A stretch of DNA of 64,000 nucleotides, taken from NCBI GenBank assembly GCA_025357875.1, contig JANYLK010000218.1:1-64000 (forward strand). Reading direction: 5' to 3'. The notes beneath the pieces were generated by a model, which saw only the letters and a list, made by a program, of their open reading frames with translations, had not been told where the DNA came from and ran no database searches. Positions 1 to 64,000 of this stretch are shown in pieces (the stretch's first letter is position 1; the number at the start of each line of letters is the position of its first letter). The position numbers and the translations under genes were made by a program. The stretch is from Granulicella sp. (GTDB taxonomy: Bacteria; Acidobacteriota; Terriglobia; Terriglobales; Acidobacteriaceae).

Positions 1-2006
1 GCGCGCGTCAATCCGCCGTGGTCTTCGAACCATTGGTATGCATCGTCGTCGAGCATCTCGCTCCACAGGTAGGCATAGTATCCCGCGGAATAACCACCAC
101 TCCAGATGTGCTGGAAGTAGGTGGATCTGTACCTTGGCGGAACCGTCGTCAACGCAATGTGCTTATTTTCCAGCGCGGACTTCTCAAAGGCATCCGGCTT
201 TTCAGATGGAGCCGTCGCAGGAATCGAATGCCACTGCATGTCGAGTTCCGCTGCCGCCAACAACTCTGTCAGCAGATATCCCTGATTGAATTTTTCCGCC
301 TTGCGAATCTTCGCGGCCAATTCCGCAGGCATTGGCGCACCTGTCTTGTAATGCTTGGCAAAGTGGTTGAACACTGCCGGGTAGGTCGCCCAGTGCTCGT
401 TGAACTGTGATGGGAATTCCACGAAGTCACGCGGCACATTTGTTCCTGAGATTTGCGGGTACTCGGCATCGGAAAACATTCCGTGTAGCGCGTGGCCAAA
501 CTCGTGAAACATTGTTGACACGTCGGTAAAAGTAATGAGTGCCGGTTCGCCCGCCGCCGGCTTGGGAAAGTTGGCAACGTTATAGATCACAGGCAGCGTA
601 CCCAGCAGCCTGGATTGACCGACGAAGTTGCTCATCCACGCGCCACCTGCTTTGTTGTCCCGCTTGAAATAATCGCAATACCACAGGGCAAGCGGCTTGC
701 CACTTTCTTCAAATACTTCGAAAACGCGAACGTCAGGGTTGTAGACAGGAATATCCTTGCGCTCTTTGAACGTAATCCCATACAACTGTGTGGCCGCGTA
801 AAACACGCCGTTCTCCAGCACATTGTTCACTTCAAAGTACGGCTTTACCTGGTTCTCATCGATATCGTACTTCGCCTTGCGGACCTGCTCGGAGTAAAAC
901 TCCCAATCCCAAGGCTGCAACTGAAATCCGCCCTTCTGCGCGTCAATTACGGTCTGAATATCCTTGCCCTCTGCCATCGCCTTCGCGGTCGAAGCTGGCA
1001 CCAGCGCATCCATAAACTTCACCGCTGCGTCTGGCGTCTTTGCCATCTGGTCTTCCAGGTTCCATGCCGCATAATTCGGATAGCCAAGCAGCTTACCCTT
1101 CTCCGCACGCAGCTTGGCCAACCGCGTAACTATTTCCCGAGTATCGTTCGCGCCGCCACGTTCCGCCCGATTCCACGAGGCCTCGAACACTGCCTGCCGC
1201 GTCGCTCGGTCCGCCAGCGATGACAAAATCGGCTGTTGGGTCGTGTTTTGAAGAGGCAGCACGTAGCCTTCGACCTTGCGTTCCTTCGCCGCCTCTGCAG
1301 CAGCTTCCAGTTGAGCGTCACTCAAGCCCTTCAGCGCGTTCTTGTCCTTGGTCGTAAACGCCACTTCTTTGGTGGCGACAAGCAACTTTGACCGAAAGCT
1401 GTTCTGTAGCGTCGACTCTTCTTCATTCAGCTTCTTGAGCTTTGTCTTGTCGGCGGCTGACAGGTTCGCCCCCTGGTGGACGAAGTGCTTGTAATAGACA
1501 TCGACCAGCCGCCGTGACTCAGCGTCCAGTTTCAGCAAATCCATCTGCTTGTAAACCGCCGCAACGCGCTGGAACAGCTTCTCATTCAGGAAGATCGCAT
1601 CATCCTGCGCTGCTCGCTTCGGAGCTTCTATCTCGTTTACCTTTTCCAATGCAGGATTCGTATTTGCCTGGCTCACGCCATCGAAAACCTGCTGTACGCG
1701 GTTGAATAGTTCAGCGCTTTTCTCCAGCGGCACCAGCGTGTTCTCAAAGGTCGGCGCAGCCGGATTGTCCACAATCGCCCGGACCTTCTTGAGTTGCTCA
1801 GCCATTCCAGCATCAAAAGCGGGCTGATAGTCCGAGTCTTTGATCTTGTCGAAGGGCGGCGCATGGTATGGCAGCGAACTTGCCGCATAGAAGGGGTTAT
1901 CCGGCCCAAAAGCCGCCTGCCCGGCCGCCGCGGCCCCGCTCACACCCAGCGCAACTACACCTGCCATCGTCATCGCCCTCATACAAACATTTTTCCGGTT
2001 TATCAT
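1..2006 (-). CDS. dcp: M3 family oligopeptidase / peptidyl-dipeptidase (Dcp-like), 3' end cut by the window
   Basis: Zinc oligopeptidase that would release dipeptides from the C-terminus of short peptides. The visible 668 codons run without a stop. The M3 zinc motif HEFGHALHG begins near residue 501, where the two His bind zinc and the Glu is catalytic. Near the window edge the segment YYAYLWSEML is typical of the C-terminal part of Dcp. The start ATG at 2006 is preceded by an AGAGG ribosome site and followed by a short hydrophobic, Ala-rich stretch (about residues 9-30), so the protein is probably exported to the periplasm. Family members are about 680-720 residues, so only a few tens of residues are missing beyond position 1. 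It is transcribed away from hemC with a 153-base spacer. The family is secure; the exact dipeptidase specificity is inferred. Confidence 0.93.
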   Translation of the reverse strand, partial: MINRKNVCMRAMTMAGVVALGVSGAAAAGQAAFGPDNPFYAASSLPYHAPPFDKIKDSDYQPAFDAGMAEQLKKVRAIVDNPAAPTFENTLVPLEKSAELFNRVQQVFDGVSQANTNPALEKVNEIEAPKRAAQDDAIFLNEKLFQRVAAVYKQMDLLKLDAESRRLVDVYYKHFVHQGANLSAADKTKLKKLNEEESTLQNSFRSKLLVATKEVAFTTKDKNALKGLSDAQLEAAAEAAKERKVEGYVLPLQNTTQQPILSSLADRATRQAVFEASWNRAERGGANDTREIVTRLAKLRAEKGKLLGYPNYAAWNLEDQMAKTPDAAVKFMDALVPASTAKAMAEGKDIQTVIDAQKGGFQLQPWDWEFYSEQVRKAKYDIDENQVKPYFEVNNVLENGVFYAATQLYGITFKERKDIPVYNPDVRVFEVFEESGKPLALWYCDYFKRDNKAGGAWMSNFVGQSRLLGTLPVIYNVANFPKPAAGEPALITFTDVSTMFHEFGHALHGMFSDAEYPQISGTNVPRDFVEFPSQFNEHWATYPAVFNHFAKHYKTGAPMPAELAAKIRKAEKFNQGYLLTELLAAAELDMQWHSIPATAPSEKPDAFEKSALENKHIALTTVPPRYRSTYFQHIWSGGYSAGYYAYLWSEMLDDDAYQWFEDHGGLTR

Positions 2007-2159
2007 CTGGCCCTCTAAGCAATTTTGATTCCATCATCCAGCACTTGATTGTAGAAGATTCTGGGGGCTTTCCGCCTACTGAGTTTGGCGGTGGCTGGGC
2101 TTGTCATCAACGGCTTCATGCGTGCCTTCGGTAAACTACCGTATTCTTGAAAGCAGACT

Positions 2160-3152
2160 ATGACTGAAACCATTCGAATCGGCTCGCGCGGCTCCCAACT
2201 TGCTCTCTGGCAGGCCAATCACATTGCAGCGGCGCTCCGCGACGCAGGCCACGCCGTCGAGATCGAGATCATCCGAACCACCGGTGACCGTATGCAGCAG
2301 TTGGATGGAAACGGTGCTGACGGTCTTCCGGCGCTGGTTGAACTGGCTGGCGGCAAGGGAATCTTTATCAAGGAGATTGAAGAGGCGCTCGCCGACGGCC
2401 GCATCGACCTTGCCGTGCACTCGCTTAAGGATCTGCCCACCGAGCTTGATCCGCGATTTACGCTTGCCGCGATCCCGCCGCGCGCGGATGCCCGCGATGC
2501 CTGGGTCTGTGATGCGTATTGGTCGCTCCACACATTGCCGATGGGAGGCCGCATCGGCACCACAAGCCCGCGCCGCCGCGCTCAACTTCTTGCCTTGCGG
2601 CCGGATGTCACCTTCATCGAACTTCGCGGTAACGTTGACACTCGCCTGCGTAAGCTTGCCGCGGGAGAATGTGACGCACTGGTGCTGGCCTCCGCGGGAC
2701 TTGACCGCCTCGACCGTGCCGAGTCCGTCCACCAACGCTTCGCGATCGACGAACTTTGCCCCGCACCGGGACAAGGGGCGCTGGCACTTGAGACGCGCGC
2801 TCCGAGCTACGCAGCGTTAGCGGAACCCGATCACGATGAGCACGTCCGTCGCGCCGTTGCAAAGCTCGACCACGGTGACACGCGCTTTGCCATCGACGTT
2901 GAACGAACCGTTCTCGATGCGCTCGGCGGCGGCTGTTCCATTCCGATTGGTGTTTATTGCGCACCCATCCGCGAGGAAACACACGTTATCGGCTGGCACA
3001 TCCATGCCCAGGTCTTAGCCCCGGATGGCGAACGGATGATCTGTCTCTCAAAGGAAGCGCAGAGTGGCCTGGACCCTGACACCCTGGGCCGGCAGGTGGC
3101 TGAAGACCTTAAATCCCGTGGCGCCGTGGAATTGCTCAGCGCCAATCTGTAA
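2160..3152 (+). CDS. hemC: Hydroxymethylbilane synthase (porphobilinogen deaminase)
   Basis: Cytosolic enzyme of tetrapyrrole (heme) synthesis that joins four porphobilinogen molecules into hydroxymethylbilane. The 330-residue protein is slightly longer than the usual 310. It opens with the family signature IRIGSRGSQLALWQA, has HSLKDLP around residues 87-93 with the catalytic Asp at 91, an Arg-rich substrate-binding stretch TSPRRRAQL near 145, and the cofactor-anchoring Cys259 in GGGCSIPIG, which carries the dipyrromethane group. The start ATG follows directly on an upstream region with no clear Shine-Dalgarno. It stands alone; no other hem gene is adjacent. Confidence 0.97.
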   Translation: MTETIRIGSRGSQLALWQANHIAAALRDAGHAVEIEIIRTTGDRMQQLDGNGADGLPALVELAGGKGIFIKEIEEALADGRIDLAVHSLKDLPTELDPRFTLAAIPPRADARDAWVCDAYWSLHTLPMGGRIGTTSPRRRAQLLALRPDVTFIELRGNVDTRLRKLAAGECDALVLASAGLDRLDRAESVHQRFAIDELCPAPGQGALALETRAPSYAALAEPDHDEHVRRAVAKLDHGDTRFAIDVERTVLDALGGGCSIPIGVYCAPIREETHVIGWHIHAQVLAPDGERMICLSKEAQSGLDPDTLGRQVAEDLKSRGAVELLSANL

Positions 3153-3186
3153 GTTAAAGCCGCCACCGGAATGGAAGCCAAAGAAC

Positions 3187-3438
3187 CTAGGCCGCTTCTC
3201 CGGCGTGCATGTATCCGTGTGCGCCGGTGCGGACTGGGGCAGGTTTTGGAGACTTTGATCCAGTGAAGATGCCGCGTTCCGCCAGAAATGCCGAATCGCA
3301 CATATGCGCTTTGTCATGTTGAGCGCGCTGGCGGTCGTGCTCACAACTACCAACGGTCGCAAAACAGGTAAGACAGATCGAATCGGATGAGCCGTCTTTA
3401 TTGAGCCTGTTTGAGTAGAGTCTGGGTTTGCTGGCCAT
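3187..3438 (-). CDS. Small Cys/His-rich protein, possible zinc ribbon
   Basis: An 83-residue protein with CLTC at residues 22-25, further Cys at 32 and 47 and His at 34, 41 and 45, a spacing that could bind one zinc ion. The central block DGSSDSICLTCFATVG resembles small uncharacterised proteins I associate with Acidobacteria (recognition by memory, not by search). The start at 3438 is chosen because GGGAGG lies about eight bases upstream. A longer in-frame start nine codons earlier lacks such a site. The gene ends 34 bases from the end of hemC and is convergent with it. The C-terminal 30 residues are low in hydrophobics and may be disordered. The function is unknown. Confidence 0.6.
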   Translation of the reverse strand: MASKPRLYSNRLNKDGSSDSICLTCFATVGSCEHDRQRAQHDKAHMCDSAFLAERGIFTGSKSPKPAPVRTGAHGYMHAGEAA

Positions 3439-3543
3439 GGAAGGCCTCCCTGTGTCTTTGCACACATGTTAGCGCAAGTCAATGCAACTTAGTGCGCAAA
3501 CTAAGAAACAATTTCTCAGAGCCTGTGCAAAATGACTAAAGGA

Positions 3544-4221
3544 CTATTTCAGGTCGAAGTGAACAGTGGAAAAGATGGCTTCGAGGCGGGTTCGAACCTG
3601 GTCGAGTTCCTGAGGCGTAATGTTCTTGACGCCCGAGACCTCGCCACCGCAAAAGTTGTTGCTGGCGAGGTCGAAGCGGAGGCAGGAGCCGCGATGATAG
3701 GTGGTATAGATCTCGTCGCGCTGGGTGATGCAGATGTTTTTCTGCTCGTCGTGGCCGTGGATAAAAGGGATGTCGTTGATGTGAGTCGCGATGGGCTTCG
3801 ATTGGGCGCCGGCGAGCACGGCCTGCCTGGCGCAAATGGATGCGGAAGAGTGAGGAGTGACGCTGAAGTAAACGTAAGCGCCGGAGAAGGTGGACGCAGG
3901 GAATGGATTCTCTGACATGGCGACCACGGCGCGAAGGGTGCTCTTCTTGAGCGCTGAACGGGCGTCGAGATGAAACGTACTGATCTCGCCATCGGTGTGG
4001 GAGAAGTTCCAGTTTGCGGGATAGTCGAAGGAGAGATGGTAGTTGGGGTCATTGAAGGTGTGCGTGGGAGGCTGTGACGTCTGCGCGAGTACGGTTGCGT
4101 GCAGCAAGAACGGAGCGAAGAGCAGTAACGCGATCAGAAAGTTACAGGTCCTTCGACCGCGGCTCTCGCGATGAGACCGAGAGAGGCTTCGCTCAGGATG
4201 ACAATTTATCGGAAGGGTCAT
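3544..4221 (-). CDS. Exported protein of unknown function
   Basis: A 225-residue protein. Residues about 26-45 form a hydrophobic signal-peptide core (FLIALLLFAPFLLHA) ending at an AQ processing-type site, so the mature domain is periplasmic or outer. The mature part has PsbP-like or lipoprotein-like features: a YHLSFDYPANWNF segment followed by a predicted beta-rich region with three Cys. The start ATG at 4221 has AGGAA about six bases upstream. Oddly, the n-region of the signal peptide is encoded by a dispersed repeat (see 4145-4204), giving the unusual CHPERSLSRSHRESRGRR sequence. It lies 43 bases downstream of the ABC permease on the same strand and may be cotranscribed. I do not recognise a named family. 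Confidence 0.7.
   Translation of the reverse strand: MTLPINCHPERSLSRSHRESRGRRTCNFLIALLLFAPFLLHATVLAQTSQPPTHTFNDPNYHLSFDYPANWNFSHTDGEISTFHLDARSALKKSTLRAVVAMSENPFPASTFSGAYVYFSVTPHSSASICARQAVLAGAQSKPIATHINDIPFIHGHDEQKNICITQRDEIYTTYHRGSCLRFDLASNNFCGGEVSGVKNITPQELDQVRTRLEAIFSTVHFDLK
4145..4204. repeat. Dispersed intergenic repeat lying inside a coding region
   Basis: On the minus strand the block begins TTGTCATCCTGAGCGAAGC and ends GTCGAAGGACCTG, the two ends of a repeat type I know from acidobacterial spacers. It contains inverted CTCTCGG / CGCGAGAG-like arms. Here it lies within the first 30 codons of the exported protein at 3544-4221 and is read in frame. Confidence 0.5.
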
Positions 4222-4264
4222 CAATTTCCTTGTTCCAACTATAGCGAGGGCAATCGAGAAAACG

Positions 4265-5161
4265 TTATACGCGGATGCGGGGGTTGGCGAAGGTGTAGGC
4301 GACGTCGGTGAGCAGGTTGACAGCGACATAGGTGAGCCCGACGGCAAGGATGCATCCCTGAACGAGAGCATAGTCGCGGTTGGAGATGGCGGAGAGTGTA
4401 AGGCGCCCGATGCCGGGCCAACTGAAGACCGTCTCGGTGACGATGGCTCCCGAGAGCAGACTGCCGAACTGGAGTCCGATGACGGTAAGCACGGGGATCA
4501 GGGCGTTGGCTAACGCGTGACGGTAGACCACGGTGTGCTCTGACAGGCCCTTGGCGCGTGCGGTGCGGATGTAGTCCTGACCCAACTCCTCCAGCATGGC
4601 GGTGCGGACCATACGGGTGAGGACTCCTGCAAGTCCGCTGCCCAGGGTGATGGCAGGGAGAATGAGGTAGAAGAAAAACTGCAGACCGAAGATGGGGCCA
4701 GTCCCTGCGCCTGAGACCGGGAGCCAGCCGAGTTTGATGGAGAAGATGAGAATGAGAATTGGACCGAGCGCGAAATTGGGAAACGATAAGCCGCCGAGCG
4801 AGGCCACTCCCAATGCTCGATCGGGCCAGCGTCCCCTGTGGGTCGCGGAGTAGATGCCGGCGGGGACGGAAACCGCAATCCCGATGAGCAGCGCGGCAAG
4901 CGTTAGCGCGAGGGTGTAGGGATAGCGTTGGGCCACGAGATGCGTCACGGAATCGTGCAGGCGCAGCGACTGGCCGAGATCAGCGTGAAAAAGCCCGTTC
5001 CAATAGCGGAGGTATTGCGTGTGAAGCGGCGCATCGAAGCCGTAGGCATGGCGAAGGGTAGAAACATCGGAGGCGGTTGCCCCCTCGCCGAGCATCTGGA
5101 CGATGGGGTCGCCGGGGACGAGATGGATCAGGAGAAAGACGACCGAGACCACGACCCACAA
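4265..5161 (-). CDS. DppB/OppB-type ABC transporter permease (orphan)
   Basis: Inner-membrane permease subunit of a peptide/nickel-type ABC importer. The 298 residues show about six membrane segments, the early family motif HLVPGDPI near residue 14, and the EAA-type loop GLSEHTVVYRHALANALIPV near 195-215 that would contact an ATPase. The listed start is a TTG. An in-frame TAA lies 18 codons further upstream, and the stretch between (starting CTG ATC) still encodes permease-like sequence with RRIVITLPVLW, so the true start may be non-ATG or the 5' end may be damaged. No binding protein, second permease or ATPase gene is adjacent, which is unusual for this family. It lies downstream of the CNNM gene on the same strand. 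Confidence 0.85.
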   Translation of the reverse strand: MWVVVSVVFLLIHLVPGDPIVQMLGEGATASDVSTLRHAYGFDAPLHTQYLRYWNGLFHADLGQSLRLHDSVTHLVAQRYPYTLALTLAALLIGIAVSVPAGIYSATHRGRWPDRALGVASLGGLSFPNFALGPILILIFSIKLGWLPVSGAGTGPIFGLQFFFYLILPAITLGSGLAGVLTRMVRTAMLEELGQDYIRTARAKGLSEHTVVYRHALANALIPVLTVIGLQFGSLLSGAIVTETVFSWPGIGRLTLSAISNRDYALVQGCILAVGLTYVAVNLLTDVAYTFANPRIRV

Positions 5162-5228
5162 GACGGGCAGCGTAATTACGATGCGGCGGACGGGTTTTGG
5201 GATGGAGATCAGTTGTTAGTCTCGGTGT

Positions 5229-6644
5229 TTAGATATCGGAGTTCAGTTGAATCGCGGGATTCTCTGCGGTGAGCGTTATGGTTTCTACGCGGACGCGAGC
5301 GATCCGGCGGCCAACCATTTCCTCAACCACGTAGCGGCGCTCTCCGTATGGCACGCTTTCGCCGGCGACGGGAAGGTGTCCAAGCTGGGTGAGCAGAAAA
5401 CCAGCGAGTGTTTCGACTCCAGCCTCGCGCGGAAAGGTCCAACCGAGTTGGGTGCCGAGGTCGCGCAGCGTGGTGCTGCCATCGAGCGCCATGACACCCT
5501 CGGCGTTGAAGCCTGCGGTGCGGGCGGCGATATCGAACTCGTCTTCAAGTTCGCCGACGACCTGCTCCAGAACATCTTCCGCAGTAACGATGCCGACGGT
5601 TGACCCGAATTCATCAACAACTACAGCGATCTGGCGACGCCGACTCTGGAACTCCTGCAATAACTCGACGGCGAGCTTTGTCTCCGGAACAACGAATACT
5701 TCGCGCATGACCTGGCGAAGCGTGAGGGTGGAATTGACTGCGCCGCCAAGGCCAAGAGCTACGGCGCGGAAGTGCATGAGGCGCGAAATGTCTTTGGAGT
5801 AGACGACGCCGACGATGCGGTCAGGATCGGCTACGGCGCCGATTAACGCGTTAGGCTTGACGTCGTAGACCGGAACACGGGAGTGCTGCTCTTCGACGAT
5901 TCTCGCGCTGGCCTGCTCAATCGGCATATCGGCGGGGAGTGAGAAAATTTTGCCCCGCGGGGTCATGACCTCGCGTATGGTGACGTGGTTGAGCTCGATG
6001 GCGCGATGGATGATCTCTTCCTGAAATGCCGGAAGCAGGCCCATACGGCGGGTGGCGGTAGCAATAAGTTTCAGCTCCTCTGGCGAGTGGACGGAGCCTT
6101 CGCCGCTAAGCGGGGCACGGAAGAGGCGCAGAACCAGCGCGGCAGAGGAGTTCATCAGGCGGACTGCGGGACGAGTCATGCGGATAAACACATCCATTGG
6201 GCCGGCGACGGCGAGGGCAATTCGTTCGGCTCGTTGCAAGGCCAAGGACTTGGGGACGAGTTCTCCAAGCAAAACCTCGAAGTAAGTTATTGCGGCGAAG
6301 GCGATGATGATGGCTACGGTGTGCGCATAAAGCACGGCATACGGCGGAAGGACGGCGAGCCAGCGGCCGGCCAATTGCAGGAGCATCTGAGCAACGGCTG
6401 GCTCGCCAAGCCAGCCAAGCGCAAGCGAGGCCAGCGTGACACCAAATTGGACGGCGGGCAGGAACTCGTCGATGTTGTGCTTGAGTTGCAATGCAGTGCG
6501 TGCGCCTGGGCGGCCGAGCGCAAGCAGTTGCTCCATGCGCGTCGCGCGGACGCTAATGAGCGCAAACTCAGCAGCGACGAAGAAACTGTTGGCCAGGATG
6601 AAGAAGGCCACCATGATCGCGCGAAAAAGCATCCATTCCAGCAT
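5229..6644 (-). CDS. CNNM/HlyC-CorC family membrane protein with CBS pair
   Basis: Integral membrane protein of the hemolysin C / CorC / CNNM family, usually linked to magnesium or cobalt efflux. The order is an N-terminal CNNM domain with about four membrane segments (residues 1-190; motif NSFFVAAEFALISVRATR), a tandem CBS pair (about 205-335; MTPRGKIFSL), and a C-terminal CorC_HlyC domain (about 375-465; RRQIAVVVDEFGSTVGIVT lies just before it). The length of 471 residues is normal. The ATG at 6644 is preferred from protein alignment by memory; a TTG at 6692 and an ATG at 6686 are also open. The upstream part overlaps the trxA terminator, so transcription probably starts close by. Ion specificity cannot be read from the sequence. 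Confidence 0.93.
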   Translation of the reverse strand: MLEWMLFRAIMVAFFILANSFFVAAEFALISVRATRMEQLLALGRPGARTALQLKHNIDEFLPAVQFGVTLASLALGWLGEPAVAQMLLQLAGRWLAVLPPYAVLYAHTVAIIIAFAAITYFEVLLGELVPKSLALQRAERIALAVAGPMDVFIRMTRPAVRLMNSSAALVLRLFRAPLSGEGSVHSPEELKLIATATRRMGLLPAFQEEIIHRAIELNHVTIREVMTPRGKIFSLPADMPIEQASARIVEEQHSRVPVYDVKPNALIGAVADPDRIVGVVYSKDISRLMHFRAVALGLGGAVNSTLTLRQVMREVFVVPETKLAVELLQEFQSRRRQIAVVVDEFGSTVGIVTAEDVLEQVVGELEDEFDIAARTAGFNAEGVMALDGSTTLRDLGTQLGWTFPREAGVETLAGFLLTQLGHLPVAGESVPYGERRYVVEEMVGRRIARVRVETITLTAENPAIQLNSDI

Positions 6645-6690
6645 TCGTGCTGAGTCTAGCACCCCAGGATCCGATGGCCGGGCCATGCCC

Positions 6691-6724
6691 AAAAAGAAGC
6701 CCGGCAGAAGATTCCCCGCCGGGC
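6691..6724 (-). terminator. Rho-independent terminator of trxA
   Basis: Read on the minus strand, GCCCGGC and GCCGGGC form a 7-bp stem with a 12-base loop, followed by TTCTTTTT. It starts about 19 bases after the trxA stop codon. Confidence 0.8.
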
Positions 6725-6742
6725 TGTTATTGCAGTAGTAAT

Positions 6743-7075
6743 TTACGCAAGCACTTTCACAATTGACTTGTCGATGGTGTCCTTAGGAACGTACCCGACG
6801 ATCTGATCGGCTACCTTGCCGCCTTTGAAGATCAGAAGCGCGGGGATTCCGCGAATGCCATAACGCATTGGAGTGGACGTATTGGCATCAACGTCCATTT
6901 TGACAACTTTTAATCTGCCGTTATAGTGCGAGGCTACTTCGTCTACCACGGGCGCGAGGGCGCGGCACGGACCACACCACGCAGCCCAAAAGTCTACGAG
7001 GACTGGGGTTTCCGATTGCAGCACTTCTTTCTCAAAATCGGCGTCGCTCACCGCGGTTACAAATTGTCCTGCCAT
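6743..7075 (-). CDS. trxA: Thioredoxin
   Basis: Cytosolic dithiol-disulfide oxidoreductase that keeps protein thiols reduced and supplies electrons to reductases. The 110-residue length is standard. The active site WCGPC is at residues 33-37, the buried Asp sits in VLVDFWA just before it, and the cis-Pro is in IRGIPALLIF near residue 76. The start ATG has a strong GGGAGG ribosome site. It is monocistronic, bounded downstream by a terminator at 6691-6724 and upstream by a 263-base spacer shared with the thrB terminator. Confidence 0.97.
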   Translation of the reverse strand: MAGQFVTAVSDADFEKEVLQSETPVLVDFWAAWCGPCRALAPVVDEVASHYNGRLKVVKMDVDANTSTPMRYGIRGIPALLIFKGGKVADQIVGYVPKDTIDKSIVKVLA

Positions 7076-7203
7076 TTCGTTTTCCTCCCGCTACAGTGCC
7101 GAACGGCAAGTAGGCGTTATTCAGATCACTTTCATAATAGATGCGCGAGGGGTACAGCCGGTTTCAAAGCGCTGGAATGCCTATCGCTTGCCTAAATAAG
7201 TAA

Positions 7204-7238
7204 CGCCCGCTGCCCGGTTTTGGCCGGTTCAGCGGGCG
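7204..7238 (-). terminator. Terminator-like hairpin downstream of thrB
   Basis: CGCCCGCTG (7204-7212) pairs perfectly with CAGCGGGCG (7230-7238), and the loop carries a further CCGG/CCGG pair. On the minus strand it is followed by the T-rich GTTACTTATTT. It lies about 100 bases after the thrB stop, so it would end the thrC-thrB transcript. The rest of the 7076-7338 spacer shows nothing else clear. Confidence 0.6.
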
Positions 7239-7338
7239 GCGTAGCAGCCCTCCCCAGAACTGCACACGCGGCAATATTATGGAATTCCGAGGGGTAATGT
7301 AAAGGTTATTTATGTGTGACTAAAGTAACCTGCCAGCC

Positions 7339-8340
7339 TCATTCTGCCAGGAATGCCTGATTTAGAGGTCTAGCGGCTGGTATCGATTGGACCGCGCCGG
7401 GGCCGATGGCGGTCCGGATGATTTCGAGTTCGGCGCCGCCGGCAGCCGTCCGAATTTGCGAGGTGACTTGATCAAAGTCAGAGGATTTCTCGACGATCAG
7501 CAAGATGCCCGGACCGGCGCCGCTGAGTGCCACGCCGAGAACGCCCGGAGTGCGGCCGAGCGGCAGGAGTAGAGGAAGCATGGGGCAGGCCTCCATCCGA
7601 TAAGGCTGGTGGAGACGATCCTGCATGGCGATGCGCAGCAAGTCGCCGCGACCGAGCGCGAACGCCGCCACGAGAAGACTGGCGCACTGGACGTTGGCGA
7701 CCGCATCAGCGCGCGAGTACGTCATGGGCAAAAGAGCACGCGCCCGCTCAGTTGGAAGACTGGCTGGAGGAAGCGCCAAAAGCAGGTTCCAAGGCAGGTT
7801 TTCTCCGCAGGTAGCAGCGGCGACGGAGCCCTCGGACACCGCCGATACAGTCAGATAGCCAAGTGCGCAAGCGGCTACGTTATCCGGATGGCCCTCGCGA
7901 CGGCAAGCCTCTTCGAGGCAGGCGTGGCGATCCCATCCGAGGCCTCCGAAGTGGTTTGCCAGCATCACTCCACCGAGCAGCGCAGCGGCGCTCGATCCAC
8001 AACCCATGCCCAGCGGTATCTCGTTCTGAAGACGCAGATAAAGGGGCGTCACCGGACGGGCGGCGCGACTCAGTACGTCCCGATAGGTCTCGAAAATCAT
8101 ATTGTTGCTGATGCGCGCGCAGCGGTCGGCATTGCGCCCGGTTGCCTCGATCCTCAGCGGCGGACCGCCAGCGGTCTGCGATGGTTGGGCGTCAATGGTG
8201 AGGGTCAACCCCATGGCCAGACCAGCCGAATCGAAGGCTGGGCCAAGATTTGCGGAGGTCGCGGGCAAGACTAGGCGGATCGGGCCAGGTGTTTCTTGAT
8301 TGATCTTCGCGCGCCCTTGGATGTTCTCGTACACGCTCAT
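7339..8340 (-). CDS. thrB: Homoserine kinase
   Basis: GHMP-family kinase phosphorylating L-homoserine, the fourth step of threonine synthesis. The 333-residue protein has the N-terminal PATSANLGPAFDSAG block (26-40) and the ATP-binding glycine loop PLGMGCGSSAAA (109-120). The C-terminal ALSGAGPGILL block binds substrate. The start ATG at 8340 overlaps the thrC stop in an ATGA arrangement, so the two are probably translationally coupled. A longer in-frame reading back to 8664 runs inside thrC and lacks family sequence, so it was not used. A terminator-like hairpin follows at 7204-7238. Confidence 0.95.
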   Translation of the reverse strand: MSVYENIQGRAKINQETPGPIRLVLPATSANLGPAFDSAGLAMGLTLTIDAQPSQTAGGPPLRIEATGRNADRCARISNNMIFETYRDVLSRAARPVTPLYLRLQNEIPLGMGCGSSAAALLGGVMLANHFGGLGWDRHACLEEACRREGHPDNVAACALGYLTVSAVSEGSVAAATCGENLPWNLLLALPPASLPTERARALLPMTYSRADAVANVQCASLLVAAFALGRGDLLRIAMQDRLHQPYRMEACPMLPLLLPLGRTPGVLGVALSGAGPGILLIVEKSSDFDQVTSQIRTAAGGAELEIIRTAIGPGAVQSIPAARPLNQAFLAE

Positions 8341-9773
8341 ACAGGGATCCCGGCGGCGTGCTGCATCTCCGAGGCGTCGGACATTGCCATACGCTGCTCG
8401 AGTGCACGCAGAACTATGGCTTCGTCGGCTTCCAGTACCAAGGGCGGTTTGCGCAGAAGAACATGCCGCGAGCGCTCGAACTCGGTTGCCCCAGCGACTT
8501 CGGCACCCGTCAGGAGTTCGCCGCGATGATAGTCGATGGTGTACTGCGAGTCCTTCAGCGTGTGGCCGGTGAGCAGGAGCACGACCCGCTCCTCGGGGGT
8601 GACGCGGCCCTGCGCGACTAGCTTTTTCAGACCAGCCAACGTCACTGCTGACGCCGGTTCGCAACCTACTCCTTCGGCACCGATCTCAGCCTTGGCCAAC
8701 GCAATCTCCTGCTCGCTGGCTTGCTCGCACCATCCGCCCGTCTCCTCGATAACGCGCGAGGCCTTTTTCCAACTCGCCGGATTGCCGATGCGAATGGCGG
8801 TGGCACGAGTCTCGGCTGTGACCGGCTGCATGTCGCGGTTGGAGTCGTTGAACCAGCGGTAGAGCGGATTGGCGCCCTCGGCCTGGATGACGCTGATCTT
8901 GGGTACGCGTGAGATGAGGCCAATGTGCTTCATCTCCATAAACCCTTTTCCCAGCGCTGAGGAATTGGCGAGATTGCCGCCGGGGACGATAAGGTGCTCG
9001 GGAACCTGACCCTCCATCTGCTCGACGATCTCCATCGCGGGAGTCTTCTGGCCTTCGAGGCGATACGGGTTGACCGAGTTGAGCAGGTAGATCGGAAAGC
9101 GGCGGACGAGTTCGAGCAGAAGGCGCAGGCAGCCGTCGAAGTCGGTCTTCAACTGGACGGTCAAGGCGCCGTAGTCCATCGATTGCGAAAGCTTGCCCCA
9201 AGCGATCTTGCCTTCGGGGATAAAGACGATAGAGCGCAGGCCGGCACGGGCGGCGTAGGCGGCCATCGCGGCGGAGGTGTTGCCGGTGGAGGCGCAGGCG
9301 GCCCACTTGTAGCCGCGCTCGACGGCGACGGACATGGCGGCGGTCATGCCGGTGTCCTTGAAGGAGCCAGTGGGATTCATGCCTTGGTGCTTGGCCAGTA
9401 ACCAGTCGATGCCGGCGATCTTTGCGCAGCGAGGCATCTCGTAAAGCGGCGTATTGCCTTCATTTAGAGTGATGACGTTGTCGAGATTGTTTAGGATCGG
9501 CAGGAGATCACGGAACCGCCAGACGCCGCTTTGATCGATTGCCATGGACGAGGTGCGCAGCTCCTGCCACTTATAGCGGAGCGCGTTGGGATTGGGTAGG
9601 CGAATGTTGGCGGCGGGATCTTGCGGCGTGCCGAGGATTCCGACGCCAGGGCTCCAGGGATAGATCACCTCGTAGAGTCCACTGCAGTCGGGGCAGCGAA
9701 AATCGCTGCTCGCGAAATCCGCGGCGATCCTCGCATCACAGTTTGTGCATCGAAGTTGATGTGTCGCGCTCAT
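8337..9773 (-). CDS. thrC: Threonine synthase with N-terminal zinc-ribbon-like motif
   Basis: PLP enzyme converting O-phosphohomoserine to threonine. The 478-residue protein has the PLP lysine at 139 in NPTGSFKDTG, the phosphate-binding region ASTGNTSAAMAAYAARAG near 165-182, and an N-terminal Cys quartet (C9, C12, C27, C30) that looks like a zinc ribbon, seen in some class I threonine synthases. The start is ATG 9773; the frame remains open further upstream but without homologous sequence. It is the first gene of the thrC-thrB pair and is divergent from modA with a 29-base gap, so the two promoters must be very close or overlap the coding starts. Confidence 0.95.
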   Translation of the reverse strand: MSATHQLRCTNCDARIAADFASSDFRCPDCSGLYEVIYPWSPGVGILGTPQDPAANIRLPNPNALRYKWQELRTSSMAIDQSGVWRFRDLLPILNNLDNVITLNEGNTPLYEMPRCAKIAGIDWLLAKHQGMNPTGSFKDTGMTAAMSVAVERGYKWAACASTGNTSAAMAAYAARAGLRSIVFIPEGKIAWGKLSQSMDYGALTVQLKTDFDGCLRLLLELVRRFPIYLLNSVNPYRLEGQKTPAMEIVEQMEGQVPEHLIVPGGNLANSSALGKGFMEMKHIGLISRVPKISVIQAEGANPLYRWFNDSNRDMQPVTAETRATAIRIGNPASWKKASRVIEETGGWCEQASEQEIALAKAEIGAEGVGCEPASAVTLAGLKKLVAQGRVTPEERVVLLLTGHTLKDSQYTIDYHRGELLTGAEVAGATEFERSRHVLLRKPPLVLEADEAIVLRALEQRMAMSDASEMQHAAGIPV

Positions 9774-9802
9774 TGGTCTTAGCCTATCGTATGCGGAGGA
9801 AT

Positions 9803-10594
9803 ATGATGAAGGTGAGGCTGCACGTAATGGCCACATTCACTCCGCTACTTGCGTGCCTGCTTGCCGCGCTTCCCTGCTGCCGCGCGCAAACCGCGCCACG
9901 CGAAGTGCATGTCCTCGCAGCCTCGGACCTTCAACCGGCAATGCCACCGCTAGCGAGCGCGTTCGAGCACGCCAGTGGCATCAAATTGATTGTCAGCTAC
10001 GGATCGTCCTCGACGCTGACGACGCAGATTCTAAATGGTGACCCGGCCGACCTATTCCTTGCCGCCGACTACAGCTTCCCGGAAAAGATTGTGGCCGCTG
10101 GCCTTGCCGATACGCGTCAGCCAATCGGCTATGCTCGCGGAACTCTGGTGCTATGGGCACGAAAGGACTCTCCGTTCCAGCCACTGACGCAGAATACCTT
10201 GCGTGACGGACACTTTATTTCGTTGGCAATCGCCAATCCGGAACACGCTCCCTATGGCCGGTCCGCCGTCGCAGCGCTGAGTTGGATGAAGCTCTACGAG
10301 TCACTCAAGCCTCACCTGGTCATGGCGGAGAATGTGGCGCAGGCAGCGCAGTTTGTTGAGTCGGGAAACGCACAGCTTGGCCTGATCTCGCTCACTGCCG
10401 CGTCCAGCGAACACTTCAAGCAGGTAGGTTCGTACATCCTGATGCCGCCCGCCACGTACCTACCGATACGCCAATGTGCGGTAGTGATGAAAAAGTCCGC
10501 ACATCGAGCCGATGCTCATGCATTCCTGGACTGGATTCGCTCCCGGCCCATCCAGCACAATCTACCGCAGTATGGCCTTGCGCCCGAACTGTAG
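9803..10594 (+). CDS. modA: Molybdate ABC transporter substrate-binding protein
   Basis: Periplasmic molybdate-binding protein. It has a signal peptide (residues about 1-30: hydrophobic LLACLLAALPCCRAQ core), then a type II periplasmic-binding fold. Family blocks include VHVLAASDLQPAMPPLA, SYGSSSTLTTQI and GDPADLFLAAD. The length of 263 residues is standard. The start ATG 9803 follows a GGAGG site; a longer open frame upstream overlaps thrC and is rejected. It is followed 36 bases later by modB, and the order modA-modB-modC is canonical. It supplies molybdenum for cofactor enzymes, and a molybdopterin enzyme (MsrP) is encoded at 34790-35764. Confidence 0.93.
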   Translation: MMKVRLHVMATFTPLLACLLAALPCCRAQTAPREVHVLAASDLQPAMPPLASAFEHASGIKLIVSYGSSSTLTTQILNGDPADLFLAADYSFPEKIVAAGLADTRQPIGYARGTLVLWARKDSPFQPLTQNTLRDGHFISLAIANPEHAPYGRSAVAALSWMKLYESLKPHLVMAENVAQAAQFVESGNAQLGLISLTAASSEHFKQVGSYILMPPATYLPIRQCAVVMKKSAHRADAHAFLDWIRSRPIQHNLPQYGLAPEL

Positions 10595-10630
10595 ATTCCG
10601 AGTCGCTCGGCTCCCGATACACTTACGGAG

Positions 10631-11299
10631 ATGGATATTCAGGCTCTCTGGCTGACTTTGCGCCTTGCACTGAGCACAACTGCGCTGTTGATGCTGATTG
10701 CGCTACCTTTGGCGCGTTGGATTGCGGCCGGAGCGGGCGTGGTGCGTTCACTGACGCAGGCCATCGTCGCGCTTCCGCTAGTCCTTCCGCCAACGGTACT
10801 GGGTTTTTATCTGCTGGTGGCGATGGGGCCGTTGACCGCGCCGGGGCGGCTCATTATTCGGATGTTGGGACATCCGCTGGCATTCTCGTTTGCAGGGCTG
10901 GTGGTAGGGTCGGTGCTGTACAGCCTGCCGTTTGCGGTGCAGCCATTGGTGGCCGGATTCCGCGCAGTCGATCCCGCTCTACTGGAGACGGCCGCGACGC
11001 TGGGAGCTTCGCCACTGGAAAGTTTTCGATCGATTACCCTGCCGTTGGCCAAGCCATCCCTGTTGACGGCCGCCATTCTCACCTTCACCCATACCGTCGG
11101 CGAGTTTGGCGTGGTGCTGATGCTGGGCGGGAATATTCCGGGCGCCACGCGGACGCTGTCGATCGCACTTTATGACCAGGTACAGGACTTCAACTATGCA
11201 GCGGCGAATCGGACCGCGGCCGTGTTGCTGATGTTCAGCCTGGCGACGCTGATCATCGTTTATTGGCGCGGCCCTGAGAGGAGATCGCTCCTTGCTTGA
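10631..11299 (+). CDS. modB: Molybdate ABC transporter permease
   Basis: Inner-membrane permease forming the molybdate channel. The 222 residues contain about five membrane helices. The ATPase-contacting loop is TAATLGASPLESFRSITLPLAKP near residues 120-145, the EAA motif. PLVLPPTVLGFYLL near residue 55 is typical of ModB. Its 3' end overlaps the modC start by eight bases, consistent with coupled translation. No regulatory ModE-type site was recognised upstream. Confidence 0.95.
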   Translation: MDIQALWLTLRLALSTTALLMLIALPLARWIAAGAGVVRSLTQAIVALPLVLPPTVLGFYLLVAMGPLTAPGRLIIRMLGHPLAFSFAGLVVGSVLYSLPFAVQPLVAGFRAVDPALLETAATLGASPLESFRSITLPLAKPSLLTAAILTFTHTVGEFGVVLMLGGNIPGATRTLSIALYDQVQDFNYAAANRTAAVLLMFSLATLIIVYWRGPERRSLLA

Positions 11300-12119
11300 A
11301 TTTGGCGAAAGCACGTTGATAGATTCGCCGGAGTATCTTCCTCCGCATCTTGCGGTGAAGATCAAACGCAGGAAAGGTGTATTTGATCTCGACGTAGACT
11401 TCACGCTCACGTGCGATTGGACCGTGCTTTTTGGCCCTTCCGGCTCCGGAAAGACCACCATCCTCCGCGCCATTGCCGGCCTTGGCGAGTCGAATACTTC
11501 GCGGATCGAATATATTCCGAAGACAATCTCTCCCGACAAGACGTCGTCTGACAGTTCCACCTTGTTCGAGGATTCGGTGGCGGGTGTATTCCTTCCAACC
11601 CATCTGCGAATGGTGCCGCTTGCAGCCCAGGGAGGCCGGCTCTTTCCTCATCTAAGCGTGACGCAAAATATCGAGTACGGAATGAATGGTGCGCGCGATC
11701 GCGGTGAAGATCGGGGGTGCAGCGACCGCGTCGCCGAGATGCTTGCTCGGTTTCGTATTTCGCATCTCGCCCACAAGATGCCAGGTGCCCTATCGGGAGG
11801 CGAGGCACAGCGCGTCAATTTGACACGGGCAGTAGCCGCAAGTCGCAAGCGGTGGCTTCTGCTGGACGAACCGTTTACCGGGCTTGACGTGAGTTTGCGC
11901 GATGAGCTGATTGCGGAATTGCAGAGTTGGCAGAGCGCCTCCCGAACGCCCATCCTCTCGGTGACGCACGATGTGGCGGAGGCGTTTCAACTGGGGGCCG
12001 AGGTGATTAAGCTGGCCGAGGGGCGCGTCGTCGATCAGGGGCCAGTGGAGCAGGTGCTGGCGGAAGAACGGCTTCGGCTGCTGGGACAACTTAACGCAGC
12101 GGTACAAAGCCCAGCATGA
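11292..12119 (+). CDS. modC: Molybdate ABC transporter ATP-binding protein, short form
   Basis: Cytoplasmic ATPase energising molybdate import. Walker A is GPSGSGKTT at 48-56, the Q-loop Gln at about 113 (before GRLFPHLSV), the signature LSGGEAQ at 167-173, and Walker B LLLDEP at 189-194 with a D-loop GLD. The start is a TTG at 11292 inside the modB end, with GAGGAG about ten bases upstream; no ATG exists before the Walker A. At 275 residues it lacks the C-terminal TOBE (molybdate-sensing) domain found in longer ModC proteins. The 3' end overlaps the convergent murB by 29 bases. Confidence 0.93.
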   Translation: MLEFGESTLIDSPEYLPPHLAVKIKRRKGVFDLDVDFTLTCDWTVLFGPSGSGKTTILRAIAGLGESNTSRIEYIPKTISPDKTSSDSSTLFEDSVAGVFLPTHLRMVPLAAQGGRLFPHLSVTQNIEYGMNGARDRGEDRGCSDRVAEMLARFRISHLAHKMPGALSGGEAQRVNLTRAVAASRKRWLLLDEPFTGLDVSLRDELIAELQSWQSASRTPILSVTHDVAEAFQLGAEVIKLAEGRVVDQGPVEQVLAEERLRLLGQLNAAVQSPA

Positions 12120-13155
12120 CGGGTTCCTGTTCGAGGCGTATCTGAAATAGATTTTCGACACCGAGAATGACTGCGTCGCGCAGAGCCACAACCTCCGCGG
12201 CCGTTGCGCCACCTAGATTGACCAGCGCCAACGTGTGCTTCGTCGATATACCAGCGCGTCCCATTTGGAATCCTTTGTGGAATCCCGCGCGCTCCACCAG
12301 CCACGCCGCGGGAAGTTTAATGCTGCCGTTCGCTGCGGGCCAGTTGGGAACTTCGGTAGGAGCGATCGATAACGCAGTGGCGATTCGCGAGACTGCCTCC
12401 TGATCAACGATTGGATTCTTGAAGAACGAGCCAGCACTGTTGGAGTCTGAGTCGCCTTTTACCAGCAACATCCCTTTGCTGCGACGGATCGCGCGGACTG
12501 CGTCAGATATTTGCAGCGGAGTGGGGGTCGGCTGACCTTTAAAGTGTTTGAGGAGGTCTGCATAGGTAAGCGTTGGAGTTTCGTCCAGAGCGAATTCGAA
12601 GGACACCCTAGTCACGACGTATCTGCCGCGATGCGTGGTATTGAAGATGCTGGTTCGGTAAGCAAACCCGCACTGTTCAGACGAGAGCGTTTGAAACTTT
12701 AAGGTTTTGAGATCAAAGACGCGGACAGAATTAATTGTTTGGGAAACCTCCTGTCCATAGGCACCCACGTTTTGCACCGGAGTTCCTCCAACCAGACCCG
12801 GGATGCCAGCGAGGCATTCGATGCCGGTACATCCTGCTCGGCACGTCATCTCCACAAACTCATCCCACCCAAGGCCGGCTGGAACGTCAAATCTGACGGG
12901 TGACGTCTGTGTCCGCAGATCGTTATGAACGGGTCCGCCAAAGTCGGCCTGAATGACCAGACCCGGGAACCCATCGTCCGAGATGAGCAAGTTGCTGCCT
13001 CCGCCCAAGACAAACAAAGGAGCGCTGTGGAGACGGGCGAATGCGACCGCTTCCTGAAGTTCAGACTCCTGGGTTACACGGACAAACCAGCGCGCAGGGC
13101 CGCCTATGCCGAGCGTGGTGTACTGCGCGAGCGGAATGTTTTCTAGAACTGTCAC
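12091..13155 (-). CDS. murB: UDP-N-acetylenolpyruvoylglucosamine reductase
   Basis: FAD- and NADPH-dependent cytosolic enzyme that reduces UDP-GlcNAc-enolpyruvate to UDP-MurNAc in peptidoglycan synthesis. The N-terminal FAD domain shows NIPLAQYTTLGIGGPAR and FVLGGGSNLLISD. The catalytic Ser lies in the SAGSFFKNP block, and the C-terminal Glu in FQIRLEQEPV. The length of 354 residues and the YADLLKHF insertion fit type I MurB. The start is GTG at 13155; no ATG with a better ribosome site is in range. It is convergent with, and overlaps, modC. It is not next to other mur genes. Confidence 0.95.
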   Translation of the reverse strand: MTVLENIPLAQYTTLGIGGPARWFVRVTQESELQEAVAFARLHSAPLFVLGGGSNLLISDDGFPGLVIQADFGGPVHNDLRTQTSPVRFDVPAGLGWDEFVEMTCRAGCTGIECLAGIPGLVGGTPVQNVGAYGQEVSQTINSVRVFDLKTLKFQTLSSEQCGFAYRTSIFNTTHRGRYVVTRVSFEFALDETPTLTYADLLKHFKGQPTPTPLQISDAVRAIRRSKGMLLVKGDSDSNSAGSFFKNPIVDQEAVSRIATALSIAPTEVPNWPAANGSIKLPAAWLVERAGFHKGFQMGRAGISTKHTLALVNLGGATAAEVVALRDAVILGVENLFQIRLEQEPVMLGFVPLR

Positions 13156-13290
13156 GCATTCAGACTATTGCAATCAGCCGGTTGCGGCCACGAAACGGCG
13201 GAGCTTCACGCAAGTGGCGTACCGGCCTCGGCACCCGTACAATGAAGGTTGAAGCAGCTTTCGACCGGCAGCTTTTCCTAGGAGGAATCA

Positions 13291-13716
13291 ATGTACCCAG
13301 AGATCATGCTTATACCGATGCGCGAGGAGCTGACGCGCGCTGGCCTGAAAGAAGCGCGTACCGCAGCCGAGCTAGACGCGGCGCTGGCCCAGCCCGGCAC
13401 CACCCTGCTGGTAGTCAACTCAATCTGCGGTTGCGCCGCGGGCAAGATGCGCCCGGCTGTCCGGCTCGCGCTGCAGCACGGCACGTTGCCCACCCAGGCA
13501 GTCACGGTGTTCGCCGGGCAGGACAACGAGGCCACGGAGAAGGCACGCGGCTACTTCGCGGGGCATCCGCCAAGCTCGCCCGCCATCGCGATTCTGCGCG
13601 ACGGACAGCTTGTGTACCTGATGCAGCGCTCGGCGATTGAGACTTCCACTGCCCCGGCGATTGCGCAGGAACTGACGCGCGCGTTTGACACCTACTGCGC
13701 CACCACAACCGCGTAA
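13291..13716 (+). CDS. Bacilliredoxin (BrxA/BrxB, YphP/YqiW family)
   Basis: Thioredoxin-fold protein of 141 residues with the CGC active site at 46-48 (NSICGCAAG). Family members remove bacillithiol from oxidised protein thiols. The opening MYPEIMLIPMREEL and the later VFAGQDNEATEKAR block are family hallmarks. A strong AGGAGG site precedes the ATG, and a terminator follows at 13741. Whether this organism makes bacillithiol cannot be read from the window, though a PIG-L deacetylase that could be BshB-like is at 30984-31739. Confidence 0.9.
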   Translation: MYPEIMLIPMREELTRAGLKEARTAAELDAALAQPGTTLLVVNSICGCAAGKMRPAVRLALQHGTLPTQAVTVFAGQDNEATEKARGYFAGHPPSSPAIAILRDGQLVYLMQRSAIETSTAPAIAQELTRAFDTYCATTTA

Positions 13717-13740
13717 AGCTGACCCGCATCGAAGACCAAG

Positions 13741-13783
13741 CCCCACCGTTGCAGCCTTCTCATCGCTGCCGGTGGGGGTTTTT
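13741..13783 (+). terminator. Rho-independent terminator after the bacilliredoxin gene
   Basis: CCCCACCG (13741-13748) pairs with CGGTGGGG (13770-13777), extended inward by GCAGC / GCTGC, and is followed by a T tract (GTTTTTTC). Confidence 0.9.
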
Positions 13784-13862
13784 TCTCGTCGGAAGCGCCA
13801 TCTTCGAAGCTGTTGATTTCATGGCTTCTGTGCGCCTACTCACTTAGGCTCACATCGCGCCG

Positions 13863-14948
13863 ATGAAGATACCAGCCATGTCGAGTTTCCATCTCACCTC
13901 CGCAAGCGAGTCTCAGCAGCAGTCGGGCGCATTGCCTGACTGCAACCTGTCGATTGAGGCGTGCGCATGCGGTAGTGCGCATGACCGCAGCGAGTGGGCG
14001 CTACTTGGCGACAGCGTGGCCGTGCGCCAGTTGCGTTCGCAGATTCGTCGCGTTGCTCCGTACTTTCGAACAGCTTTAATTCGCGGGGAGGCAGGTGCGG
14101 GCAAGGAGCAGGTGGCGCGAGCTATCCACGCTCTCTCACCCGCCTCCGAGGGTCGGTTCGTCGTCGCCGATGCGCATATGCTGGCGGAGTCTAACGACCA
14201 TTGCGAGTCGTCCGACGCAAACTTGGTATCCACGTTAGCGCAAGTGCTCGAATCTGCCCACAGAGGAACGCTTTATCTAACGCACCTCGATGATCTGTCA
14301 TTTACACACCAGGCAGGTCTCTTCAAGAGACTCCAGGTGTGCGAGGAACGCCGGAGTATCTGGCCGCATCCCGGGAGCGGAACGATCGGAGGACTGCCAA
14401 ATACTCGGATACTGGCGGCATCCGACCGCGACCTGCGCAGTCTGGCGGCGATCGGGCAATTTCGACAGGACCTCTACGCTCGCCTCTCAGGATTGGAGAT
14501 CTTTGTTCCACCGCTGCGCCAACGGGTCGCTGACGTTCCAATCCTGTGCGAATGTCTGCTACGAGGTATTGCCGAAAGAAATCGAGAACCTACAAAGTCG
14601 CTGACCGAGTCCGCTATGCTGTGGCTGCAACAATATTCCTGGCCGAAGAATCTTTCCGAACTCGAGTGCGTCATACTGCAGGCCGCCAAGTTGACGGAGC
14701 GCCAATCGATCGAAGCGGGCCAGCTAATGGCTCTCGTACAACCTGAGGATGCCGGGGCACCCATTTCCTCGACGCTGAAGATAGAACCGTTGCACGATGT
14801 CATTCAGCGGCATGTGCTGGACACTTTGAACCGGTGCGGGGGAAACAAGGTGCGCGCGGCAGAGGCACTCGGAATCAGCCGCTCGACACTGTACCGGATG
14901 CTCGGCGTCAGGGCAGTCTCCGGGAACTGCACGGGGAATGAAGACTGA
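13863..14948 (+). CDS. Sigma54-activator-like (NtrC-type) regulator with degenerate AAA+ domain and Fis-type HTH
   Basis: A 361-residue protein with the layout of an NtrC-family activator without a receiver domain: N-terminal extension (1-40), AAA+ domain (about 45-275) and Fis-type helix-turn-helix at the C-terminus (NRCGGNKVRAAEALGISRST, about 322-341). Conserved features are a Walker A GEAGAGKEQ and the arginine-finger region FRQDLYARLSGLEIFVPPLRQR. However, the GAFTGA loop that contacts sigma54 is absent, and Walker B reads GTLYLTHLDD where active members have GTLFLDEI. It is therefore unlikely to hydrolyse ATP normally or to open sigma54 promoters, and more likely acts as a DNA-binding regulator. 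The target is unknown. It sits between a terminated gene and a DUF885 gene. Confidence 0.85.
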   Translation: MKIPAMSSFHLTSASESQQQSGALPDCNLSIEACACGSAHDRSEWALLGDSVAVRQLRSQIRRVAPYFRTALIRGEAGAGKEQVARAIHALSPASEGRFVVADAHMLAESNDHCESSDANLVSTLAQVLESAHRGTLYLTHLDDLSFTHQAGLFKRLQVCEERRSIWPHPGSGTIGGLPNTRILAASDRDLRSLAAIGQFRQDLYARLSGLEIFVPPLRQRVADVPILCECLLRGIAERNREPTKSLTESAMLWLQQYSWPKNLSELECVILQAAKLTERQSIEAGQLMALVQPEDAGAPISSTLKIEPLHDVIQRHVLDTLNRCGGNKVRAAEALGISRSTLYRMLGVRAVSGNCTGNED

Positions 14949-15014
14949 AGAAACTTTTCATCAACCTCGATACACTCGAAGCAGCGAGTTTTGCCCGAGG
15001 TATCCCGACCCCCC

Positions 15015-16844
15015 ATGAAGAACTTTTCCGTTGTTCTTTCGATTTGCGCGGCAGTTGGCAGCACACATTTTCTACTGCAGGAGTACGTCATTGCGCAGAC
15101 ACCTGCGCCGACAATGGCGACTGCGACAGCCCAGGGGCCCAACCAGAACATTGCAGCACGCTCGCGAGACCTCAGCCGCCTGTTCAGTGACATCTGGCAG
15201 GACAAGCTCAGGCACGCTCCGGAGTACGCGACCTTTCTCGGCGACAAACGTTACGACACTGAGCTAAACGACCGTTCTCCGCACGCGGTAAACGACTCGC
15301 TGGCTCGTGGCCGCAGCTTCATTGAACGGCTTTCGGCCATTGACACCGCGGGCCTGCCGCAGCAGGAACAGCTCTCCGCCGAACTGATGCTGCGCTCGCT
15401 GATCGAGGATCAGGAAGTCGCGCCGTTTAAAGAATGGGAGATGCCGGTCAATCAATATGACGGGGTCCAGCTCGCACTACCCCAGCTCGCCGATCACACT
15501 TCGTTTGACACTGCCGACGATTACGACAACTACATCGCTCGACTCGGCAAGGTTCCACTGGCCTTCACGCAGACGATGACCAACATGCAGACCGGCGTTG
15601 ACAACCATCGCACGCCTCCGCAGTACCTGATGGAAAAGGTGTTGTCGCAGACGCAGGCGATTGCCGTGCAGAAGCCCGAAGACAGCCCGTTCGCGCTGCC
15701 GCTGAAGAAGTTTCCCGCCTCTGTAGGCGCCGGTGATCGGAAACGCATCTCGGACGCTTTGCTGAATGCGATCGCGACACAGGTGCTTCCTTCGTATCAA
15801 CGATTCGCCAAGTTCCTCACCTACAGCTACATTCCCAACTGCCGCAAGGATCCAGGCATCTGGGCGCTTCCCGATGGCGATGCCTACTACGCCTTCCGCA
15901 TTCGCCAGAGCACCACGCTCGACAAATCTGCCGCGCAGATTCACCAGATCGGCCTGGACGAGGTGAAGCGCGATGAAGCTGAGATGCTGGCGATTGTGCA
16001 TAAACTTGGCTTCGCGGACCGCAAGAGTTTTTTGGCCGCGATGAATACCAATCCAAAAGAACATCCCACCTCTGCGGACGCGCTGGTCGCCACCTACAAG
16101 GGCTACGTCGCGCAGATGCAGCCGCGACTTCCAGAGCTGTTTGGGACGCTGCCGAAGGCGAAGCTTGAAGTGGTCGTTATGCCCGCTTACATGGCGCCAA
16201 ATCAGCCGCAGGCTTTCTACGATCAGGGAACACCTGACGGCAGGCGCCCAGGCAACGTCGATGTGAACACGTACAAGTGGGCCGACCGGTCCCTTACCAA
16301 TGTCGAGGCGGTTGCGTACCACGAAGGCATTCCCGGCCATCATCTGCAAATTACGATCCAGCAGGAACTAACCGGCTTGCCCGAGTTTCGCAAGCAAAAC
16401 TATTACACGGCGTACACAGAGGGCTGGGCGCTCTACTCCGAACGGCTGGGCAAAGAGATTGGCTTCTATCAGGACCCTTACTCCGACTACGGCCGCCTCG
16501 AAGCCGACATGTGGCGGGCCATCCGGCTGGTGATTGACACAGGAGTCCACTCGCAGCATTGGTCGCGGCAGCAGATGGTGGACTACTTCCACGAGCACTC
16601 GGGCCTGGATGAGACCAATGTGCAGTCCGAGACGGATCGTTACATCGCATGGCCGGCGCAAGCGTTGGGCTACAAGATGGGCCAACTCAAGATTTTTGAG
16701 CTACGCGACCGTGCGAAGAAGGCATTGGGGCCAAAGTTCAACTTGAAAGCGTTCCACGATGTAGTATTGGTCTCCGGCGCGCTGCCGATGGATGTGCTGG
16801 AAAAACAGGTTGACGCGTGGATCGCGTCGCAAAAGGCGCGATAG
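15015..16844 (+). CDS. DUF885 family protein, putative exported metallopeptidase-like
   Basis: A 609-residue protein with an N-terminal hydrophobic segment (about 3-30), likely a signal peptide, followed by a DUF885 domain. The domain carries YHEGIPGHHLQ, an HExxxGHH motif resembling a zinc site, and a later EGWALYSERLG motif with a possible third ligand. The all-helical DUF885 fold is related to M2/M3-type peptidases; the peptidase role is inferred. The ATG at 15015 is chosen because the upstream TTG extension (14991) has no homologous residues. It follows the activator-like gene by 66 bases on the same strand. Confidence 0.9.
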   Translation: MKNFSVVLSICAAVGSTHFLLQEYVIAQTPAPTMATATAQGPNQNIAARSRDLSRLFSDIWQDKLRHAPEYATFLGDKRYDTELNDRSPHAVNDSLARGRSFIERLSAIDTAGLPQQEQLSAELMLRSLIEDQEVAPFKEWEMPVNQYDGVQLALPQLADHTSFDTADDYDNYIARLGKVPLAFTQTMTNMQTGVDNHRTPPQYLMEKVLSQTQAIAVQKPEDSPFALPLKKFPASVGAGDRKRISDALLNAIATQVLPSYQRFAKFLTYSYIPNCRKDPGIWALPDGDAYYAFRIRQSTTLDKSAAQIHQIGLDEVKRDEAEMLAIVHKLGFADRKSFLAAMNTNPKEHPTSADALVATYKGYVAQMQPRLPELFGTLPKAKLEVVVMPAYMAPNQPQAFYDQGTPDGRRPGNVDVNTYKWADRSLTNVEAVAYHEGIPGHHLQITIQQELTGLPEFRKQNYYTAYTEGWALYSERLGKEIGFYQDPYSDYGRLEADMWRAIRLVIDTGVHSQHWSRQQMVDYFHEHSGLDETNVQSETDRYIAWPAQALGYKMGQLKIFELRDRAKKALGPKFNLKAFHDVVLVSGALPMDVLEKQVDAWIASQKAR

Positions 16845-16865
16845 AGCGGTTCGACGCTCCTTAGC

Positions 16866-17264
16866 TTATTTCTTTTCTAATGAGCGAACGTAGATAACCA
16901 TGTTCCAGATGCCGTCATCCTTGGATCGATCGCCTTCAGCTGGCATCTGCCCTTTTCCATTCTTGATGATGTAGAAGATCTGGCCATCGGACATATCCTT
17001 CAGTGTCGCCGGGTCGGTCAAGTCTTTCATCGTCAGGTGCATATCGGCGACGAGATCCCCTTTTCCATTACCCTTGGTTCCATGGCACATGGCGCAGTCC
17101 ATTTCATAGACCGTCTTAGCATGAGCCTGGGATTCAGGCGTCGACTTTACCGGGTTGACCAAGGTAGCCGCATCGGCCGGCATGGGTTTATCAGGTGTGG
17201 CCGGCTGTTGAGGCATGAGTGCGAAGAATAGTGCGGAAGGAAGCACGAACAACAGTTTGAACAT
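16866..17264 (-). CDS. Exported cytochrome c (class I)
   Basis: A small periplasmic c-type cytochrome of 132 residues. A signal peptide (1-17, FKLLFVLPSALFFAL) precedes a single heme site CAMCH at 57-61 followed by GTKGNGKGD, with the probable axial Met107 in KGQMPAEGD. A spacing of about 46 residues from heme to Met is short but within class I range. The start ATG 17264 has GGAG upstream; the frame extends further 5' without meaning. It is convergent with the DUF885 gene (22-base gap). Its partners (oxidase or dehydrogenase) are not adjacent, so its exact electron route is unknown. Confidence 0.9.
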   Translation of the reverse strand: MFKLLFVLPSALFFALMPQQPATPDKPMPADAATLVNPVKSTPESQAHAKTVYEMDCAMCHGTKGNGKGDLVADMHLTMKDLTDPATLKDMSDGQIFYIIKNGKGQMPAEGDRSKDDGIWNMVIYVRSLEKK

Positions 17265-17519
17265 GGTAACTCCAATCATTCGAGCAAAGTTTATGCCTTC
17301 TTCAATTGAATAGAAAGCACAGACTCCCGAAATACACATAAAGTCTGCTCCCGAAATGAAGTTCTGGCAGTGTCCTCCGTCACGTCCCTTCAGGCACTGG
17401 GTCACCCAATGCACCTTCCTTACATCGGGGCCGGTTCCCGATCAACAAGATCATGGTTGGAGATGCGTGTTGCCGGATGAACGTTCCAGGCGTTCAGTGC
17501 ACTCTGGTAGCCTGATTGT

Positions 17520-18374
17520 ATGAGCGATGACACGTACGAAGTACCAGTCCCTGCGCCTGTACTGCTCAACCAGCGCGTTGCCATTCTGGGCGCGGGCAAG
17601 ATGGGCGGCATTCTTTTACAGGCCTTTCTAAAGAACAATTTGCTGCTTCCGGACCAGATCGTCGCCACGGTGCAGCATCCGGATCGCGCGCAGGCACTCT
17701 CCGTACAGTTTGGCGTCGAGGTAGGAACTAGCAACCTGGCCGCGGCTGAGTTCGCCGACGTAATCCTGCTGGGCGTGAAACCGATGCAGGTACCTGCGGT
17801 GGTCGCCGAGATCGCATCGGCACTGACGCCGGCTAAGCTGCTGCTCTCGTTCGCCGCCTCGGTGCGGACGCGCTCCATCGAAGACGCGGCCGGATGCGAT
17901 CTTGCTGTCATCCGGGCCATGCCTAACACGCCGGCGATGTTAGCCGCCGCCATCACTGCGCTCTGCCCGGGACGGTTCGTTGCGCCGGAACAGATGGCCA
18001 TCGCTCATCACATCTTCCAGACCGTCGGCCGAACCGTAGTGGTCGACGAGAAGCACATGGACGCGGTGACCGGGCTTTCCGGCTCGGGTCCGGCGTTCCT
18101 GTACATCATCATCGAAGCGCTGGCGGAGGCAGGTGTCAATGTAGGACTACCGCGCGACGTTGCCACTCTGCTGGCGGCGCAGACGGCATATGGATCGGCT
18201 CGCATGGTTCTGGAGACCGGCTATCATCCAGCACTGTTGAAGGACCAAGTCACCACGCCGGCGGGCTGTACTGTAGACGGCATTCTGGAACTCGAAGAGG
18301 GTGGACTGCGGGTGACGTTGATCAAAGCGGTCAAACGCGCGACCCAGCGAGCAAAGGAGCTGGCATCCGGCTGA
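17520..18374 (+). CDS. proC: Pyrroline-5-carboxylate reductase
   Basis: Cytosolic NAD(P)H enzyme making the last step of proline synthesis. The 284-residue protein has the Rossmann motif GAGKMGG (24-30) and the C-terminal signature block GLSGSGPAFLYIIIEALAEA (substrate site). TTPAGCTVDGILELEEGG near 245-262 completes the dimer region. The length is normal. The upstream 17265-17519 spacer holds a short CTCCCGAAAT direct repeat and otherwise no recognisable feature. No proA/proB is adjacent. Confidence 0.96.
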   Translation: MSDDTYEVPVPAPVLLNQRVAILGAGKMGGILLQAFLKNNLLLPDQIVATVQHPDRAQALSVQFGVEVGTSNLAAAEFADVILLGVKPMQVPAVVAEIASALTPAKLLLSFAASVRTRSIEDAAGCDLAVIRAMPNTPAMLAAAITALCPGRFVAPEQMAIAHHIFQTVGRTVVVDEKHMDAVTGLSGSGPAFLYIIIEALAEAGVNVGLPRDVATLLAAQTAYGSARMVLETGYHPALLKDQVTTPAGCTVDGILELEEGGLRVTLIKAVKRATQRAKELASG

Positions 18375-18541
18375 TTCCAAGCGTGCCTTGTCCCTTGTTG
18401 GAAGACTTTGTCGCCAATGATTGAGATGTGGGCGCCGTCACAGCCTTTCCATAAGACGACGAGTTATATTCATCGGTCGCGGTAGGCTTGAACCAGCGCC
18501 TTCCGGATGATCGAACAACGGGACACACGGGAGCAACATTC

Positions 18542-19120
18542 ATGATGAACAAAGTATTCAAAGCTTGTTTCGTCGCCAGTTGTTTTACATTCGTTATCCC
18601 AATCGCATATGCGCAACAGAGCGTTCACGCTTTGTCAGGAACGGTTACATCGATCAATTCGAAGATCAGCATGATCGAAATCGACACCGATGATGGCACG
18701 TCGGGGCATTTCCGCTTGATACAGAAGTCCGATGGCTCCATCAACTTCGACAAAGCCGTGAGCTCCGACGCAACAGCAGCAGATAAATTCACCACAAAAG
18801 GAAGCCACGTCATCGTTTACTACTTCGGGGTAGGCACCGTTCGGACCGCGGTTGCACTGCACGATCTCGGCGACGGCTCAGTTGAAACGAATACGGGAAC
18901 AGTTGTGAAGTTGAACCGGCACGATCGTCTCCTGACGATCAAGAATAGTGCAGGGACGGAATTGTCCTACCAACTTGACCCGAAAACCGTTGCGGACACG
19001 GCTGGCGGCGTGTCGCAAGGACTGAAGTTCGATTTCAGCAAGGGAGCTTCGGTTCGAGTCATCGCTGCCACACCAACGACCGGAAGCAGCACTGCATTGT
19101 TGATCGCGCCGGTTATGTGA
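18542..19120 (+). CDS. Exported protein of unknown function
   Basis: A 192-residue protein with a signal peptide (about 1-25, ending AYAQQ). The mature part has two similar beta-rich halves: LSGTVTSINSKISMIEIDTDDG and TNTGTVVKLNRHDRLLTIKNSAG, each a GTV-xx-N turn followed by an I-xI strand pair. This suggests an internal duplication of an OB- or DUF5666-like beta fold. The ATG 18542 follows GGGAGC. It precedes heme A synthase by 49 bases on the same strand, but nothing in it suggests a heme role. The function is unknown. Confidence 0.7.
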   Translation: MMNKVFKACFVASCFTFVIPIAYAQQSVHALSGTVTSINSKISMIEIDTDDGTSGHFRLIQKSDGSINFDKAVSSDATAADKFTTKGSHVIVYYFGVGTVRTAVALHDLGDGSVETNTGTVVKLNRHDRLLTIKNSAGTELSYQLDPKTVADTAGGVSQGLKFDFSKGASVRVIAATPTTGSSTALLIAPVM

Positions 19121-19169
19121 GAGCGATCCAACTAAAGCCTAAACTCGAAAGCTACAACAGGGTTGATAA

Positions 19170-20189
19170 ATGTCCACTGCTTCCGTAAGCCAGATCACAA
19201 CAATTCGATCGACGCTCAATCGACCACTGGTGCGTTTTGCCTGGTTTGTGGTGTTTTATAACGTGCTTGTAATTCTCTGGGGAGCGTTTGTGCGTGCCAG
19301 CGGATCGGGCGCGGGCTGTGGCAATCATTGGCCGCTGTGCAACGGCCAGGTAATTCCGGTGTCACCGAGCTTCCACACCATCATCGAGTTCACCCACAGA
19401 ATGATGACAGGCGGTTCCACTTTCATCGTTTTGGCCCTCTTAATTTGGACTTTTCGCGCTACTGTAAAAGGCCATGCAGCGCGTTGGTTCGCCGTCGCGT
19501 CGACCCTGCTGTTGCTCAACGAGGCGCTGCTTGGCGCGCTCTTGGTAAAGCTGGGCTACGTGACAGGAAACCAGTCTCCGGGACGCATGGTCCTGCTTTC
19601 GATCCATCTCAGCAATACGCTGCTTCTGGTCGCGGCACTGACTCTGACGGCGCGTTTCGCCTCAAATGGCCGAGGTTGGGCTGGGCTACAGCGGGCGCCA
19701 GGTTTTGGCTGGGCGGTGGCCGGTTTGGTGGCTACGGTCGGCGTCGGCGTCAGCGGATCTATGGCCGCTTTGGGCGATACGCTATTCCCCGCCGAATCGC
19801 TGCGCGCCGCATATGCACAGGACTTCGCCGGCAACTCCCCATGGCTGCTGCGGCTGCGGCTTGTCCATCCAGTCAGTGCACTGTTGGCGGCCGCCTTCGT
19901 AGTTTGGCTGGTTCGTCGCTCTCGGCAGGCGGAAACGCCGGGCAATGGCAGGCCAATCAACGTCCGCGCTCGACTCGCCTCGCTGGTAATTTATCTGCTT
20001 GTTCTTCAATTCGTGCTGGGTTTGGCCGATGTGTTGTTGCTCGCGCCCGCGTGGATGCAACTGGTCCACCTGCTGGGGGCCAACCTATACTGGGTGGCGC
20101 TAGTGGTGCTGGCTGCCGAGACGATCTGGCCACGAGGCATTTCGTCCATTTCCGCTGCTAGAACCCAGGCCGCAAAAACTCTTACGTAA
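19170..20189 (+). CDS. ctaA: Heme A synthase (CtaA / COX15)
   Basis: Inner-membrane enzyme oxidising the C8 methyl of heme O to give heme A for aa3-type oxidases. The 339 residues contain about eight membrane helices in two related halves. Typical blocks are GAFVRASGSGAGCGNHWPLC (residues about 31-50, with a Cys pair) and the heme-ligand regions EFTHRMMTGG and RLVHPVSALLAA. The length is normal. A bidirectional-looking hairpin at 20214-20251 follows. No ctaB or oxidase subunit genes are visible here. Confidence 0.95.
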   Translation: MSTASVSQITTIRSTLNRPLVRFAWFVVFYNVLVILWGAFVRASGSGAGCGNHWPLCNGQVIPVSPSFHTIIEFTHRMMTGGSTFIVLALLIWTFRATVKGHAARWFAVASTLLLLNEALLGALLVKLGYVTGNQSPGRMVLLSIHLSNTLLLVAALTLTARFASNGRGWAGLQRAPGFGWAVAGLVATVGVGVSGSMAALGDTLFPAESLRAAYAQDFAGNSPWLLRLRLVHPVSALLAAAFVVWLVRRSRQAETPGNGRPINVRARLASLVIYLLVLQFVLGLADVLLLAPAWMQLVHLLGANLYWVALVVLAAETIWPRGISSISAARTQAAKTLT

Positions 20190-20213
20190 TCCACGTTACC
20201 CGCCCGAAACGAA

Positions 20214-20251
20214 GATGACCCGGACGCTTTCATCCAGCGGCCCGGGTCATC
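20214..20251. terminator. Terminator hairpin between convergent ctaA and the LEA-like gene
   Basis: GATGACCCGG (20214-20223) pairs with CCGGGTCATC (20242-20251), a perfect 10-bp stem. The T tracts on both sides are short (TTTAG, TTCGTTT), so it may work in both directions. Confidence 0.65.
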
Positions 20252-20290
20252 TTTAGTTCATCCTCTACTTTGGGAAGCTACGTCAGGGTA

Positions 20291-20608
20291 TTAGTGCTCC
20301 TGCGGTTTTCCTACCAGTACGTCGCCGGCGTTCTCGGTGCGATGGACGGCGGTCTTAGTCCCATTGGCTGTTTTGTGAGCTGCCTTTTTTGTCCCGCTCT
20401 TTGTCTTGTTATAAGCTCTCTTCGTCCCATGCCCTGTGTCTACGGCGGCATCCTTGGTAGCGTGGCCAGCATCGACCGCAGCCTCCTTGGTTGCGTGGCC
20501 GGCCTGCTTCATATCCTGCTTGGCATCCTGAGCGAGCGCCATGGCACATCCGAGTCCGGCCGTCATGCCGGCGGCAAGCAAGATCTGCTTCATCGTGGTT
20601 ATCTTCAT
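20291..20608 (-). CDS. Exported Lys/Ala/Thr-rich repeat protein, LEA- or histone-H1-like
   Basis: A 105-residue protein: signal peptide (about 1-26, ending ALAQ), then a low-complexity region built of about five repeats of roughly 11 residues on a GHATKxAAVD theme, drifting to GTKKAAHKTAN and GTKTAVHRTEN. Such 11-mers occur in LEA-type desiccation proteins and apolipoprotein-like helices. It is highly basic, so nucleic acid or envelope-polymer binding is also possible. There is an upstream SD-like AGGGAAG. The function is not established. Confidence 0.75.
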   Translation of the reverse strand: MKITTMKQILLAAGMTAGLGCAMALAQDAKQDMKQAGHATKEAAVDAGHATKDAAVDTGHGTKRAYNKTKSGTKKAAHKTANGTKTAVHRTENAGDVLVGKPQEH

Positions 20609-20805
20609 TGGTCTTCCCTCCGGCTTACCCTGAGGCAGCCTATCACAAAATAGATTCTACAAAGTCCCGGGAGGATGTATGAACCGTCTGCGACTTTGGG
20701 CAATGGCAACTAATCGCCGAATTGGGTATATTTCTCATGACTGTAGAAATCGTTTTCCGAGCCGACTAGACCGGCCGACCCAGGCTCAGCCGGCAGAATG
20801 GAACC

Positions 20806-22578
20806 ATGATCCCAATGCACGTTGCCCCGATCCCCGCCGTATTCGTCTTCGCCACGCAGTTGACTCATCTCGCGCCGGTCGACCTTGCCATCCTGATCAT
20901 TTATTTCGCGATGGTGATCTTCATCGGCTTCTACGTGAAGGGCTCGACCAACACCAGCGAAGAGTTCTTCCTGGCCGGGCGCGAAATGTCGGCGTGGATT
21001 GCCGGCCTCAGCTTCGTCTCAGCCAATCTAGGTTCGCTGGAACTGATGGGATGGGCAGGCGCCGCGTACCAGTACGGCATCCTTGCAACCCACTGGTATT
21101 GGATCGGCGCAATTCCCGCGATGCTCTTCCTGGGCATTGTGATGATGCCGTTCTATTACATCTCAAAGACGCACTCTGTTCCCGGCTATTTGCAACTGCG
21201 ATTCGGCGAAGGTGCGCGTGCGCTCTCGGGTGTCTCCTTCGCGTTCATGACGGTGCTGATGTCGGGCGTCAATATGTATTCAATGGCGCTGGTGATGAAG
21301 GTAGTGCTGGGCTGGAACATCAACTTCTCGATGTGGGTCGGTGCCATCACCGTTGCCATCTACGTCATGCTGGGTGGTCTGCGCTCGGCGATCATCAACG
21401 AGGTGCTGCAGTTTGTCCTGATCTGGGCAGGCGCTGCGCTGATCCCAATCCTTGGCCTGATCGAGGCAGGCGGCTGGACGAACCTGAAGGCACAGATCGT
21501 CACCCGCATGGCCGACCCCTCTTACATACATCTCTGGTCTACCACGGGCAGCTTCGATTCGAATCCGATGGGCATCCATTGGACGGGCCTCGTATTCGGA
21601 CTCGGCTTCGTGATCTCGTTCGGCTATTGGACGACGGACTTCCTGGTTGTGCAGCGCGTTCTCTCGGCCAACAATCTTCGCGCGGCTCGACTCGCTCCAA
21701 TCATTGGATCGGCGTTCAAGATGTTCGTGCCATTCTTCGTTATTCTTCCCGGCCTGCTGGCCCTGGTGTTGTTGAAGGATTCGGCCGGCCACTTGATTCA
21801 GCTCTACCCTGACGGCTCGGACATGGTTGTGAACCACGGCATGCACAGCTTCAACGAGGTCTTGCCGCTGATGATGGTGCGCTACCTCGGACCCGGGCTA
21901 CTTGGTCTCGGAATTACCGCTTTGATCGCGGGCTTCATGTCAGGAATGGCGGGCAACGTAAGCGCCTTCTCCACGGTGTGGACCTACGACATCTATGGCG
22001 CCTACATCAACAAGAAGGCGTCGGACTCGCACTATGTTTCCATGGGCCGTTGGTCGACGATCGTGGGCATGGCAGTCTCGGTTGGAACTGCTTACCTAGT
22101 AATGGGCGCGGCCAGTATCATGGACTACGTGCAGGAATTGTTCAGCTTTTTCATCGCGCCGCTCTTCGGGACGGTGATTCTTGGAATGCTGTGGAAGCGC
22201 GCCAGCAAAGCGGGCGGCTTCTGGGGTCTACTTTGCGGCACGGCGTCGTCGATCGCCATGTGGGCGATGGTTTACCACAACAAGGCCAACATCCGCTTCA
22301 TGATCCTGCAGCCGCATGCGTCGGCCGATACCATCATGCGCGTGCAGGCGATGGCAGCCAACCTCTACCGCGCGCTGTGGTCCTGGTGCGTCTGCGTCAT
22401 CGTAACCATCGTCGTCAGCTACATGACCAAGGCCACACCCGAAGCACAGCTCACCGGCCTGGTCTATGGCTCGACTGTAATTCCACATGATGGCTCTCGG
22501 AACATCTATGAAAAGCCGATATTCTGGGCGGTTGTAATTGCTACCGTCCTGTTCATCCTCAACCTCTGGCTCTGGTAA
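20806..22578 (+). CDS. Sodium:solute symporter (SSS family), probable sugar transporter
   Basis: Inner-membrane cation-coupled symporter of 590 residues with about 13-14 membrane helices. The family motifs SANLGSLELMGWAG, FYISKTHSVPGYLQLRFG and MAGNVSAFSTVWTYDIY are visible. The last occupies the region conserved in the SSS solute-binding core. Sugar use is inferred from the neighbours: an isomerase of the fucose/arabinose type and a GH105 hydrolase follow on the same strand. A further short membrane protein at 22699 is separated by a repeat-bearing spacer (22592-22653). The start ATG 20806 is close to a second ATG (20815). Confidence 0.9.
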   Translation: MIPMHVAPIPAVFVFATQLTHLAPVDLAILIIYFAMVIFIGFYVKGSTNTSEEFFLAGREMSAWIAGLSFVSANLGSLELMGWAGAAYQYGILATHWYWIGAIPAMLFLGIVMMPFYYISKTHSVPGYLQLRFGEGARALSGVSFAFMTVLMSGVNMYSMALVMKVVLGWNINFSMWVGAITVAIYVMLGGLRSAIINEVLQFVLIWAGAALIPILGLIEAGGWTNLKAQIVTRMADPSYIHLWSTTGSFDSNPMGIHWTGLVFGLGFVISFGYWTTDFLVVQRVLSANNLRAARLAPIIGSAFKMFVPFFVILPGLLALVLLKDSAGHLIQLYPDGSDMVVNHGMHSFNEVLPLMMVRYLGPGLLGLGITALIAGFMSGMAGNVSAFSTVWTYDIYGAYINKKASDSHYVSMGRWSTIVGMAVSVGTAYLVMGAASIMDYVQELFSFFIAPLFGTVILGMLWKRASKAGGFWGLLCGTASSIAMWAMVYHNKANIRFMILQPHASADTIMRVQAMAANLYRALWSWCVCVIVTIVVSYMTKATPEAQLTGLVYGSTVIPHDGSRNIYEKPIFWAVVIATVLFILNLWLW

Positions 22579-22591
22579 GACCGAGCTTTGA

Positions 22592-22653
22592 TAGGGACGG
22601 GTTTAGCCCGTCCGTCAGGCAACCATAAACGACGGGCGCTTTAGCCCCTCGGG
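22592..22653. repeat. Palindromic dispersed repeat (TTTAGCCC type)
   Basis: GGACGGG-TTTAG-CCCGTCC (22595-22613) is a 7-bp stem with a five-base loop, and a second partner CGACGGGCGCTTTAGCCCCTCG follows at 22630-22651. It lies in the 120-base spacer of the sugar locus. A related element is at 47951-48016. Confidence 0.7.
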
Positions 22654-22698
22654 AAATTCAAAGACAAAGCGAGAGAGCTTCACCAAGGAGATTCAACT

Positions 22699-22929
22699 AT
22701 GTCCACCCCACACGTCGATCCCAGCACCGAGAAGTCACTCTCCATCTGGTTCTTTGTCGGCGTCCTCATTCTGTCCTGCGGACTGATCATCTTCTGTCAA
22801 GGCATCTACGAGTTCTCGCACCCCGGCACAACTGTGCTCGCGGAACTGCACCCAGCTTTCTGGTGGGGCATGCTCATGGTGCTGTTCGGAGGCTTTTACA
22901 CCATCAACTTCCGTCCGCGCAAAGGATAA
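22699..22929 (+). CDS. Small membrane protein of unknown function
   Basis: A 76-residue protein with two membrane helices (about residues 15-35 and 52-68) and a hydrophilic N-terminus; the ends are basic on the C-terminal side (RPRKG). An AAGGAG site lies upstream of the ATG. It sits between a symporter and a sugar isomerase on one strand, so an accessory role with the symporter is plausible but not shown. I do not recognise a named family. Confidence 0.75.
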   Translation: MSTPHVDPSTEKSLSIWFFVGVLILSCGLIIFCQGIYEFSHPGTTVLAELHPAFWWGMLMVLFGGFYTINFRPRKG

Positions 22930-22999
22930 TTACTTACCATCAGTGTCATCGATGTTTAGTCTCTAACGCACCACGTAACAGACCAAGGAGCTTCAAGCA

Positions 23000-24412
23000 A
23001 TGTCTCGACCAATGACCATGGGAGTACTTGTAGGCAACCGCGGCTTCTTCCCGTCGCACCTCGCGACGAGCGGTCGCCTCGAAATCATTGCTGCGCTGGA
23101 AGCGGCAGGCATCAAGCCCATCGTGCTAGACCCGGACGTCACCGCCCACGGCGCGGTTGAGACCTACGAAGATGCAAAGAAGTGCGCTGCGCTGTTTAAA
23201 GCGCATGCGGCAGAGATTGATGGCCTCATCATTACCCTCCCAAACTTCGGTGAAGAGCGCGGCCTGGCCGACGCCATCCGCCTCGCTGATCTGCGCGTAC
23301 CCGTGCTGATCCAGGCCACGCCCGACTCACCGGGCAAGATGACCATTGCCTTCCGCCGCGACAGTTTCTGCGGCAAAATGTCGATCTGCAACAACCTGAA
23401 ACAGTACGGAATTCCCTACTCGCTGACAACGCTGCACACCGAAGCACCCGATTCCCCAGAGTTCAAGGCGGACCTAGCCTGGTTCGCCGCGGTCTGCCGC
23501 ACGGTTCGCGGATTGAAGAATGTACGCTTCGGCGCCATCGGCGCTCGGCCAACCGCGTTCAACACTGTCCGGTACTCCGAGAAGTTGCTGGAACGCTCCG
23601 GCATCACCGTTGAGACGCTCGACCTCAGCGAGGTTATGGGTCGCATCGGGCGCATGGCCGACAACGATGACGCAGCGCAGGAGAAGCTCGCCGCCATCAA
23701 GAAGTACATCCCCGTTGGCCAGACTCCCGAAGCCGCGCTCATGAAGATGGCCAAGCTCGGCGCCGTGATCGACCACTGGATGAAGGCCAGCGAACTGACA
23801 GTCTCCGCCGTTCAATGTTGGACGAGCATCGAAGAGTTTCTAGGCATCGTTCCCTGCACCGTCATGTCGATGATGAGTGAGAACCTGATTCCGTCAGCCT
23901 GCGAAGTTGACGTGCTTGGCACCCTTTCAATGTACGCACTCACACTCGCTAGCGAGACGCCCTCCGCGTTGCTCGACTGGAACAATAACTACGGCGAAGA
24001 CCCGAACAAGGCCGTCTGCTTCCACTGTTCGAACCTGCCTAAGCACTTCTTCAAAGAAGGCGTGAAGATGGACTACCAGCTCATAATCGCGGGTACAGTA
24101 GGCAAGGAAAACACCCACGGCACACTCGATGGGACGGTGAAGGCCGGGCCTATGAGCTTCGCACGCTTTTCTACCGACGACTTTACCGGCCAGATAAGAG
24201 GCTACGTCGGCGAAGGCGCGTTCACTAACGATCCGCTGAACACCTTTGGCGGCGCGGGCGTGGTCGAAATTCCCAACATGCAGCAACTGCTGCGCTATAT
24301 CTGCGAGAATGGCTTCGAACACCATGTCGCAGCGAGCTTCTCGACGACCGCAGCTCCAGTATATGAAGCTGCCTCAAAGTACCTTAACTGGCCCATGAAC
24401 TGGCATAAATAG
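23000..24412 (+). CDS. L-fucose / L-arabinose isomerase family protein
   Basis: A cytosolic sugar-isomerase-fold protein of 470 residues. Sequence blocks typical of the FucI-related superfamily include GLIITLPNFGEERG in the N-terminal domain, SENLIPSACEVDVLG in the central domain and a C-terminal barrel domain. It is shorter than classical FucI (about 590), so the exact substrate is open; isomerisation of fucose, arabinose or a related deoxysugar is inferred. A GGAGC site precedes the ATG. It is followed 93 bases later by a GH105 hydrolase and preceded by a symporter and a small membrane protein, all on the same strand. Confidence 0.8.
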   Translation: MSRPMTMGVLVGNRGFFPSHLATSGRLEIIAALEAAGIKPIVLDPDVTAHGAVETYEDAKKCAALFKAHAAEIDGLIITLPNFGEERGLADAIRLADLRVPVLIQATPDSPGKMTIAFRRDSFCGKMSICNNLKQYGIPYSLTTLHTEAPDSPEFKADLAWFAAVCRTVRGLKNVRFGAIGARPTAFNTVRYSEKLLERSGITVETLDLSEVMGRIGRMADNDDAAQEKLAAIKKYIPVGQTPEAALMKMAKLGAVIDHWMKASELTVSAVQCWTSIEEFLGIVPCTVMSMMSENLIPSACEVDVLGTLSMYALTLASETPSALLDWNNNYGEDPNKAVCFHCSNLPKHFFKEGVKMDYQLIIAGTVGKENTHGTLDGTVKAGPMSFARFSTDDFTGQIRGYVGEGAFTNDPLNTFGGAGVVEIPNMQQLLRYICENGFEHHVAASFSTTAAPVYEAASKYLNWPMNWHK

Positions 24413-24505
24413 CGCTTCGTCCAGCGGATTGCTCGAATCCCGAGCCGTTGAGTAGACTGGGCAGTCAGTCTCGAACCATACGAATTATTTGATGAGGCTG
24501 AAACC

Positions 24506-25708
24506 ATGACGCTCCGCTTGTCCACTTTGCTGTGCTCTTCACTATTGCTCACCACTTTCGCATCCACGCAAGCCCAACAGGCCACGCCCAGGGTTCCCGA
24601 TCCACCCTACATGGCCACTATTCCACCGTCGCCGGGAGATCTTACCGTCTGGCCTCGCGGTGGCTCGCCGCAGGAAGTCGGCAAAGGGCTGGCTGAACAT
24701 TTCCTGGCCCAACAGACTACAAATTTCTCGGGCTATCCCGAAGTCTGCACATGGTACGGTGCCCTGACCTTTGCCGACATCACCCATGATGGCCCTCTCC
24801 GCGATCGCCTGGTTGCCCGGTTCGACCCTATGTTGCCGGGCGGCCCCAACTCCGACCGCATGCCAAAACGCCATCACGTGGACGACTCCATCGTTGGCGT
24901 AGTCCCACTGGAGATAGCGATCCTGACGAAGGGTCTTCCTACCTACGACCCGAAGTATCTCGAGCTCGGCAAATCGTGGGCCGACCGCCAGTGGGGACCG
25001 CTCGCGTCTGACACGCCTCCCGAACTGCCCATGGATGTACACAACGCAGTTGTGAAGGACGGACTCTCCCCCGAAACCCGCTTCTGGGTTGACGACATGT
25101 ACATGCTCACCATGCTGCAGCTTGAGGCCTACCGCGCTACCGGCGATCGTAAGTACCTCGACCGCGACGCGCACGAGATGGTCGCCTACCTCGATAAGCT
25201 GCAACAGCCCAACGGCCTCTTCTTCCATGCACCTGACGTGAAGTATTTCTGGGCACGCGGAGATGGCTGGTTCGCAGCCGGCATGGCGGAGATGCTGCGC
25301 ACCCTACCCGCTAATCACCCCGACCGCCCACGCATCATGGCCGGCTACAAACTGATGATGGCCGCCCTGCTGAAGTATCAGGGCGCGGACGGCATGTGGC
25401 GCGAGCTGATAGACCACCCTGAGGCGTGGCCCGAGAGTTCCAGCTCTGCAATGTTCAGCTTCGCCCTGATCACGGGCGTCAAACATGGATGGCTGGATGC
25501 CACAGCCTATGCCCCGGCCGCTCGCCGCGGATGGATCGCCGTGGTGGGCTATGTCGATCAAAACCACGACGTCACCCAGGTCTGCATAGGCACCGGCAAG
25601 CTGGACAGCATGCAGTACTACCTCGATCGCAAGCGCGAGACAGGAAATATGCATGGCCAGGCGCCGGTTTTGTGGGCAGCCTCGGCCCTGCTGCGCGACG
25701 AGAAGTGA
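24506..25708 (+). CDS. Exported GH105-type unsaturated uronyl hydrolase
   Basis: A periplasmic or secreted glycoside hydrolase of 400 residues. Signal peptide at about 1-24 (TLLCSSLLLTTFASTQA). The (alpha/alpha)6 barrel shows HHVDDSIVGVVPL and RFWVDDMYMLTMLQ with the paired Asp residues of the GH88/GH105 active site, and FWARGDGWFAAGMAEML downstream. The enzyme would cleave unsaturated galacturonyl-rhamnose disaccharides from pectin breakdown. It is the last gene of the sugar locus; the GTGGATTG-type 306-base spacer after it carries a promoter for rpsP. Confidence 0.88.
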   Translation: MTLRLSTLLCSSLLLTTFASTQAQQATPRVPDPPYMATIPPSPGDLTVWPRGGSPQEVGKGLAEHFLAQQTTNFSGYPEVCTWYGALTFADITHDGPLRDRLVARFDPMLPGGPNSDRMPKRHHVDDSIVGVVPLEIAILTKGLPTYDPKYLELGKSWADRQWGPLASDTPPELPMDVHNAVVKDGLSPETRFWVDDMYMLTMLQLEAYRATGDRKYLDRDAHEMVAYLDKLQQPNGLFFHAPDVKYFWARGDGWFAAGMAEMLRTLPANHPDRPRIMAGYKLMMAALLKYQGADGMWRELIDHPEAWPESSSSAMFSFALITGVKHGWLDATAYAPAARRGWIAVVGYVDQNHDVTQVCIGTGKLDSMQYYLDRKRETGNMHGQAPVLWAASALLRDEK

Positions 25709-25772
25709 GCTTTCGGCTGGCAAGCCATGTGTGACGAACATCACATTGTGAAACTGTTGCCGCACAATATAA

Positions 25773-25802
25773 TTGACGTTGACGGGCTTAGTCGAGTTAT
25801 AT
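25773..25802 (+). promoter_or_regulatory. Candidate sigma70-type promoter of the rpsP operon
   Basis: TTGACG, 18 bases, then TTATAT. It lies 210 bases upstream of the rpsP start. The leader that follows carries GCCGCC (25817-25822) pairing with GGCGGC (25833-25838) before a TTTTGG stretch, a possible attenuator. Remaining spacer 25709-26014 shows no gene. Confidence 0.45.
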
Positions 25803-26014
25803 ATGCCTATTGTCTTGCCGCCGCTTGTTATGGGCGGCATGACTGTTTTGGACGGACAATGAGAGCGCCACGCTGCCACCATTGCGAAATCCGGCAAACT
25901 CCGCCATACTTAGGCGTTGGGTTGTGTGAACTGTAGCCCTGCCAGCATCTACGGCGGAGTGCTCGAGGTCATTCTCTTCGCCCACATACATTGTTTCTCT
26001 GAGAGGTATTCCAA

Positions 26015-26269
26015 GTGTTGATGATTCGTTTGGCGCGCGTTGGCGCTCGCAAGCAGCCCCATTACCGCATCGTTGTGATTGAAAAGGATCGCGCCCGTAA
26101 CGGCCGCTCCATCGAGGTTGTAGGCACTTATAACCCCCGCACCACGCCAGCCTCGCTCGAACTGAAGCGCGACCGCATCGACTACTGGGTCGGCACTGGC
26201 GCACAGATGTCCGAGCGCGTCGGCAAGCTTTTCGCTCAGCCGGTTGCCGAAGCCGCCGTGGCGGCCTAA
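26015..26269 (+). CDS. rpsP: 30S ribosomal protein S16
   Basis: Small ribosomal subunit protein of 84 residues. The opening LMIRLARVGARKQPHYRIVV is the S16 signature, and the central block NGRSIEVVGTYNP follows. The start is GTG at 26015 with GAGAGG upstream; a later in-frame ATG at 26021 would give a protein two residues shorter. It leads the conserved rpsP-khpA-rimM-trmD-rplS cluster. The C-terminal tail is Ala-rich. Confidence 0.97.
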   Translation: MLMIRLARVGARKQPHYRIVVIEKDRARNGRSIEVVGTYNPRTTPASLELKRDRIDYWVGTGAQMSERVGKLFAQPVAEAAVAA

Positions 26270-26539
26270 TTACTAAGTAGTTATCAAGTAACCATCAAGC
26301 AGTGCCCAAAGATGTGGTTATGGCGACTGGCCAACCGTTGATCTACGGTTTCTTCACGTAGACTCTTCGCAGGCCCGCTTTGAAACCAGGTGGGTCCGCG
26401 TGATTTATCCTGGCGTCTCTCCCTCCAGGATCATCACGACGCTGTACCGGTGGATGTCGTTCAGTCCCTAAGACCTCACACAGAATGAGGCTTTGGACTG
26501 AAAAAGACCGGCGCAGCATACTCCTAAGAGGTGTCTGTG
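26270..26539 (+). other. Hairpin-rich spacer between rpsP and khpA
   Basis: The spacer is long for this operon and holds at least four stems: CTACG / CGTAG; GGCCCGC pairing with GTGGGTCC through one bulge; ATCCTGG / CCAGGAT with an 11-base loop; and CAGTCC / GGACTG enclosing CTCA / TGAG just before the khpA ribosome site. No open frame is supported. It could be a structured leader, an RNA-processing site or an attenuator. Confidence 0.45.
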
Positions 26540-26836
26540 ATGAATGAAGCTACGCTAGCCGCCATCGAACCGACTGAGCGGATGAAGCAACTTATCCTTG
26601 AGATCGTCCAGGCGTTAGTTGACCAGCCTGACGATGTGTCCGTCGAAATGCTCGCTGATCACGATGCAACCGTCATACGACTCCGTGTCGCTCATGAGGA
26701 CATCGGCAAGGTCATCGGCAAACAGGGCCGCACTGCGCGCTCCTTGCGCACCATCCTCGGCGCTGCCAGCATGAAGCTGCACCACCGCTTCGCGCTCGAT
26801 ATCCTGGAGGATGGGGACGGACGTCAGACCGGCTGA
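26540..26836 (+). CDS. khpA: KH-domain RNA-binding protein KhpA
   Basis: A small cytosolic RNA-binding protein of 98 residues. The KH signature VIGKQGRTARSLRTIL lies at about residues 57-72, with the GKQG loop that contacts RNA. The ATG at 26540 is preferred since AAGAGGTG sits eight bases upstream; a GTG three codons earlier is also in frame. Its place between rpsP and rimM is the classic context of the KhpA/YlqC protein. Confidence 0.92.
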   Translation: MNEATLAAIEPTERMKQLILEIVQALVDQPDDVSVEMLADHDATVIRLRVAHEDIGKVIGKQGRTARSLRTILGAASMKLHHRFALDILEDGDGRQTG

Positions 26837-26933
26837 TCGCCCTTCAACCACGTAACCGATCTTAGAACCCACCCCTCGAAGTCCGCCGGAACGGGGTGTG
26901 GCTCGTCAGGCGCACACTGGTTAACGAATAACT

Positions 26934-27566
26934 ATGCAATCCATCGATTCAACATCGCAATGGATCGTGCTGGCTCACATCCTGCGTCCCCAAGGACGAC
27001 GAGGAGAAGTTCTCGCCGATCTGTTTACCGACTTTCCTGACCGCTTCGCCCATCATCCGCGAGTCTGGCTGGCACCCGCCGGGTTTGCCGATTCGAAGAC
27101 CGGGGATCCAACCTCGACCCAGCAGATAGAAGTCACCGAGCATTGGCTTCCCGTCGGCAAAAATGCCGGCAGAATCGTTCTTCACTTCGCAGGCGTCGAC
27201 ACCATCGAGCAGGCCGAGCGGCTGGCGGGCAAGGAGGTCATCGTGCCGCTCACGGAACGTGTGCCGCTCGACGAAGGTGCGGCCTACATCTCCGATCTTG
27301 TCGGCTGCACTGTCTATGACGGGGCGGTCGCGATAGGAGTCGTCGACAGCGTTCAGTTCCCTAGCTCGGCGGATGGTTCACGCCGTATCGAAGAAGCCGC
27401 GCCATTGCTTGGCATACTCTCGCCGGAGGGCGATGAAATACTTATCCCATTCGCCAACGCCTTCCTGCTTGAACTCGACGTCGCTGCAAAGTCCATCCGC
27501 ATGGCACTCCCGGAAGGGCTGACCGAAATAAATCGCCCAGGGAAGCAACTATCTGCGGAAGAGTAG
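26934..27566 (+). CDS. rimM: Ribosome maturation factor RimM
   Basis: Binds S19 and the 16S rRNA 3' domain during 30S assembly. The 210-residue protein has the N-terminal RimM domain (IVLAHILRPQGRRGEVLADLFTDFP, residues about 11-35) and a C-terminal PRC-barrel (about 115-200; ISDLVGCTVYDG and DEILIPFANAFLLELD). The length is a little above the usual 170-180. It is followed by trmD after 41 bases. Confidence 0.95.
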   Translation: MQSIDSTSQWIVLAHILRPQGRRGEVLADLFTDFPDRFAHHPRVWLAPAGFADSKTGDPTSTQQIEVTEHWLPVGKNAGRIVLHFAGVDTIEQAERLAGKEVIVPLTERVPLDEGAAYISDLVGCTVYDGAVAIGVVDSVQFPSSADGSRRIEEAAPLLGILSPEGDEILIPFANAFLLELDVAAKSIRMALPEGLTEINRPGKQLSAEE

Positions 27567-27607
27567 CTGCCGTTCTACACTGCGAAGGACTCCTTGGCCT
27601 TTCACAC

Positions 27608-28423
27608 ATGCGCTTCGACATCCTCACGATCTTTCCCAACTTCTTCACGGGGCCGCTCGACCACGGCATCCTCAGCCGCGCCATCGCTACAGGTGCAGTG
27701 GAGGTCAACACACACGACTTGCGGGCCTTCACGCAGGATCGCCATCGCACTGTCGACGATCGCCCGTTCGGTGGCGGCGAAGGCATGGTGCTGAAGGCGC
27801 AGCCAATTTTCGAGTGCGTCGAAGCACTAGGCGGGATTGACGCGAAGATGGACCGCGATCCATCGCGACAATCCGTGATTCTGCTGTCGGCGCAGGGGAA
27901 GCGATTTACCCAGGCGACCGCGCACCGCCTGGCCACTCTGGAACGCGTCGTGCTGATCTGCGGCCGCTACGAGGGTGTTGATGAGCGCGTCAGCCATCTG
28001 CTGGCCAATGAAGAGCTGTCCATTGGCGACTATGTTCTATCTGGCGGCGAACTGGCTGCAGCGGTCATTCTCGACGCGACGGCGCGCCTGCTGCCTGGCG
28101 TGCTGGGCCACGCCGATTCGTCACGCTATGAGAGCTTCGGCGCAGGCGATGATCCTGCTGACAGCAGGACCGCCGACGGAGTTCCCCGCTCGACCCATGG
28201 CGCAGGCGGCTTGCTTGATTACCCTCACTACACGCGTCCAGCGGAGTTTCGTGGAGTGGCGATCCCCGAAGTTCTCGGCGGCGGCGACCATGCGGCTATA
28301 CGCCAGTGGCGCCGCCGGATGGCCCTGGAGAAGACCTTTCGCAACCGGCCGGATCTGCTGTTCCATGCCGCCCTCACCGACGAGGACCGCGAACATCTGG
28401 CGACGTTGGAACCTGAGCCATAA
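27608..28423 (+). CDS. trmD: tRNA (guanine-N1)-methyltransferase
   Basis: SPOUT-family enzyme that methylates G37 of tRNAs reading C-starting codons, using S-adenosylmethionine. The 271 residues show the trefoil-knot blocks [21 protein letters not shown] and [14 protein letters not shown] (cofactor site), then [12 protein letters not shown]. The length is near standard. It lies 41 bases after rimM and 74 bases before rplS. Confidence 0.97.
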
Positions 28424-28497
28424 GCAACAACACAACTCGCGATCTCCGTACATTTTCGTGTAAACTAGAGATTCGAATTCTGAACAGGAAAGTATCT

Positions 28498-28854
28498 ATG
28501 TCTATCCATCCGATTATGCAGAAACTGGCCGCCACACTTGAGCGGACTGACCACCCCACCTTTGGCCCCGGCGACACCGTTCGCGTTCAGGTTAAGATTC
28601 GCGAAGGCGAGAAAGAACGTCTCCAGGCCTTTGAAGGCATGGTCATCGCAACCAACCGAGGTCCTCAGGCCACCTTCACCGTACGCAAGATGAGCTTTGG
28701 TCAGGGCGTCGAGCGCATCTTCCCTTACAACTCCAAGGTCGTCGACAAGGTTGAGAAGCTACGCTCCTACGAGGTTCGCCGCTCCAAGCTCTTCTACCTC
28801 CGCGGTCTGCGCGGTAAGGCGGCTCGTCTCCAGGAAGTTGCCCGCCCCTCCTAA
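28498..28854 (+). CDS. rplS: 50S ribosomal protein L19
   Basis: Large-subunit protein at the subunit interface, 118 residues, with the central [28 protein letters not shown] region and [17 protein letters not shown] at the C-terminus. It ends the operon and is followed by a strong terminator. A weak TAAACT -10-like box lies about 28 bases upstream, so a secondary promoter is possible. Confidence 0.97.
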
Positions 28855-28875
28855 GCGCTCAGAGCTAAAAGAAAC

Positions 28876-28910
28876 GGCCACGACGGAATGAGCCGTCGTG
28901 GCCCTTTCTT
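28876..28910 (+). terminator. Rho-independent terminator after rplS
   Basis: GGCCACGACGG (28876-28886) pairs perfectly with CCGTCGTGGCC (28893-28903), followed by CTTTCTTT. Confidence 0.93.
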
Positions 28911-28923
28911 TGTCTCGTATTCC

Positions 28924-29964
28924 TTAGTGGCCAGGATTGGGGGGCGGGATCGCGGACGAGCTCGCGGTCGTCGAAGGAGCAATCGCTGGCGTGATTTTTA
29001 AGTGAGGATAGATGGAAACGCAGGGCTGATCGACAGCCTCCTGCCCTGGCCGCCCGGATGGTCCGGACACGCGCATCATCCCAACTGGACACGGCGCCAG
29101 CAACAGCACAGGGCGCACGTCGGCGGGTAGAGGCGGTGCTTGCACCGGTCCGTTCGATGCTACGTTCTCCTTCGACCCGGGCCATACATAAGGAGCCCTG
29201 GTCGTCGTTCCGTACCCAAACACGGGAAACTTCGCTGGTAGTACGAATCCTCGATCGACCATCACCCAGGCCGACTGCGGCTTTTTCCCTACCAGGCGCT
29301 TTTCCGACGAGAGTTCGATCGGATGTCCGTCTACGGTGATCTTCAAGACCTGATCGTTGAATCCCTGGGGCTGCTCCGTTGCACCTGGAAAAGGATTTTG
29401 CGACACGATCGAGGTTCCGATTCCCGGCGCGTAAATGTACAAATATTTGAGGTCGGCAATGTCGTAGTTCAATCTCGCTTTGCCAGTCCATCCATCTACC
29501 GTCAAGGTACCGACGCTGATAGAAATTGGCGTCATCTTAAGCGGCTTGACCTTCTTTGCAACAATCTTCTTTCCCTTTTCGTCGTATCCGAGATTTGTCG
29601 CAGTCTGAAATACCGGCGCTTTCCCATCGTCATAGACGGGATGACCCTTCTTGTCACGAATCTGTCTTGCCGGCGGATTGAACATCAGGTTCCCATCCGG
29701 GTCGACGCGCTGCTTGCCCTCAGCATCCAACATTGGGGTCGCCAGCAAGACAACAACGTTAGTTGGTCCGGTGTACACGGCCCTACCCTGCTTGGCTTTC
29801 ACCGGGGCAGCAGGAGCCATCGACTTCGTGTTCGCTGGCGTTTCGCTGCCAGGAGCGTTTGCATCGGAGGAAGACAGAAGTGCCTGCGACCGAGCCGAAA
29901 AGCTCGCGAGACTACAAATAACTACAACTGCCAAACATTTTGCGAATGTCGTACGCACGTTCAT
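28924..29964 (-). CDS. Exported protein of unknown function, Pro/Lys-rich
   Basis: A 346-residue protein with a signal peptide (about 1-25, ending ARSQA). The mature part has repeated Gly-Lys-Lys style charged stretches and a beta-rich core; the C-terminal third contains several Pro-Pro segments and Cys in LAPCPVGMMRVSG and VDQPCVSIYPH, a possible disulfide pair. The ATG 29964 has AGGAG eight bases upstream, with longer in-frame starts rejected. It lies on the minus strand between rplS and rnhB, an unusual position. I do not recognise the family. Confidence 0.8.
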   Translation of the reverse strand: MNVRTTFAKCLAVVVICSLASFSARSQALLSSSDANAPGSETPANTKSMAPAAPVKAKQGRAVYTGPTNVVVLLATPMLDAEGKQRVDPDGNLMFNPPARQIRDKKGHPVYDDGKAPVFQTATNLGYDEKGKKIVAKKVKPLKMTPISISVGTLTVDGWTGKARLNYDIADLKYLYIYAPGIGTSIVSQNPFPGATEQPQGFNDQVLKITVDGHPIELSSEKRLVGKKPQSAWVMVDRGFVLPAKFPVFGYGTTTRAPYVWPGSKENVASNGPVQAPPLPADVRPVLLLAPCPVGMMRVSGPSGRPGQEAVDQPCVSIYPHLKITPAIAPSTTASSSAIPPPNPGH

Positions 29965-30144
29965 GGTGTAACTCCTGAACCAGTAGGGTTCTCGTACACA
30001 GGGGCACAAGCCTGCCCAATTGACGGACCTGAAACAAACCTTTGGCTGGACGTCGAAGAGCCGGTTCTTTCCCCGAGAATACATCCACTTCGCTCGGTGC
30101 CGATCGAAATTCCCACTCACGAAAGTTGTAAACTCATACCCAGA

Positions 30145-30930
30145 ATGGGGAGTTCACTTACCGCACGCGTTGTCACCGCCGCCACTGCGAAGCAGCGCAT
30201 GCTCAAGCTTCTGGTGTGCAGCGACGCGCCGGAGCAGGCTCTACGATACCGCGGCTTTCGAGCCATAGCGGGTGTGGACGAGGTAGGTCGAGGTGCACTT
30301 TTTGGCCCCGTTGTCGCGGCCGCAGTCATCTTGCCTGAGCGTATGAATGCCCTTGCCCGTGCTGGACTAAAGGACTCCAAGCAACTCACCCGCGAAGAGC
30401 GCGAAAAGCTTGACCGCCGCATCCGCAAGGTGGCACTCGCCATCTCGGTCGCTGAGGTAGACGCCGAGACCATCGACCGCGTCAACATCTACCAGGCCAC
30501 GCGGATCGCCATGCTGGCCGCGGTGCAGGGTCTTTCCCTCGTGCCCGACCATTTGCTCATCGATGCCATGCGGCTCGACCATCCCTGCGCGCAGACCAAG
30601 TTGTTTTACGGCGATGCGCTCTCGCTCTCCATCGCTGCCGCCTCGGTCATCGCCAAGGTCTACCGCGACCACCTGATGCGCGAACTCGATACGCAGCACC
30701 CCGGATACGGCTTCGCTTCGCACAAGGGTTACGGAACGCCCGAGCATCGTCGCTCGCTTGCTACGCTGGGGCCTTGCACGCTTCACCGCCGCACCTTCGC
30801 TCCCGTCCGCGCCGTCATCACGAGAGAACCCGAGCCGATAGGATTTCTCTTCGACGATCCTCTCGCCAACGAATTACTTATGGAAGATGTGTTGCTTGAA
30901 GACGGCGAATTGGAAGCGGCGGCTCATTGA
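30145..30930 (+). CDS. rnhB: Ribonuclease HII
   Basis: Cytosolic nuclease removing ribonucleotides from DNA. The catalytic blocks are GVDEVGRGALFGPVVAAAV, KDSKQLTREERE, LLIDAMRLDHP and SIAAASVIAKVYRDHLM, giving the Asp-Glu-Asp-Asp metal site. The start at 30145 gives 261 residues; a later ATG at 30199 (MLKLLVCSD) matches homologues better by memory and would give 243. Neither has a clear ribosome site. Most bacteria keep it next to rplS; here a reverse-strand gene lies between. Confidence 0.92.
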   Translation: MGSSLTARVVTAATAKQRMLKLLVCSDAPEQALRYRGFRAIAGVDEVGRGALFGPVVAAAVILPERMNALARAGLKDSKQLTREEREKLDRRIRKVALAISVAEVDAETIDRVNIYQATRIAMLAAVQGLSLVPDHLLIDAMRLDHPCAQTKLFYGDALSLSIAAASVIAKVYRDHLMRELDTQHPGYGFASHKGYGTPEHRRSLATLGPCTLHRRTFAPVRAVITREPEPIGFLFDDPLANELLMEDVLLEDGELEAAAH

Positions 30931-30983
30931 CGTTTGTAAGAATAACAAGTCGAGACTGAAGCTGCGATACCCTTGAAAGACCG

Positions 30984-31739
30984 ATGACCGACAAAGCCCC
31001 CCTCAAACTCCTCTGCGTTACCGCCCATCCCGACGATGAATGTTTCGCATTCGGAGGCGCGCTGATGCTTGCTGCCGAAGCTGGCGTCGAGACCTCCGTA
31101 ATATGCTTTACAGACGGCCAGGCTGCAACCAATCGCGGTACCGCCATGTCGCCCCAGCACCTCGGCGAAATGCGGCGTGCCGAGTTCGCTGCCTCTTGCG
31201 ATATCCTCAGCGTCACTCACCACGAGCTGTTGGATTACCAGGACGGCCAGCTTGAGTTCGCCAATTTCTCCGAGGCCACCGCCAAACTCGTTAAGCGCAT
31301 CCGCGATTTGAAGCCTGACGTCGTCCTCACCTTCGGTCTCGATGGCGGAATGAATACTCACGCCGACCACACCCTGGTCTGCGCGTTCACTTCTGCGGCC
31401 TTCCATTGGGCGGCGTCCCCAAAGCGTTTCACCGAGCTCGGTCCGGTCCACACAGCTCAACGACTGTTTTTCAACACCACTAACTTCTTCTTCCCAAGCC
31501 GTCACGCTCCGCTACCCGGGCCCTGGACCGTTACCCTCGACGTCAGCCGCGTCCAGCATCGCAAATTCGAAGCGTTCCGTGCGCATACCTCTCAGTTGCC
31601 GCTGATGGAGAAATTTCAGTCCTTCTTCGAGAAGCGTGCCAGCCACGAGTACTACACGCTCGCCGCAACGCCGAACCCGCAGCCAGCGGTGCAGGAGACC
31701 AGCCTGTTCACCGGTCTGCGCGTCGTGCACGAGAACTAA
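30984..31739 (+). CDS. PIG-L / LmbE-family deacetylase
   Basis: Zinc-dependent N-acetylglucosamine-type deacetylase family, 251 residues. The metal motif AHPDDE is at 14-19 and the third ligand region NTHADHT at about 126-132. Members include BshB (bacillithiol), MshB (mycothiol) and lincosamide-related enzymes; which of these applies is not readable here. The presence of a bacilliredoxin at 13291-13716 makes a bacillithiol role possible. It follows rnhB by 53 bases and ends convergent with a DUF1800 gene five bases away. Confidence 0.85.
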   Translation: MTDKAPLKLLCVTAHPDDECFAFGGALMLAAEAGVETSVICFTDGQAATNRGTAMSPQHLGEMRRAEFAASCDILSVTHHELLDYQDGQLEFANFSEATAKLVKRIRDLKPDVVLTFGLDGGMNTHADHTLVCAFTSAAFHWAASPKRFTELGPVHTAQRLFFNTTNFFFPSRHAPLPGPWTVTLDVSRVQHRKFEAFRAHTSQLPLMEKFQSFFEKRASHEYYTLAATPNPQPAVQETSLFTGLRVVHEN

Positions 31740-31744
31740 CCCAC

Positions 31745-33997
31745 CTAGCGCAACTGGAACTCCGGCGAACCCATGACCAGCGCGGTCAGCAGATTCAGCA
31801 TGTCCGACGGGCTCGTATTCTGCTCCGTCGCCTGCGCCATCTGCTTGTGAATCAACTCATTCGTTTGGCTCGAAACCGCGCCACCAATCAGAGTCGATTG
31901 CAGCACCTTCAGCGCAACCTCTGTACCCGACGGGGTAGACGTTTGGTAAATCGGTGCCCTTTCAGACAGCGTTGCTACCGCATATTTAGCTTGCGTGGGC
32001 CGCGCAGGCACGATGCTTACGACCTGCTGCGGCAGCGTAGTTTCGCTCATCAGCCCCATAGCAACCACCTTGGCGGCATCGAACTTCTGGTTGGCAAACT
32101 TGCCGTTCGTCAACTGATACGCGAAATTCAGCCGATCCACCAGCGCGCTGGTATTCATCCACTTGTCCGCCGTAATGTAGTAGCCCGTCGGCGGCAAGGC
32201 GTAGTAAAGAGGCATGCCCATATTCTTGATTGTGTTGACCAGCGCGCCAGGGTTAGAGGGGTCGGTCATCGTGGTCCGATAGGCCGATGCGAGGAACTCC
32301 ATCGGCGTCTTCACCTTGTTTCGAAAATACTTCTTCGAGTTGAACTCCGGACTCGCCACCAGCGTCCGCAGCACCGCCGTGATGTCTCCGTCGGACGCAA
32401 GAAAAGTCTTCGCCATGCGATCCACCAACGCCGACGGAGGATCGTCCGCCACAAACCGCTGCGCGATCTTCCAACTGATGAAGTGCGCCGTCTGCGGACT
32501 GTGCGCTAACAGGCTAAGCGCCTCCAAGCCCTCCTTCATACCAGCATTGCCGGGTGCATTCGCCAGGGCCGTAGCCTTCTGTTCCGCGGCGCCACCTATC
32601 GCCATGTCGCCCATCGCGGGCGCCGATCGGGCCGCCAACTCAGCGTCCATCGCCGAACCACCCTGCACCACAAACGTCTGCCCGCTGCCAATTTTGTGCC
32701 CGAGCCAGACCTTCGTGCCCGGCTCATGCCGTTTCGGATCGAACTGGAACCCGCCCGCCTGGTAGGGTTGATTCACGGTCCAGCCAGTGAGAATTGCCGC
32801 CAGATTCGTCACGTCGAACTGCGAGTATCCACCATTCACTCCGACCGTGTGCAACTCCATAATCTCGCGGCCATAGTTCTCGTTGAGGCCCTTGCTCCCC
32901 GCCTTCGACTTCGGGTTCGCCGGATTCACTCCGTTCGCGAGCGACTCGGGCCCGATGCTCAGCCAGTTGTCGAGATAAACCAGCATCGCCGGACTTTGCG
33001 CAGTCGCCAACAGCAGGTCGCCGAACTTGCCCAGCGCATTCTTGCGAATCGTGTCGCGCTCGTAGCTGGTGGTGTACCACTGGTCTGAGTCTTTCGCGAT
33101 ATAGACATTGAAGTGATTGAACCAGAAGTCCGTCATCACCTCCTGCAACTGCCGCTCGCTAAGAATCGCGCGCACCATCTTCGCCTGCGCCAATTCCTGC
33201 CCTATCTGGTATTGCGCACCCACACCTGCGGCCATCCCAAGAAATATCTCACGTTCGCGCGGAGTGAAGTCGGCCATCAGCAGATTCTTCTGATCGCCGC
33301 CCACATTGGCAGTGAACGCTATTCGGTCGTCTACCGGCATCTGGGTCAGCGCTGCCATACGCTGATTTTTCGGCAACGCAAACAGTTCCCCCGCGATTCG
33401 AGCGGCAGAGATCTGGCCCTCTTGCTTATCGGCTGCCTTCTCCGCGTCGCTCGGCTCCTGCCGAGGATTCCCTTTAGCATCGGACTTGCGACTCACGGCT
33501 TCTTTGTGAAGCTTTGCAATCTGCACTTCATACATCGACGCCAACAACGCATCAGTCGGCATCGGCTGCTTCCCGTCTGCAACTCGCTGGATCACTCCGC
33601 GATCCGGGAACAGTGCCAGAGCCTGCTCGGGCGTCATGTTCAACGTGGGAAAATCCGCAAGCCGTCTATCAAGCGACGCATCCTTAATCGCCTCTGGGTT
33701 CAGCTGCTGCTCGAACCACTTCTCCGGACCTATTGCGGCGACATGGTCCACATCGCCCGAACGAGGCCCAAACGTAAAGCGGTCCAGCATCTGCAATGCC
33801 CGTTCGCGTTCATTGAGCGGAACCGCTGGCGCCGCCTTCAACACTCCTGGCTTCGGAGGAAACGCATTGACCTCAGACGCAAACGACTTCAGCGGAGACT
33901 TCTGCCGAACGTTTCGCATAGTCTGGCCATCCTGCGCTAGAAGCGTAGTCACGGAAGCAGTAATCAGAAACAGGGCGACGACCACAATTCCGCGCAT
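31745..33997 (-). CDS. Exported DUF1800 protein (copy 1)
   Basis: A 750-residue protein with signal peptide (1-21, VVALFLITASVTTLLAQ) and a DUF1800 domain. Family blocks: LDRFTFGPRSGDV near residue 70, LQEVMTDFWFNHFNVYIAKD near 270-290, then NENYGREIMELHTVGV and DVTNLAAILTGWTVN. DUF1800 proteins are exported and often encoded beside DUF1501, but no DUF1501 gene is adjacent to this copy. A paralogue is at 48128-50503. GGTGGAGG precedes the ATG. The function is unknown; a role in planctomycete-like cell-surface or Tat-dependent systems has been suggested for relatives, which I cannot test here. Confidence 0.9.
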   Translation of the reverse strand: MRGIVVVALFLITASVTTLLAQDGQTMRNVRQKSPLKSFASEVNAFPPKPGVLKAAPAVPLNERERALQMLDRFTFGPRSGDVDHVAAIGPEKWFEQQLNPEAIKDASLDRRLADFPTLNMTPEQALALFPDRGVIQRVADGKQPMPTDALLASMYEVQIAKLHKEAVSRKSDAKGNPRQEPSDAEKAADKQEGQISAARIAGELFALPKNQRMAALTQMPVDDRIAFTANVGGDQKNLLMADFTPREREIFLGMAAGVGAQYQIGQELAQAKMVRAILSERQLQEVMTDFWFNHFNVYIAKDSDQWYTTSYERDTIRKNALGKFGDLLLATAQSPAMLVYLDNWLSIGPESLANGVNPANPKSKAGSKGLNENYGREIMELHTVGVNGGYSQFDVTNLAAILTGWTVNQPYQAGGFQFDPKRHEPGTKVWLGHKIGSGQTFVVQGGSAMDAELAARSAPAMGDMAIGGAAEQKATALANAPGNAGMKEGLEALSLLAHSPQTAHFISWKIAQRFVADDPPSALVDRMAKTFLASDGDITAVLRTLVASPEFNSKKYFRNKVKTPMEFLASAYRTTMTDPSNPGALVNTIKNMGMPLYYALPPTGYYITADKWMNTSALVDRLNFAYQLTNGKFANQKFDAAKVVAMGLMSETTLPQQVVSIVPARPTQAKYAVATLSERAPIYQTSTPSGTEVALKVLQSTLIGGAVSSQTNELIHKQMAQATEQNTSPSDMLNLLTALVMGSPEFQLR

Positions 33998-34065
33998 AGC
34001 AAGGCCTCCACCCTAGCTTAGACCTCAAGTCTGCCTACGAAGTTGCGGCGCTGCGTTCAACTTTA

Positions 34066-34782
34066 CTATCCGCCAGCGGCAGTAGGGCTTGCCTTTGCAA
34101 TCGTAGAACTGCGCATCCGCTTCATCACGCTGTATACAATCCTCGCCAGTAGCAGGGCCGTCAGCACAAGCGTAAAGGGCAGAGGTGCCTGCACACCCTT
34201 CTTCACCAGCCACCAGTAATGAATACACCCGGCCATCGCCGCGACATACACAGTGGTATGCAAGCGCCGCCAGGCCTTACCGCCCATCCGACGCATAACA
34301 AACGCCGGCGAGGTCGCAGCCAGCGCTAGCAGCAGCACCCAGGCAAATAGACCCACCTGGATAAATCGTCGCTTCTTCAAATCATCGAGGACGGCCGGCC
34401 ATACGAGCCTCCACTGCTCGGAGACCACGCCAAGGTGCCCAGCGCGCAATCCAGCCATGACAGTGGGCACGTCATATCCCGAGAACAGAAATACATACGT
34501 CGACAAGTGGAGCGTCGCATAGAAGAACGCATACAGCCCGAGCAACCGGCGAAACCGGATCAGGTTCGAAAGCTTCGGATGCAGCCGCCGCACCGGCGTA
34601 ACCGCGAGCGAAGCCATCAGCAGGTACAGCGCCCAATAGCCGGTGAAGTGTGTGATCCAATTGACCGGATCCGCCTGCAGCGCGAGCGCACCTGAACGGT
34701 ACTGCTCAATCAGCTCAGCAAACGGCAGCAAGCACACGATGTGAACTAAAACCTTGACGTACGGAATCCATCGTGTCGGCAT
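34066..34782 (-). CDS. msrQ: Heme-binding membrane subunit MsrQ (YedZ)
   Basis: Inner-membrane b-type heme protein that passes electrons to MsrP. The 238 residues have about six membrane helices with His residues in the YATLHLSTYVFLFSG and RLHTTVYVAAMAGCIHY helices. It starts at ATG 34782, seven bases after the msrP stop codon, in the usual msrP-msrQ order. The C-terminal tail is short and basic. Predicted operation is repair of oxidised methionines in periplasmic proteins. Confidence 0.93.
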   Translation of the reverse strand: MPTRWIPYVKVLVHIVCLLPFAELIEQYRSGALALQADPVNWITHFTGYWALYLLMASLAVTPVRRLHPKLSNLIRFRRLLGLYAFFYATLHLSTYVFLFSGYDVPTVMAGLRAGHLGVVSEQWRLVWPAVLDDLKKRRFIQVGLFAWVLLLALAATSPAFVMRRMGGKAWRRLHTTVYVAAMAGCIHYWWLVKKGVQAPLPFTLVLTALLLARIVYSVMKRMRSSTIAKASPTAAGG

Positions 34783-34789
34783 GTCGTCC

Positions 34790-35764
34790 CTAGAAGTTCT
34801 TTTTGAGATCCATACCAGCGTACATGCTCGCCACCTGGTCAACGTATCCGTTGAACATCTGTGTCGGAACCGTCTTCGGGAACGGGCTGGAATCAATCCG
34901 CCGCTCATGCGCCTGCGACCACCGCGGGTGGTCTACGGTCGGATTCACATTTGAATAAAAGCCATATTCATTCGAAGAGATTTCATTCCATAGAGTGCGC
35001 GGCTGCTTGTCGGTGAAGACGATTTTTACAATAGCCTTGCCATTCTTAAATCCATACTTCCAAGGACTAACCACACGGATTGGCGCACCATTCTGATTCG
35101 GGAGCACCTCACCATAGCAGCCAAACGTCAGCAGGCACAGCGGGTTCATAGCCTCATCCATCCGCAATCCCTCTGAGTATGGCCAGTCGTATCCGCCCGG
35201 CTTATCCGGCATATTCTTGTTGTCCGAGGCTGAGATGAACTGCACAAACTTCGCGCTCGGCAGCGGCTCCATCGCCGAGATGAACTCGCCCAGTGAGTAG
35301 CCATCCCACGGAATCACCATCGACCACGCCTCGACACAGCGGTGCCGGTAGACGCGACTCTCGATGGGCCGGTACTTCATGATGGTGTCGATGTCAATTG
35401 TCTGCGGTTTCTTCACGAGCCCTGAAACCTGCACCGTCCAAGGCCGCGTACGCAGCGTGTGCGCGTTCTTCGCCGGCTCGGACTTATCCGTTCCAAACTC
35501 GTAGTAATTGTTATAAGTCGTCGCCTTGGCGAAGGGAGTCTGCGCATCCGGCACCGTATATTTCGACGCCACGGTCGTTAGCTTTGTGTCCGCATGCACC
35601 GCGTCGGGATGCAGCAACCCTGGAACCTGCTTCAGAGCCAGCGTTCCAACACCCAGCGCCGCCACACCCGTAAGAAAGTTGCGCCGGTTTAAAAACGTCT
35701 CCTTCGGCGTAATTTCAGACGAGCCGACTTTGCCTTCCAGACTTCCACCGATTCTGATCAACAT
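34790..35764 (-). CDS. msrP: Protein-methionine-sulfoxide reductase catalytic subunit MsrP (YedY)
   Basis: Periplasmic molybdenum enzyme reducing Met-sulfoxides in proteins. A Tat signal is visible (NRRNFLTG around residues 26-33, then hydrophobic). The molybdopterin-ligating Cys143 sits in the [10 protein letters not shown] block. 324 residues is normal. The ATG 35764 is preferred because GGAG precedes it; ATG 35776 is also in frame. Molybdenum import genes modABC occur at 9803-12119. The upstream 35765-35968 spacer holds no clear feature. Confidence 0.94.
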
Positions 35765-35968
35765 GTCCGTCTCCATTCGCCCTAAGGGTTGTGATTTTGA
35801 GCAGCTCGGAATCACGGTAGTTCCGTTCTGCTCTTTTAACGGCATTCCTTCGTCATTTTTTCCGGTGCTGCAAAGGAACCCCTACTCAGACTACCTAAGT
35901 ACGCGTCCGTCTAGAGTTCGGATGCAACATATACGACGACATCAACAAAATCTTGCCGTCGTTGGTTC

Positions 35969-37414
35969 TCAAGTTGACCGCACGCCGCCACTCCCCAGCC
36001 TTTCCCGCACCACGTATACGACGATACCCGCCACAATTACCACGCCAGCCCCCAATATCTCGCGCTGAAAATTCGCCCGTTCCACCAATATGTAGATAAA
36101 CCCCGCAATCGCAAGTAGCGGAGGCAGCGGATACAGCCATATCCGGAATGGTCTCTTCAACTCGGGCTGAGCATTTCGCAGATAGATTACGCCCACATGC
36201 TGCATGAGGAATTGCACCAGAATTCGCAAAACAACCAACGCTGCAATCACATCCGCCAGCGAGAAAAAGCAGAAGCAGATCGCCGCCGTGCCCAGCACCA
36301 GCAAAGAGATATGCGGAAAGCCCTTCCTATGCAGCTTCCCAAAGATGCGGAAGTAGTTGCCATCACGCGCAGCGGCGAATGGAATCCGCGAATATCCCAG
36401 CAGCAGAGAGAAAACGCTCGCGAACGCAGTCACCATCACCAGCACCGCCGCGATCCTGCCTAACGCAGGCCCGATCCGCGGCCCGTACGCAATTTCCATA
36501 AATGTCGAGATCACCGCTTGCCGAGCGCCGAAATCGTGTACTGTCACAATTCCCTGCCACGGTAGCACCGCCAAAACCGAAATATTCATCGCTAGATACA
36601 GCGCCCCCACCAACGCAATCGAGATCAAGATCGCGCGCGGCACAGTGCGCGCTGCATCCTTCACCTCTCCGCCCAGAAAAGTTATGTTGTAGTACCCCCA
36701 GTAATCGTAGGTCGCGATCAGCATCGCTGAGCCAAGACCCAGAAAAAATCCCGGCGTCAACGTGAACGCACCCACAGGAAACAAAAACGCCTGTCTGATA
36801 TGTCCATGAATCAAACCCGTCACCAGGATCCACGCGATCAGCGTCATTACTGCGCACCACATTACCGCCGCGACTACTCGCAAACCTGCTAGCCCGCGAT
36901 AGAGCAAGAAGACAGCGACCAATACCGCGGCGATTGCAATCAACGTTGCCGGACCTACCGCGACACCGACGCTGTAGCTCCCAAAGTGAGCTACGTGCTT
37001 CGCGGTATGTTCCGCCAATGCTGGCCATAGATAAGTGGCATACTGACTCAGCCCAATGCATCCCGACGCCACCGACAGCGGCGCCGAAAACGTAAGTTGA
37101 AAGATGAACAGAAACCCGAGAAAGCGCCCCAGCTTCCGTGTGCCATCCGCGCCTGAATAGATCCTCCGCAAAAAGGTATACGAACCGCCCGCTTCCGGCA
37201 TTGCCGCGCCAAGCTCCGCCCACACCAGTCCATCGCACAAGGCCAGCAAGGCCCCCAGAATCCAACCCAGCATCGCCTGCGGCCCACCCATCGCCGCAAG
37301 AATCAATGGCAGCGTTATGAACGGCCCGACGCCGATCATGTCCAGCATATTAAGCGCGACCGCGCCGCGCAGCCCCAGGCTGCGTAGTAGTTGTGGCTCG
37401 CCCTCAGGCTCCAT
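35969..37414 (-). CDS. APC-superfamily amino acid permease
   Basis: Inner-membrane transporter with about 12 helices, 481 residues. The conserved TM1 break GVGPFITLPLILAAMGGP and WAELGAAMPEAGGSYTFLRR (TM2-3 region) identify the amino acid/polyamine family. Substrate is unknown. It is encoded on the minus strand between msrP and the Hcp-like gene with no obvious operon partner. Confidence 0.92.
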   Translation of the reverse strand: MEPEGEPQLLRSLGLRGAVALNMLDMIGVGPFITLPLILAAMGGPQAMLGWILGALLALCDGLVWAELGAAMPEAGGSYTFLRRIYSGADGTRKLGRFLGFLFIFQLTFSAPLSVASGCIGLSQYATYLWPALAEHTAKHVAHFGSYSVGVAVGPATLIAIAAVLVAVFLLYRGLAGLRVVAAVMWCAVMTLIAWILVTGLIHGHIRQAFLFPVGAFTLTPGFFLGLGSAMLIATYDYWGYYNITFLGGEVKDAARTVPRAILISIALVGALYLAMNISVLAVLPWQGIVTVHDFGARQAVISTFMEIAYGPRIGPALGRIAAVLVMVTAFASVFSLLLGYSRIPFAAARDGNYFRIFGKLHRKGFPHISLLVLGTAAICFCFFSLADVIAALVVLRILVQFLMQHVGVIYLRNAQPELKRPFRIWLYPLPPLLAIAGFIYILVERANFQREILGAGVVIVAGIVVYVVRERLGSGGVRST

Positions 37415-37495
37415 TTCGATGGATGCGTTCGTCGCTTCGATGAATCGAGTCTAGACCATCCCCGCACCGGCAACTGCGGAGGCGGATCGTGCGTT

Positions 37496-37999
37496 CTACT
37501 TCGGCGACACCCAGTCGTCCGCCGCACTCTTGCCGCCATTCGTGTAAGTCACTTCTATCGTCTGGTAGTCCAGCGAAATCTGCTCCGCTTTTCCGGTCAT
37601 CTTAATGGCAGTGACCATTGCATTCTTCAGCACGATCTTCTGCGCCGCCTTATCAGTTCCGGCTCCCGCTCCTTCGTACACGATGACAACGTCGCCCAAC
37701 ACGCTTCCCGTCGCAAGGGCCTGTTTTAGCATTGGCGACACCGCATCCACCTCTTTAGTGATGGTGATGGGCTTATGCATGCGTTTCCCCGACGCCATAC
37801 CAGACGATGATTCACGGGCCACGCTAATCAACCGAATCCGCTCGGGGCTGGACGCACGCGATGGGTCGCCCTTCATCTTTCCCTGCGCAGTGTTTTCGAA
37901 CACGATATATGCATTCACCGCCGCGAACGCTTGCAATCCTGGCAACAGCGTCATTACGCCACACAGCACGAGGTACCGACCCACTTGACTAATTCGCAT
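37496..37999 (-). CDS. Exported Hcp-like (type VI tube protein family) protein
   Basis: A 167-residue protein with a cleavable signal peptide (about 1-27, ending AFAA) followed by an Hcp-like domain. The mature part begins VNAYIVFENTAQGKMKGD, and later blocks are GKRMHKPITITKEVDAVSP, ATGSVLGDVVIVYEG and the closing ISLDYQTIEVTY, the classical Hcp strand order. Cytosolic T6SS Hcp proteins normally have no signal peptide, and no other T6SS gene is seen here. A secreted Hcp-fold protein of other function is likely. Confidence 0.82.
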   Translation of the reverse strand: MRISQVGRYLVLCGVMTLLPGLQAFAAVNAYIVFENTAQGKMKGDPSRASSPERIRLISVARESSSGMASGKRMHKPITITKEVDAVSPMLKQALATGSVLGDVVIVYEGAGAGTDKAAQKIVLKNAMVTAIKMTGKAEQISLDYQTIEVTYTNGGKSAADDWVSPK

Positions 38000-38149
38000 C
38001 GTAATCCTCTTTCTGATCTATAGAGATAGGAACTCACAAAGCATGGCCCGGTGTTCGGTAACGTTTCTACCACGCTGTCTAAACGGCAAACAATGACACA
38101 TCTGGGTCATGCCAGTGAGGTTTGACTGGTGCTCAGCTCTAAGCCCTTG

Positions 38150-38186
38150 CATGACAGGGACCTCCCGCATGAGCGACACTGTCATG
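38150..38186. promoter_or_regulatory. Inverted repeat upstream of the FAH-fold gene
   Basis: CATGACAG (38150-38157) and CTGTCATG (38179-38186) are perfectly inverted, separated by 21 bases, ending 24 bases before the next start codon. A second small palindrome CCAGTGAGGTTTGACTGG lies just upstream. This is operator-like; no regulator is adjacent. The rest of 38000-38209 shows nothing clear. Confidence 0.3.
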
Positions 38187-38209
38187 GACCAAAATTGGAG
38201 CCTATCAAA

Positions 38210-38977
38210 ATGACCGGATCACGCGAACAACAGTTGATGGACGCAGCCAACCTGCTGCTCGACGCACGCCGCACCCACACCCCCATCGCCGACCTGCCGC
38301 CCGAGCTACAGCCCACCTCGCTCGAAGAAGTCGCCCGCATCCACCAGGAGATGATCCTCGCCTACGGAGAGATTGGCGGTTGGAAGATAGGCGCTGGGTC
38401 TCCCGAGGCGACCCCATTTTTCGCCCCCATGCCACGAGCGTGGATGGCCGCAAGCGGCGCGATCCTCAGCGGCCCCAGCTTTCGCTATCGCGTCCTCGAG
38501 GCCGAGATTGCCTTCCTGCTCGGCGCGGATCTGCCGCTGCGTGCAACGCCCTACACCCGCGAAGAAGTCGTCGCCGCAATCGCAAGCTGCCACCCGATTA
38601 TCGAAGAGTTGGAGTCCGGCCTCACCGATCCCAAGACCGCCAACCATCTCTCTGCACTCGCCGACCTGCAGATGCACGGTGGTTTCATCTACGGCCCCGC
38701 ATACGCCAACTGGAAGAGCATTGACTTTACCAAGGAGACAGTCACGCTCGCCATCGACGGCGCAGTCCGAGTCGAGCGCACCGGCTCCAACACATCCGGC
38801 GACCTAATGCGTCTGCTGCCCTACCTGGCGAACGAAGGTGCCGCACGCACCGACGGCCTCAAAGCCGGACAATGGATCACCACGGGAAGCTGGACCGGCA
38901 ATACTCCCGCTCTCCCCGGCTCACAGGCCGAGGCAAGCTTCGCCCACGCTGGACGCGTAACCTTGCGCTTCGCCTAA
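38210..38977 (+). CDS. 2-keto-4-pentenoate hydratase / fumarylacetoacetate hydrolase-fold protein
   Basis: A cytosolic protein of 255 residues resembling MhpD-type hydratases: GGWKIGAGSPEATPFFAPMP near 55-75, VLEAEIAFLLGADLPLR near 93-109 (metal-binding Glu residues), and a C-terminal GDLMRLLPYLANEGAARTDGLKAGQWITTGSWTG block. The ATG 38210 has GGAG upstream; earlier in-frame starts have no support. It is nine bases before the large Tat-exported gene, on the same strand. A role in breakdown of keto-acids derived from sugar acids would fit the context but is inferred. Confidence 0.85.
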   Translation: MTGSREQQLMDAANLLLDARRTHTPIADLPPELQPTSLEEVARIHQEMILAYGEIGGWKIGAGSPEATPFFAPMPRAWMAASGAILSGPSFRYRVLEAEIAFLLGADLPLRATPYTREEVVAAIASCHPIIEELESGLTDPKTANHLSALADLQMHGGFIYGPAYANWKSIDFTKETVTLAIDGAVRVERTGSNTSGDLMRLLPYLANEGAARTDGLKAGQWITTGSWTGNTPALPGSQAEASFAHAGRVTLRFA

Positions 38978-38986
38978 GCCGCCACG

Positions 38987-41668
38987 ATGATCAAGCCAGC
39001 CAGCCGCCGAACCTTTCTCAAGCTTAGCGCCGCAGCCGCCTCGCTCTCAGCAGCAGAACTAGCCCACGCCCTCCCGGCAGGCCGCCTCATCTATATCGTC
39101 ACCGATGACGATTCGCCGCTCATCCACAACGAGCCCGTCCGCTGGGCGACGCAAAAGCTGCGCGAAGCGATCACCCCGCAAAACCTCACCACGAAGCAAA
39201 GCAACTCGGATTTCCACATTATCATCGCGCCCGTCACGAGCCCTTTGGCCCAAGCCTTCCCCAATCTGCCAGCATTTTCGCAGCCGGAAACTACAGCCCT
39301 CATCCCCGGCCGCCACGGCGCGACCATTCTTGCCACCGGCAGCGACATCCGCGGGATCACCTACAGCGTCCGCGAACTCGCCGACCGCATTCGCCTCAGC
39401 GACGACCCGATGGCCGCACTCCATTTGCCTGCTGCGCTTGTCGAAACCACTCCCAACAGGGTCCGAAGCGTGGCACGCGCCTTCGTCTCCGAGATTGAGG
39501 ACAAAGCCTGGTTCTACGATCGCGCCTTCTGGACTACCTACCTCGACACGCTCGCCGACGCGCGATTCAACCGTTTCGCCTTCACTCTCGGCATCGGCTA
39601 CGACTTCCCCCGCGGCGTTACCGGCGACTACTTCCACTTCCCTTACCCATACCTGGTCGAGGTGTCCGACTACGAACAAGTCCACGTCGAACCGGCGCTT
39701 AAAGCCGGCGAGCGCCAGCGAAACCTCGAAACTCTCCAGTTCATCGCCGCCGAAACTGCTCGCCGCGGCATGGACTTCCAACTCGGCATCTGGACCCACG
39801 CCTATCAGTGGACAGACAGCCCGCACTCCGACCATCACATCGCAGGCCTCACGCCCGAAACCCACGCCGCCTACTGCCGCGACGCACTCGCTGCCATCCT
39901 CAAGGCCTGCCCGCAGATCACCGGCCTGACCATGCGCATCCACGGCGAAAGCGGTATTCCCGAGGGCAGCTATCCGTTCTGGAAGACGCTCTTTGAGGCA
40001 ATTCCCGCCGCACGCACAGCCGACGGCAAGCCGCGCACCATTGAGATCGACATGCACGCCAAGGGTCTCAACCAGGAGATGATCGACATCGCCCGCAAGA
40101 CCGGCATGCCCGTCAAAGCCGGGGCCAAGTTCTGGGCCGAGCACCTGGGCCTCGGATATCAGCAGGCCGACATCCGCGCCGCCGAATACCCTCGCACTGG
40201 TGTCAGCGGAACCTTCGCCGTCTCCAGCGGCCTGCGGAACTTCACCCGTTACGGCTACGGAGATTTCTACCAACAAGGCAGCGGCATCGACCTCATCTAC
40301 CGCGTATGGCCCGGCACCCAGCGCCACCTCCTCTGGGGCGACCCCGCACTCGCCGCCGGTTATGGCCGCGCCGCCAACTTCTGCGGAGCCGCAGGCATGG
40401 AGCTATGCGAGCCGCTCTTTTTCAAAGGCCGCGAAGGCTCAGGCCATCCCGGCGGCCGCAACGCCTATGCCGATACGTCGCTGGCGCCCGCCCAACTCGA
40501 CACCGCTAAGTTCGCCGTGACGTATCTCCTCTGGGGCCGATACCTCTATAACCCCGACACCGCGCCCGACGTCCATCATCGCTACCTGAAACAAGCCTTC
40601 GGACCCGCCGGCCCAGCACTCGAAACCGCACTCGCCACGTCAAGTCGCATCCTCCCCTTGATCACGACAGCATGGTGTCCGTCCGCCTCGAACCACGAAT
40701 TCTGGCCGGAGATGCTAACCCCTGTCTCGATCCTCCCAGTTACCGGCAAGCCGCTCTACGGAGACTCGCCCGCGCCACACAACGTCAGCGCGATCAGCCC
40801 GCTCGACCCGCAACTCTTCACCACCATCGACCAGCACGCTAAAGACCTCGCCTCAGGCATACCCAACGCCCGGTACAACACCAGCGAAGTCATCCAGTGG
40901 ATCGAGACCCTGGTCGCCACGTCTACTAAAAGCCTCGCCGTGGCACGCACCGCCGCAGGTTTAAAGGGCCGCACCCCCGAATTTCGCCGTGCCGAAGAAG
41001 ACATCCTGATCCTTAACGGCCTCGGCTCGTACTACGCCGACCTCTTCCGCGCCGCTTTGTACTATTCGATCAACTTTCACCAGCCGGAGCCCGATGCCCG
41101 CGCACAATGTCTTGTCGCCTGCCGCAGCGCCCGCGATGCCTGGGCCATAATGGCCAAACGTGCCCAGAGCGTCTACGCCGCCGACATCAGCTACGGATCC
41201 ACTCCCTTCCGCCGTGGGCATTGGGCCGACCGCCTTGCAGCGATCGACGCAGACCTTGCGCTGCTCAAAAAGACGCTAGGCAACGAGTCCGTCAGACCCG
41301 GTCCCGGCAACACCGCGATAGTGCGCGCGGCTACATCCACGCAGCGCCCCGCCATCGCCGCCAAACACACCGCGCCCCGATCCTTTCGCCCCGGCAGCGA
41401 CCTCAGCCTCGCCCTCTCTACTCCCGCAAGCGCCACCGCCGCCATCCTCTGGTACCGCCACGTCAACCACGGCGAGCGCTGGCTCTCCGCCCCCATGACA
41501 CGCTCCGGCGGCACCCACAACGTCAATATCCCCGACAACTACACCGCGTCCCCATACCCCCTCCAGTACTACTTCGAAATACACACCGCCACTTCCGCCA
41601 CGCTCCACCCCGCTTTCAACCCGACCCTCAGCAACCAGCCCTACTACACCATCCACTTGCGCTCCTAA
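38987..41668 (+). CDS. Large Tat-exported protein, putative glycoside hydrolase
   Basis: A protein of 893 residues with a Tat signal (SRRTFLKLSAAAASLS, about 6-22). The N-terminal region (about 35-150) resembles the accessory alpha/beta domain found before the catalytic barrel in GH67 and GH20 enzymes (RLIYIVTDDDSPLIHN). Then a TIM-barrel-like region includes FRFAFTLG-type helices, YRIHGESGIPEGSYPFW (about 320-340), GTFAVSSGLRN and WPGTQRHLLWGDPAL. The C-terminal part is a helical plus beta-sandwich region. The function is inferred as polysaccharide or oligosaccharide hydrolysis in the periplasm. It lies between the FAH-fold gene and malate synthase on the same strand. Confidence 0.7.
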   Translation: MIKPASRRTFLKLSAAAASLSAAELAHALPAGRLIYIVTDDDSPLIHNEPVRWATQKLREAITPQNLTTKQSNSDFHIIIAPVTSPLAQAFPNLPAFSQPETTALIPGRHGATILATGSDIRGITYSVRELADRIRLSDDPMAALHLPAALVETTPNRVRSVARAFVSEIEDKAWFYDRAFWTTYLDTLADARFNRFAFTLGIGYDFPRGVTGDYFHFPYPYLVEVSDYEQVHVEPALKAGERQRNLETLQFIAAETARRGMDFQLGIWTHAYQWTDSPHSDHHIAGLTPETHAAYCRDALAAILKACPQITGLTMRIHGESGIPEGSYPFWKTLFEAIPAARTADGKPRTIEIDMHAKGLNQEMIDIARKTGMPVKAGAKFWAEHLGLGYQQADIRAAEYPRTGVSGTFAVSSGLRNFTRYGYGDFYQQGSGIDLIYRVWPGTQRHLLWGDPALAAGYGRAANFCGAAGMELCEPLFFKGREGSGHPGGRNAYADTSLAPAQLDTAKFAVTYLLWGRYLYNPDTAPDVHHRYLKQAFGPAGPALETALATSSRILPLITTAWCPSASNHEFWPEMLTPVSILPVTGKPLYGDSPAPHNVSAISPLDPQLFTTIDQHAKDLASGIPNARYNTSEVIQWIETLVATSTKSLAVARTAAGLKGRTPEFRRAEEDILILNGLGSYYADLFRAALYYSINFHQPEPDARAQCLVACRSARDAWAIMAKRAQSVYAADISYGSTPFRRGHWADRLAAIDADLALLKKTLGNESVRPGPGNTAIVRAATSTQRPAIAAKHTAPRSFRPGSDLSLALSTPASATAAILWYRHVNHGERWLSAPMTRSGGTHNVNIPDNYTASPYPLQYYFEIHTATSATLHPAFNPTLSNQPYYTIHLRS

Positions 41669-41693
41669 TCACCCGAGCGATTAGCATAGAAGT

Positions 41694-43304
<1,611 letters not shown>

Positions 43305-43493
43305 AACTGTGGGGGATCAGACGCTGCGACGAAACGCTGTTCTGGTTTAGGGCACGATTCACCCGTGCCGCAAAGCCGCGTGACGCCTTCAGCCGCAAAT
43401 CGCAAACTCTAACTGCACGTATGACACCCATCACTGCGCCCAGCTTCGCTACCTGCTAGCTTGGGTAGCGGCATTCAAGTCAGGAGAACATCG

Positions 43494-43940
43494 ATGGTTT
43501 ATTTGTTTATCGTAGCGGCGGGTTTGCTCGTCGCGATGCAGGCAGGAAGCAACGCGACCCTGGACAAGAATCTGCATCACCCTATCCTGTCCTCGTTAGT
43601 CAGCTTTGGCAGCGGCGTCGCAGCGCTGCTTCTTGCGTTGGCGGTCTACACGGCCATCACCAAAGCGCCCATGCCGAAGCTACAACAATGGACCGCAGTT
43701 CCATGGTGGGGATGGATCGGCGGAACCCTGGGCGCCGTATACGTCCTATCCGCGGTGCTGACGGCTGAGAAGGTCGGCTCCGGAATGTTCGTAGGCCTCT
43801 CGGTGACAGCCTCCATCCTCGCATCCCTCGTCATCGATCACTTTGGCCTACTTGGATTTCATCGCCACGCTGCCGGTCCAGGCCGCATCATCGGCGGCGG
43901 CCTAATGGTCGCGGGCATGATCCTCATCGGCAAGTCCTAA
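43494..43940 (+). CDS. DMT-type small membrane transporter (DUF606 / YdcZ family)
   Basis: A 148-residue inner-membrane protein with about five helices. The YdcZ-like opening AGLLVAMQAGSNATLDK (about residues 8-24) is a half-size DMT fold. The ATG 43494 follows AGGAG. Its stop codon is directly adjacent to the convergent araD stop. The substrate is unknown. Confidence 0.88.
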   Translation: MVYLFIVAAGLLVAMQAGSNATLDKNLHHPILSSLVSFGSGVAALLLALAVYTAITKAPMPKLQQWTAVPWWGWIGGTLGAVYVLSAVLTAEKVGSGMFVGLSVTASILASLVIDHFGLLGFHRHAAGPGRIIGGGLMVAGMILIGKS

Positions 43941-44648
43941 CTACTGCCCGTAAGTCGCTGCGGGCCCATGCTTCCTGAAGTAGTGCCGATCCAGCAGCGC
44001 CTGCGTCACCACATTTACCTCAGCCTTCAGCGTCAGCGTCTTATAAGCCATCTTTGCGATGTATTCCAACACCACCGCGTTGTGCGCGGCATCGTGAGCG
44101 TTTTTGCCCCACACAAACGGCGCGTGCCCTGCCACCAGGCAAGCAGGCACGGCCAGCGGATCGATCGCAGGATGATCCGGCGTCGCTGCAAAACGCCTCA
44201 CAATCGCCATCCCCGTCTCGTGCACATACCTTCCACCGATTGCCTCATCCGTAAGCGGAGCTGTACATGGCACCGGCCCATAGAAGTAGTCCGCATGCGT
44301 CGTCCCTAGCGCCGGAATCGCCATCCCAGCCTGCGCAAAGCTCGTCGCGTACTCCGAGTGCGTATGCACCACCGCGCCAATCGTTGGAAATTCGCGGTAC
44401 AGCAACGTGTGTGTGTCGAGATCGGAAGACGGTTTCATCTTCCCATCAATAATCTTTCCATTCAAATCGGTGACCACCATGTGTTCCGGCCGCAGATCGT
44501 CATAGTCCACGCCCGATGGCTTGATCACCACCAAACCCTGCTCGCGGTCCACGCCGCTCGCATTTCCAAACGTGTAGAGGACAAGCCCACGCTTGACGAG
44601 TTCAAGGTTGGCGTCGAGGACAGCGGTGCGAAGTTCCTTTAGCAGCAT
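43941..44648 (-). CDS. araD: L-ribulose-5-phosphate 4-epimerase
   Basis: Class II aldolase-fold enzyme interconverting L-ribulose-5-phosphate and D-xylulose-5-phosphate in the arabinose and ascorbate pathways, 235 residues. Zinc-binding His residues lie in VVHTHSEYATSFAQ (about 93-107) and AGHAPFVWG. The N-terminal GNASGVDREQGLVVIKPSG block binds phosphate. No araA or araB adjacent; an isomerase of the fucose/arabinose family is at 23000-24412. Confidence 0.94.
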   Translation of the reverse strand: MLLKELRTAVLDANLELVKRGLVLYTFGNASGVDREQGLVVIKPSGVDYDDLRPEHMVVTDLNGKIIDGKMKPSSDLDTHTLLYREFPTIGAVVHTHSEYATSFAQAGMAIPALGTTHADYFYGPVPCTAPLTDEAIGGRYVHETGMAIVRRFAATPDHPAIDPLAVPACLVAGHAPFVWGKNAHDAAHNAVVLEYIAKMAYKTLTLKAEVNVVTQALLDRHYFRKHGPAATYGQ

Positions 44649-44713
44649 GACAATCAGAATAAACCGCGCGGATCACTTCGAACACGTCCGTCCCAGTTCC
44701 CCACTCAATATGG

Positions 44714-44908
44714 CTATCGTCCACGCCTCATGAAAAAGAACAGCAGCAGCAGAACCGTGATAAAGATGCTTCCCGGCCAGATGAAGAATCCCCCACCGCT
44801 CGAGTATCCCCCGACGAGGCATCCGCAGAGAGACCCTAGCAATACTACTTCCGCAATTAAAATGTACGCCGCAGACAAAGTCCTTCGCCAACACGCGTCC
44901 AGCTTCAT
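44714..44908 (-). CDS. Small membrane protein of unknown function
   Basis: A 64-residue protein: basic N-terminus, TM helix AAYILIAEVVLLGSLCGCLVGG, a short Gly/Ser turn, TM helix FFIWPGSIFITVLLLLFFF, then a MRRGR tail. The ATG 44908 has GGAGG about eight bases upstream. It lies between araD and the GT2 gene on the same strand. I do not recognise the family. Confidence 0.6.
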   Translation of the reverse strand: MKLDACWRRTLSAAYILIAEVVLLGSLCGCLVGGYSSGGGFFIWPGSIFITVLLLLFFFMRRGR

Positions 44909-44977
44909 CGGGTAACCTCCGCAGGAGAGCATCCGCTCTCGCCTCGTTCCCTCAGATGCAGGAAGAGCGTCGCGGAG

Positions 44978-45955
44978 TTACTGCAGCAGGCTCTCTTCAC
45001 TGGAACGCAGCCGCAGAATGCGGTCGACGGCGTACGGAGCGCGATGTGTCGGCGTGTGGAAATGCCGTACCTGCAATTCGCCCAACAGCCCAATCCCCAG
45101 CATCTGGATTCCCGCGATAATGAGCACTCCGGCAATCACAAACATGGGTCCATGAGCTACCAGTACGGGCTGGCCCGTGAATATTTTGAGCGCTAACAAC
45201 CACATCGCCAACCCGCCGCCGCTCAGCATACCCAGCGCGCCAATCGACCCGAAGAAGTGCAGTGGCCGAGTCATGTATTTCAGCAGGAAGCGGATTGTGA
45301 CTAAATCGAAGAAGACCCGAAACGTACGCGACAACCCATAGTGGCTCTGTCCATACTGGCGTCGCGGATTTGAAATCGGAATCTCGCAGATGCTCGCGCC
45401 ATACCAACTAGCCAGCGCAGGAATGAACCGGTGCATCTCGCCGTAAAGCGGAATGTTATGGATTACCTCGCGCCGGTACGCCTTAAAAGTTGTCCCAAAA
45501 TCGTGAATGTCGACGCCGGAAATCCGCGCCATGAGCCAGTTCGCGCAGCGCGAAGGAATGCGCCGGAACAGCAAATTGTCTTCACGATGAGAGCGCCATC
45601 CACTGACCACGTCGTAACCTTCTTCAAGTCGCGCAAGGAAGTTTGGAATTTCCTCCGGATCGTGCTGCAGATCCCCATCCATTGAGATCAGCAACTCGCC
45701 CTGCGCATGATCGAAACCGGCAGCCAGCGCCGAAGTCTGACCGAAGTTGCGTCGCAGCTTGACCACCAGCACGCGGCTATCGACAGCCGCAATCTCCTCC
45801 AGCAACCGATAAGTGCGGTCGCGCGACCCGTCGTCCACAAACACCATCTCGAAGGAGTCGCCCACCTGCTCCATCACCAGCTTTACCCGGTCGTAAAGAG
45901 TGGTGACGTTCTCCTCCTCGTTGTGAAACGGCACGACGATGGAGTACTTCGGCAC
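44978..45955 (-). CDS. GT2 glycosyltransferase with C-terminal membrane helices
   Basis: A polyprenyl-phosphate sugar transferase-like protein, 325 residues. The GT-A fold shows YSIVVPFHNEEENV, VFVDDGSRDRT and SMDGDLQHDPEEI (DxD metal motif). The QxxRRxY-like region is KLRRNFGQTSAL in this class. Two C-terminal helices (about 235-260 and 270-293) place it at the inner membrane, as in DPM1/ArnC-type enzymes. Sugar and lipid specificity not readable. Confidence 0.92.
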   Translation of the reverse strand: MPKYSIVVPFHNEEENVTTLYDRVKLVMEQVGDSFEMVFVDDGSRDRTYRLLEEIAAVDSRVLVVKLRRNFGQTSALAAGFDHAQGELLISMDGDLQHDPEEIPNFLARLEEGYDVVSGWRSHREDNLLFRRIPSRCANWLMARISGVDIHDFGTTFKAYRREVIHNIPLYGEMHRFIPALASWYGASICEIPISNPRRQYGQSHYGLSRTFRVFFDLVTIRFLLKYMTRPLHFFGSIGALGMLSGGGLAMWLLALKIFTGQPVLVAHGPMFVIAGVLIIAGIQMLGIGLLGELQVRHFHTPTHRAPYAVDRILRLRSSEESLLQ

Positions 45956-46126
45956 AAACCCTATGATACGCCCGGAAAAGCGCAGTCGGCGCGAATCCCC
46001 AGTCAGGAATTGCAGCTTCTACGACGACTCAGCAGGAATCAAACGTGGTTCGCGAATCCGTCGCTGTCCGTCGATTTTGCCTCGACGTAGAAATCTCTCC
46101 CGCTGACAATAAAAAGGCGGAGGCTT

Positions 46127-46603
46127 ATGCCAAAAATATTTCGTTTACTCATGGTCGCGTCAGCCTTAGTTCTCGGCGCGTTCTATTTTGTCCACTGGTC
46201 GAAGACCCGCGCCCTCAACAGCGGCGAAGTCCACGTCCGTCAGCAACCCAATGACAAGACCAAACCTGACACCAGTGCAAATGCCTCAACCACGCTGCCG
46301 GATTCACAAGTCCAGCCTTCCCAACCGCAAGAAATGGCGTCCAACTCACCCAACGACTCCGGCGTCAACTCGTCTCGGCCACAACCGCAAAACAGTGTCG
46401 CGACGCTTCCCGCTTCGGAGACCATCAGCCGCAATCCGCAGAACGGAATCGCCGCCGTCGGTTCAGGAAAATTCGAACTCTACCGCCAAGGGGACTTGAC
46501 GTTTCGTCTGAACACCGAGACTGGCCAAGCCTGTGTTCTTCTCGCCACCGACTCGCAATGGCGTAGACTGCTGGTGTACGAGCACGGTTGCGGCAACCGA
46601 TAG
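46127..46603 (+). CDS. Exported or membrane-anchored protein of unknown function
   Basis: A 158-residue protein with an N-terminal hydrophobic segment (about 7-23), a low-complexity Pro/Ser/Gln/Asn-rich linker (about 40-115), and a short C-terminal globular part with a GKFELYRQGDLTFRLNTETGQACVL block and two Cys (possible disulfide). An AGGCGGAGG site precedes the ATG. It is convergent with the DUF1501 gene by ten bases. The C-terminal beta-hairpin block resembles tail-fragment motifs of other small exported proteins, but I do not recognise the family. Confidence 0.75.
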   Translation: MPKIFRLLMVASALVLGAFYFVHWSKTRALNSGEVHVRQQPNDKTKPDTSANASTTLPDSQVQPSQPQEMASNSPNDSGVNSSRPQPQNSVATLPASETISRNPQNGIAAVGSGKFELYRQGDLTFRLNTETGQACVLLATDSQWRRLLVYEHGCGNR

Positions 46604-46612
46604 TCGCCAACG

Positions 46613-47932
46613 CTAAATGAAGTTCAGGAACGTCGAGGGCCTGACTTGCGAACCTGGGAACACCGCTTCTAAATTGCGCGAACCCAAAGTTTTATAAGCC
46701 GCCTCGCCCAGCACGTTGCGGAAGTCCGTAGTCACCGCCAGGTCGCGCCCATCGTTCAGCTGCTCGTTCGCAACACCCGGCCACTTTCCGTAGACCTTCC
46801 CGCCCTTCACTCCGCCGCCCAGCACAAACATTACGTTCGCATGTCCATGGTCGGTGCCGCCTGTCCCATTCTGCCGCGCCGTTCGTCCAAATTCGGACAT
46901 AGTCACCAGCGTGACGTTCTCTGCGTCTGTCCCCATATCTCGCCAGAACGCCGCAATCGCATTCGAAAACTCCGTCAACCGATTCGCAAGTTGCCCTGTG
47001 GCCCCACCCTGGTTCTGGTGCGTGTCCCATCCGCCAATGTCGGAGAAGGCTGCCTCCACTCCAAAATTAGCTTTCATAAGTTGGGCTATCTGCCTCAAAC
47101 TATTGCCGAACGGGGTATTGGGGTAAACTATGCCCGCCGCCGGTTGATACTTCGCAGGATCAGCCGCCTTCAGCATCTTCACCGCCTCAAACGTCTCCTG
47201 CCCCGTCCCTTGTAGCACCGAATCGGTACTCTGGTCATACATCGCCTGGAACGCGTTTGAGATTGGCGAAGTCTGAGGTCCCTTGCCCCCGACAGAAAAG
47301 TCCGCCAGGTTGTTCAGCGCGATCGCCGGCAATTTACCCTGCAAAGTCCGGGGAACCTGCGTACCCAGCGCGACTGCTCTGAACGCCGAAGGCTTGGCCT
47401 CGACAGGTCCCGCCAGCAGCGCTCGATTTAGCCAGCCGTCCTCAGTTGCCTTTACGCCCGGTGTACCGCTCTCCATGTAGTCCTGCGCGTCAAAGTGCGA
47501 GCGCGAAGGATCAGGAGACCCGGCCGCATGAATAATTGCCAGATGTCCCTGATCGTATAGTGACTTGAATGCCGCCATCTGTGGATGCAACCCGAAGAAT
47601 CCATCGAGATCGATCACTTCATTCTGTTTGATCGCAATCGACGGCCGCATCGCATAATAATTCTTCTCCTGATACGGCACCACGACATTCAATCCGTCCA
47701 CCGCGCCGCGCTGAAAAAGCACCACCAGCTTCTTCTTGTTCGCCGCGGCCGTCGTTATCTCGGCCAGAACACTGCGCGACAGGAACGCAGGAATCGCAGA
47801 GGTCCCAATCAGAGCCAGCGCTCCACCCTTCATGAATCCGCGCCGCGTGATGCTGCGCTTGGCAGCGTCGCGCCCGCAAATATCACAGCCCCAGTCGCTA
47901 TCGTCCGCCGTATTCCATTTTCTGCTAGCCAT
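46613..47932 (-). CDS. Tat-exported DUF1501 protein
   Basis: A 439-residue protein with a Tat signal (TRRGFMKGGALALIGTS, about 28-45) preceded by CDICG. The mature part is a DUF1501 domain with a sulfatase-like fold: LVVLFQRGAVDGLNVVVPY, HPQMAAFKSLYDQGHLAI, FDIGGWDTHQNQGG-like block, and SEFGRTARQNGTGGTDHGH (metal-binding His). Downstream of the second DUF1800 gene on the same strand, the usual pairing. The function is unknown. Confidence 0.92.
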   Translation of the reverse strand: MASRKWNTADDSDWGCDICGRDAAKRSITRRGFMKGGALALIGTSAIPAFLSRSVLAEITTAAANKKKLVVLFQRGAVDGLNVVVPYQEKNYYAMRPSIAIKQNEVIDLDGFFGLHPQMAAFKSLYDQGHLAIIHAAGSPDPSRSHFDAQDYMESGTPGVKATEDGWLNRALLAGPVEAKPSAFRAVALGTQVPRTLQGKLPAIALNNLADFSVGGKGPQTSPISNAFQAMYDQSTDSVLQGTGQETFEAVKMLKAADPAKYQPAAGIVYPNTPFGNSLRQIAQLMKANFGVEAAFSDIGGWDTHQNQGGATGQLANRLTEFSNAIAAFWRDMGTDAENVTLVTMSEFGRTARQNGTGGTDHGHANVMFVLGGGVKGGKVYGKWPGVANEQLNDGRDLAVTTDFRNVLGEAAYKTLGSRNLEAVFPGSQVRPSTFLNFI

Positions 47933-47950
47933 GCTGTTGCTCCTGTCTCC

Positions 47951-48016
47951 CGGGTAGCAGCGGTTTTTAGCCCACGGTTAAGGCACACCTGAATCAGTGG
48001 GCTTTAGCCCGGGCTT
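47951..48016. repeat. Palindromic dispersed repeat (TTTAGCCC type)
   Basis: CGGTTTTTAGCCCACGG and CAGTGGGCTTTAGCCCGGG lie 20 bases apart, each a GGGC/GCCC palindrome with a TTTA loop. It sits in the spacer between the DUF1800 and DUF1501 genes and resembles the element at 22592-22653. Confidence 0.6.
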
Positions 48017-48127
48017 GTCATGATGCGCAGCGATTCAATCTAAGCTGCCGCCAGTCCCGTACACCTTCAAACTCCGTACCAACGGCTAAGTTGTCCGCAA
48101 TCCCCCAAACGTGTCGTTCGACCTCGT

Positions 48128-50503
48128 CTAACGCCGCTGAAATTCAGGCGATCCCAGCATCATGCCAGCCATTATCGCGGCCTGTCGGTCCTCGACAGCC
48201 GCATTTCGCAGCGCGGCCCCGGGATTCAGATCCCCCGCAATCGCCGCAGCTCCATAAACGCCACCCTTACCGCCGCGGCCAACCTGGAACTCCTTGGCCG
48301 CCTGCAACGCCGCCGATACATCATTGGATTGCCCCAACACGGCCGCCCTGGTCTTTTCGCTCAACGGCTGCCCCAGCAAAACCTGCTCCAGCTTCTTTTC
48401 CTTCGCCGCTACCTCCGGATCGACACTGCCATTTGAGGTCTCCATCGAAACCCCTTTGGCTGTCATTCCCGTGCCGCCAAGCATCTTCGACCAGTCTGTG
48501 CGGACGCCCGGCAGCTTGTCTCCGGTCAGCACCAACGCAAAGTTCATCCGGTTTACCAGGGCACCCGTACTCACCCACGGATCAGACATCCACGAATATC
48601 CATTCGGCGTCTGCATCCCGTACAGCGGCATTCCCAGCCGATCAAGCGCCGCCACCAGGCCCAGCGAGCTATTCACCGTAGCACCGCTTGCCCGCACCGC
48701 CGAAACCAGAAATTCCAGCGGCGTCTTTACCTTCGATCGCTGAGCACTTGGAGCCCAGAACTCAGGCGCCTGAAACATCGTCCGGAGCACGGACTTGATG
48801 TCGCCTCCGCTTGAAAGAAAGGTCTGCGACATGCGGTCTACCAGGGCAACGGGAGGATAGTCGCTCACAAACCTCACCGCCAGCTTGGTCGAAATAAATC
48901 TGGCCGTCGCCGGGTTGGTCGCGAGCATGTGCAAAACTTCCAGGCCCTCGTTCATTCCGTTCTCGGAAATAGTCTGGCCCAGCACCGTCTTACTTCCCGG
49001 CTCGTGACGCCGTTCGTCAAACTGAAACTCTCCGCCACGGTAGGGCTGATTGATCGTCCACCCTGTAAACACCTTTGCCACCTGGGTGACATCGGCCTGC
49101 GAGTAGCCGCCAGTGACGCCTAAGGTGTGCAGCTCCATCAGCTCACGCCCGTAGTTTTCATTCAGCCCGCGATCTTTCAGAGCCGCCTTTACCTGAGGAT
49201 TTTTTGCAAAAGCCGCGAATCGTGGACCATTCTGTGCCGCCTGCGAATCCGGCCCGATGCTCTGCCAGTTGTCCAGATACATCAGCATGGCGGGGCTCTT
49301 CGCCGTCGCCACCAGCAAGTCTTCGAATTTACCCATGGCGTTCGGCCGGATCACGTCCCGCTCATATGCCGGAATCAGGTAGGGCTCGTTCTGATTCTTG
49401 CGTACATACACATTGAAATGGTTCAGCCAGAAGTCGGTCATCACCGCTTCCAACTGCCGTTCGCTGTAGATGTCGCGAAGCAGTCGTACCTGCATCTCTT
49501 CGGCACCCACCATGCGCGTCGAATTCTGCATTGCCGCAAAGATTTCCCTCTGCTGTGGGTTCAGCCCCTGGGTAAACTCAGCCACTTCGCCACCGCTCAG
49601 ACTCTGGCGAAACGCCACAAAGTCATCCGGCGCCATACCCAGCACTTTGCGCATCCGCTCTTCCGGCGGAAGGGTGATGATCTTCACTGCATCCAGATCC
49701 TTGAAAAGCTGCTCAACATGCTCGGCCGGCGCAACCGCAGTGTCCGTAATATCCGACTTAGGAAGCGCCGTCGCGGCGCTGTCGCTCGTCGCATTCCCTG
49801 CCCCGGCAGCCATCGACCCAGGGTCCGAAGGCTCCGCAGCCATAGTCTCTCCGCCCGTACCCGCCAAGCCTGGCGCGGAACTCTCCCCGCCCCGTCGCTC
49901 AATCCTCACGGACGTCGCGCTCGTCGCCATCGAGTCTCCCGCCATCGAGTCAGACACGCCGCCAACGGCAGGAGCCGCTGCCTTCGCCGCCGCCTGCTTC
50001 GCCTTCTGAATCTTGTAAAACGCAAGCTGGTCTCCGTAAATCGCCCGCTCAACGGGGTCCGACGGAAGTAGCTCGTTTCTTTGCTCCATCTGCCGAATCA
50101 CCTGCTGGCTCGGATACCGAGAAAGCAACTCCGCTTGCGGCAATTGCATCGCCGGAAAAGCCGCGAGCCGCACCGTGAGCGCGGAGTCGTCAATCCGTAA
50201 TGGATTCAACTGCGCCTCAAACCAAGTGGTCAAACCCATCGCCTGCACCGCAGTCACCTCCCCAGGCTTTGGTCCAAATGTCAGTCGATTCAGCGCATGC
50301 AACACCCGTTCCTCACCCCTCATGGGCTGAACGCCCCCGGACGGGCCATGTTTCGCCACATTCGACGCCATCAGAGGTTGATCGATCATGAGGACACACA
50401 AAGCAAACGCTAGTGCCGCACGAATCCTACCCTGCCAACTCAGGCCGTTCACCCTGACCTTCAACCCTCTATTCTGCTCGTTTGATACACCCGCAACTCG
50501 CAT
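48128..50503 (-). CDS. Exported DUF1800 protein (copy 2)
   Basis: A 791-residue protein with a hydrophobic export signal (about residues 28-45: AALAFALCVLMIDQPLMA) and DUF1800 blocks ALNRLTFGPKPGEV near 90, EAVMTDFWLNHFNVYVRK and NENYGRELMELHTLGVTGGY. Relative to copy 1 (31745-33997) it has an insertion rich in Ala, Gly and Ser (about 185-270). It is followed on the same strand by DUF1501, separated by a repeat-carrying 195-base spacer. The pair is probably one transport or surface-associated unit. Confidence 0.92.
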   Translation of the reverse strand: MRVAGVSNEQNRGLKVRVNGLSWQGRIRAALAFALCVLMIDQPLMASNVAKHGPSGGVQPMRGEERVLHALNRLTFGPKPGEVTAVQAMGLTTWFEAQLNPLRIDDSALTVRLAAFPAMQLPQAELLSRYPSQQVIRQMEQRNELLPSDPVERAIYGDQLAFYKIQKAKQAAAKAAAPAVGGVSDSMAGDSMATSATSVRIERRGGESSAPGLAGTGGETMAAEPSDPGSMAAGAGNATSDSAATALPKSDITDTAVAPAEHVEQLFKDLDAVKIITLPPEERMRKVLGMAPDDFVAFRQSLSGGEVAEFTQGLNPQQREIFAAMQNSTRMVGAEEMQVRLLRDIYSERQLEAVMTDFWLNHFNVYVRKNQNEPYLIPAYERDVIRPNAMGKFEDLLVATAKSPAMLMYLDNWQSIGPDSQAAQNGPRFAAFAKNPQVKAALKDRGLNENYGRELMELHTLGVTGGYSQADVTQVAKVFTGWTINQPYRGGEFQFDERRHEPGSKTVLGQTISENGMNEGLEVLHMLATNPATARFISTKLAVRFVSDYPPVALVDRMSQTFLSSGGDIKSVLRTMFQAPEFWAPSAQRSKVKTPLEFLVSAVRASGATVNSSLGLVAALDRLGMPLYGMQTPNGYSWMSDPWVSTGALVNRMNFALVLTGDKLPGVRTDWSKMLGGTGMTAKGVSMETSNGSVDPEVAAKEKKLEQVLLGQPLSEKTRAAVLGQSNDVSAALQAAKEFQVGRGGKGGVYGAAAIAGDLNPGAALRNAAVEDRQAAIMAGMMLGSPEFQRR

Positions 50504-50670
50504 TTACAACCACCCTTTACGCGCCCACGGACCCGCATCCCCTAGCTTATTCCGCAACGCATAGAATCGGCGAGCAAAACTGCGGTTCCAGCCTCTCAAA
50601 CCCCCAAAATTGTCCCCAGTTGCGCACTCATCCACATTTCGCTGCGTCCGCGTGCAGCCCACCCATCTGG

Positions 50671-50810
50671 TTGCCATTTCGGAGCGCCGCAGATACCGCG
50701 CTCTGTTTTGTCATTCCGCAGCTCAGCCGATTCCGCACCCTGCTTTGTCACGCAGCCAACCAGATTCCGCACTCTTTGTCATTCCGCAGCGCAGCGGAGG
50801 AATCCGCTTC
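50671..50810. repeat. Degenerate tandem array of the GTCATTCCGCAGCG repeat
   Basis: Four units with start positions near 50671, 50707, 50744 and 50775. The best unit reads TTTGTCATTCCGCAGCGCAG followed by CGGAGGAATCCGC; the others keep TTTGTCA and ATTCCGCA but diverge between. The spacing is 31-37 bases. Spacer 50504-50976 holds no gene that can be supported. Confidence 0.65.
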
Positions 50811-50976
50811 TGGTCCCGCCTCATCGTTTTGCGAGCTCAATCACACCACAATCTCCTGCCGACACGTCTCGCTCAACAAGTCACACTTGCCATGCTTCCG
50901 TCCTCACCGAACAGGAGCCCCTCCAACTTCCGGGGCTCCATCTCTCCGGGGGATCAGACAGGCGTCTCCTTGCAGC

Positions 50977-51306
50977 CTACGGATTCGACTTCAGCCGTTT
51001 GTAGCTCGAGTTCGGAACAGCATAAAAATGACCGTGATAGCTGTGTACCTCATCTAGCTCGAGCGCCTCGCTGTCATCCACTGACTTATCGACAGTTCCG
51101 TCTTCCTCGCCGCGAGGAATCAGATCGACCGCCTGGGTATCTCGTACTTCACGATCAGGCGCATTTACATCGTCTCGAAAAAACAGTTGATGCGTAGCGA
51201 CCACGCCGGCCAGTGTCTTGATCTCAGATCCGGTAAGAAATGGTTTGTCGGTTTCATGGCGATTGCCGCCGACAAAGAAGTGGTACGTCTTCACTTGCGT
51301 CTGCAT
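50977..51306 (-). CDS. Single-domain multiubiquitin-like protein (orphan)
   Basis: A 109-residue protein. Residues 5-63 match the bacterial multiubiquitin pattern: KTYHFFVGGNRHETDKPFLTG (beta-hairpin), SEIKTLAGV (helix), THQLFFRDD, APDREVRDTQAVDL. A C-terminal HFYAVPNSSY stretch resembles the closing motif of such domains. This is a ubiquitin-like beta-grasp fold as I recognise it; proof needs structural comparison. The middle (64-90) is acidic. It has no adjacent E1, E2 or JAB-type gene. The start ATG 51306 has GAGGTG at good spacing; the frame stays open further 5' but that part lies in repeats. Confidence 0.75.
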   Translation of the reverse strand: MQTQVKTYHFFVGGNRHETDKPFLTGSEIKTLAGVVATHQLFFRDDVNAPDREVRDTQAVDLIPRGEEDGTVDKSVDDSEALELDEVHSYHGHFYAVPNSSYKRLKSNP

Positions 51307-51440
51307 TGGAAACACCTCAATGGCCGTCCATACTACGCCGCGAGCGAGAGCAGAGCCTGTGAGACGCGTCACACCTGCTAGCCAGCGCCACACCCGGCTT
51401 GCCAGCGTCACCACCGAACTTGCTCGGCAGTACCACAAAG

Positions 51441-51545
51441 TGCTGAAGGCCCGGCATATAACAGCCTGGGACGGAGGCCGGGGTGACCAATCGAAAGAGA
51501 GTCCGAGGCTGAAAGCCCGACATATCACCTCCGCCGGCGCAAGCG
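51441..51545. repeat. Two copies of a GCTGAA-GCCCG-CATAT repeat
   Basis: TGCTGAAGGCCCGGCATATAAC (22 bases, shown here as TGCTGAAGGCCCGG then CATATAAC) at 51441-51462 and a 22-base relative at 51507-51528, GGCTGAAAGCCCG then ACATATCAC. They lie 66 bases apart in the 51307-51794 spacer, which carries no further gene. Confidence 0.55.
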
Positions 51546-51794
51546 CCTCCAATCACAAAATCCTGTCAACCCCCGAAATCTGTTGACAACTCGCCAAATC
51601 ACTCAATCCACAGCAGATAATTCCTGAAAATACTTGGCTTAACAGTTATGGTCGATTCCGTAAAGTTTAGATGAGAATTAAATCTATGAGCCCGGCCATT
51701 GTGCCGGGCATCTGCATTTAATGTTTGACCCACGCAGCACCTGCTGTAACTCACATGTTTTGAATTCTTTGCCAGAAACAAAGAGGGGGTAGCC

Positions 51795-52181
51795 ATGATG
51801 TCCGACACAGTCCAAACAGTCCCAAGCCGAGCCCGTAGTCGCTTCCAGCGCCGTCATGTTCGAGCCTCAGGCCGGCCCTGCGGAGTAGCCGCCCTGCGCG
51901 GCCAGTTCTTCTGCTGCCACCAAATCGCCGCCCGCCGCCCCATCCTGCCCCGCACCGCTCCCGCTTCTACGAGGCCAGCCTACAGGCATTCGGCCAGCCC
52001 CAGAGCCCGAACCGCTGATTCCCGTATTCCACAAGAGTCACGGCATCGTCGCCCCAATCGCCGAATTCCGCGAGGTCAAAAAGCCGAACGTCCACTCCAG
52101 CGTTCAGGCTGCAATCGCGACGAGGACAAATCCCTGCACGTCTCATCGCCAGGACAGTCAATTATGCAATTTGCCGCGTAA
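51795..52181 (+). pseudogene. Probable decayed small gene with a Cys-finger-like N-terminus
   Basis: The frame opens with a strong AGAGGGGGT ribosome site and encodes a Cys block RASGRPCGVAALRGQFFCCHQ of a type seen in small acidobacterial proteins (recognised from memory). After residue about 48 the composition becomes Arg/Ser/Pro-rich and unlike a folded protein. In the two other frames short stretches look gene-like: SRFYEASLQAFGQP, and EFREVKKPNVHSSVQAA further on. This suggests frameshifts in the second half. It may still be an intact unknown gene. Confidence 0.4.
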
Positions 52182-52206
52182 AGCCATCTCGTCTAACCTA
52201 TCTCTT

Positions 52207-52965
52207 GTGCCATTATTCAGGATCACGCGCATCAATCGTCGTAGTCTCTTTCAATCGCTTTCGCTCGGTCTTGCGCTAGTTGCCATTCCCGCTCTCTGCC
52301 AGACCACGCCCGCCGCAGCGGACTTGCCCGACGCGCCCGGCGCTGCCGCCAAAGCTGAGCCCGTCCCTACCGGCCCTACAATCGTCATCGACACCACTAT
52401 GGGCCGCCTCACCTGCAAGGCCTTCGATAAGCAGGCTCCCAATGCGGTCGCCAACTTCATCGGCCTTGCCGAGGGTACAAAAGACTGGACGCTCGCCGCG
52501 GGCAGCGTAAAGCAGCACCGCCGCCGCTTCTACGACGGCCTAACCTTCCACCGCGTCATTCCCGGCTTTATGATCCAGGGTGGCGACCCTGTCGGCGACG
52601 GCACGGGCGACCCTGGCTACTACTTCGCCGACGAAACCGATCCGGCGCTCACGTTCTCCGTCCCGGGCCGCCTGGCCATGGCAAACTCCGGCCCCAACAC
52701 CAACGGCTCACAGTTCTTCATTACCGAGGCGCCGGTTCCTGACCTCGATGGCAAGTACAGTATCTTTGGCCAGTGCGACGCCCACACCACCTTAATTTCC
52801 GCATCCATCGCCCGCGTCGAACGCGACCGGAACGACAAACCCACCACCCCGGTGATTATCAACCGAGTCACCATCGTCCGCGACGGCCAGCAAATGCCGC
52901 CCGATCCCTCACCGCCGCCAGCAGCACCTGCCCCGGCCGCGCTTTCGCCTTCAACCAGCAAGTAA
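52207..52965 (+). CDS. Exported cyclophilin-type peptidyl-prolyl isomerase
   Basis: Periplasmic prolyl isomerase, 252 residues. A signal peptide (about 8-32, RRSLFQSLSLGLALVAIPALC) precedes a Pro/Ala linker, the cyclophilin domain (about 55-220) and a Pro-rich tail. Catalytic and binding blocks: FYDGLTFHRVIPGFMIQGGDP and NSGPNTNGSQFFITEA. The start is set at GTG 52207; a TTG at 52171 is also open in frame. The next gene on the same strand (52987) encodes a second cyclophilin. Confidence 0.9.
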   Translation: MPLFRITRINRRSLFQSLSLGLALVAIPALCQTTPAAADLPDAPGAAAKAEPVPTGPTIVIDTTMGRLTCKAFDKQAPNAVANFIGLAEGTKDWTLAAGSVKQHRRRFYDGLTFHRVIPGFMIQGGDPVGDGTGDPGYYFADETDPALTFSVPGRLAMANSGPNTNGSQFFITEAPVPDLDGKYSIFGQCDAHTTLISASIARVERDRNDKPTTPVIINRVTIVRDGQQMPPDPSPPPAAPAPAALSPSTSK

Positions 52966-52986
52966 TAAATGAGAACTGAGGAAAAA

Positions 52987-53508
<522 letters not shown>

Positions 53509-53520
53509 TTTCGCTCGCGC

Positions 53521-53559
53521 AAACAAAAGGCCCGCTCAATTCGAGCGGGCCTTTTGTTT
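53521..53559. terminator. Bidirectional terminator between the cyclophilin gene and mdh
   Basis: AAACAAAAGGCCCGCTC (53521-53537) is exactly inverted as GAGCGGGCCTTTTGTTT (53543-53559) with a five-base loop. Both strands end in T tracts, so it can serve both convergent genes. Confidence 0.93.
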
Positions 53560-53581
53560 GCTTCACAACTGAAAACCACAT

Positions 53582-54571
<990 letters not shown>

Positions 54572-54595
54572 CTATCAGAATGGCTGTGGCAGGCG

Positions 54596-55996
54596 TCACA
54601 TGTTCTCGATCATCCGTGTTGCAAACTCACTCGTCTTTGCCTTGGTCGCGCCCGGCATCGATCGCTCAAAGTCATAGGTTACGAACTTCTGCGCGATTGT
54701 CTTTTCTATCGAGCTCTCGATAAGACGCGCCGCCTCTTTCCATCCGAGGAAGTCGAACAGCATCACGCCAGAAAGCATCACCGAACCGGGATTGATCACG
54801 TCTTTATCCGCATACTTCGGCGCCGTTCCGTGAGTTGCTTCGAATACCGCATAGCCATCGCCAACGTTTCCGCCCGGCGCAATGCCCAGCCCGCCGACCT
54901 GCGCTGCCGCAGCATCGGAGATGTAGTCGCCATTCAGGTTCGTCGTAGCCAGCACACTGTAGTCCTCTGGCCGCAGAATAATCTGCTGGAAGATCGAATC
55001 GGCGATTCGGTCGTTTACCAGAACTTTCGACTTCCACTTCCCGCCGCCGTGCGATTCGCCGATGGCTGCGATTACAGACTTGACCTCCGCAACGACGCTG
55101 TCGCCAAACTCCTTCGCGGCAAACTCAATGCCGGGTTCGATCAGGGCAGCGTTCTCTTCTGCCGTGATCTTTGGATTAGCCTCGACGTTGCCAAGGATCC
55201 AGCTCTCTCGCTCGGTCACCGTTTGCTCCCGAAACTCCTGGGACGCAACTTCGTAGCCCCATTCGCGAAATGCGCCCTCGGTAAACTTCTGAATATTTCC
55301 CTTATGAACGAGAGTTACGGTCTTGCGCTTTTCCTTCAGAGCGAACGCAATCGCCGCGCGCACCAAGCGTTTAGACCCAGTAATTGAGATCGGCTTCACG
55401 CCCACGCCGGAATCCAGTCGAATCTTCTTCTTGGTTCCCTTCAGCATGTCGTCGTTCACGAAGGCGATAAACTTCTTGGCTTCGGGAGTTCCCTCGCGAA
55501 ACTCGATGCCTGCGTAGATGTCCTCGGTGTTCTCGCGGAAGATAACTACATTTAACTTCTCAGGATGCTTTACCGGGCTCGGAACCCCTGCGTAGTACTT
55601 GACCGGCCGGATGCATTGATAGAGATCCATCAACTGTCGCAGCGCGACGTTCAGGCTGCGAATTCCGCCACCCACTGGAGTCGTTAGCGGACCCTTGATC
55701 GACACGCGGAAGTCCACCGTCGCCTTTACCGTGTCGTCCGGCAGCCATTCCTGGGACTTGCGGTAGCTCTTCTCGCCGGCAAGCACCTCATACCACTCGA
55801 CCTTGCGCTTGCCGTGGTAAGCCTTTTCGACGGCTGCGTCGAAGACCCGCTGTGAGGCCTTCCAGATGTCACGGCCCGTACCGTCGCCCTCGATGAAAGG
55901 AATGATCGGATGATCGGGAACCTTGTAATTACCGTCTTTATATTCGATTGGACTGCCGTTTGCGGGAACAGGAATGCCGTTGTAACTCGTCTGCAT
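54596..55996 (-). CDS. icd: Isocitrate dehydrogenase (NADP type)
   Basis: TCA enzyme oxidising isocitrate to 2-oxoglutarate, 466 residues (longer than the 416-residue E. coli form). Blocks: [28 protein letters not shown] (with the substrate Ser whose phosphorylation regulates relatives), [16 protein letters not shown] and [18 protein letters not shown] rather than NAD use is inferred from overall similarity and cannot be proven. It is upstream of mdh on the same strand. Confidence 0.95.
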
Positions 55997-56123
55997 GCAG
56001 TGGGTAACTCCCCAAGGAAAGCGAAATTAGATCAGCCTTTGAAGGCTACCACCCGGGCAGATACGTGGCAACGAAGCGCCCGTCGTCCGCTGCGATAATC
56101 GCTCCTTCCTCTATCAATATCTC

Positions 56124-56184
56124 TGCTTGAACTTAGGTACGTTCTTTTCAAGCAGGACAGAACGATCTATCGGCGAACGATCTA
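56124..56184. promoter_or_regulatory. Inverted and direct repeats in the icd-pdaD spacer
   Basis: TGCTTGAA (56124-56131) and TTCAAGCA (56147-56154) form an 8-bp inverted repeat with a 15-base loop. Two exact GAACGATCTA copies follow at 56160 and 56175, 15 bases apart. They lie 117 bases before the pdaD start and could be operator sites. The other parts of the 55997-56300 spacer show nothing clear. Confidence 0.35.
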
Positions 56185-56300
56185 GTCATAGAGCTGCAGC
56201 CCCCGAACGATGTCCTTGTGATAAATTTGGAAAGTTGCACCGCGCTGCGCCATTGGCCGCCGCATATCGTAATGTCTCCGGAGGGTCTTCCAAATTGGGC

Positions 56301-56858
56301 ATGAACATGGTTCCCACGCGCCTTTTTTTTACCAAGGGCGTCGGCAAGCACAAAGAACGTCTAACGTCATTTGAACTTGCGCTTCGTGATGCAGGCATCG
56401 CCGCACAGAACCTAGTTCGTGTCTCGTCGATTTTCCCGCCTCAGTGCAAACTCATTCCGCGCAAAGAAGGTTTGAAATATCTCAATCCGGGTGAGGTTGT
56501 GTTTGCGGTGATCGCGGAGAACTCCACGCGCGAGGCTCACCGTCTGGTCGTCTCCAGCATTGGCGTTGCCATTCCGACAGATCGCAACACCTACGGCTAC
56601 CTCTCCGAACACCACAGCTTCGGTGAAACCGAGGATCAGGCCGGCGACTACGCTGAAGAACTTGCGGCCGAGATGCTGGCGACCACCCTCGACGTCGACT
56701 TTGATCCTGATAAAAGCTGGGATGAGAAGAAAGAGATTTATCGCATCTCCAACAAAATTGTGCGTACTGCTAACGTCACTCAGTCCGCCGTAGGCGACAA
56801 GAATGGCCGATGGACGACTACCATCGCCGGTGCCATCCTATTGTTCGACGATAAGTAA
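56301..56858 (+). CDS. pdaD: Pyruvoyl-dependent arginine decarboxylase
   Basis: Converts arginine to agmatine for polyamine synthesis; the cofactor pyruvoyl group is made by self-cleavage. Here 185 residues begin [15 protein letters not shown]. The cleavage site is SS at 42-43 in [11 protein letters not shown]. Blocks [18 protein letters not shown] and [26 protein letters not shown] follow. The ATG at 56301 agrees with the family N-terminus (56307 is the alternative), while a longer frame 5' has no homologous sequence. aguB follows 72 bases later. Confidence 0.93.
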
Positions 56859-56930
56859 TCTGTACCTGAGAGGATGAGGTAGGCGCTGGCAATCGCCGGC
56901 GCCTTTGTCTTGTCCCATGGAGTTACCGCA

Positions 56931-57872
56931 ATGTCAGTATCTTCTACACGCATCGCTCTAATTCAGATGTCCTGCGTAGCATCTACCGCGCAGAATCTTG
57001 ATCACGCGGCCGACCTTGTCCGTGACGCGGCACGTGACGGTGGGCAGATCATCTGCTTGCCGGAACTCTTCCGCGCCCAATACTTCTGCCAGCGAGAAGA
57101 TCACGCACTTTTTTCTCTGGCCGAACCAATCCCAGGTCCAAGCACGGAGCGCCTGGCCGCTATCGTACGCGAAGAAAAGATCACCCTGGTTGCCAGCCTC
57201 TTCGAGCGCCGCGCACCGGGCCTGTACCACAACACCGTCGCGGTTATGGATCACGCCAACGGGGAGGAGGACAACATCTGCGGACTCTATCGCAAGATGC
57301 ACATCCCCGACGACCCACTGTATTACGAGAAGTTCTATTTCACACCGGGCGATCTTGGATTCAAGTCTTTTTCAACGAGTCACGGAGATATCGGTGCTTT
57401 GGTGTGCTGGGACCAGTGGTACCCGGAGGCCGCCAGAATTACGGCTCTCTGTGGCGCTCAGATTCTCTTTTTCCCGACCGCCATCGGATGGCATCCGAAC
57501 GAGAAAGCTGAGTTCGGCGACGCACAGTATTCAGCATGGCAGACTGTGCAGCGAGCGCACGCAATCTCCAACGGAGTTTTTGTTGCGTCGGTCAACCGCG
57601 TCGGTCACGAGCATGGCGACGTAGTCCACGACGGCGTGACGATCGAAGGACCGAGGGACCATACGGCCCATTCAGGGCTTGAATTTTGGGGCGGAAGCTT
57701 TATTGCAGATCCCTTCGGCCGGGTTCTGGCGCAGGCATCTCACGACCAGGAAGCAATTTTGACAGCCAATCTTGATCTCAGCCTCATCGAGACCACACGT
57801 CAGCATTGGCCATTCCTGCGCGACCGGCGCATCGATGCTTACTCAGGAATTACAAGCCGCTTCATCGACTGA
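56931..57872 (+). CDS. aguB: N-carbamoylputrescine amidase
   Basis: Nitrilase-family amidase producing putrescine from N-carbamoylputrescine. 313 residues. The catalytic triad is visible as Glu in CLPELFRAQYF, Lys in YRKMHIPDD and Cys in GALVCWDQWYPEAAR. The length is normal. A GGAG site precedes ATG 56931; a TTG 21 bases earlier is in frame. Together with pdaD it forms most of the arginine-agmatine-putrescine route; agmatine deiminase (AguA) is not in the window. It is convergent with tadC, ten bases away. Confidence 0.94.
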   Translation: MSVSSTRIALIQMSCVASTAQNLDHAADLVRDAARDGGQIICLPELFRAQYFCQREDHALFSLAEPIPGPSTERLAAIVREEKITLVASLFERRAPGLYHNTVAVMDHANGEEDNICGLYRKMHIPDDPLYYEKFYFTPGDLGFKSFSTSHGDIGALVCWDQWYPEAARITALCGAQILFFPTAIGWHPNEKAEFGDAQYSAWQTVQRAHAISNGVFVASVNRVGHEHGDVVHDGVTIEGPRDHTAHSGLEFWGGSFIADPFGRVLAQASHDQEAILTANLDLSLIETTRQHWPFLRDRRIDAYSGITSRFID

Positions 57873-57882
57873 TATATTGCGG

Positions 57883-58788
57883 TTACTGGCCGAGGTTCGG
57901 CATGCCGCGCAGAATTGCGATTGCGGCGGGCCCCAGCAATACGATGAAAATGCTGGGGAATATGAACAGTACCAGCGGGAAGATGATTTTCACCGTCGTC
58001 TTCGCGGCCATCTGTTCCGCAAGCTGACGGCGTCGGACGCGTATGTTGTCGGCGAAGACACTGAGGGCGCGGGCTATTGGCGTGCCAAAGCGTTCGGTTT
58101 GTAAAAGCATGCTCGCAAAGGCGTCGATATCGGGTAGTTGGCTGCGGGTGGCCATATCTGCCCAGGCTTTAATGCGGGGCTTACCGGCACGCTGCTCTCG
58201 GTTAATTTGGAGCAATTCCTCCTTCATCTGAGGATGGCTGATGCCAAGTTCCTGACCAACGCGGAGCAGCGCCTGGTCGATCCCGAGCCCGGCGTCAACG
58301 CATATGACGAGCAAGTCGATCGCGTCGGGGATGCTTCTCCGTATCCTCTCGCGACGCCGCTTGATCAAGCGGGTGAGGACGACGTTAGGCGTAATAAACG
58401 AAGCGGCTGGAAGCGCGATCATCCAGGATAAGCGATGGAGTGGGATAAAGCTGCCTGCGCACACCGCCAGCAGAGGGCCAACGATGCGGGCGGCGTTGTA
58501 TACATCCAAGGGAAAAGCACCCTTGTATCCAGCGTTGGCGAGGCGTTGCGGCAGGTCCGCGGCATCGGCAAAGCCAAAACGTGCTCTAATCCAGTGAATC
58601 CCATTGAACAGCCACCTTCCGGCTTCCGTAGCGAGGGGACTTGCACGACGGTAAGCTCTTCCCCGATAGGTGGCTTCGATAATTCGCTGAGATGCGGCAC
58701 GCGACGTGCGGGCGGTGACCAGGGTCACGGCAAGCGCAAGAGCAGAAAAAATCGTTACGCAAAGTGCGAGATTGAAGAGAAGAATCAT
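57883..58788 (-). CDS. tadC: Tad pilus assembly inner-membrane platform protein TadC
   Basis: Type II secretion F-domain protein, 301 residues. Three to four helices (about 5-25, 105-140 and 265-290). The cytoplasmic T2SSF domain has SIPDAIDLLVICVDAGLGID (about 150-170) and the later FASMLLQTERFGTPIARAL. Order and spacing with tadB upstream (9-base gap) support the platform pair. It is the last gene of the visible tad operon. Confidence 0.92.
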   Translation of the reverse strand: MILLFNLALCVTIFSALALAVTLVTARTSRAASQRIIEATYRGRAYRRASPLATEAGRWLFNGIHWIRARFGFADAADLPQRLANAGYKGAFPLDVYNAARIVGPLLAVCAGSFIPLHRLSWMIALPAASFITPNVVLTRLIKRRRERIRRSIPDAIDLLVICVDAGLGIDQALLRVGQELGISHPQMKEELLQINREQRAGKPRIKAWADMATRSQLPDIDAFASMLLQTERFGTPIARALSVFADNIRVRRRQLAEQMAAKTTVKIIFPLVLFIFPSIFIVLLGPAAIAILRGMPNLGQ

Positions 58789-58797
58789 AGCGAAGGG

Positions 58798-59766
58798 TCA
58801 GACCTGTACATCCACAATCTTTCGGATGACAAGCGCTCCAAGGACGATCAGCGTGCCTCCAGCATAGAGAAGCTGTCGGCCAACGGGGTCCTGAAAGAGG
58901 ATGTTAGAGTAGCCCGGATTGGCAAGATTGATGAGAGCGAGCATGATGAGGGGCAATAGTCCCAGAATCCATCCGGTAAGACGACCTTGCGCAGTGCGGG
59001 TGCGTACTTCGCCTTCGATGCGCACGCGCTCGCGGATGACATAGGAGGCCCGGTCGAGGATTTCGGTGAGGTCTCCACCCGTTTCTTTTTGGACAAGGAT
59101 TGCAGTAATCAGGAATTGCAGGTCTTTAGACGGAATGCGCTTACCCATCTTGAGTAATGCATCGCGAAACTGAAGGCCGAGCCGCTGCTGCTGATAGACC
59201 TGAACGAATTCAAACGCAAGCGGCTTGGGGGATTGTTCCGCTACAAATTCAATCGCCGATCCCATTGCATGCCCAGCGCGGAGCGAGCGCGCCATCAGGT
59301 CGATGGCATCGGGCAGGGCAATGTTGAAGGCCTTGAGTCGGCGGGAGCGCTTGAACCGCAACAGAACGATCGGTATTGATGATCCTGCGACGCCTGCTAC
59401 GACCGAAAGCAAGAACGAATGGAGCAGGAAGAACGAAACCGTAACGCAACACAATGCAATGCCTATAGCGGAAAGAACTGTGCCACCTACACCCAAATTA
59501 CTGTTTGCATGGATGAGTAGTTGGCTGAGTTTCCCGGCAAATCGGTAGCGTTCGAGGGCTGCGCCCAGGCGTGCAGAGTGGCTCCGCTGATCGGCATCCT
59601 TTAACTCGGTTCCGTGTGCTCCTCGACTTTGCGGTCTAACAGATTTCTGTATGACTTCGAGTCTGCGCCGTGCTGATTTACTTGAGGACTGTGGTTGCGT
59701 GCAGAGCATCGCGGTGGTGAAGCTCAGCGTCAGTATGGAGAAGAACGCGATAGCGAATAGGCTCAT
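58798..59766 (-). CDS. tadB: Tad pilus assembly platform protein TadB
   Basis: Companion platform protein of 322 residues: N-terminal helix (1-20), charged segment (25-75), two central helices (about 100-135), T2SSF domain with LPDAIDLMARSLRAGHAMGSA and LQFLITAILVQKETGGDL, and C-terminal helices (about 267-315). It works with TadC to move pilin subunits. Eleven bases after tadA. Confidence 0.92.
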   Translation of the reverse strand: MSLFAIAFFSILTLSFTTAMLCTQPQSSSKSARRRLEVIQKSVRPQSRGAHGTELKDADQRSHSARLGAALERYRFAGKLSQLLIHANSNLGVGGTVLSAIGIALCCVTVSFFLLHSFLLSVVAGVAGSSIPIVLLRFKRSRRLKAFNIALPDAIDLMARSLRAGHAMGSAIEFVAEQSPKPLAFEFVQVYQQQRLGLQFRDALLKMGKRIPSKDLQFLITAILVQKETGGDLTEILDRASYVIRERVRIEGEVRTRTAQGRLTGWILGLLPLIMLALINLANPGYSNILFQDPVGRQLLYAGGTLIVLGALVIRKIVDVQV

Positions 59767-59777
59767 GGTAGCTATCT

Positions 59778-61130
59778 CTATACTTCGGCGGAATGGTCCA
59801 GCAGGTTGAGGCCAAGTGGGATGCCGGCGGCTTTGAGACGGTCTGCGAATTTGGGCACGATGCCGGTGGAATAGAACCGACCTTTGACGTTTCCGCTTGG
59901 CCCTAGCCCCAACTTCTCGAAGGCATAGATGTCCTGAAGGCTGATGATGTCGCCATTGGTTCCGGTGATCTCGCTGATGTGGGTGACGCGGCGAGTCCCA
60001 TCACTCATGCGCGATACTTGCACAATAATGTTGACGGCTGAAGCTATCTGAGCGCGGATTGCCTTTTCCGGGAGCGATACGGAGCCCATCATCGCCATGG
60101 TCTCAATGCGGGCAATTGCATCGCGGGGGTTGTTTGCGTGGATGGTGGTGATCGATCCATCGTGGCCAGTGTTCATTGCCTGGAGCATATCAAGCGCCTC
60201 TTCCCCGCGAACCTCGCCTAGAATAATGCGGTCGGGCCGCATACGCAGCGCATTGATTACGAGTTCGCGCTGTCGAATGGCACCCTTGCCTTCGAGATTA
60301 GGTGGACGACATTCGAGGCGAGCGACATGCTCCTGCTTGATTTGAAGTTCGGCTGAATCTTCGATGGTGACTATGCGCTCAGCGGCGGAGATGAATCCAG
60401 AGAGAACATTGAGCAACGTGGTCTTGCCTGAGCCAGTGCCACCAGACACTACGATATTGAGCCGTGCACGGACTGCGCTGCGAAGGATCTCCAACATCTG
60501 GGGAGTCAACGTGCGATGGCGGAGCAGGTCTTCTCCCGTCAATGGAACTGAACCGAAGCGACGTATAGACAGGAGCGGACCATCTACGGCAAGTGGTGGA
60601 ATAACGATGTTTACGCGCGAGCCGTCGAGGAGGCGTGCGTCAACCATCGGCGAGGACTCGTCGATTCGCCGGCCAACGGCAGAGACAATTTTGTCGATGA
60701 TGTGCATCAGGTGAGCTTCGTCCTTAAAAGCAATGTTGGTCTTCTCGATCACTCCACGGCGCTCAACATAGACCATTTTGTAGGTGTTGACGAGGATGTC
60801 ACTCACGGTCGGATCATGCAGCAATGGTTCGAGAGGACCGAGACCGAAGACTTCATCGAGAATGTCATGAGCAAGGTGATCGCGGTCCGGGGCACTAAGA
60901 GGAGCACTCTGCTCGCCGAGCAATTGCAGGATGACAGCCAACAGGCGCTGCCGGCCGCTAATTTCGTCAGCCTGAATTGCGGCAAGCTTGTCCAAATCCA
61001 TGCGTCGGATGAGTTCGTGGTGGACAGCGGTCTTCAAGGTGTGGCGCGCCGCCTCGCCGAGGGTGACCCGTACTTCGCTGGCAACGGTAGGCCGCGTCGC
61101 TGGAGTCATGTACATGGATACTTCGGACAT
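59778..61130 (-). CDS. tadA: Tad pilus secretion ATPase TadA (CpaF)
   Basis: Cytoplasmic motor ATPase, 450 residues. Walker [10 protein letters not shown] is at 230-238, the Asp box [13 protein letters not shown] about 253-265, and Walker B with the His box follow as [22 protein letters not shown] and [19 protein letters not shown]. Its N-terminal domain precedes a T2SSE core. Length fits CpaF. It lies between tadZ (30 bases upstream) and tadB. Confidence 0.96.
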
Positions 61131-61160
61131 AGCGAAGACCTCAATTGCGCGGAACTGTGA

Positions 61161-62378
61161 CTAGCGAAGGAAGGAGAAGAACTTTTTCTTTTCCGCTACG
61201 GGCTTCGAACCACTGTTTCCGTGGACGATCTGGTTGGCCCACCGGCCAAGCGCCTGGTTGAACTCCGAGCGACGCCCAGGAGGGATCGGCTCCCCATCGT
61301 TGATGGCGCGTTGTAACTCGAAATAATTGTTGGGAACGGCGATCGTAATAGGGAAGCGCACTGCTTTCTCAATCTGGTCCGATGTAATTGAGTCGGTCGC
61401 CGTCGAGCGATTTACCACGACATGGAGCTTGCCCGTGGACGATTCACTCAGCGAAAGATTCTCGATTAGCCGAGCCAAATCGCGTAGCGCGGCTACGTCA
61501 GGCGTGGACACGATGTAGACCTCGTCGGATTGATCGATGATGGAGGCCTTCGAGTCCTGAAATGTAATTTGCGAATCGATCAGGACATAGTCGTACTCCC
61601 GGCGCAGGAAATCCATAACGCGCTCCAGTTGGTCACTTTTCGGGTCGTATGACCCACCTGACATCTCTGGCGAAGCGATGACATCCAGACCACTTCGATG
61701 GCGCACAACAAAGCCATTGAGTAGCTCTGAGTCGAGACGATCGGCATTTCGCAACAATTCATCGAAGTGGTACTGAGTGTCCCTGAGACCGAGGTATAAC
61801 GCTACATGTCCTAGTTGCCGTTTGTGGTCGATGAGTAGGGTCTTCTTGCCATGCTGATGCACCAGGTGAGTGGCCAGATGAACTGCGAGCATGGTAGTGC
61901 CGACCCCACCCTTGGCTCCAAAGAAGGCGATGACACGACCAATGCCGCTTTGTGATCGCGGGTCGACGGCCATGACAGTATGGAAACGGTTTAGTGACGC
62001 GGTGAGCTCGGTCGGGTCCAGCGGTTTGGTAAGAAACTCAGTGCACCCATTTCGGACAGCCCGCAACAGAATAACTGCGTCTAGCTGTGCGCCGATTCCG
62101 ACAATGCTGATTTTCTTCAGAAATATTTGATGGAGGCGTTGGGTCGTCTGAAGGGCAAGTTCCGGGTTGCGGTCAAAGTCGATGAGCGCGACGCACGAAG
62201 CCGCATTTTTGAGTGCTGGAGAAAACTGCGGACGTTTGTCTGACGTAATGTAGTCGCGAAACTCACCCTCGAAGTGAGATCCGGCAACGCTGAACGAAGC
62301 AGCCGTGGCGGTATTGACGACTGCCTCATCGGCGCAGACGCTGAAGATGGCCTGGCCCGATCGTTCAGGCACGCTCAT
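61161..62378 (-). CDS. tadZ: Tad pilus localisation ATPase TadZ / CpaE-like
   Basis: MinD/ParA-type protein of 405 residues. An N-terminal atypical receiver-like domain (about 10-135; FLTKPLDPTELTASLNRF closes it) precedes the P-loop domain with deviant Walker A FGAKGGVGTTMLAVHLA (about 153-169), DHKRQLGHVALYLG and VLIDSQITFQD. CpaE/TadZ marks the pilus assembly site at the pole. It has a conserved FSFLR tail. Confidence 0.9.
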   Translation of the reverse strand: MSVPERSGQAIFSVCADEAVVNTATAASFSVAGSHFEGEFRDYITSDKRPQFSPALKNAASCVALIDFDRNPELALQTTQRLHQIFLKKISIVGIGAQLDAVILLRAVRNGCTEFLTKPLDPTELTASLNRFHTVMAVDPRSQSGIGRVIAFFGAKGGVGTTMLAVHLATHLVHQHGKKTLLIDHKRQLGHVALYLGLRDTQYHFDELLRNADRLDSELLNGFVVRHRSGLDVIASPEMSGGSYDPKSDQLERVMDFLRREYDYVLIDSQITFQDSKASIIDQSDEVYIVSTPDVAALRDLARLIENLSLSESSTGKLHVVVNRSTATDSITSDQIEKAVRFPITIAVPNNYFELQRAINDGEPIPPGRRSEFNQALGRWANQIVHGNSGSKPVAEKKKFFSFLR

Positions 62379-62442
62379 TGTATTTGTCCTCGGCGGACTA
62401 AGTCACAATTTGAGGTAAAAGACTTGGTTACTCGCATTCGGT

Positions 62443-62991
62443 TCACGAATTTGCCTCGAGCGCAAAAGTGCAAAAAGCGAACAGGCATCCGGCTGCGACG
62501 GGAAGCGCGAAAGGCAAGCGTAGCGTTGCCGGGTTGGTCAAGTTGAAGACCGGATGCGGCTTGAGACCCTCGCGGCCATGGTGGCGCATAATCGCCCCCA
62601 CGTTGAACAGCGTCTCGGGCAATCGGCCGTGGTACATACTAACGGTGATCGCCAATACGCCTGCCGATATGGACGTCGCGATTGCCACCAGTGGCAGCGG
62701 TGAAAGTCCGGCTATGCATCCGATTGCAGTCATGAGTTTGACGTCGCCTGCGCCCATACCGCCTGCAATCCAGAAAACGATCGCTAGTGCGCCTGCTATG
62801 AGTCCTGCAAGCGCAGCATTGCCCAGTCCTCGCCAGCCGCCATAAACGGCGTGCAGCATCAGGGCCACAACGATCGCCGGTGCAATTACAAAATTCGGGA
62901 TTCTGTGTCTTCGAACATCATGGACGGAGCAGATGAGCGCGCACAGCAGAGCGCCCGCCGTCGGGATCAGTTGTTGTTGAGTTGTATCCAT
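62443..62991 (-). CDS. tadV: Prepilin peptidase TadV / CpaA
   Basis: Inner-membrane aspartic protease processing Flp prepilin, 182 residues with about five to six helices. The two catalytic Asp lie in CSVHDVRRHRIPN (about residue 25) and the GxGD block GGMGAGDVKLMTAIG (about 77-91). The ATG 62991 gives a standard TadV start; in-frame GTG 63066 would add 25 residues with CPNC-like sequence. It lies between flp and tadZ. Confidence 0.93.
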   Translation of the reverse strand: MDTTQQQLIPTAGALLCALICSVHDVRRHRIPNFVIAPAIVVALMLHAVYGGWRGLGNAALAGLIAGALAIVFWIAGGMGAGDVKLMTAIGCIAGLSPLPLVAIATSISAGVLAITVSMYHGRLPETLFNVGAIMRHHGREGLKPHPVFNLTNPATLRLPFALPVAAGCLFAFCTFALEANS

Positions 62992-63119
62992 GGGGGCATC
63001 CGTGATCCGATTGCAGCAATTGGGGCAATGGGTGAGCGGCGAGACAGCGCGCTGCATGCTGGTCACCGCCCACCGGTGCTTTTCGAATTTTTCTGCACGC
63101 CTGTCGCCAATGCGTACTA

Positions 63120-63305
63120 CTAGGTTGCGTTGGTTAGACCAGTTCCAACTGAGTTGAAAGCGTTGCCGATCTTGCCGGAGAGGCTGGTCATGGCGATAAC
63201 GGCTCCAAGGCCAATCAAACCCGCGACCAGGGCGTACTCGATGAGGTCCTGGCCAGACTCATCCTTGATAAAGGCGATTAGCAGATTCTTGATTTTCTTG
63301 ATCAT
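63120..63305 (-). CDS. flp: Flp/TadG-type IVb pilin
   Basis: Major pilin subunit, 61 residues. The basic leader MIKKIKNLLIAFIKDESG is followed by the Flp motif QDLIEYALVAGLIGLG, with predicted cleavage after Gly18 and the Glu-Tyr pair at 22-23. AGGGAGAAAG is a strong ribosome site. First gene of the Tad operon on the minus strand. Confidence 0.95.
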   Translation of the reverse strand: MIKKIKNLLIAFIKDESGQDLIEYALVAGLIGLGAVIAMTSLSGKIGNAFNSVGTGLTNAT

Positions 63306-63344
63306 GTGATCTTTCTCCCTGTGCTGCGTCTAGGCTCCGGGTTC

Positions 63345-63367
63345 GCGAGTGTTATTCAACCACTCGC
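63345..63367. promoter_or_regulatory. Inverted repeat in the flp leader
   Basis: GCGAGTG (63345-63351) and CACTCGC (63361-63367) form a perfect 7-bp inverted repeat with a nine-base loop, 40 bases before the flp start. Could be an operator or a leader hairpin. The rest of 63306-63547 shows no other clear feature. Confidence 0.35.
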
Positions 63368-63547
63368 GTTCGATGTGAGCTCTGGTTGCCCTATCGGGCC
63401 GCAGGGCGAAAACATTAGGTTGAGGGGTATTCTGGCAAACCTTGGTAACGTGCGCTCGCAGAGCGTATGTATACAAAGGGGTAGCATTGCGGCTTTCGGC
63501 GCCGATGTATGGCGGCCAATCCTTTGAGATCATTTTGGCAGGGGTGG

Positions 63548-64000
63548 CTACTTGTCCTGGGATGGAGGACGCGTGAGTGCCGAAATGAGTGGACTGAAAG
63601 CGGGCCATTGGGAGCACAACTGCTCACGCGTGGCGGTCTCATAGTCGTCAAACTCGAAGCCTGGGCTCACAGTGCATCCGAGGAGTGCCCACCCGCCTCC
63701 CCGAACGAGGTGTGAACCCTGCCAGACGCCGCGCGGAGCGAGCACCTGAGGACGCTCACTCAGTTCGAGTTGGTTGCCTATGCGAATGATTTGGCCGGTT
63801 CCCTGCTCGTGCAATTGCAGCATCTCGACGGCATCGCCAGCGTAGAAGTGGAATATCTCATCTGACTTGAGGCGATGCATCTCGCTGAACGTGCCGGGCT
63901 CGAGTAAATAATAGATCGCAGTTGCGGTATGGCGCAGGCCTTGATACCGGCTGTCAGCAAATGCGGCTTCGGGCAGCAACTCACCGGATTCATAAGTACG
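63548..64000 (-). CDS. DUF985 cupin protein, 5' end cut by the window
   Basis: A single-cupin protein. The 150 visible codons (frame open to base 64000) show RTYESGELLPEAAF, the segment just before TAIYYLLEPGTFSEMHRLKSDE with the cupin metal His, HFYAGDAVEML, and a C-terminal LLGCTVSPGFEFDDYE. The N-terminus of the family (about 20-25 residues) lies outside the window. An in-frame TTG at 63979 is not the start because the homologous sequence continues 5' of it. The substrate is unknown. Confidence 0.88.
   Translation of the reverse strand, partial: RTYESGELLPEAAFADSRYQGLRHTATAIYYLLEPGTFSEMHRLKSDEIFHFYAGDAVEMLQLHEQGTGQIIRIGNQLELSERPQVLAPRGVWQGSHLVRGGGWALLGCTVSPGFEFDDYETATREQLCSQWPAFSPLISALTRPPSQDK

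Follow-up and report, generated by a model that had tools for sequence, protein, structure and literature searches.

The ubiquitin-like protein (Ubl) systems known so far in bacteria are operon-encoded conjugation pathways. The passages of Iyer et al. (2006; PMC1779556) on the '6e' operon describe a multi-beta-grasp Ubl, an E2-like RWD protein without the catalytic Cys, a JAB+E1 protein, and a protein with a C-x3-C...H-x2-C motif, and they give one to three repeats for the Ubl. In our reading, the last of these proteins is DUF6527, by its motif, and the 6e operon is today's Bub. According to the part of PMC11354881 dealing with BilA, this protein is a two-domain Ubl whose C-terminal Gly is exposed by BilC. 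The sections of PMC13373217 that name these systems state that Bil and type II CBASS act in phage defence, whereas Bub operons are so far without such a demonstration. Among the titles and abstract openings searched, no orphan or Gly-less Multi_ubiq protein was found, and the literature search yielded no papers on DUF6527.

The locus described here lies in a stretch of 64,000 nucleotides (the window) from a draft Granulicella genome (G000; 4.56 Mb in 229 contigs, 97.5% complete). An earlier note on this DNA had pointed to a single-domain, multiubiquitin-like protein without conjugation genes beside it, which would be either a lone modifier working with enzymes encoded elsewhere or a Ubl used as a binding module.

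A free-standing Multi_ubiq gene and its predicted fold

The gene encodes 109 amino acids on the minus strand, from an ATG at 51306 to a TAG stop codon at 50979-50977, while translation of 50977-51306 on the plus strand runs into stops. The extent and length given in the earlier note were thus right, with minus as the coding strand. The strong ribosome site that it had claimed is also present, as GAGGTG lies just upstream of the ATG inside GCCATnGAGGTnTT, and GCCATnGAGGTnTT recurs in the leader of the relative described below. The leader (51307-51330, minus strand), with GCCATTGAGGTGTTTCCA just 5' of the ATG, is partly common to both genes. Although the open frame reaches further upstream, to a TTG at 51552, the ATG at 51306 is preferred as the start because of its good ribosome site and the shared GCCATnGAGGTnTT surroundings. 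A promoter candidate was rejected, as the single sigma-70-like site found is on the opposite strand.

PF14452 (Multi_ubiq) was the sole Pfam family matched by the protein, at 29.9 bits (E 6.5e-7) against a gathering cut-off of 24.5 bits. The match covers residues 8-63 (51118-51285, minus strand) and profile positions 1-57 of 69, that is, the beta-grasp core without its last strand. The relative, in genome G021, also exceeds the cut-off, at 26.9 bits. No family was matched in NCBIfam at E up to 1 or in PADLOC at E up to 10, and no second Multi_ubiq match over the cut-off was found in G000. A structural model predicted from the two-row alignment has a mean pLDDT of 64.7 and a pTM of 0.55, with 55 of 109 residues at pLDDT 70-90 and values below 50 at residues 66-90 and 103-109. 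In a Foldseek search of the PDB with this model, the first eight matches are multi-ubiquitin chains (E 4.3e-5 to 7.5e-4), followed by 9ea8, BubA in complex with BubCD, at E 0.09. Structure comparison by VIA gave 9d59 at Z 11.1 (2.0 A over 74 residues), 9ea8 at Z 9.2 and the following row at 7.3, and a sequence profile search matched 9cd2 at E 0.002. The protein is therefore predicted, with moderate model confidence, to adopt the beta-grasp fold of Multi_ubiq type. Both the Multi_ubiq assignment and the beta-grasp pattern proposed in the earlier note are borne out, the latter at the level of a predicted model that matches multi-ubiquitin and BubA at Z 9.2-11.1; neither of the two outcomes that it had named as refuting, no ubiquitin-like HMM match and no beta-grasp fold, was found.

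Occurrence and purifying selection

A protein search of 100 genomes, G000 included, gave matches in three: G000 itself, the same-genus metagenome-assembled genome G021 (a draft, 88% complete), at 62% identity, and G078, of the same class, at 34% identity over residues 5-62. The other 58 of 59 same-genus genomes are without a match. In the species genome collection, a pattern-based scan gave 76 candidate stretches, of which one was confirmed as a relative, in the Acidobacteriaceae metagenome-assembled genome L006, which is counted with contig C27 of G021 as one record. With the two-row profile, matches were found in 3 of 397 genomes of the order and 3 of 398 of the family, the same three in each case: G000, G021 and G522. 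The G522 protein, the only match in the family sample besides the two orphans, is an operon-borne cousin, thus two orphans are known. Eleven plasmid records carry relatives at 40-47% identity over 52-56% of the query. The orphan core is 35% identical to the Ubls of G382 and G078 and up to 47% identical, over 57 residues, to one plasmid Ubl. Phage records contained no match to the window protein, nor did viral contigs when searched with it or with the G382 Ubl, and a phage or viral origin was rejected on these grounds. In a tree of 14 Ubls, the two orphans and 12 operon-borne proteins, the orphans branch together (96/99) and are set off by a long stem, inside a group of eleven (100/99) where their exact place is unsettled.

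Across 104 aligned codons, 113 nucleotide differences separate the two orphan genes, but 64 of these codons specify the same residue, whereas random placement of the same substitutions leaves 39.2 same-residue codons on average and 50 at most (2000 trials). The final 19 codons contain 14 nucleotide differences, with 12 codons differing synonymously and 18 residues unchanged, and random placement never kept more than 16 (5000 trials). Over residues 99-109, the amino acids are the same in the relative bar one S/T exchange, while the codons have changed synonymously. The NG86 method gave dN 0.29 and dS ~1.7 for the first 62 aligned codons, dS being saturated over the whole gene. Since fewer residues have changed than under random placement and dN is below dS, it is concluded from these codon comparisons that the pair is under purifying selection, that the gene works in each of the two species, and that its most constrained parts include the tail; with two members known, a single comparison underlies what is said of selection and of the conserved tail. 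A chance open reading frame was rejected, given the PF14452 match and the excess of same-residue codons over random placement.

Genomic context and conjugation enzymes

The window gene sits between a DUF1800 gene and a cyclophilin gene, and its surroundings include two cyclophilins, malate dehydrogenase and a three-copy repeat at 50670-50798, in agreement with the neighbours (DUF1800, repeats and cyclophilins) first reported for it. The relative in L006 sits between pfkA and secG, and the two loci have no flanking gene type in common. Conservation of the locus in related genomes, a check that the earlier note had proposed, gave a negative answer: the stretch fetched around DUF1800 from 14 same-genus regions contains neither a Ubl nor a cyclophilin, thus the window locus is not conserved. 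A common insertion site was considered and rejected, as these 14 regions are without the Ubl but show other large frames upstream of DUF1800 (in 13 listed regions by simple ORF calling) and no clean empty site. Since same-genus relatives have these other frames, the long interval that separates the Ubl from the first cyclophilin (51307-52170) may be a rearrangement point. The repeat consists of three imperfect copies of a 24-nt unit (TTTGTCATTCCGCAGC-like). L006 contains three similar CATTCCG(C/T)AGCG words, one of them just downstream of its orphan Ubl, and a perfect 17-nt inverted repeat between that Ubl and secG (L006, 5579-5621) is possibly a terminator. No mobile-element gene was seen adjoining either orphan.

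Other PF14452 loci differ from these two in the company that the Ubl keeps. The family is over its cut-off in 18 of 396 genomes of a phylum sample, G000 included, and 18 loci from the other 17 genomes, together with those of G078 and G522, made up 20 comparison loci. With E1 queries taken from seven of them, recognised as ThiF-type by Pfam or NCBIfam (weakly for L034), tblastn found an E1-like match within ~1.2 kb of the Ubl in all 20, the weakest at E 4.6e-16. The same search found no E1-like gene in 33 kb around the window orphan (from window position 45000 to 14 kb beyond the window end) or in 11.4 kb at the L006 orphan, and the genome-wide search gave no ThiF match on contig C11. The orphan state claimed for the window gene thus holds for its relative as well.

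The earlier note had also suggested a search for E1, E2 and DUF6527 genes elsewhere in the genome, and its outcome is divided. ThiF proteins over the cut-off are present (three in G000 and two in G021), as are two JAB proteins in G000, whereas Prok-E2_E, DUF6527 over the cut-off and an evident cognate JAB-E1 were not found in G000 or G021. Prok-E2_E gave no match in either genome at E up to 1, and DUF6527 scored at best 15.8 bits or less against a cut-off of 23.6, while both were detected in all five genomes chosen as positive controls for them. Prok-E2_B was over its cut-off in none of five genomes, and a crude DUF6527 motif scan was set aside, as it missed loci where Pfam finds this family. 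Since both orphan genomes are drafts, and that of G021 is 88% complete, an enzyme not found in either may still be encoded there. Contigs C95 of G000 and C49 of G021 each pair a ThiF with a JAB gene, and C90 of G000 and C24 of G021 encode a MoeB/ThiF-like protein with matching gene neighbourhoods; the ThiF genes common to both genomes, including the ThiF-JAB pair, look like a housekeeping set. Elsewhere in G000, a fragment on contig C84 (L071, 27-5342) encodes a CBASS-like E1-E2 protein cut at the contig start, a Cap3-like JAB protein, DACNG, DACNH and a phage-type integrase. In PADLOC, its E1-E2 matches PDLC00836 at 354 bits and its JAB matches PDLC00891 at 204 bits, and the fragment is likely a defence island.

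C-terminal tail and acid-rich insertion

The alignment comprised both orphans and the 12 operon-borne Ubls of highest similarity to them, namely L070 (G522), L044 (G382), L045 (G078), L037 (G442), L039 (G431), L041 (G344) and six plasmid Ubls. The other 14 of the 20 fetched loci (L027-L036, L038, L040, L042 and L043) were left out, as their Ubls differ in the tail, have more than one domain or are fused to an E2. All 12 Ubls possess a Gly five or six residues past a conserved Pro, in tails of the form PPATFG, PKANFG, PPASFG or ...INPG, and three of them stop exactly at this Gly. In contrast, both orphans read PN(S/T)SYKRLKSNP from this Pro, retaining the aromatic residue and having no tail Gly; in the window protein, these are residues 99-109 (NSSYKRLKSNP, codons at 50980-51012, minus strand) after Pro98. 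A Lys occupies the Gly position of nine of the 12 Ubls, and seven residues, counted from this Lys, complete the chain.

Among the loci left out, L027, L028, L033 and L034, which have another type of E1, have T-x-x-S ends whose last eight residues are free of Gly. L042, whose neighbour matches the 6e-type E1, ends in AADDNS, likewise without Gly. The other tails are TGQS or TGES (L031, L036 and L043), TEG (L030), RGMSS (L035) and GGSS (L038 and L040), while L029 and L032 continue into an E2-like region. The multi-ubiquitin of E. coli ZDHYS365 ends in TDKS. Since PF14452 proteins without a tail Gly thus exist elsewhere, its loss alone leaves conjugation possible, and the case of L042 indicates that a tail Gly is not strictly defining for a 6e-type Ubl. 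A second Multi_ubiq group with T-x-x-S tails can be recognized in the phylum (L027, L028, L031, L033, L034, L036 and L043). Its neighbouring E1 best matches that of L034, which is PRK06153-like, and the last domain of L028 aligns with the last domain of the E. coli ZDHYS365 protein at E 3e-13.

Between aligned P64 and the last strand (HFYAVP), the two orphans carry insertions of 28 and 23 residues, compared with a few residues in the 12 Ubls. The insertion is acid-rich, with 10 and 7 Asp/Glu, and variable in sequence between the two; in the window protein, it occupies residues 65-92 (51031-51114, minus strand), most of which have the low pLDDT values given above. The unusual insertion that the earlier note had placed between AVDL and HFYAVP is therefore a feature of both orphans and of none of the 12 operon-borne Ubls compared. 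The single domain was rejected as an odd feature, as 11 of the 12 Ubls, a set chosen for similarity to a single-domain query, are of single-domain length, and the passages of PMC1779556 on the 6e Ubl allow for one repeat. What is unusual in the orphan Ubl is its tail, its insertion and its orphan state, while a single domain is normal in the family. In our view, the Gly-less tail, about which the earlier note says nothing, is the most telling feature.

Possible function

The explanation put forward here, tentatively and at close to an even chance, is that the protein is a domesticated Ubl that has left conjugation, descends from a 6e operon, and acts by non-covalent binding. The Ubl of an operon encoding Multi_ubiq, Prok-E2_E/RWD, JAB-ThiF E1, a kinase-like protein and DUF6527 would have lost its partner enzymes and its Gly-containing C-terminus, becoming free-standing, and would have acquired a flexible, acid-rich loop together with a basic tail that is conserved (YKRLKSNP). 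Its beta-grasp surface and fixed basic tail would then bind a partner, which may be one of the host's own proteins or a conjugation or phage component that enters the cell. In the end, the orphan Ubl probably works by binding and not by attachment to other proteins. Of the two roles first suggested for it, a binding module would fit better than a lone modifier, which is weakened by the enzymes not found in either draft genome and by the lack of a tail Gly.

A lone modifier would depend for its activation and attachment on enzymes from other loci, for example housekeeping MoeB/ThiF-like E1s or the CBASS-like E1-E2/JAB of C84. Candidates for such enzymes exist in G000, in the form of its ThiF and JAB proteins and the C84 fragment with its PADLOC matches, and some operon-borne Multi_ubiq proteins also manage without a tail Gly. 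However, the C84 E1 has no counterpart among the ThiF matches of G021 (88% complete), which has kept the Ubl, the other two ThiF genes resemble housekeeping genes in both genomes, and the closest operon-borne Ubls all have the Gly that the orphans lack, making this reading unlikely. It has also to be weighed whether a chromosomal, Gly-less Ubl could occupy the E1, RWD/E2 or DUF6527 of incoming mobile 6e systems and so block them. The retention of the core but not of the Gly tail is what a dominant-negative protein would show, 6e operons are found on plasmids (six records), and the distribution is sporadic (matches in 3 of 398 genomes of the family, one with a full operon). Such interference is nonetheless quite unlikely: no 6e operon was found in G000 or G021, neither orphan has a mobile-element gene beside it, and the core has diverged to the identities given above, which makes binding of the orphan to 6e enzymes uncertain.

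Just as improbable as this interference is an adaptor or regulator of a housekeeping process such as proteolysis or secretion, in which the basic tail would be the recognized signal. The chromosomal location, the housekeeping neighbours in both species and the conserved tail suit such a role, but the gene types around the two orphans are all different, and the protein search left 58 of the 59 further same-genus genomes without a match. The sparse distribution and the lack of operon neighbours would equally be expected of a decaying remnant of a lost operon, without present function. This is very improbable, as both species have intact frames with a strong synonymous excess, a fixed tail and a conserved ribosome site, and the random-placement test largely refutes it.

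In eukaryotes, some Ubl domains serve for binding only. A bacterial Ubl that selection retains in the absence of operon enzymes and of the usual tail would point to a similar reuse of the fold, outside conjugation, in bacteria. A bolder and rather unlikely extension of the domesticated-binder explanation is that the orphans represent a new class of bacterial Ubl, permanently outside conjugation, Gly-less, free-standing and selected as non-covalent binders, possibly as chromosomal decoys that jam the conjugation systems of mobile elements. The orphan Ubl offers a small testable protein in the search for chromosomal regulators or antagonists of 6e/Bub systems.

Comparison with known systems

The orphan Ubl resembles BilA in being a bacterial Ubl of beta-grasp type, but its tail is Gly-less. 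With a single domain, no E1 in its flanks and no PADLOC family, it does not group with Bil systems, in which a two-domain BilA has BilB, BilC and BilD beside it. The best structural matches to its predicted model are BubA and multi-ubiquitin structures (9d59, 9d5a, 9d5b, 8u38, 9cd2 and 9ea8). However, these entries are multi-ubiquitin by title and have 212-261 residues or are fragments, whereas the orphan has 109 amino acids, and 9ea8 contains BubA with BubCD, a partner that the orphan does not have beside it.

The nearest operon type encodes a Ubl, Prok-E2_E, JAB-ThiF, a kinase-like protein (APH/TCAD9) and DUF6527. It matches the 6e operon as outlined in the relevant passages of Iyer et al. 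(2006; PMC1779556). Operons of this kind also occur on rhizobial and Deinococcus plasmids; in the six plasmid loci opened, ThiF and DUF6527 genes are annotated downstream of the Ubl in all six and E2/UBC in four. On a Bradyrhizobium plasmid from peanut nodules (CP092842.1; L068, 1-9078), a 6e-like operon lies ~4 kb from an annotated CBASS cGAMP-activated phospholipase gene. The 6e Ubl and the orphan have in common the PF14452 domain, the beta-grasp fold (predicted for the orphan), and a core of TG-E/D/Q-IK followed by an HFYAVP-like end, whereas the orphan differs in being without operon partners and tail Gly and in carrying the acid-rich insertion. The same holds against its operon-borne cousin in another genus of the same family (G522, contig C54; L070, 8080-8661, minus strand), which possesses a similar core and HFYAVP end but ends in HFYAVPPATFGR and is followed by Prok-E2_E, JAB/ThiF, kinase-like and DUF6527-like genes, the last two recognized by sequence and motif and not by HMM.
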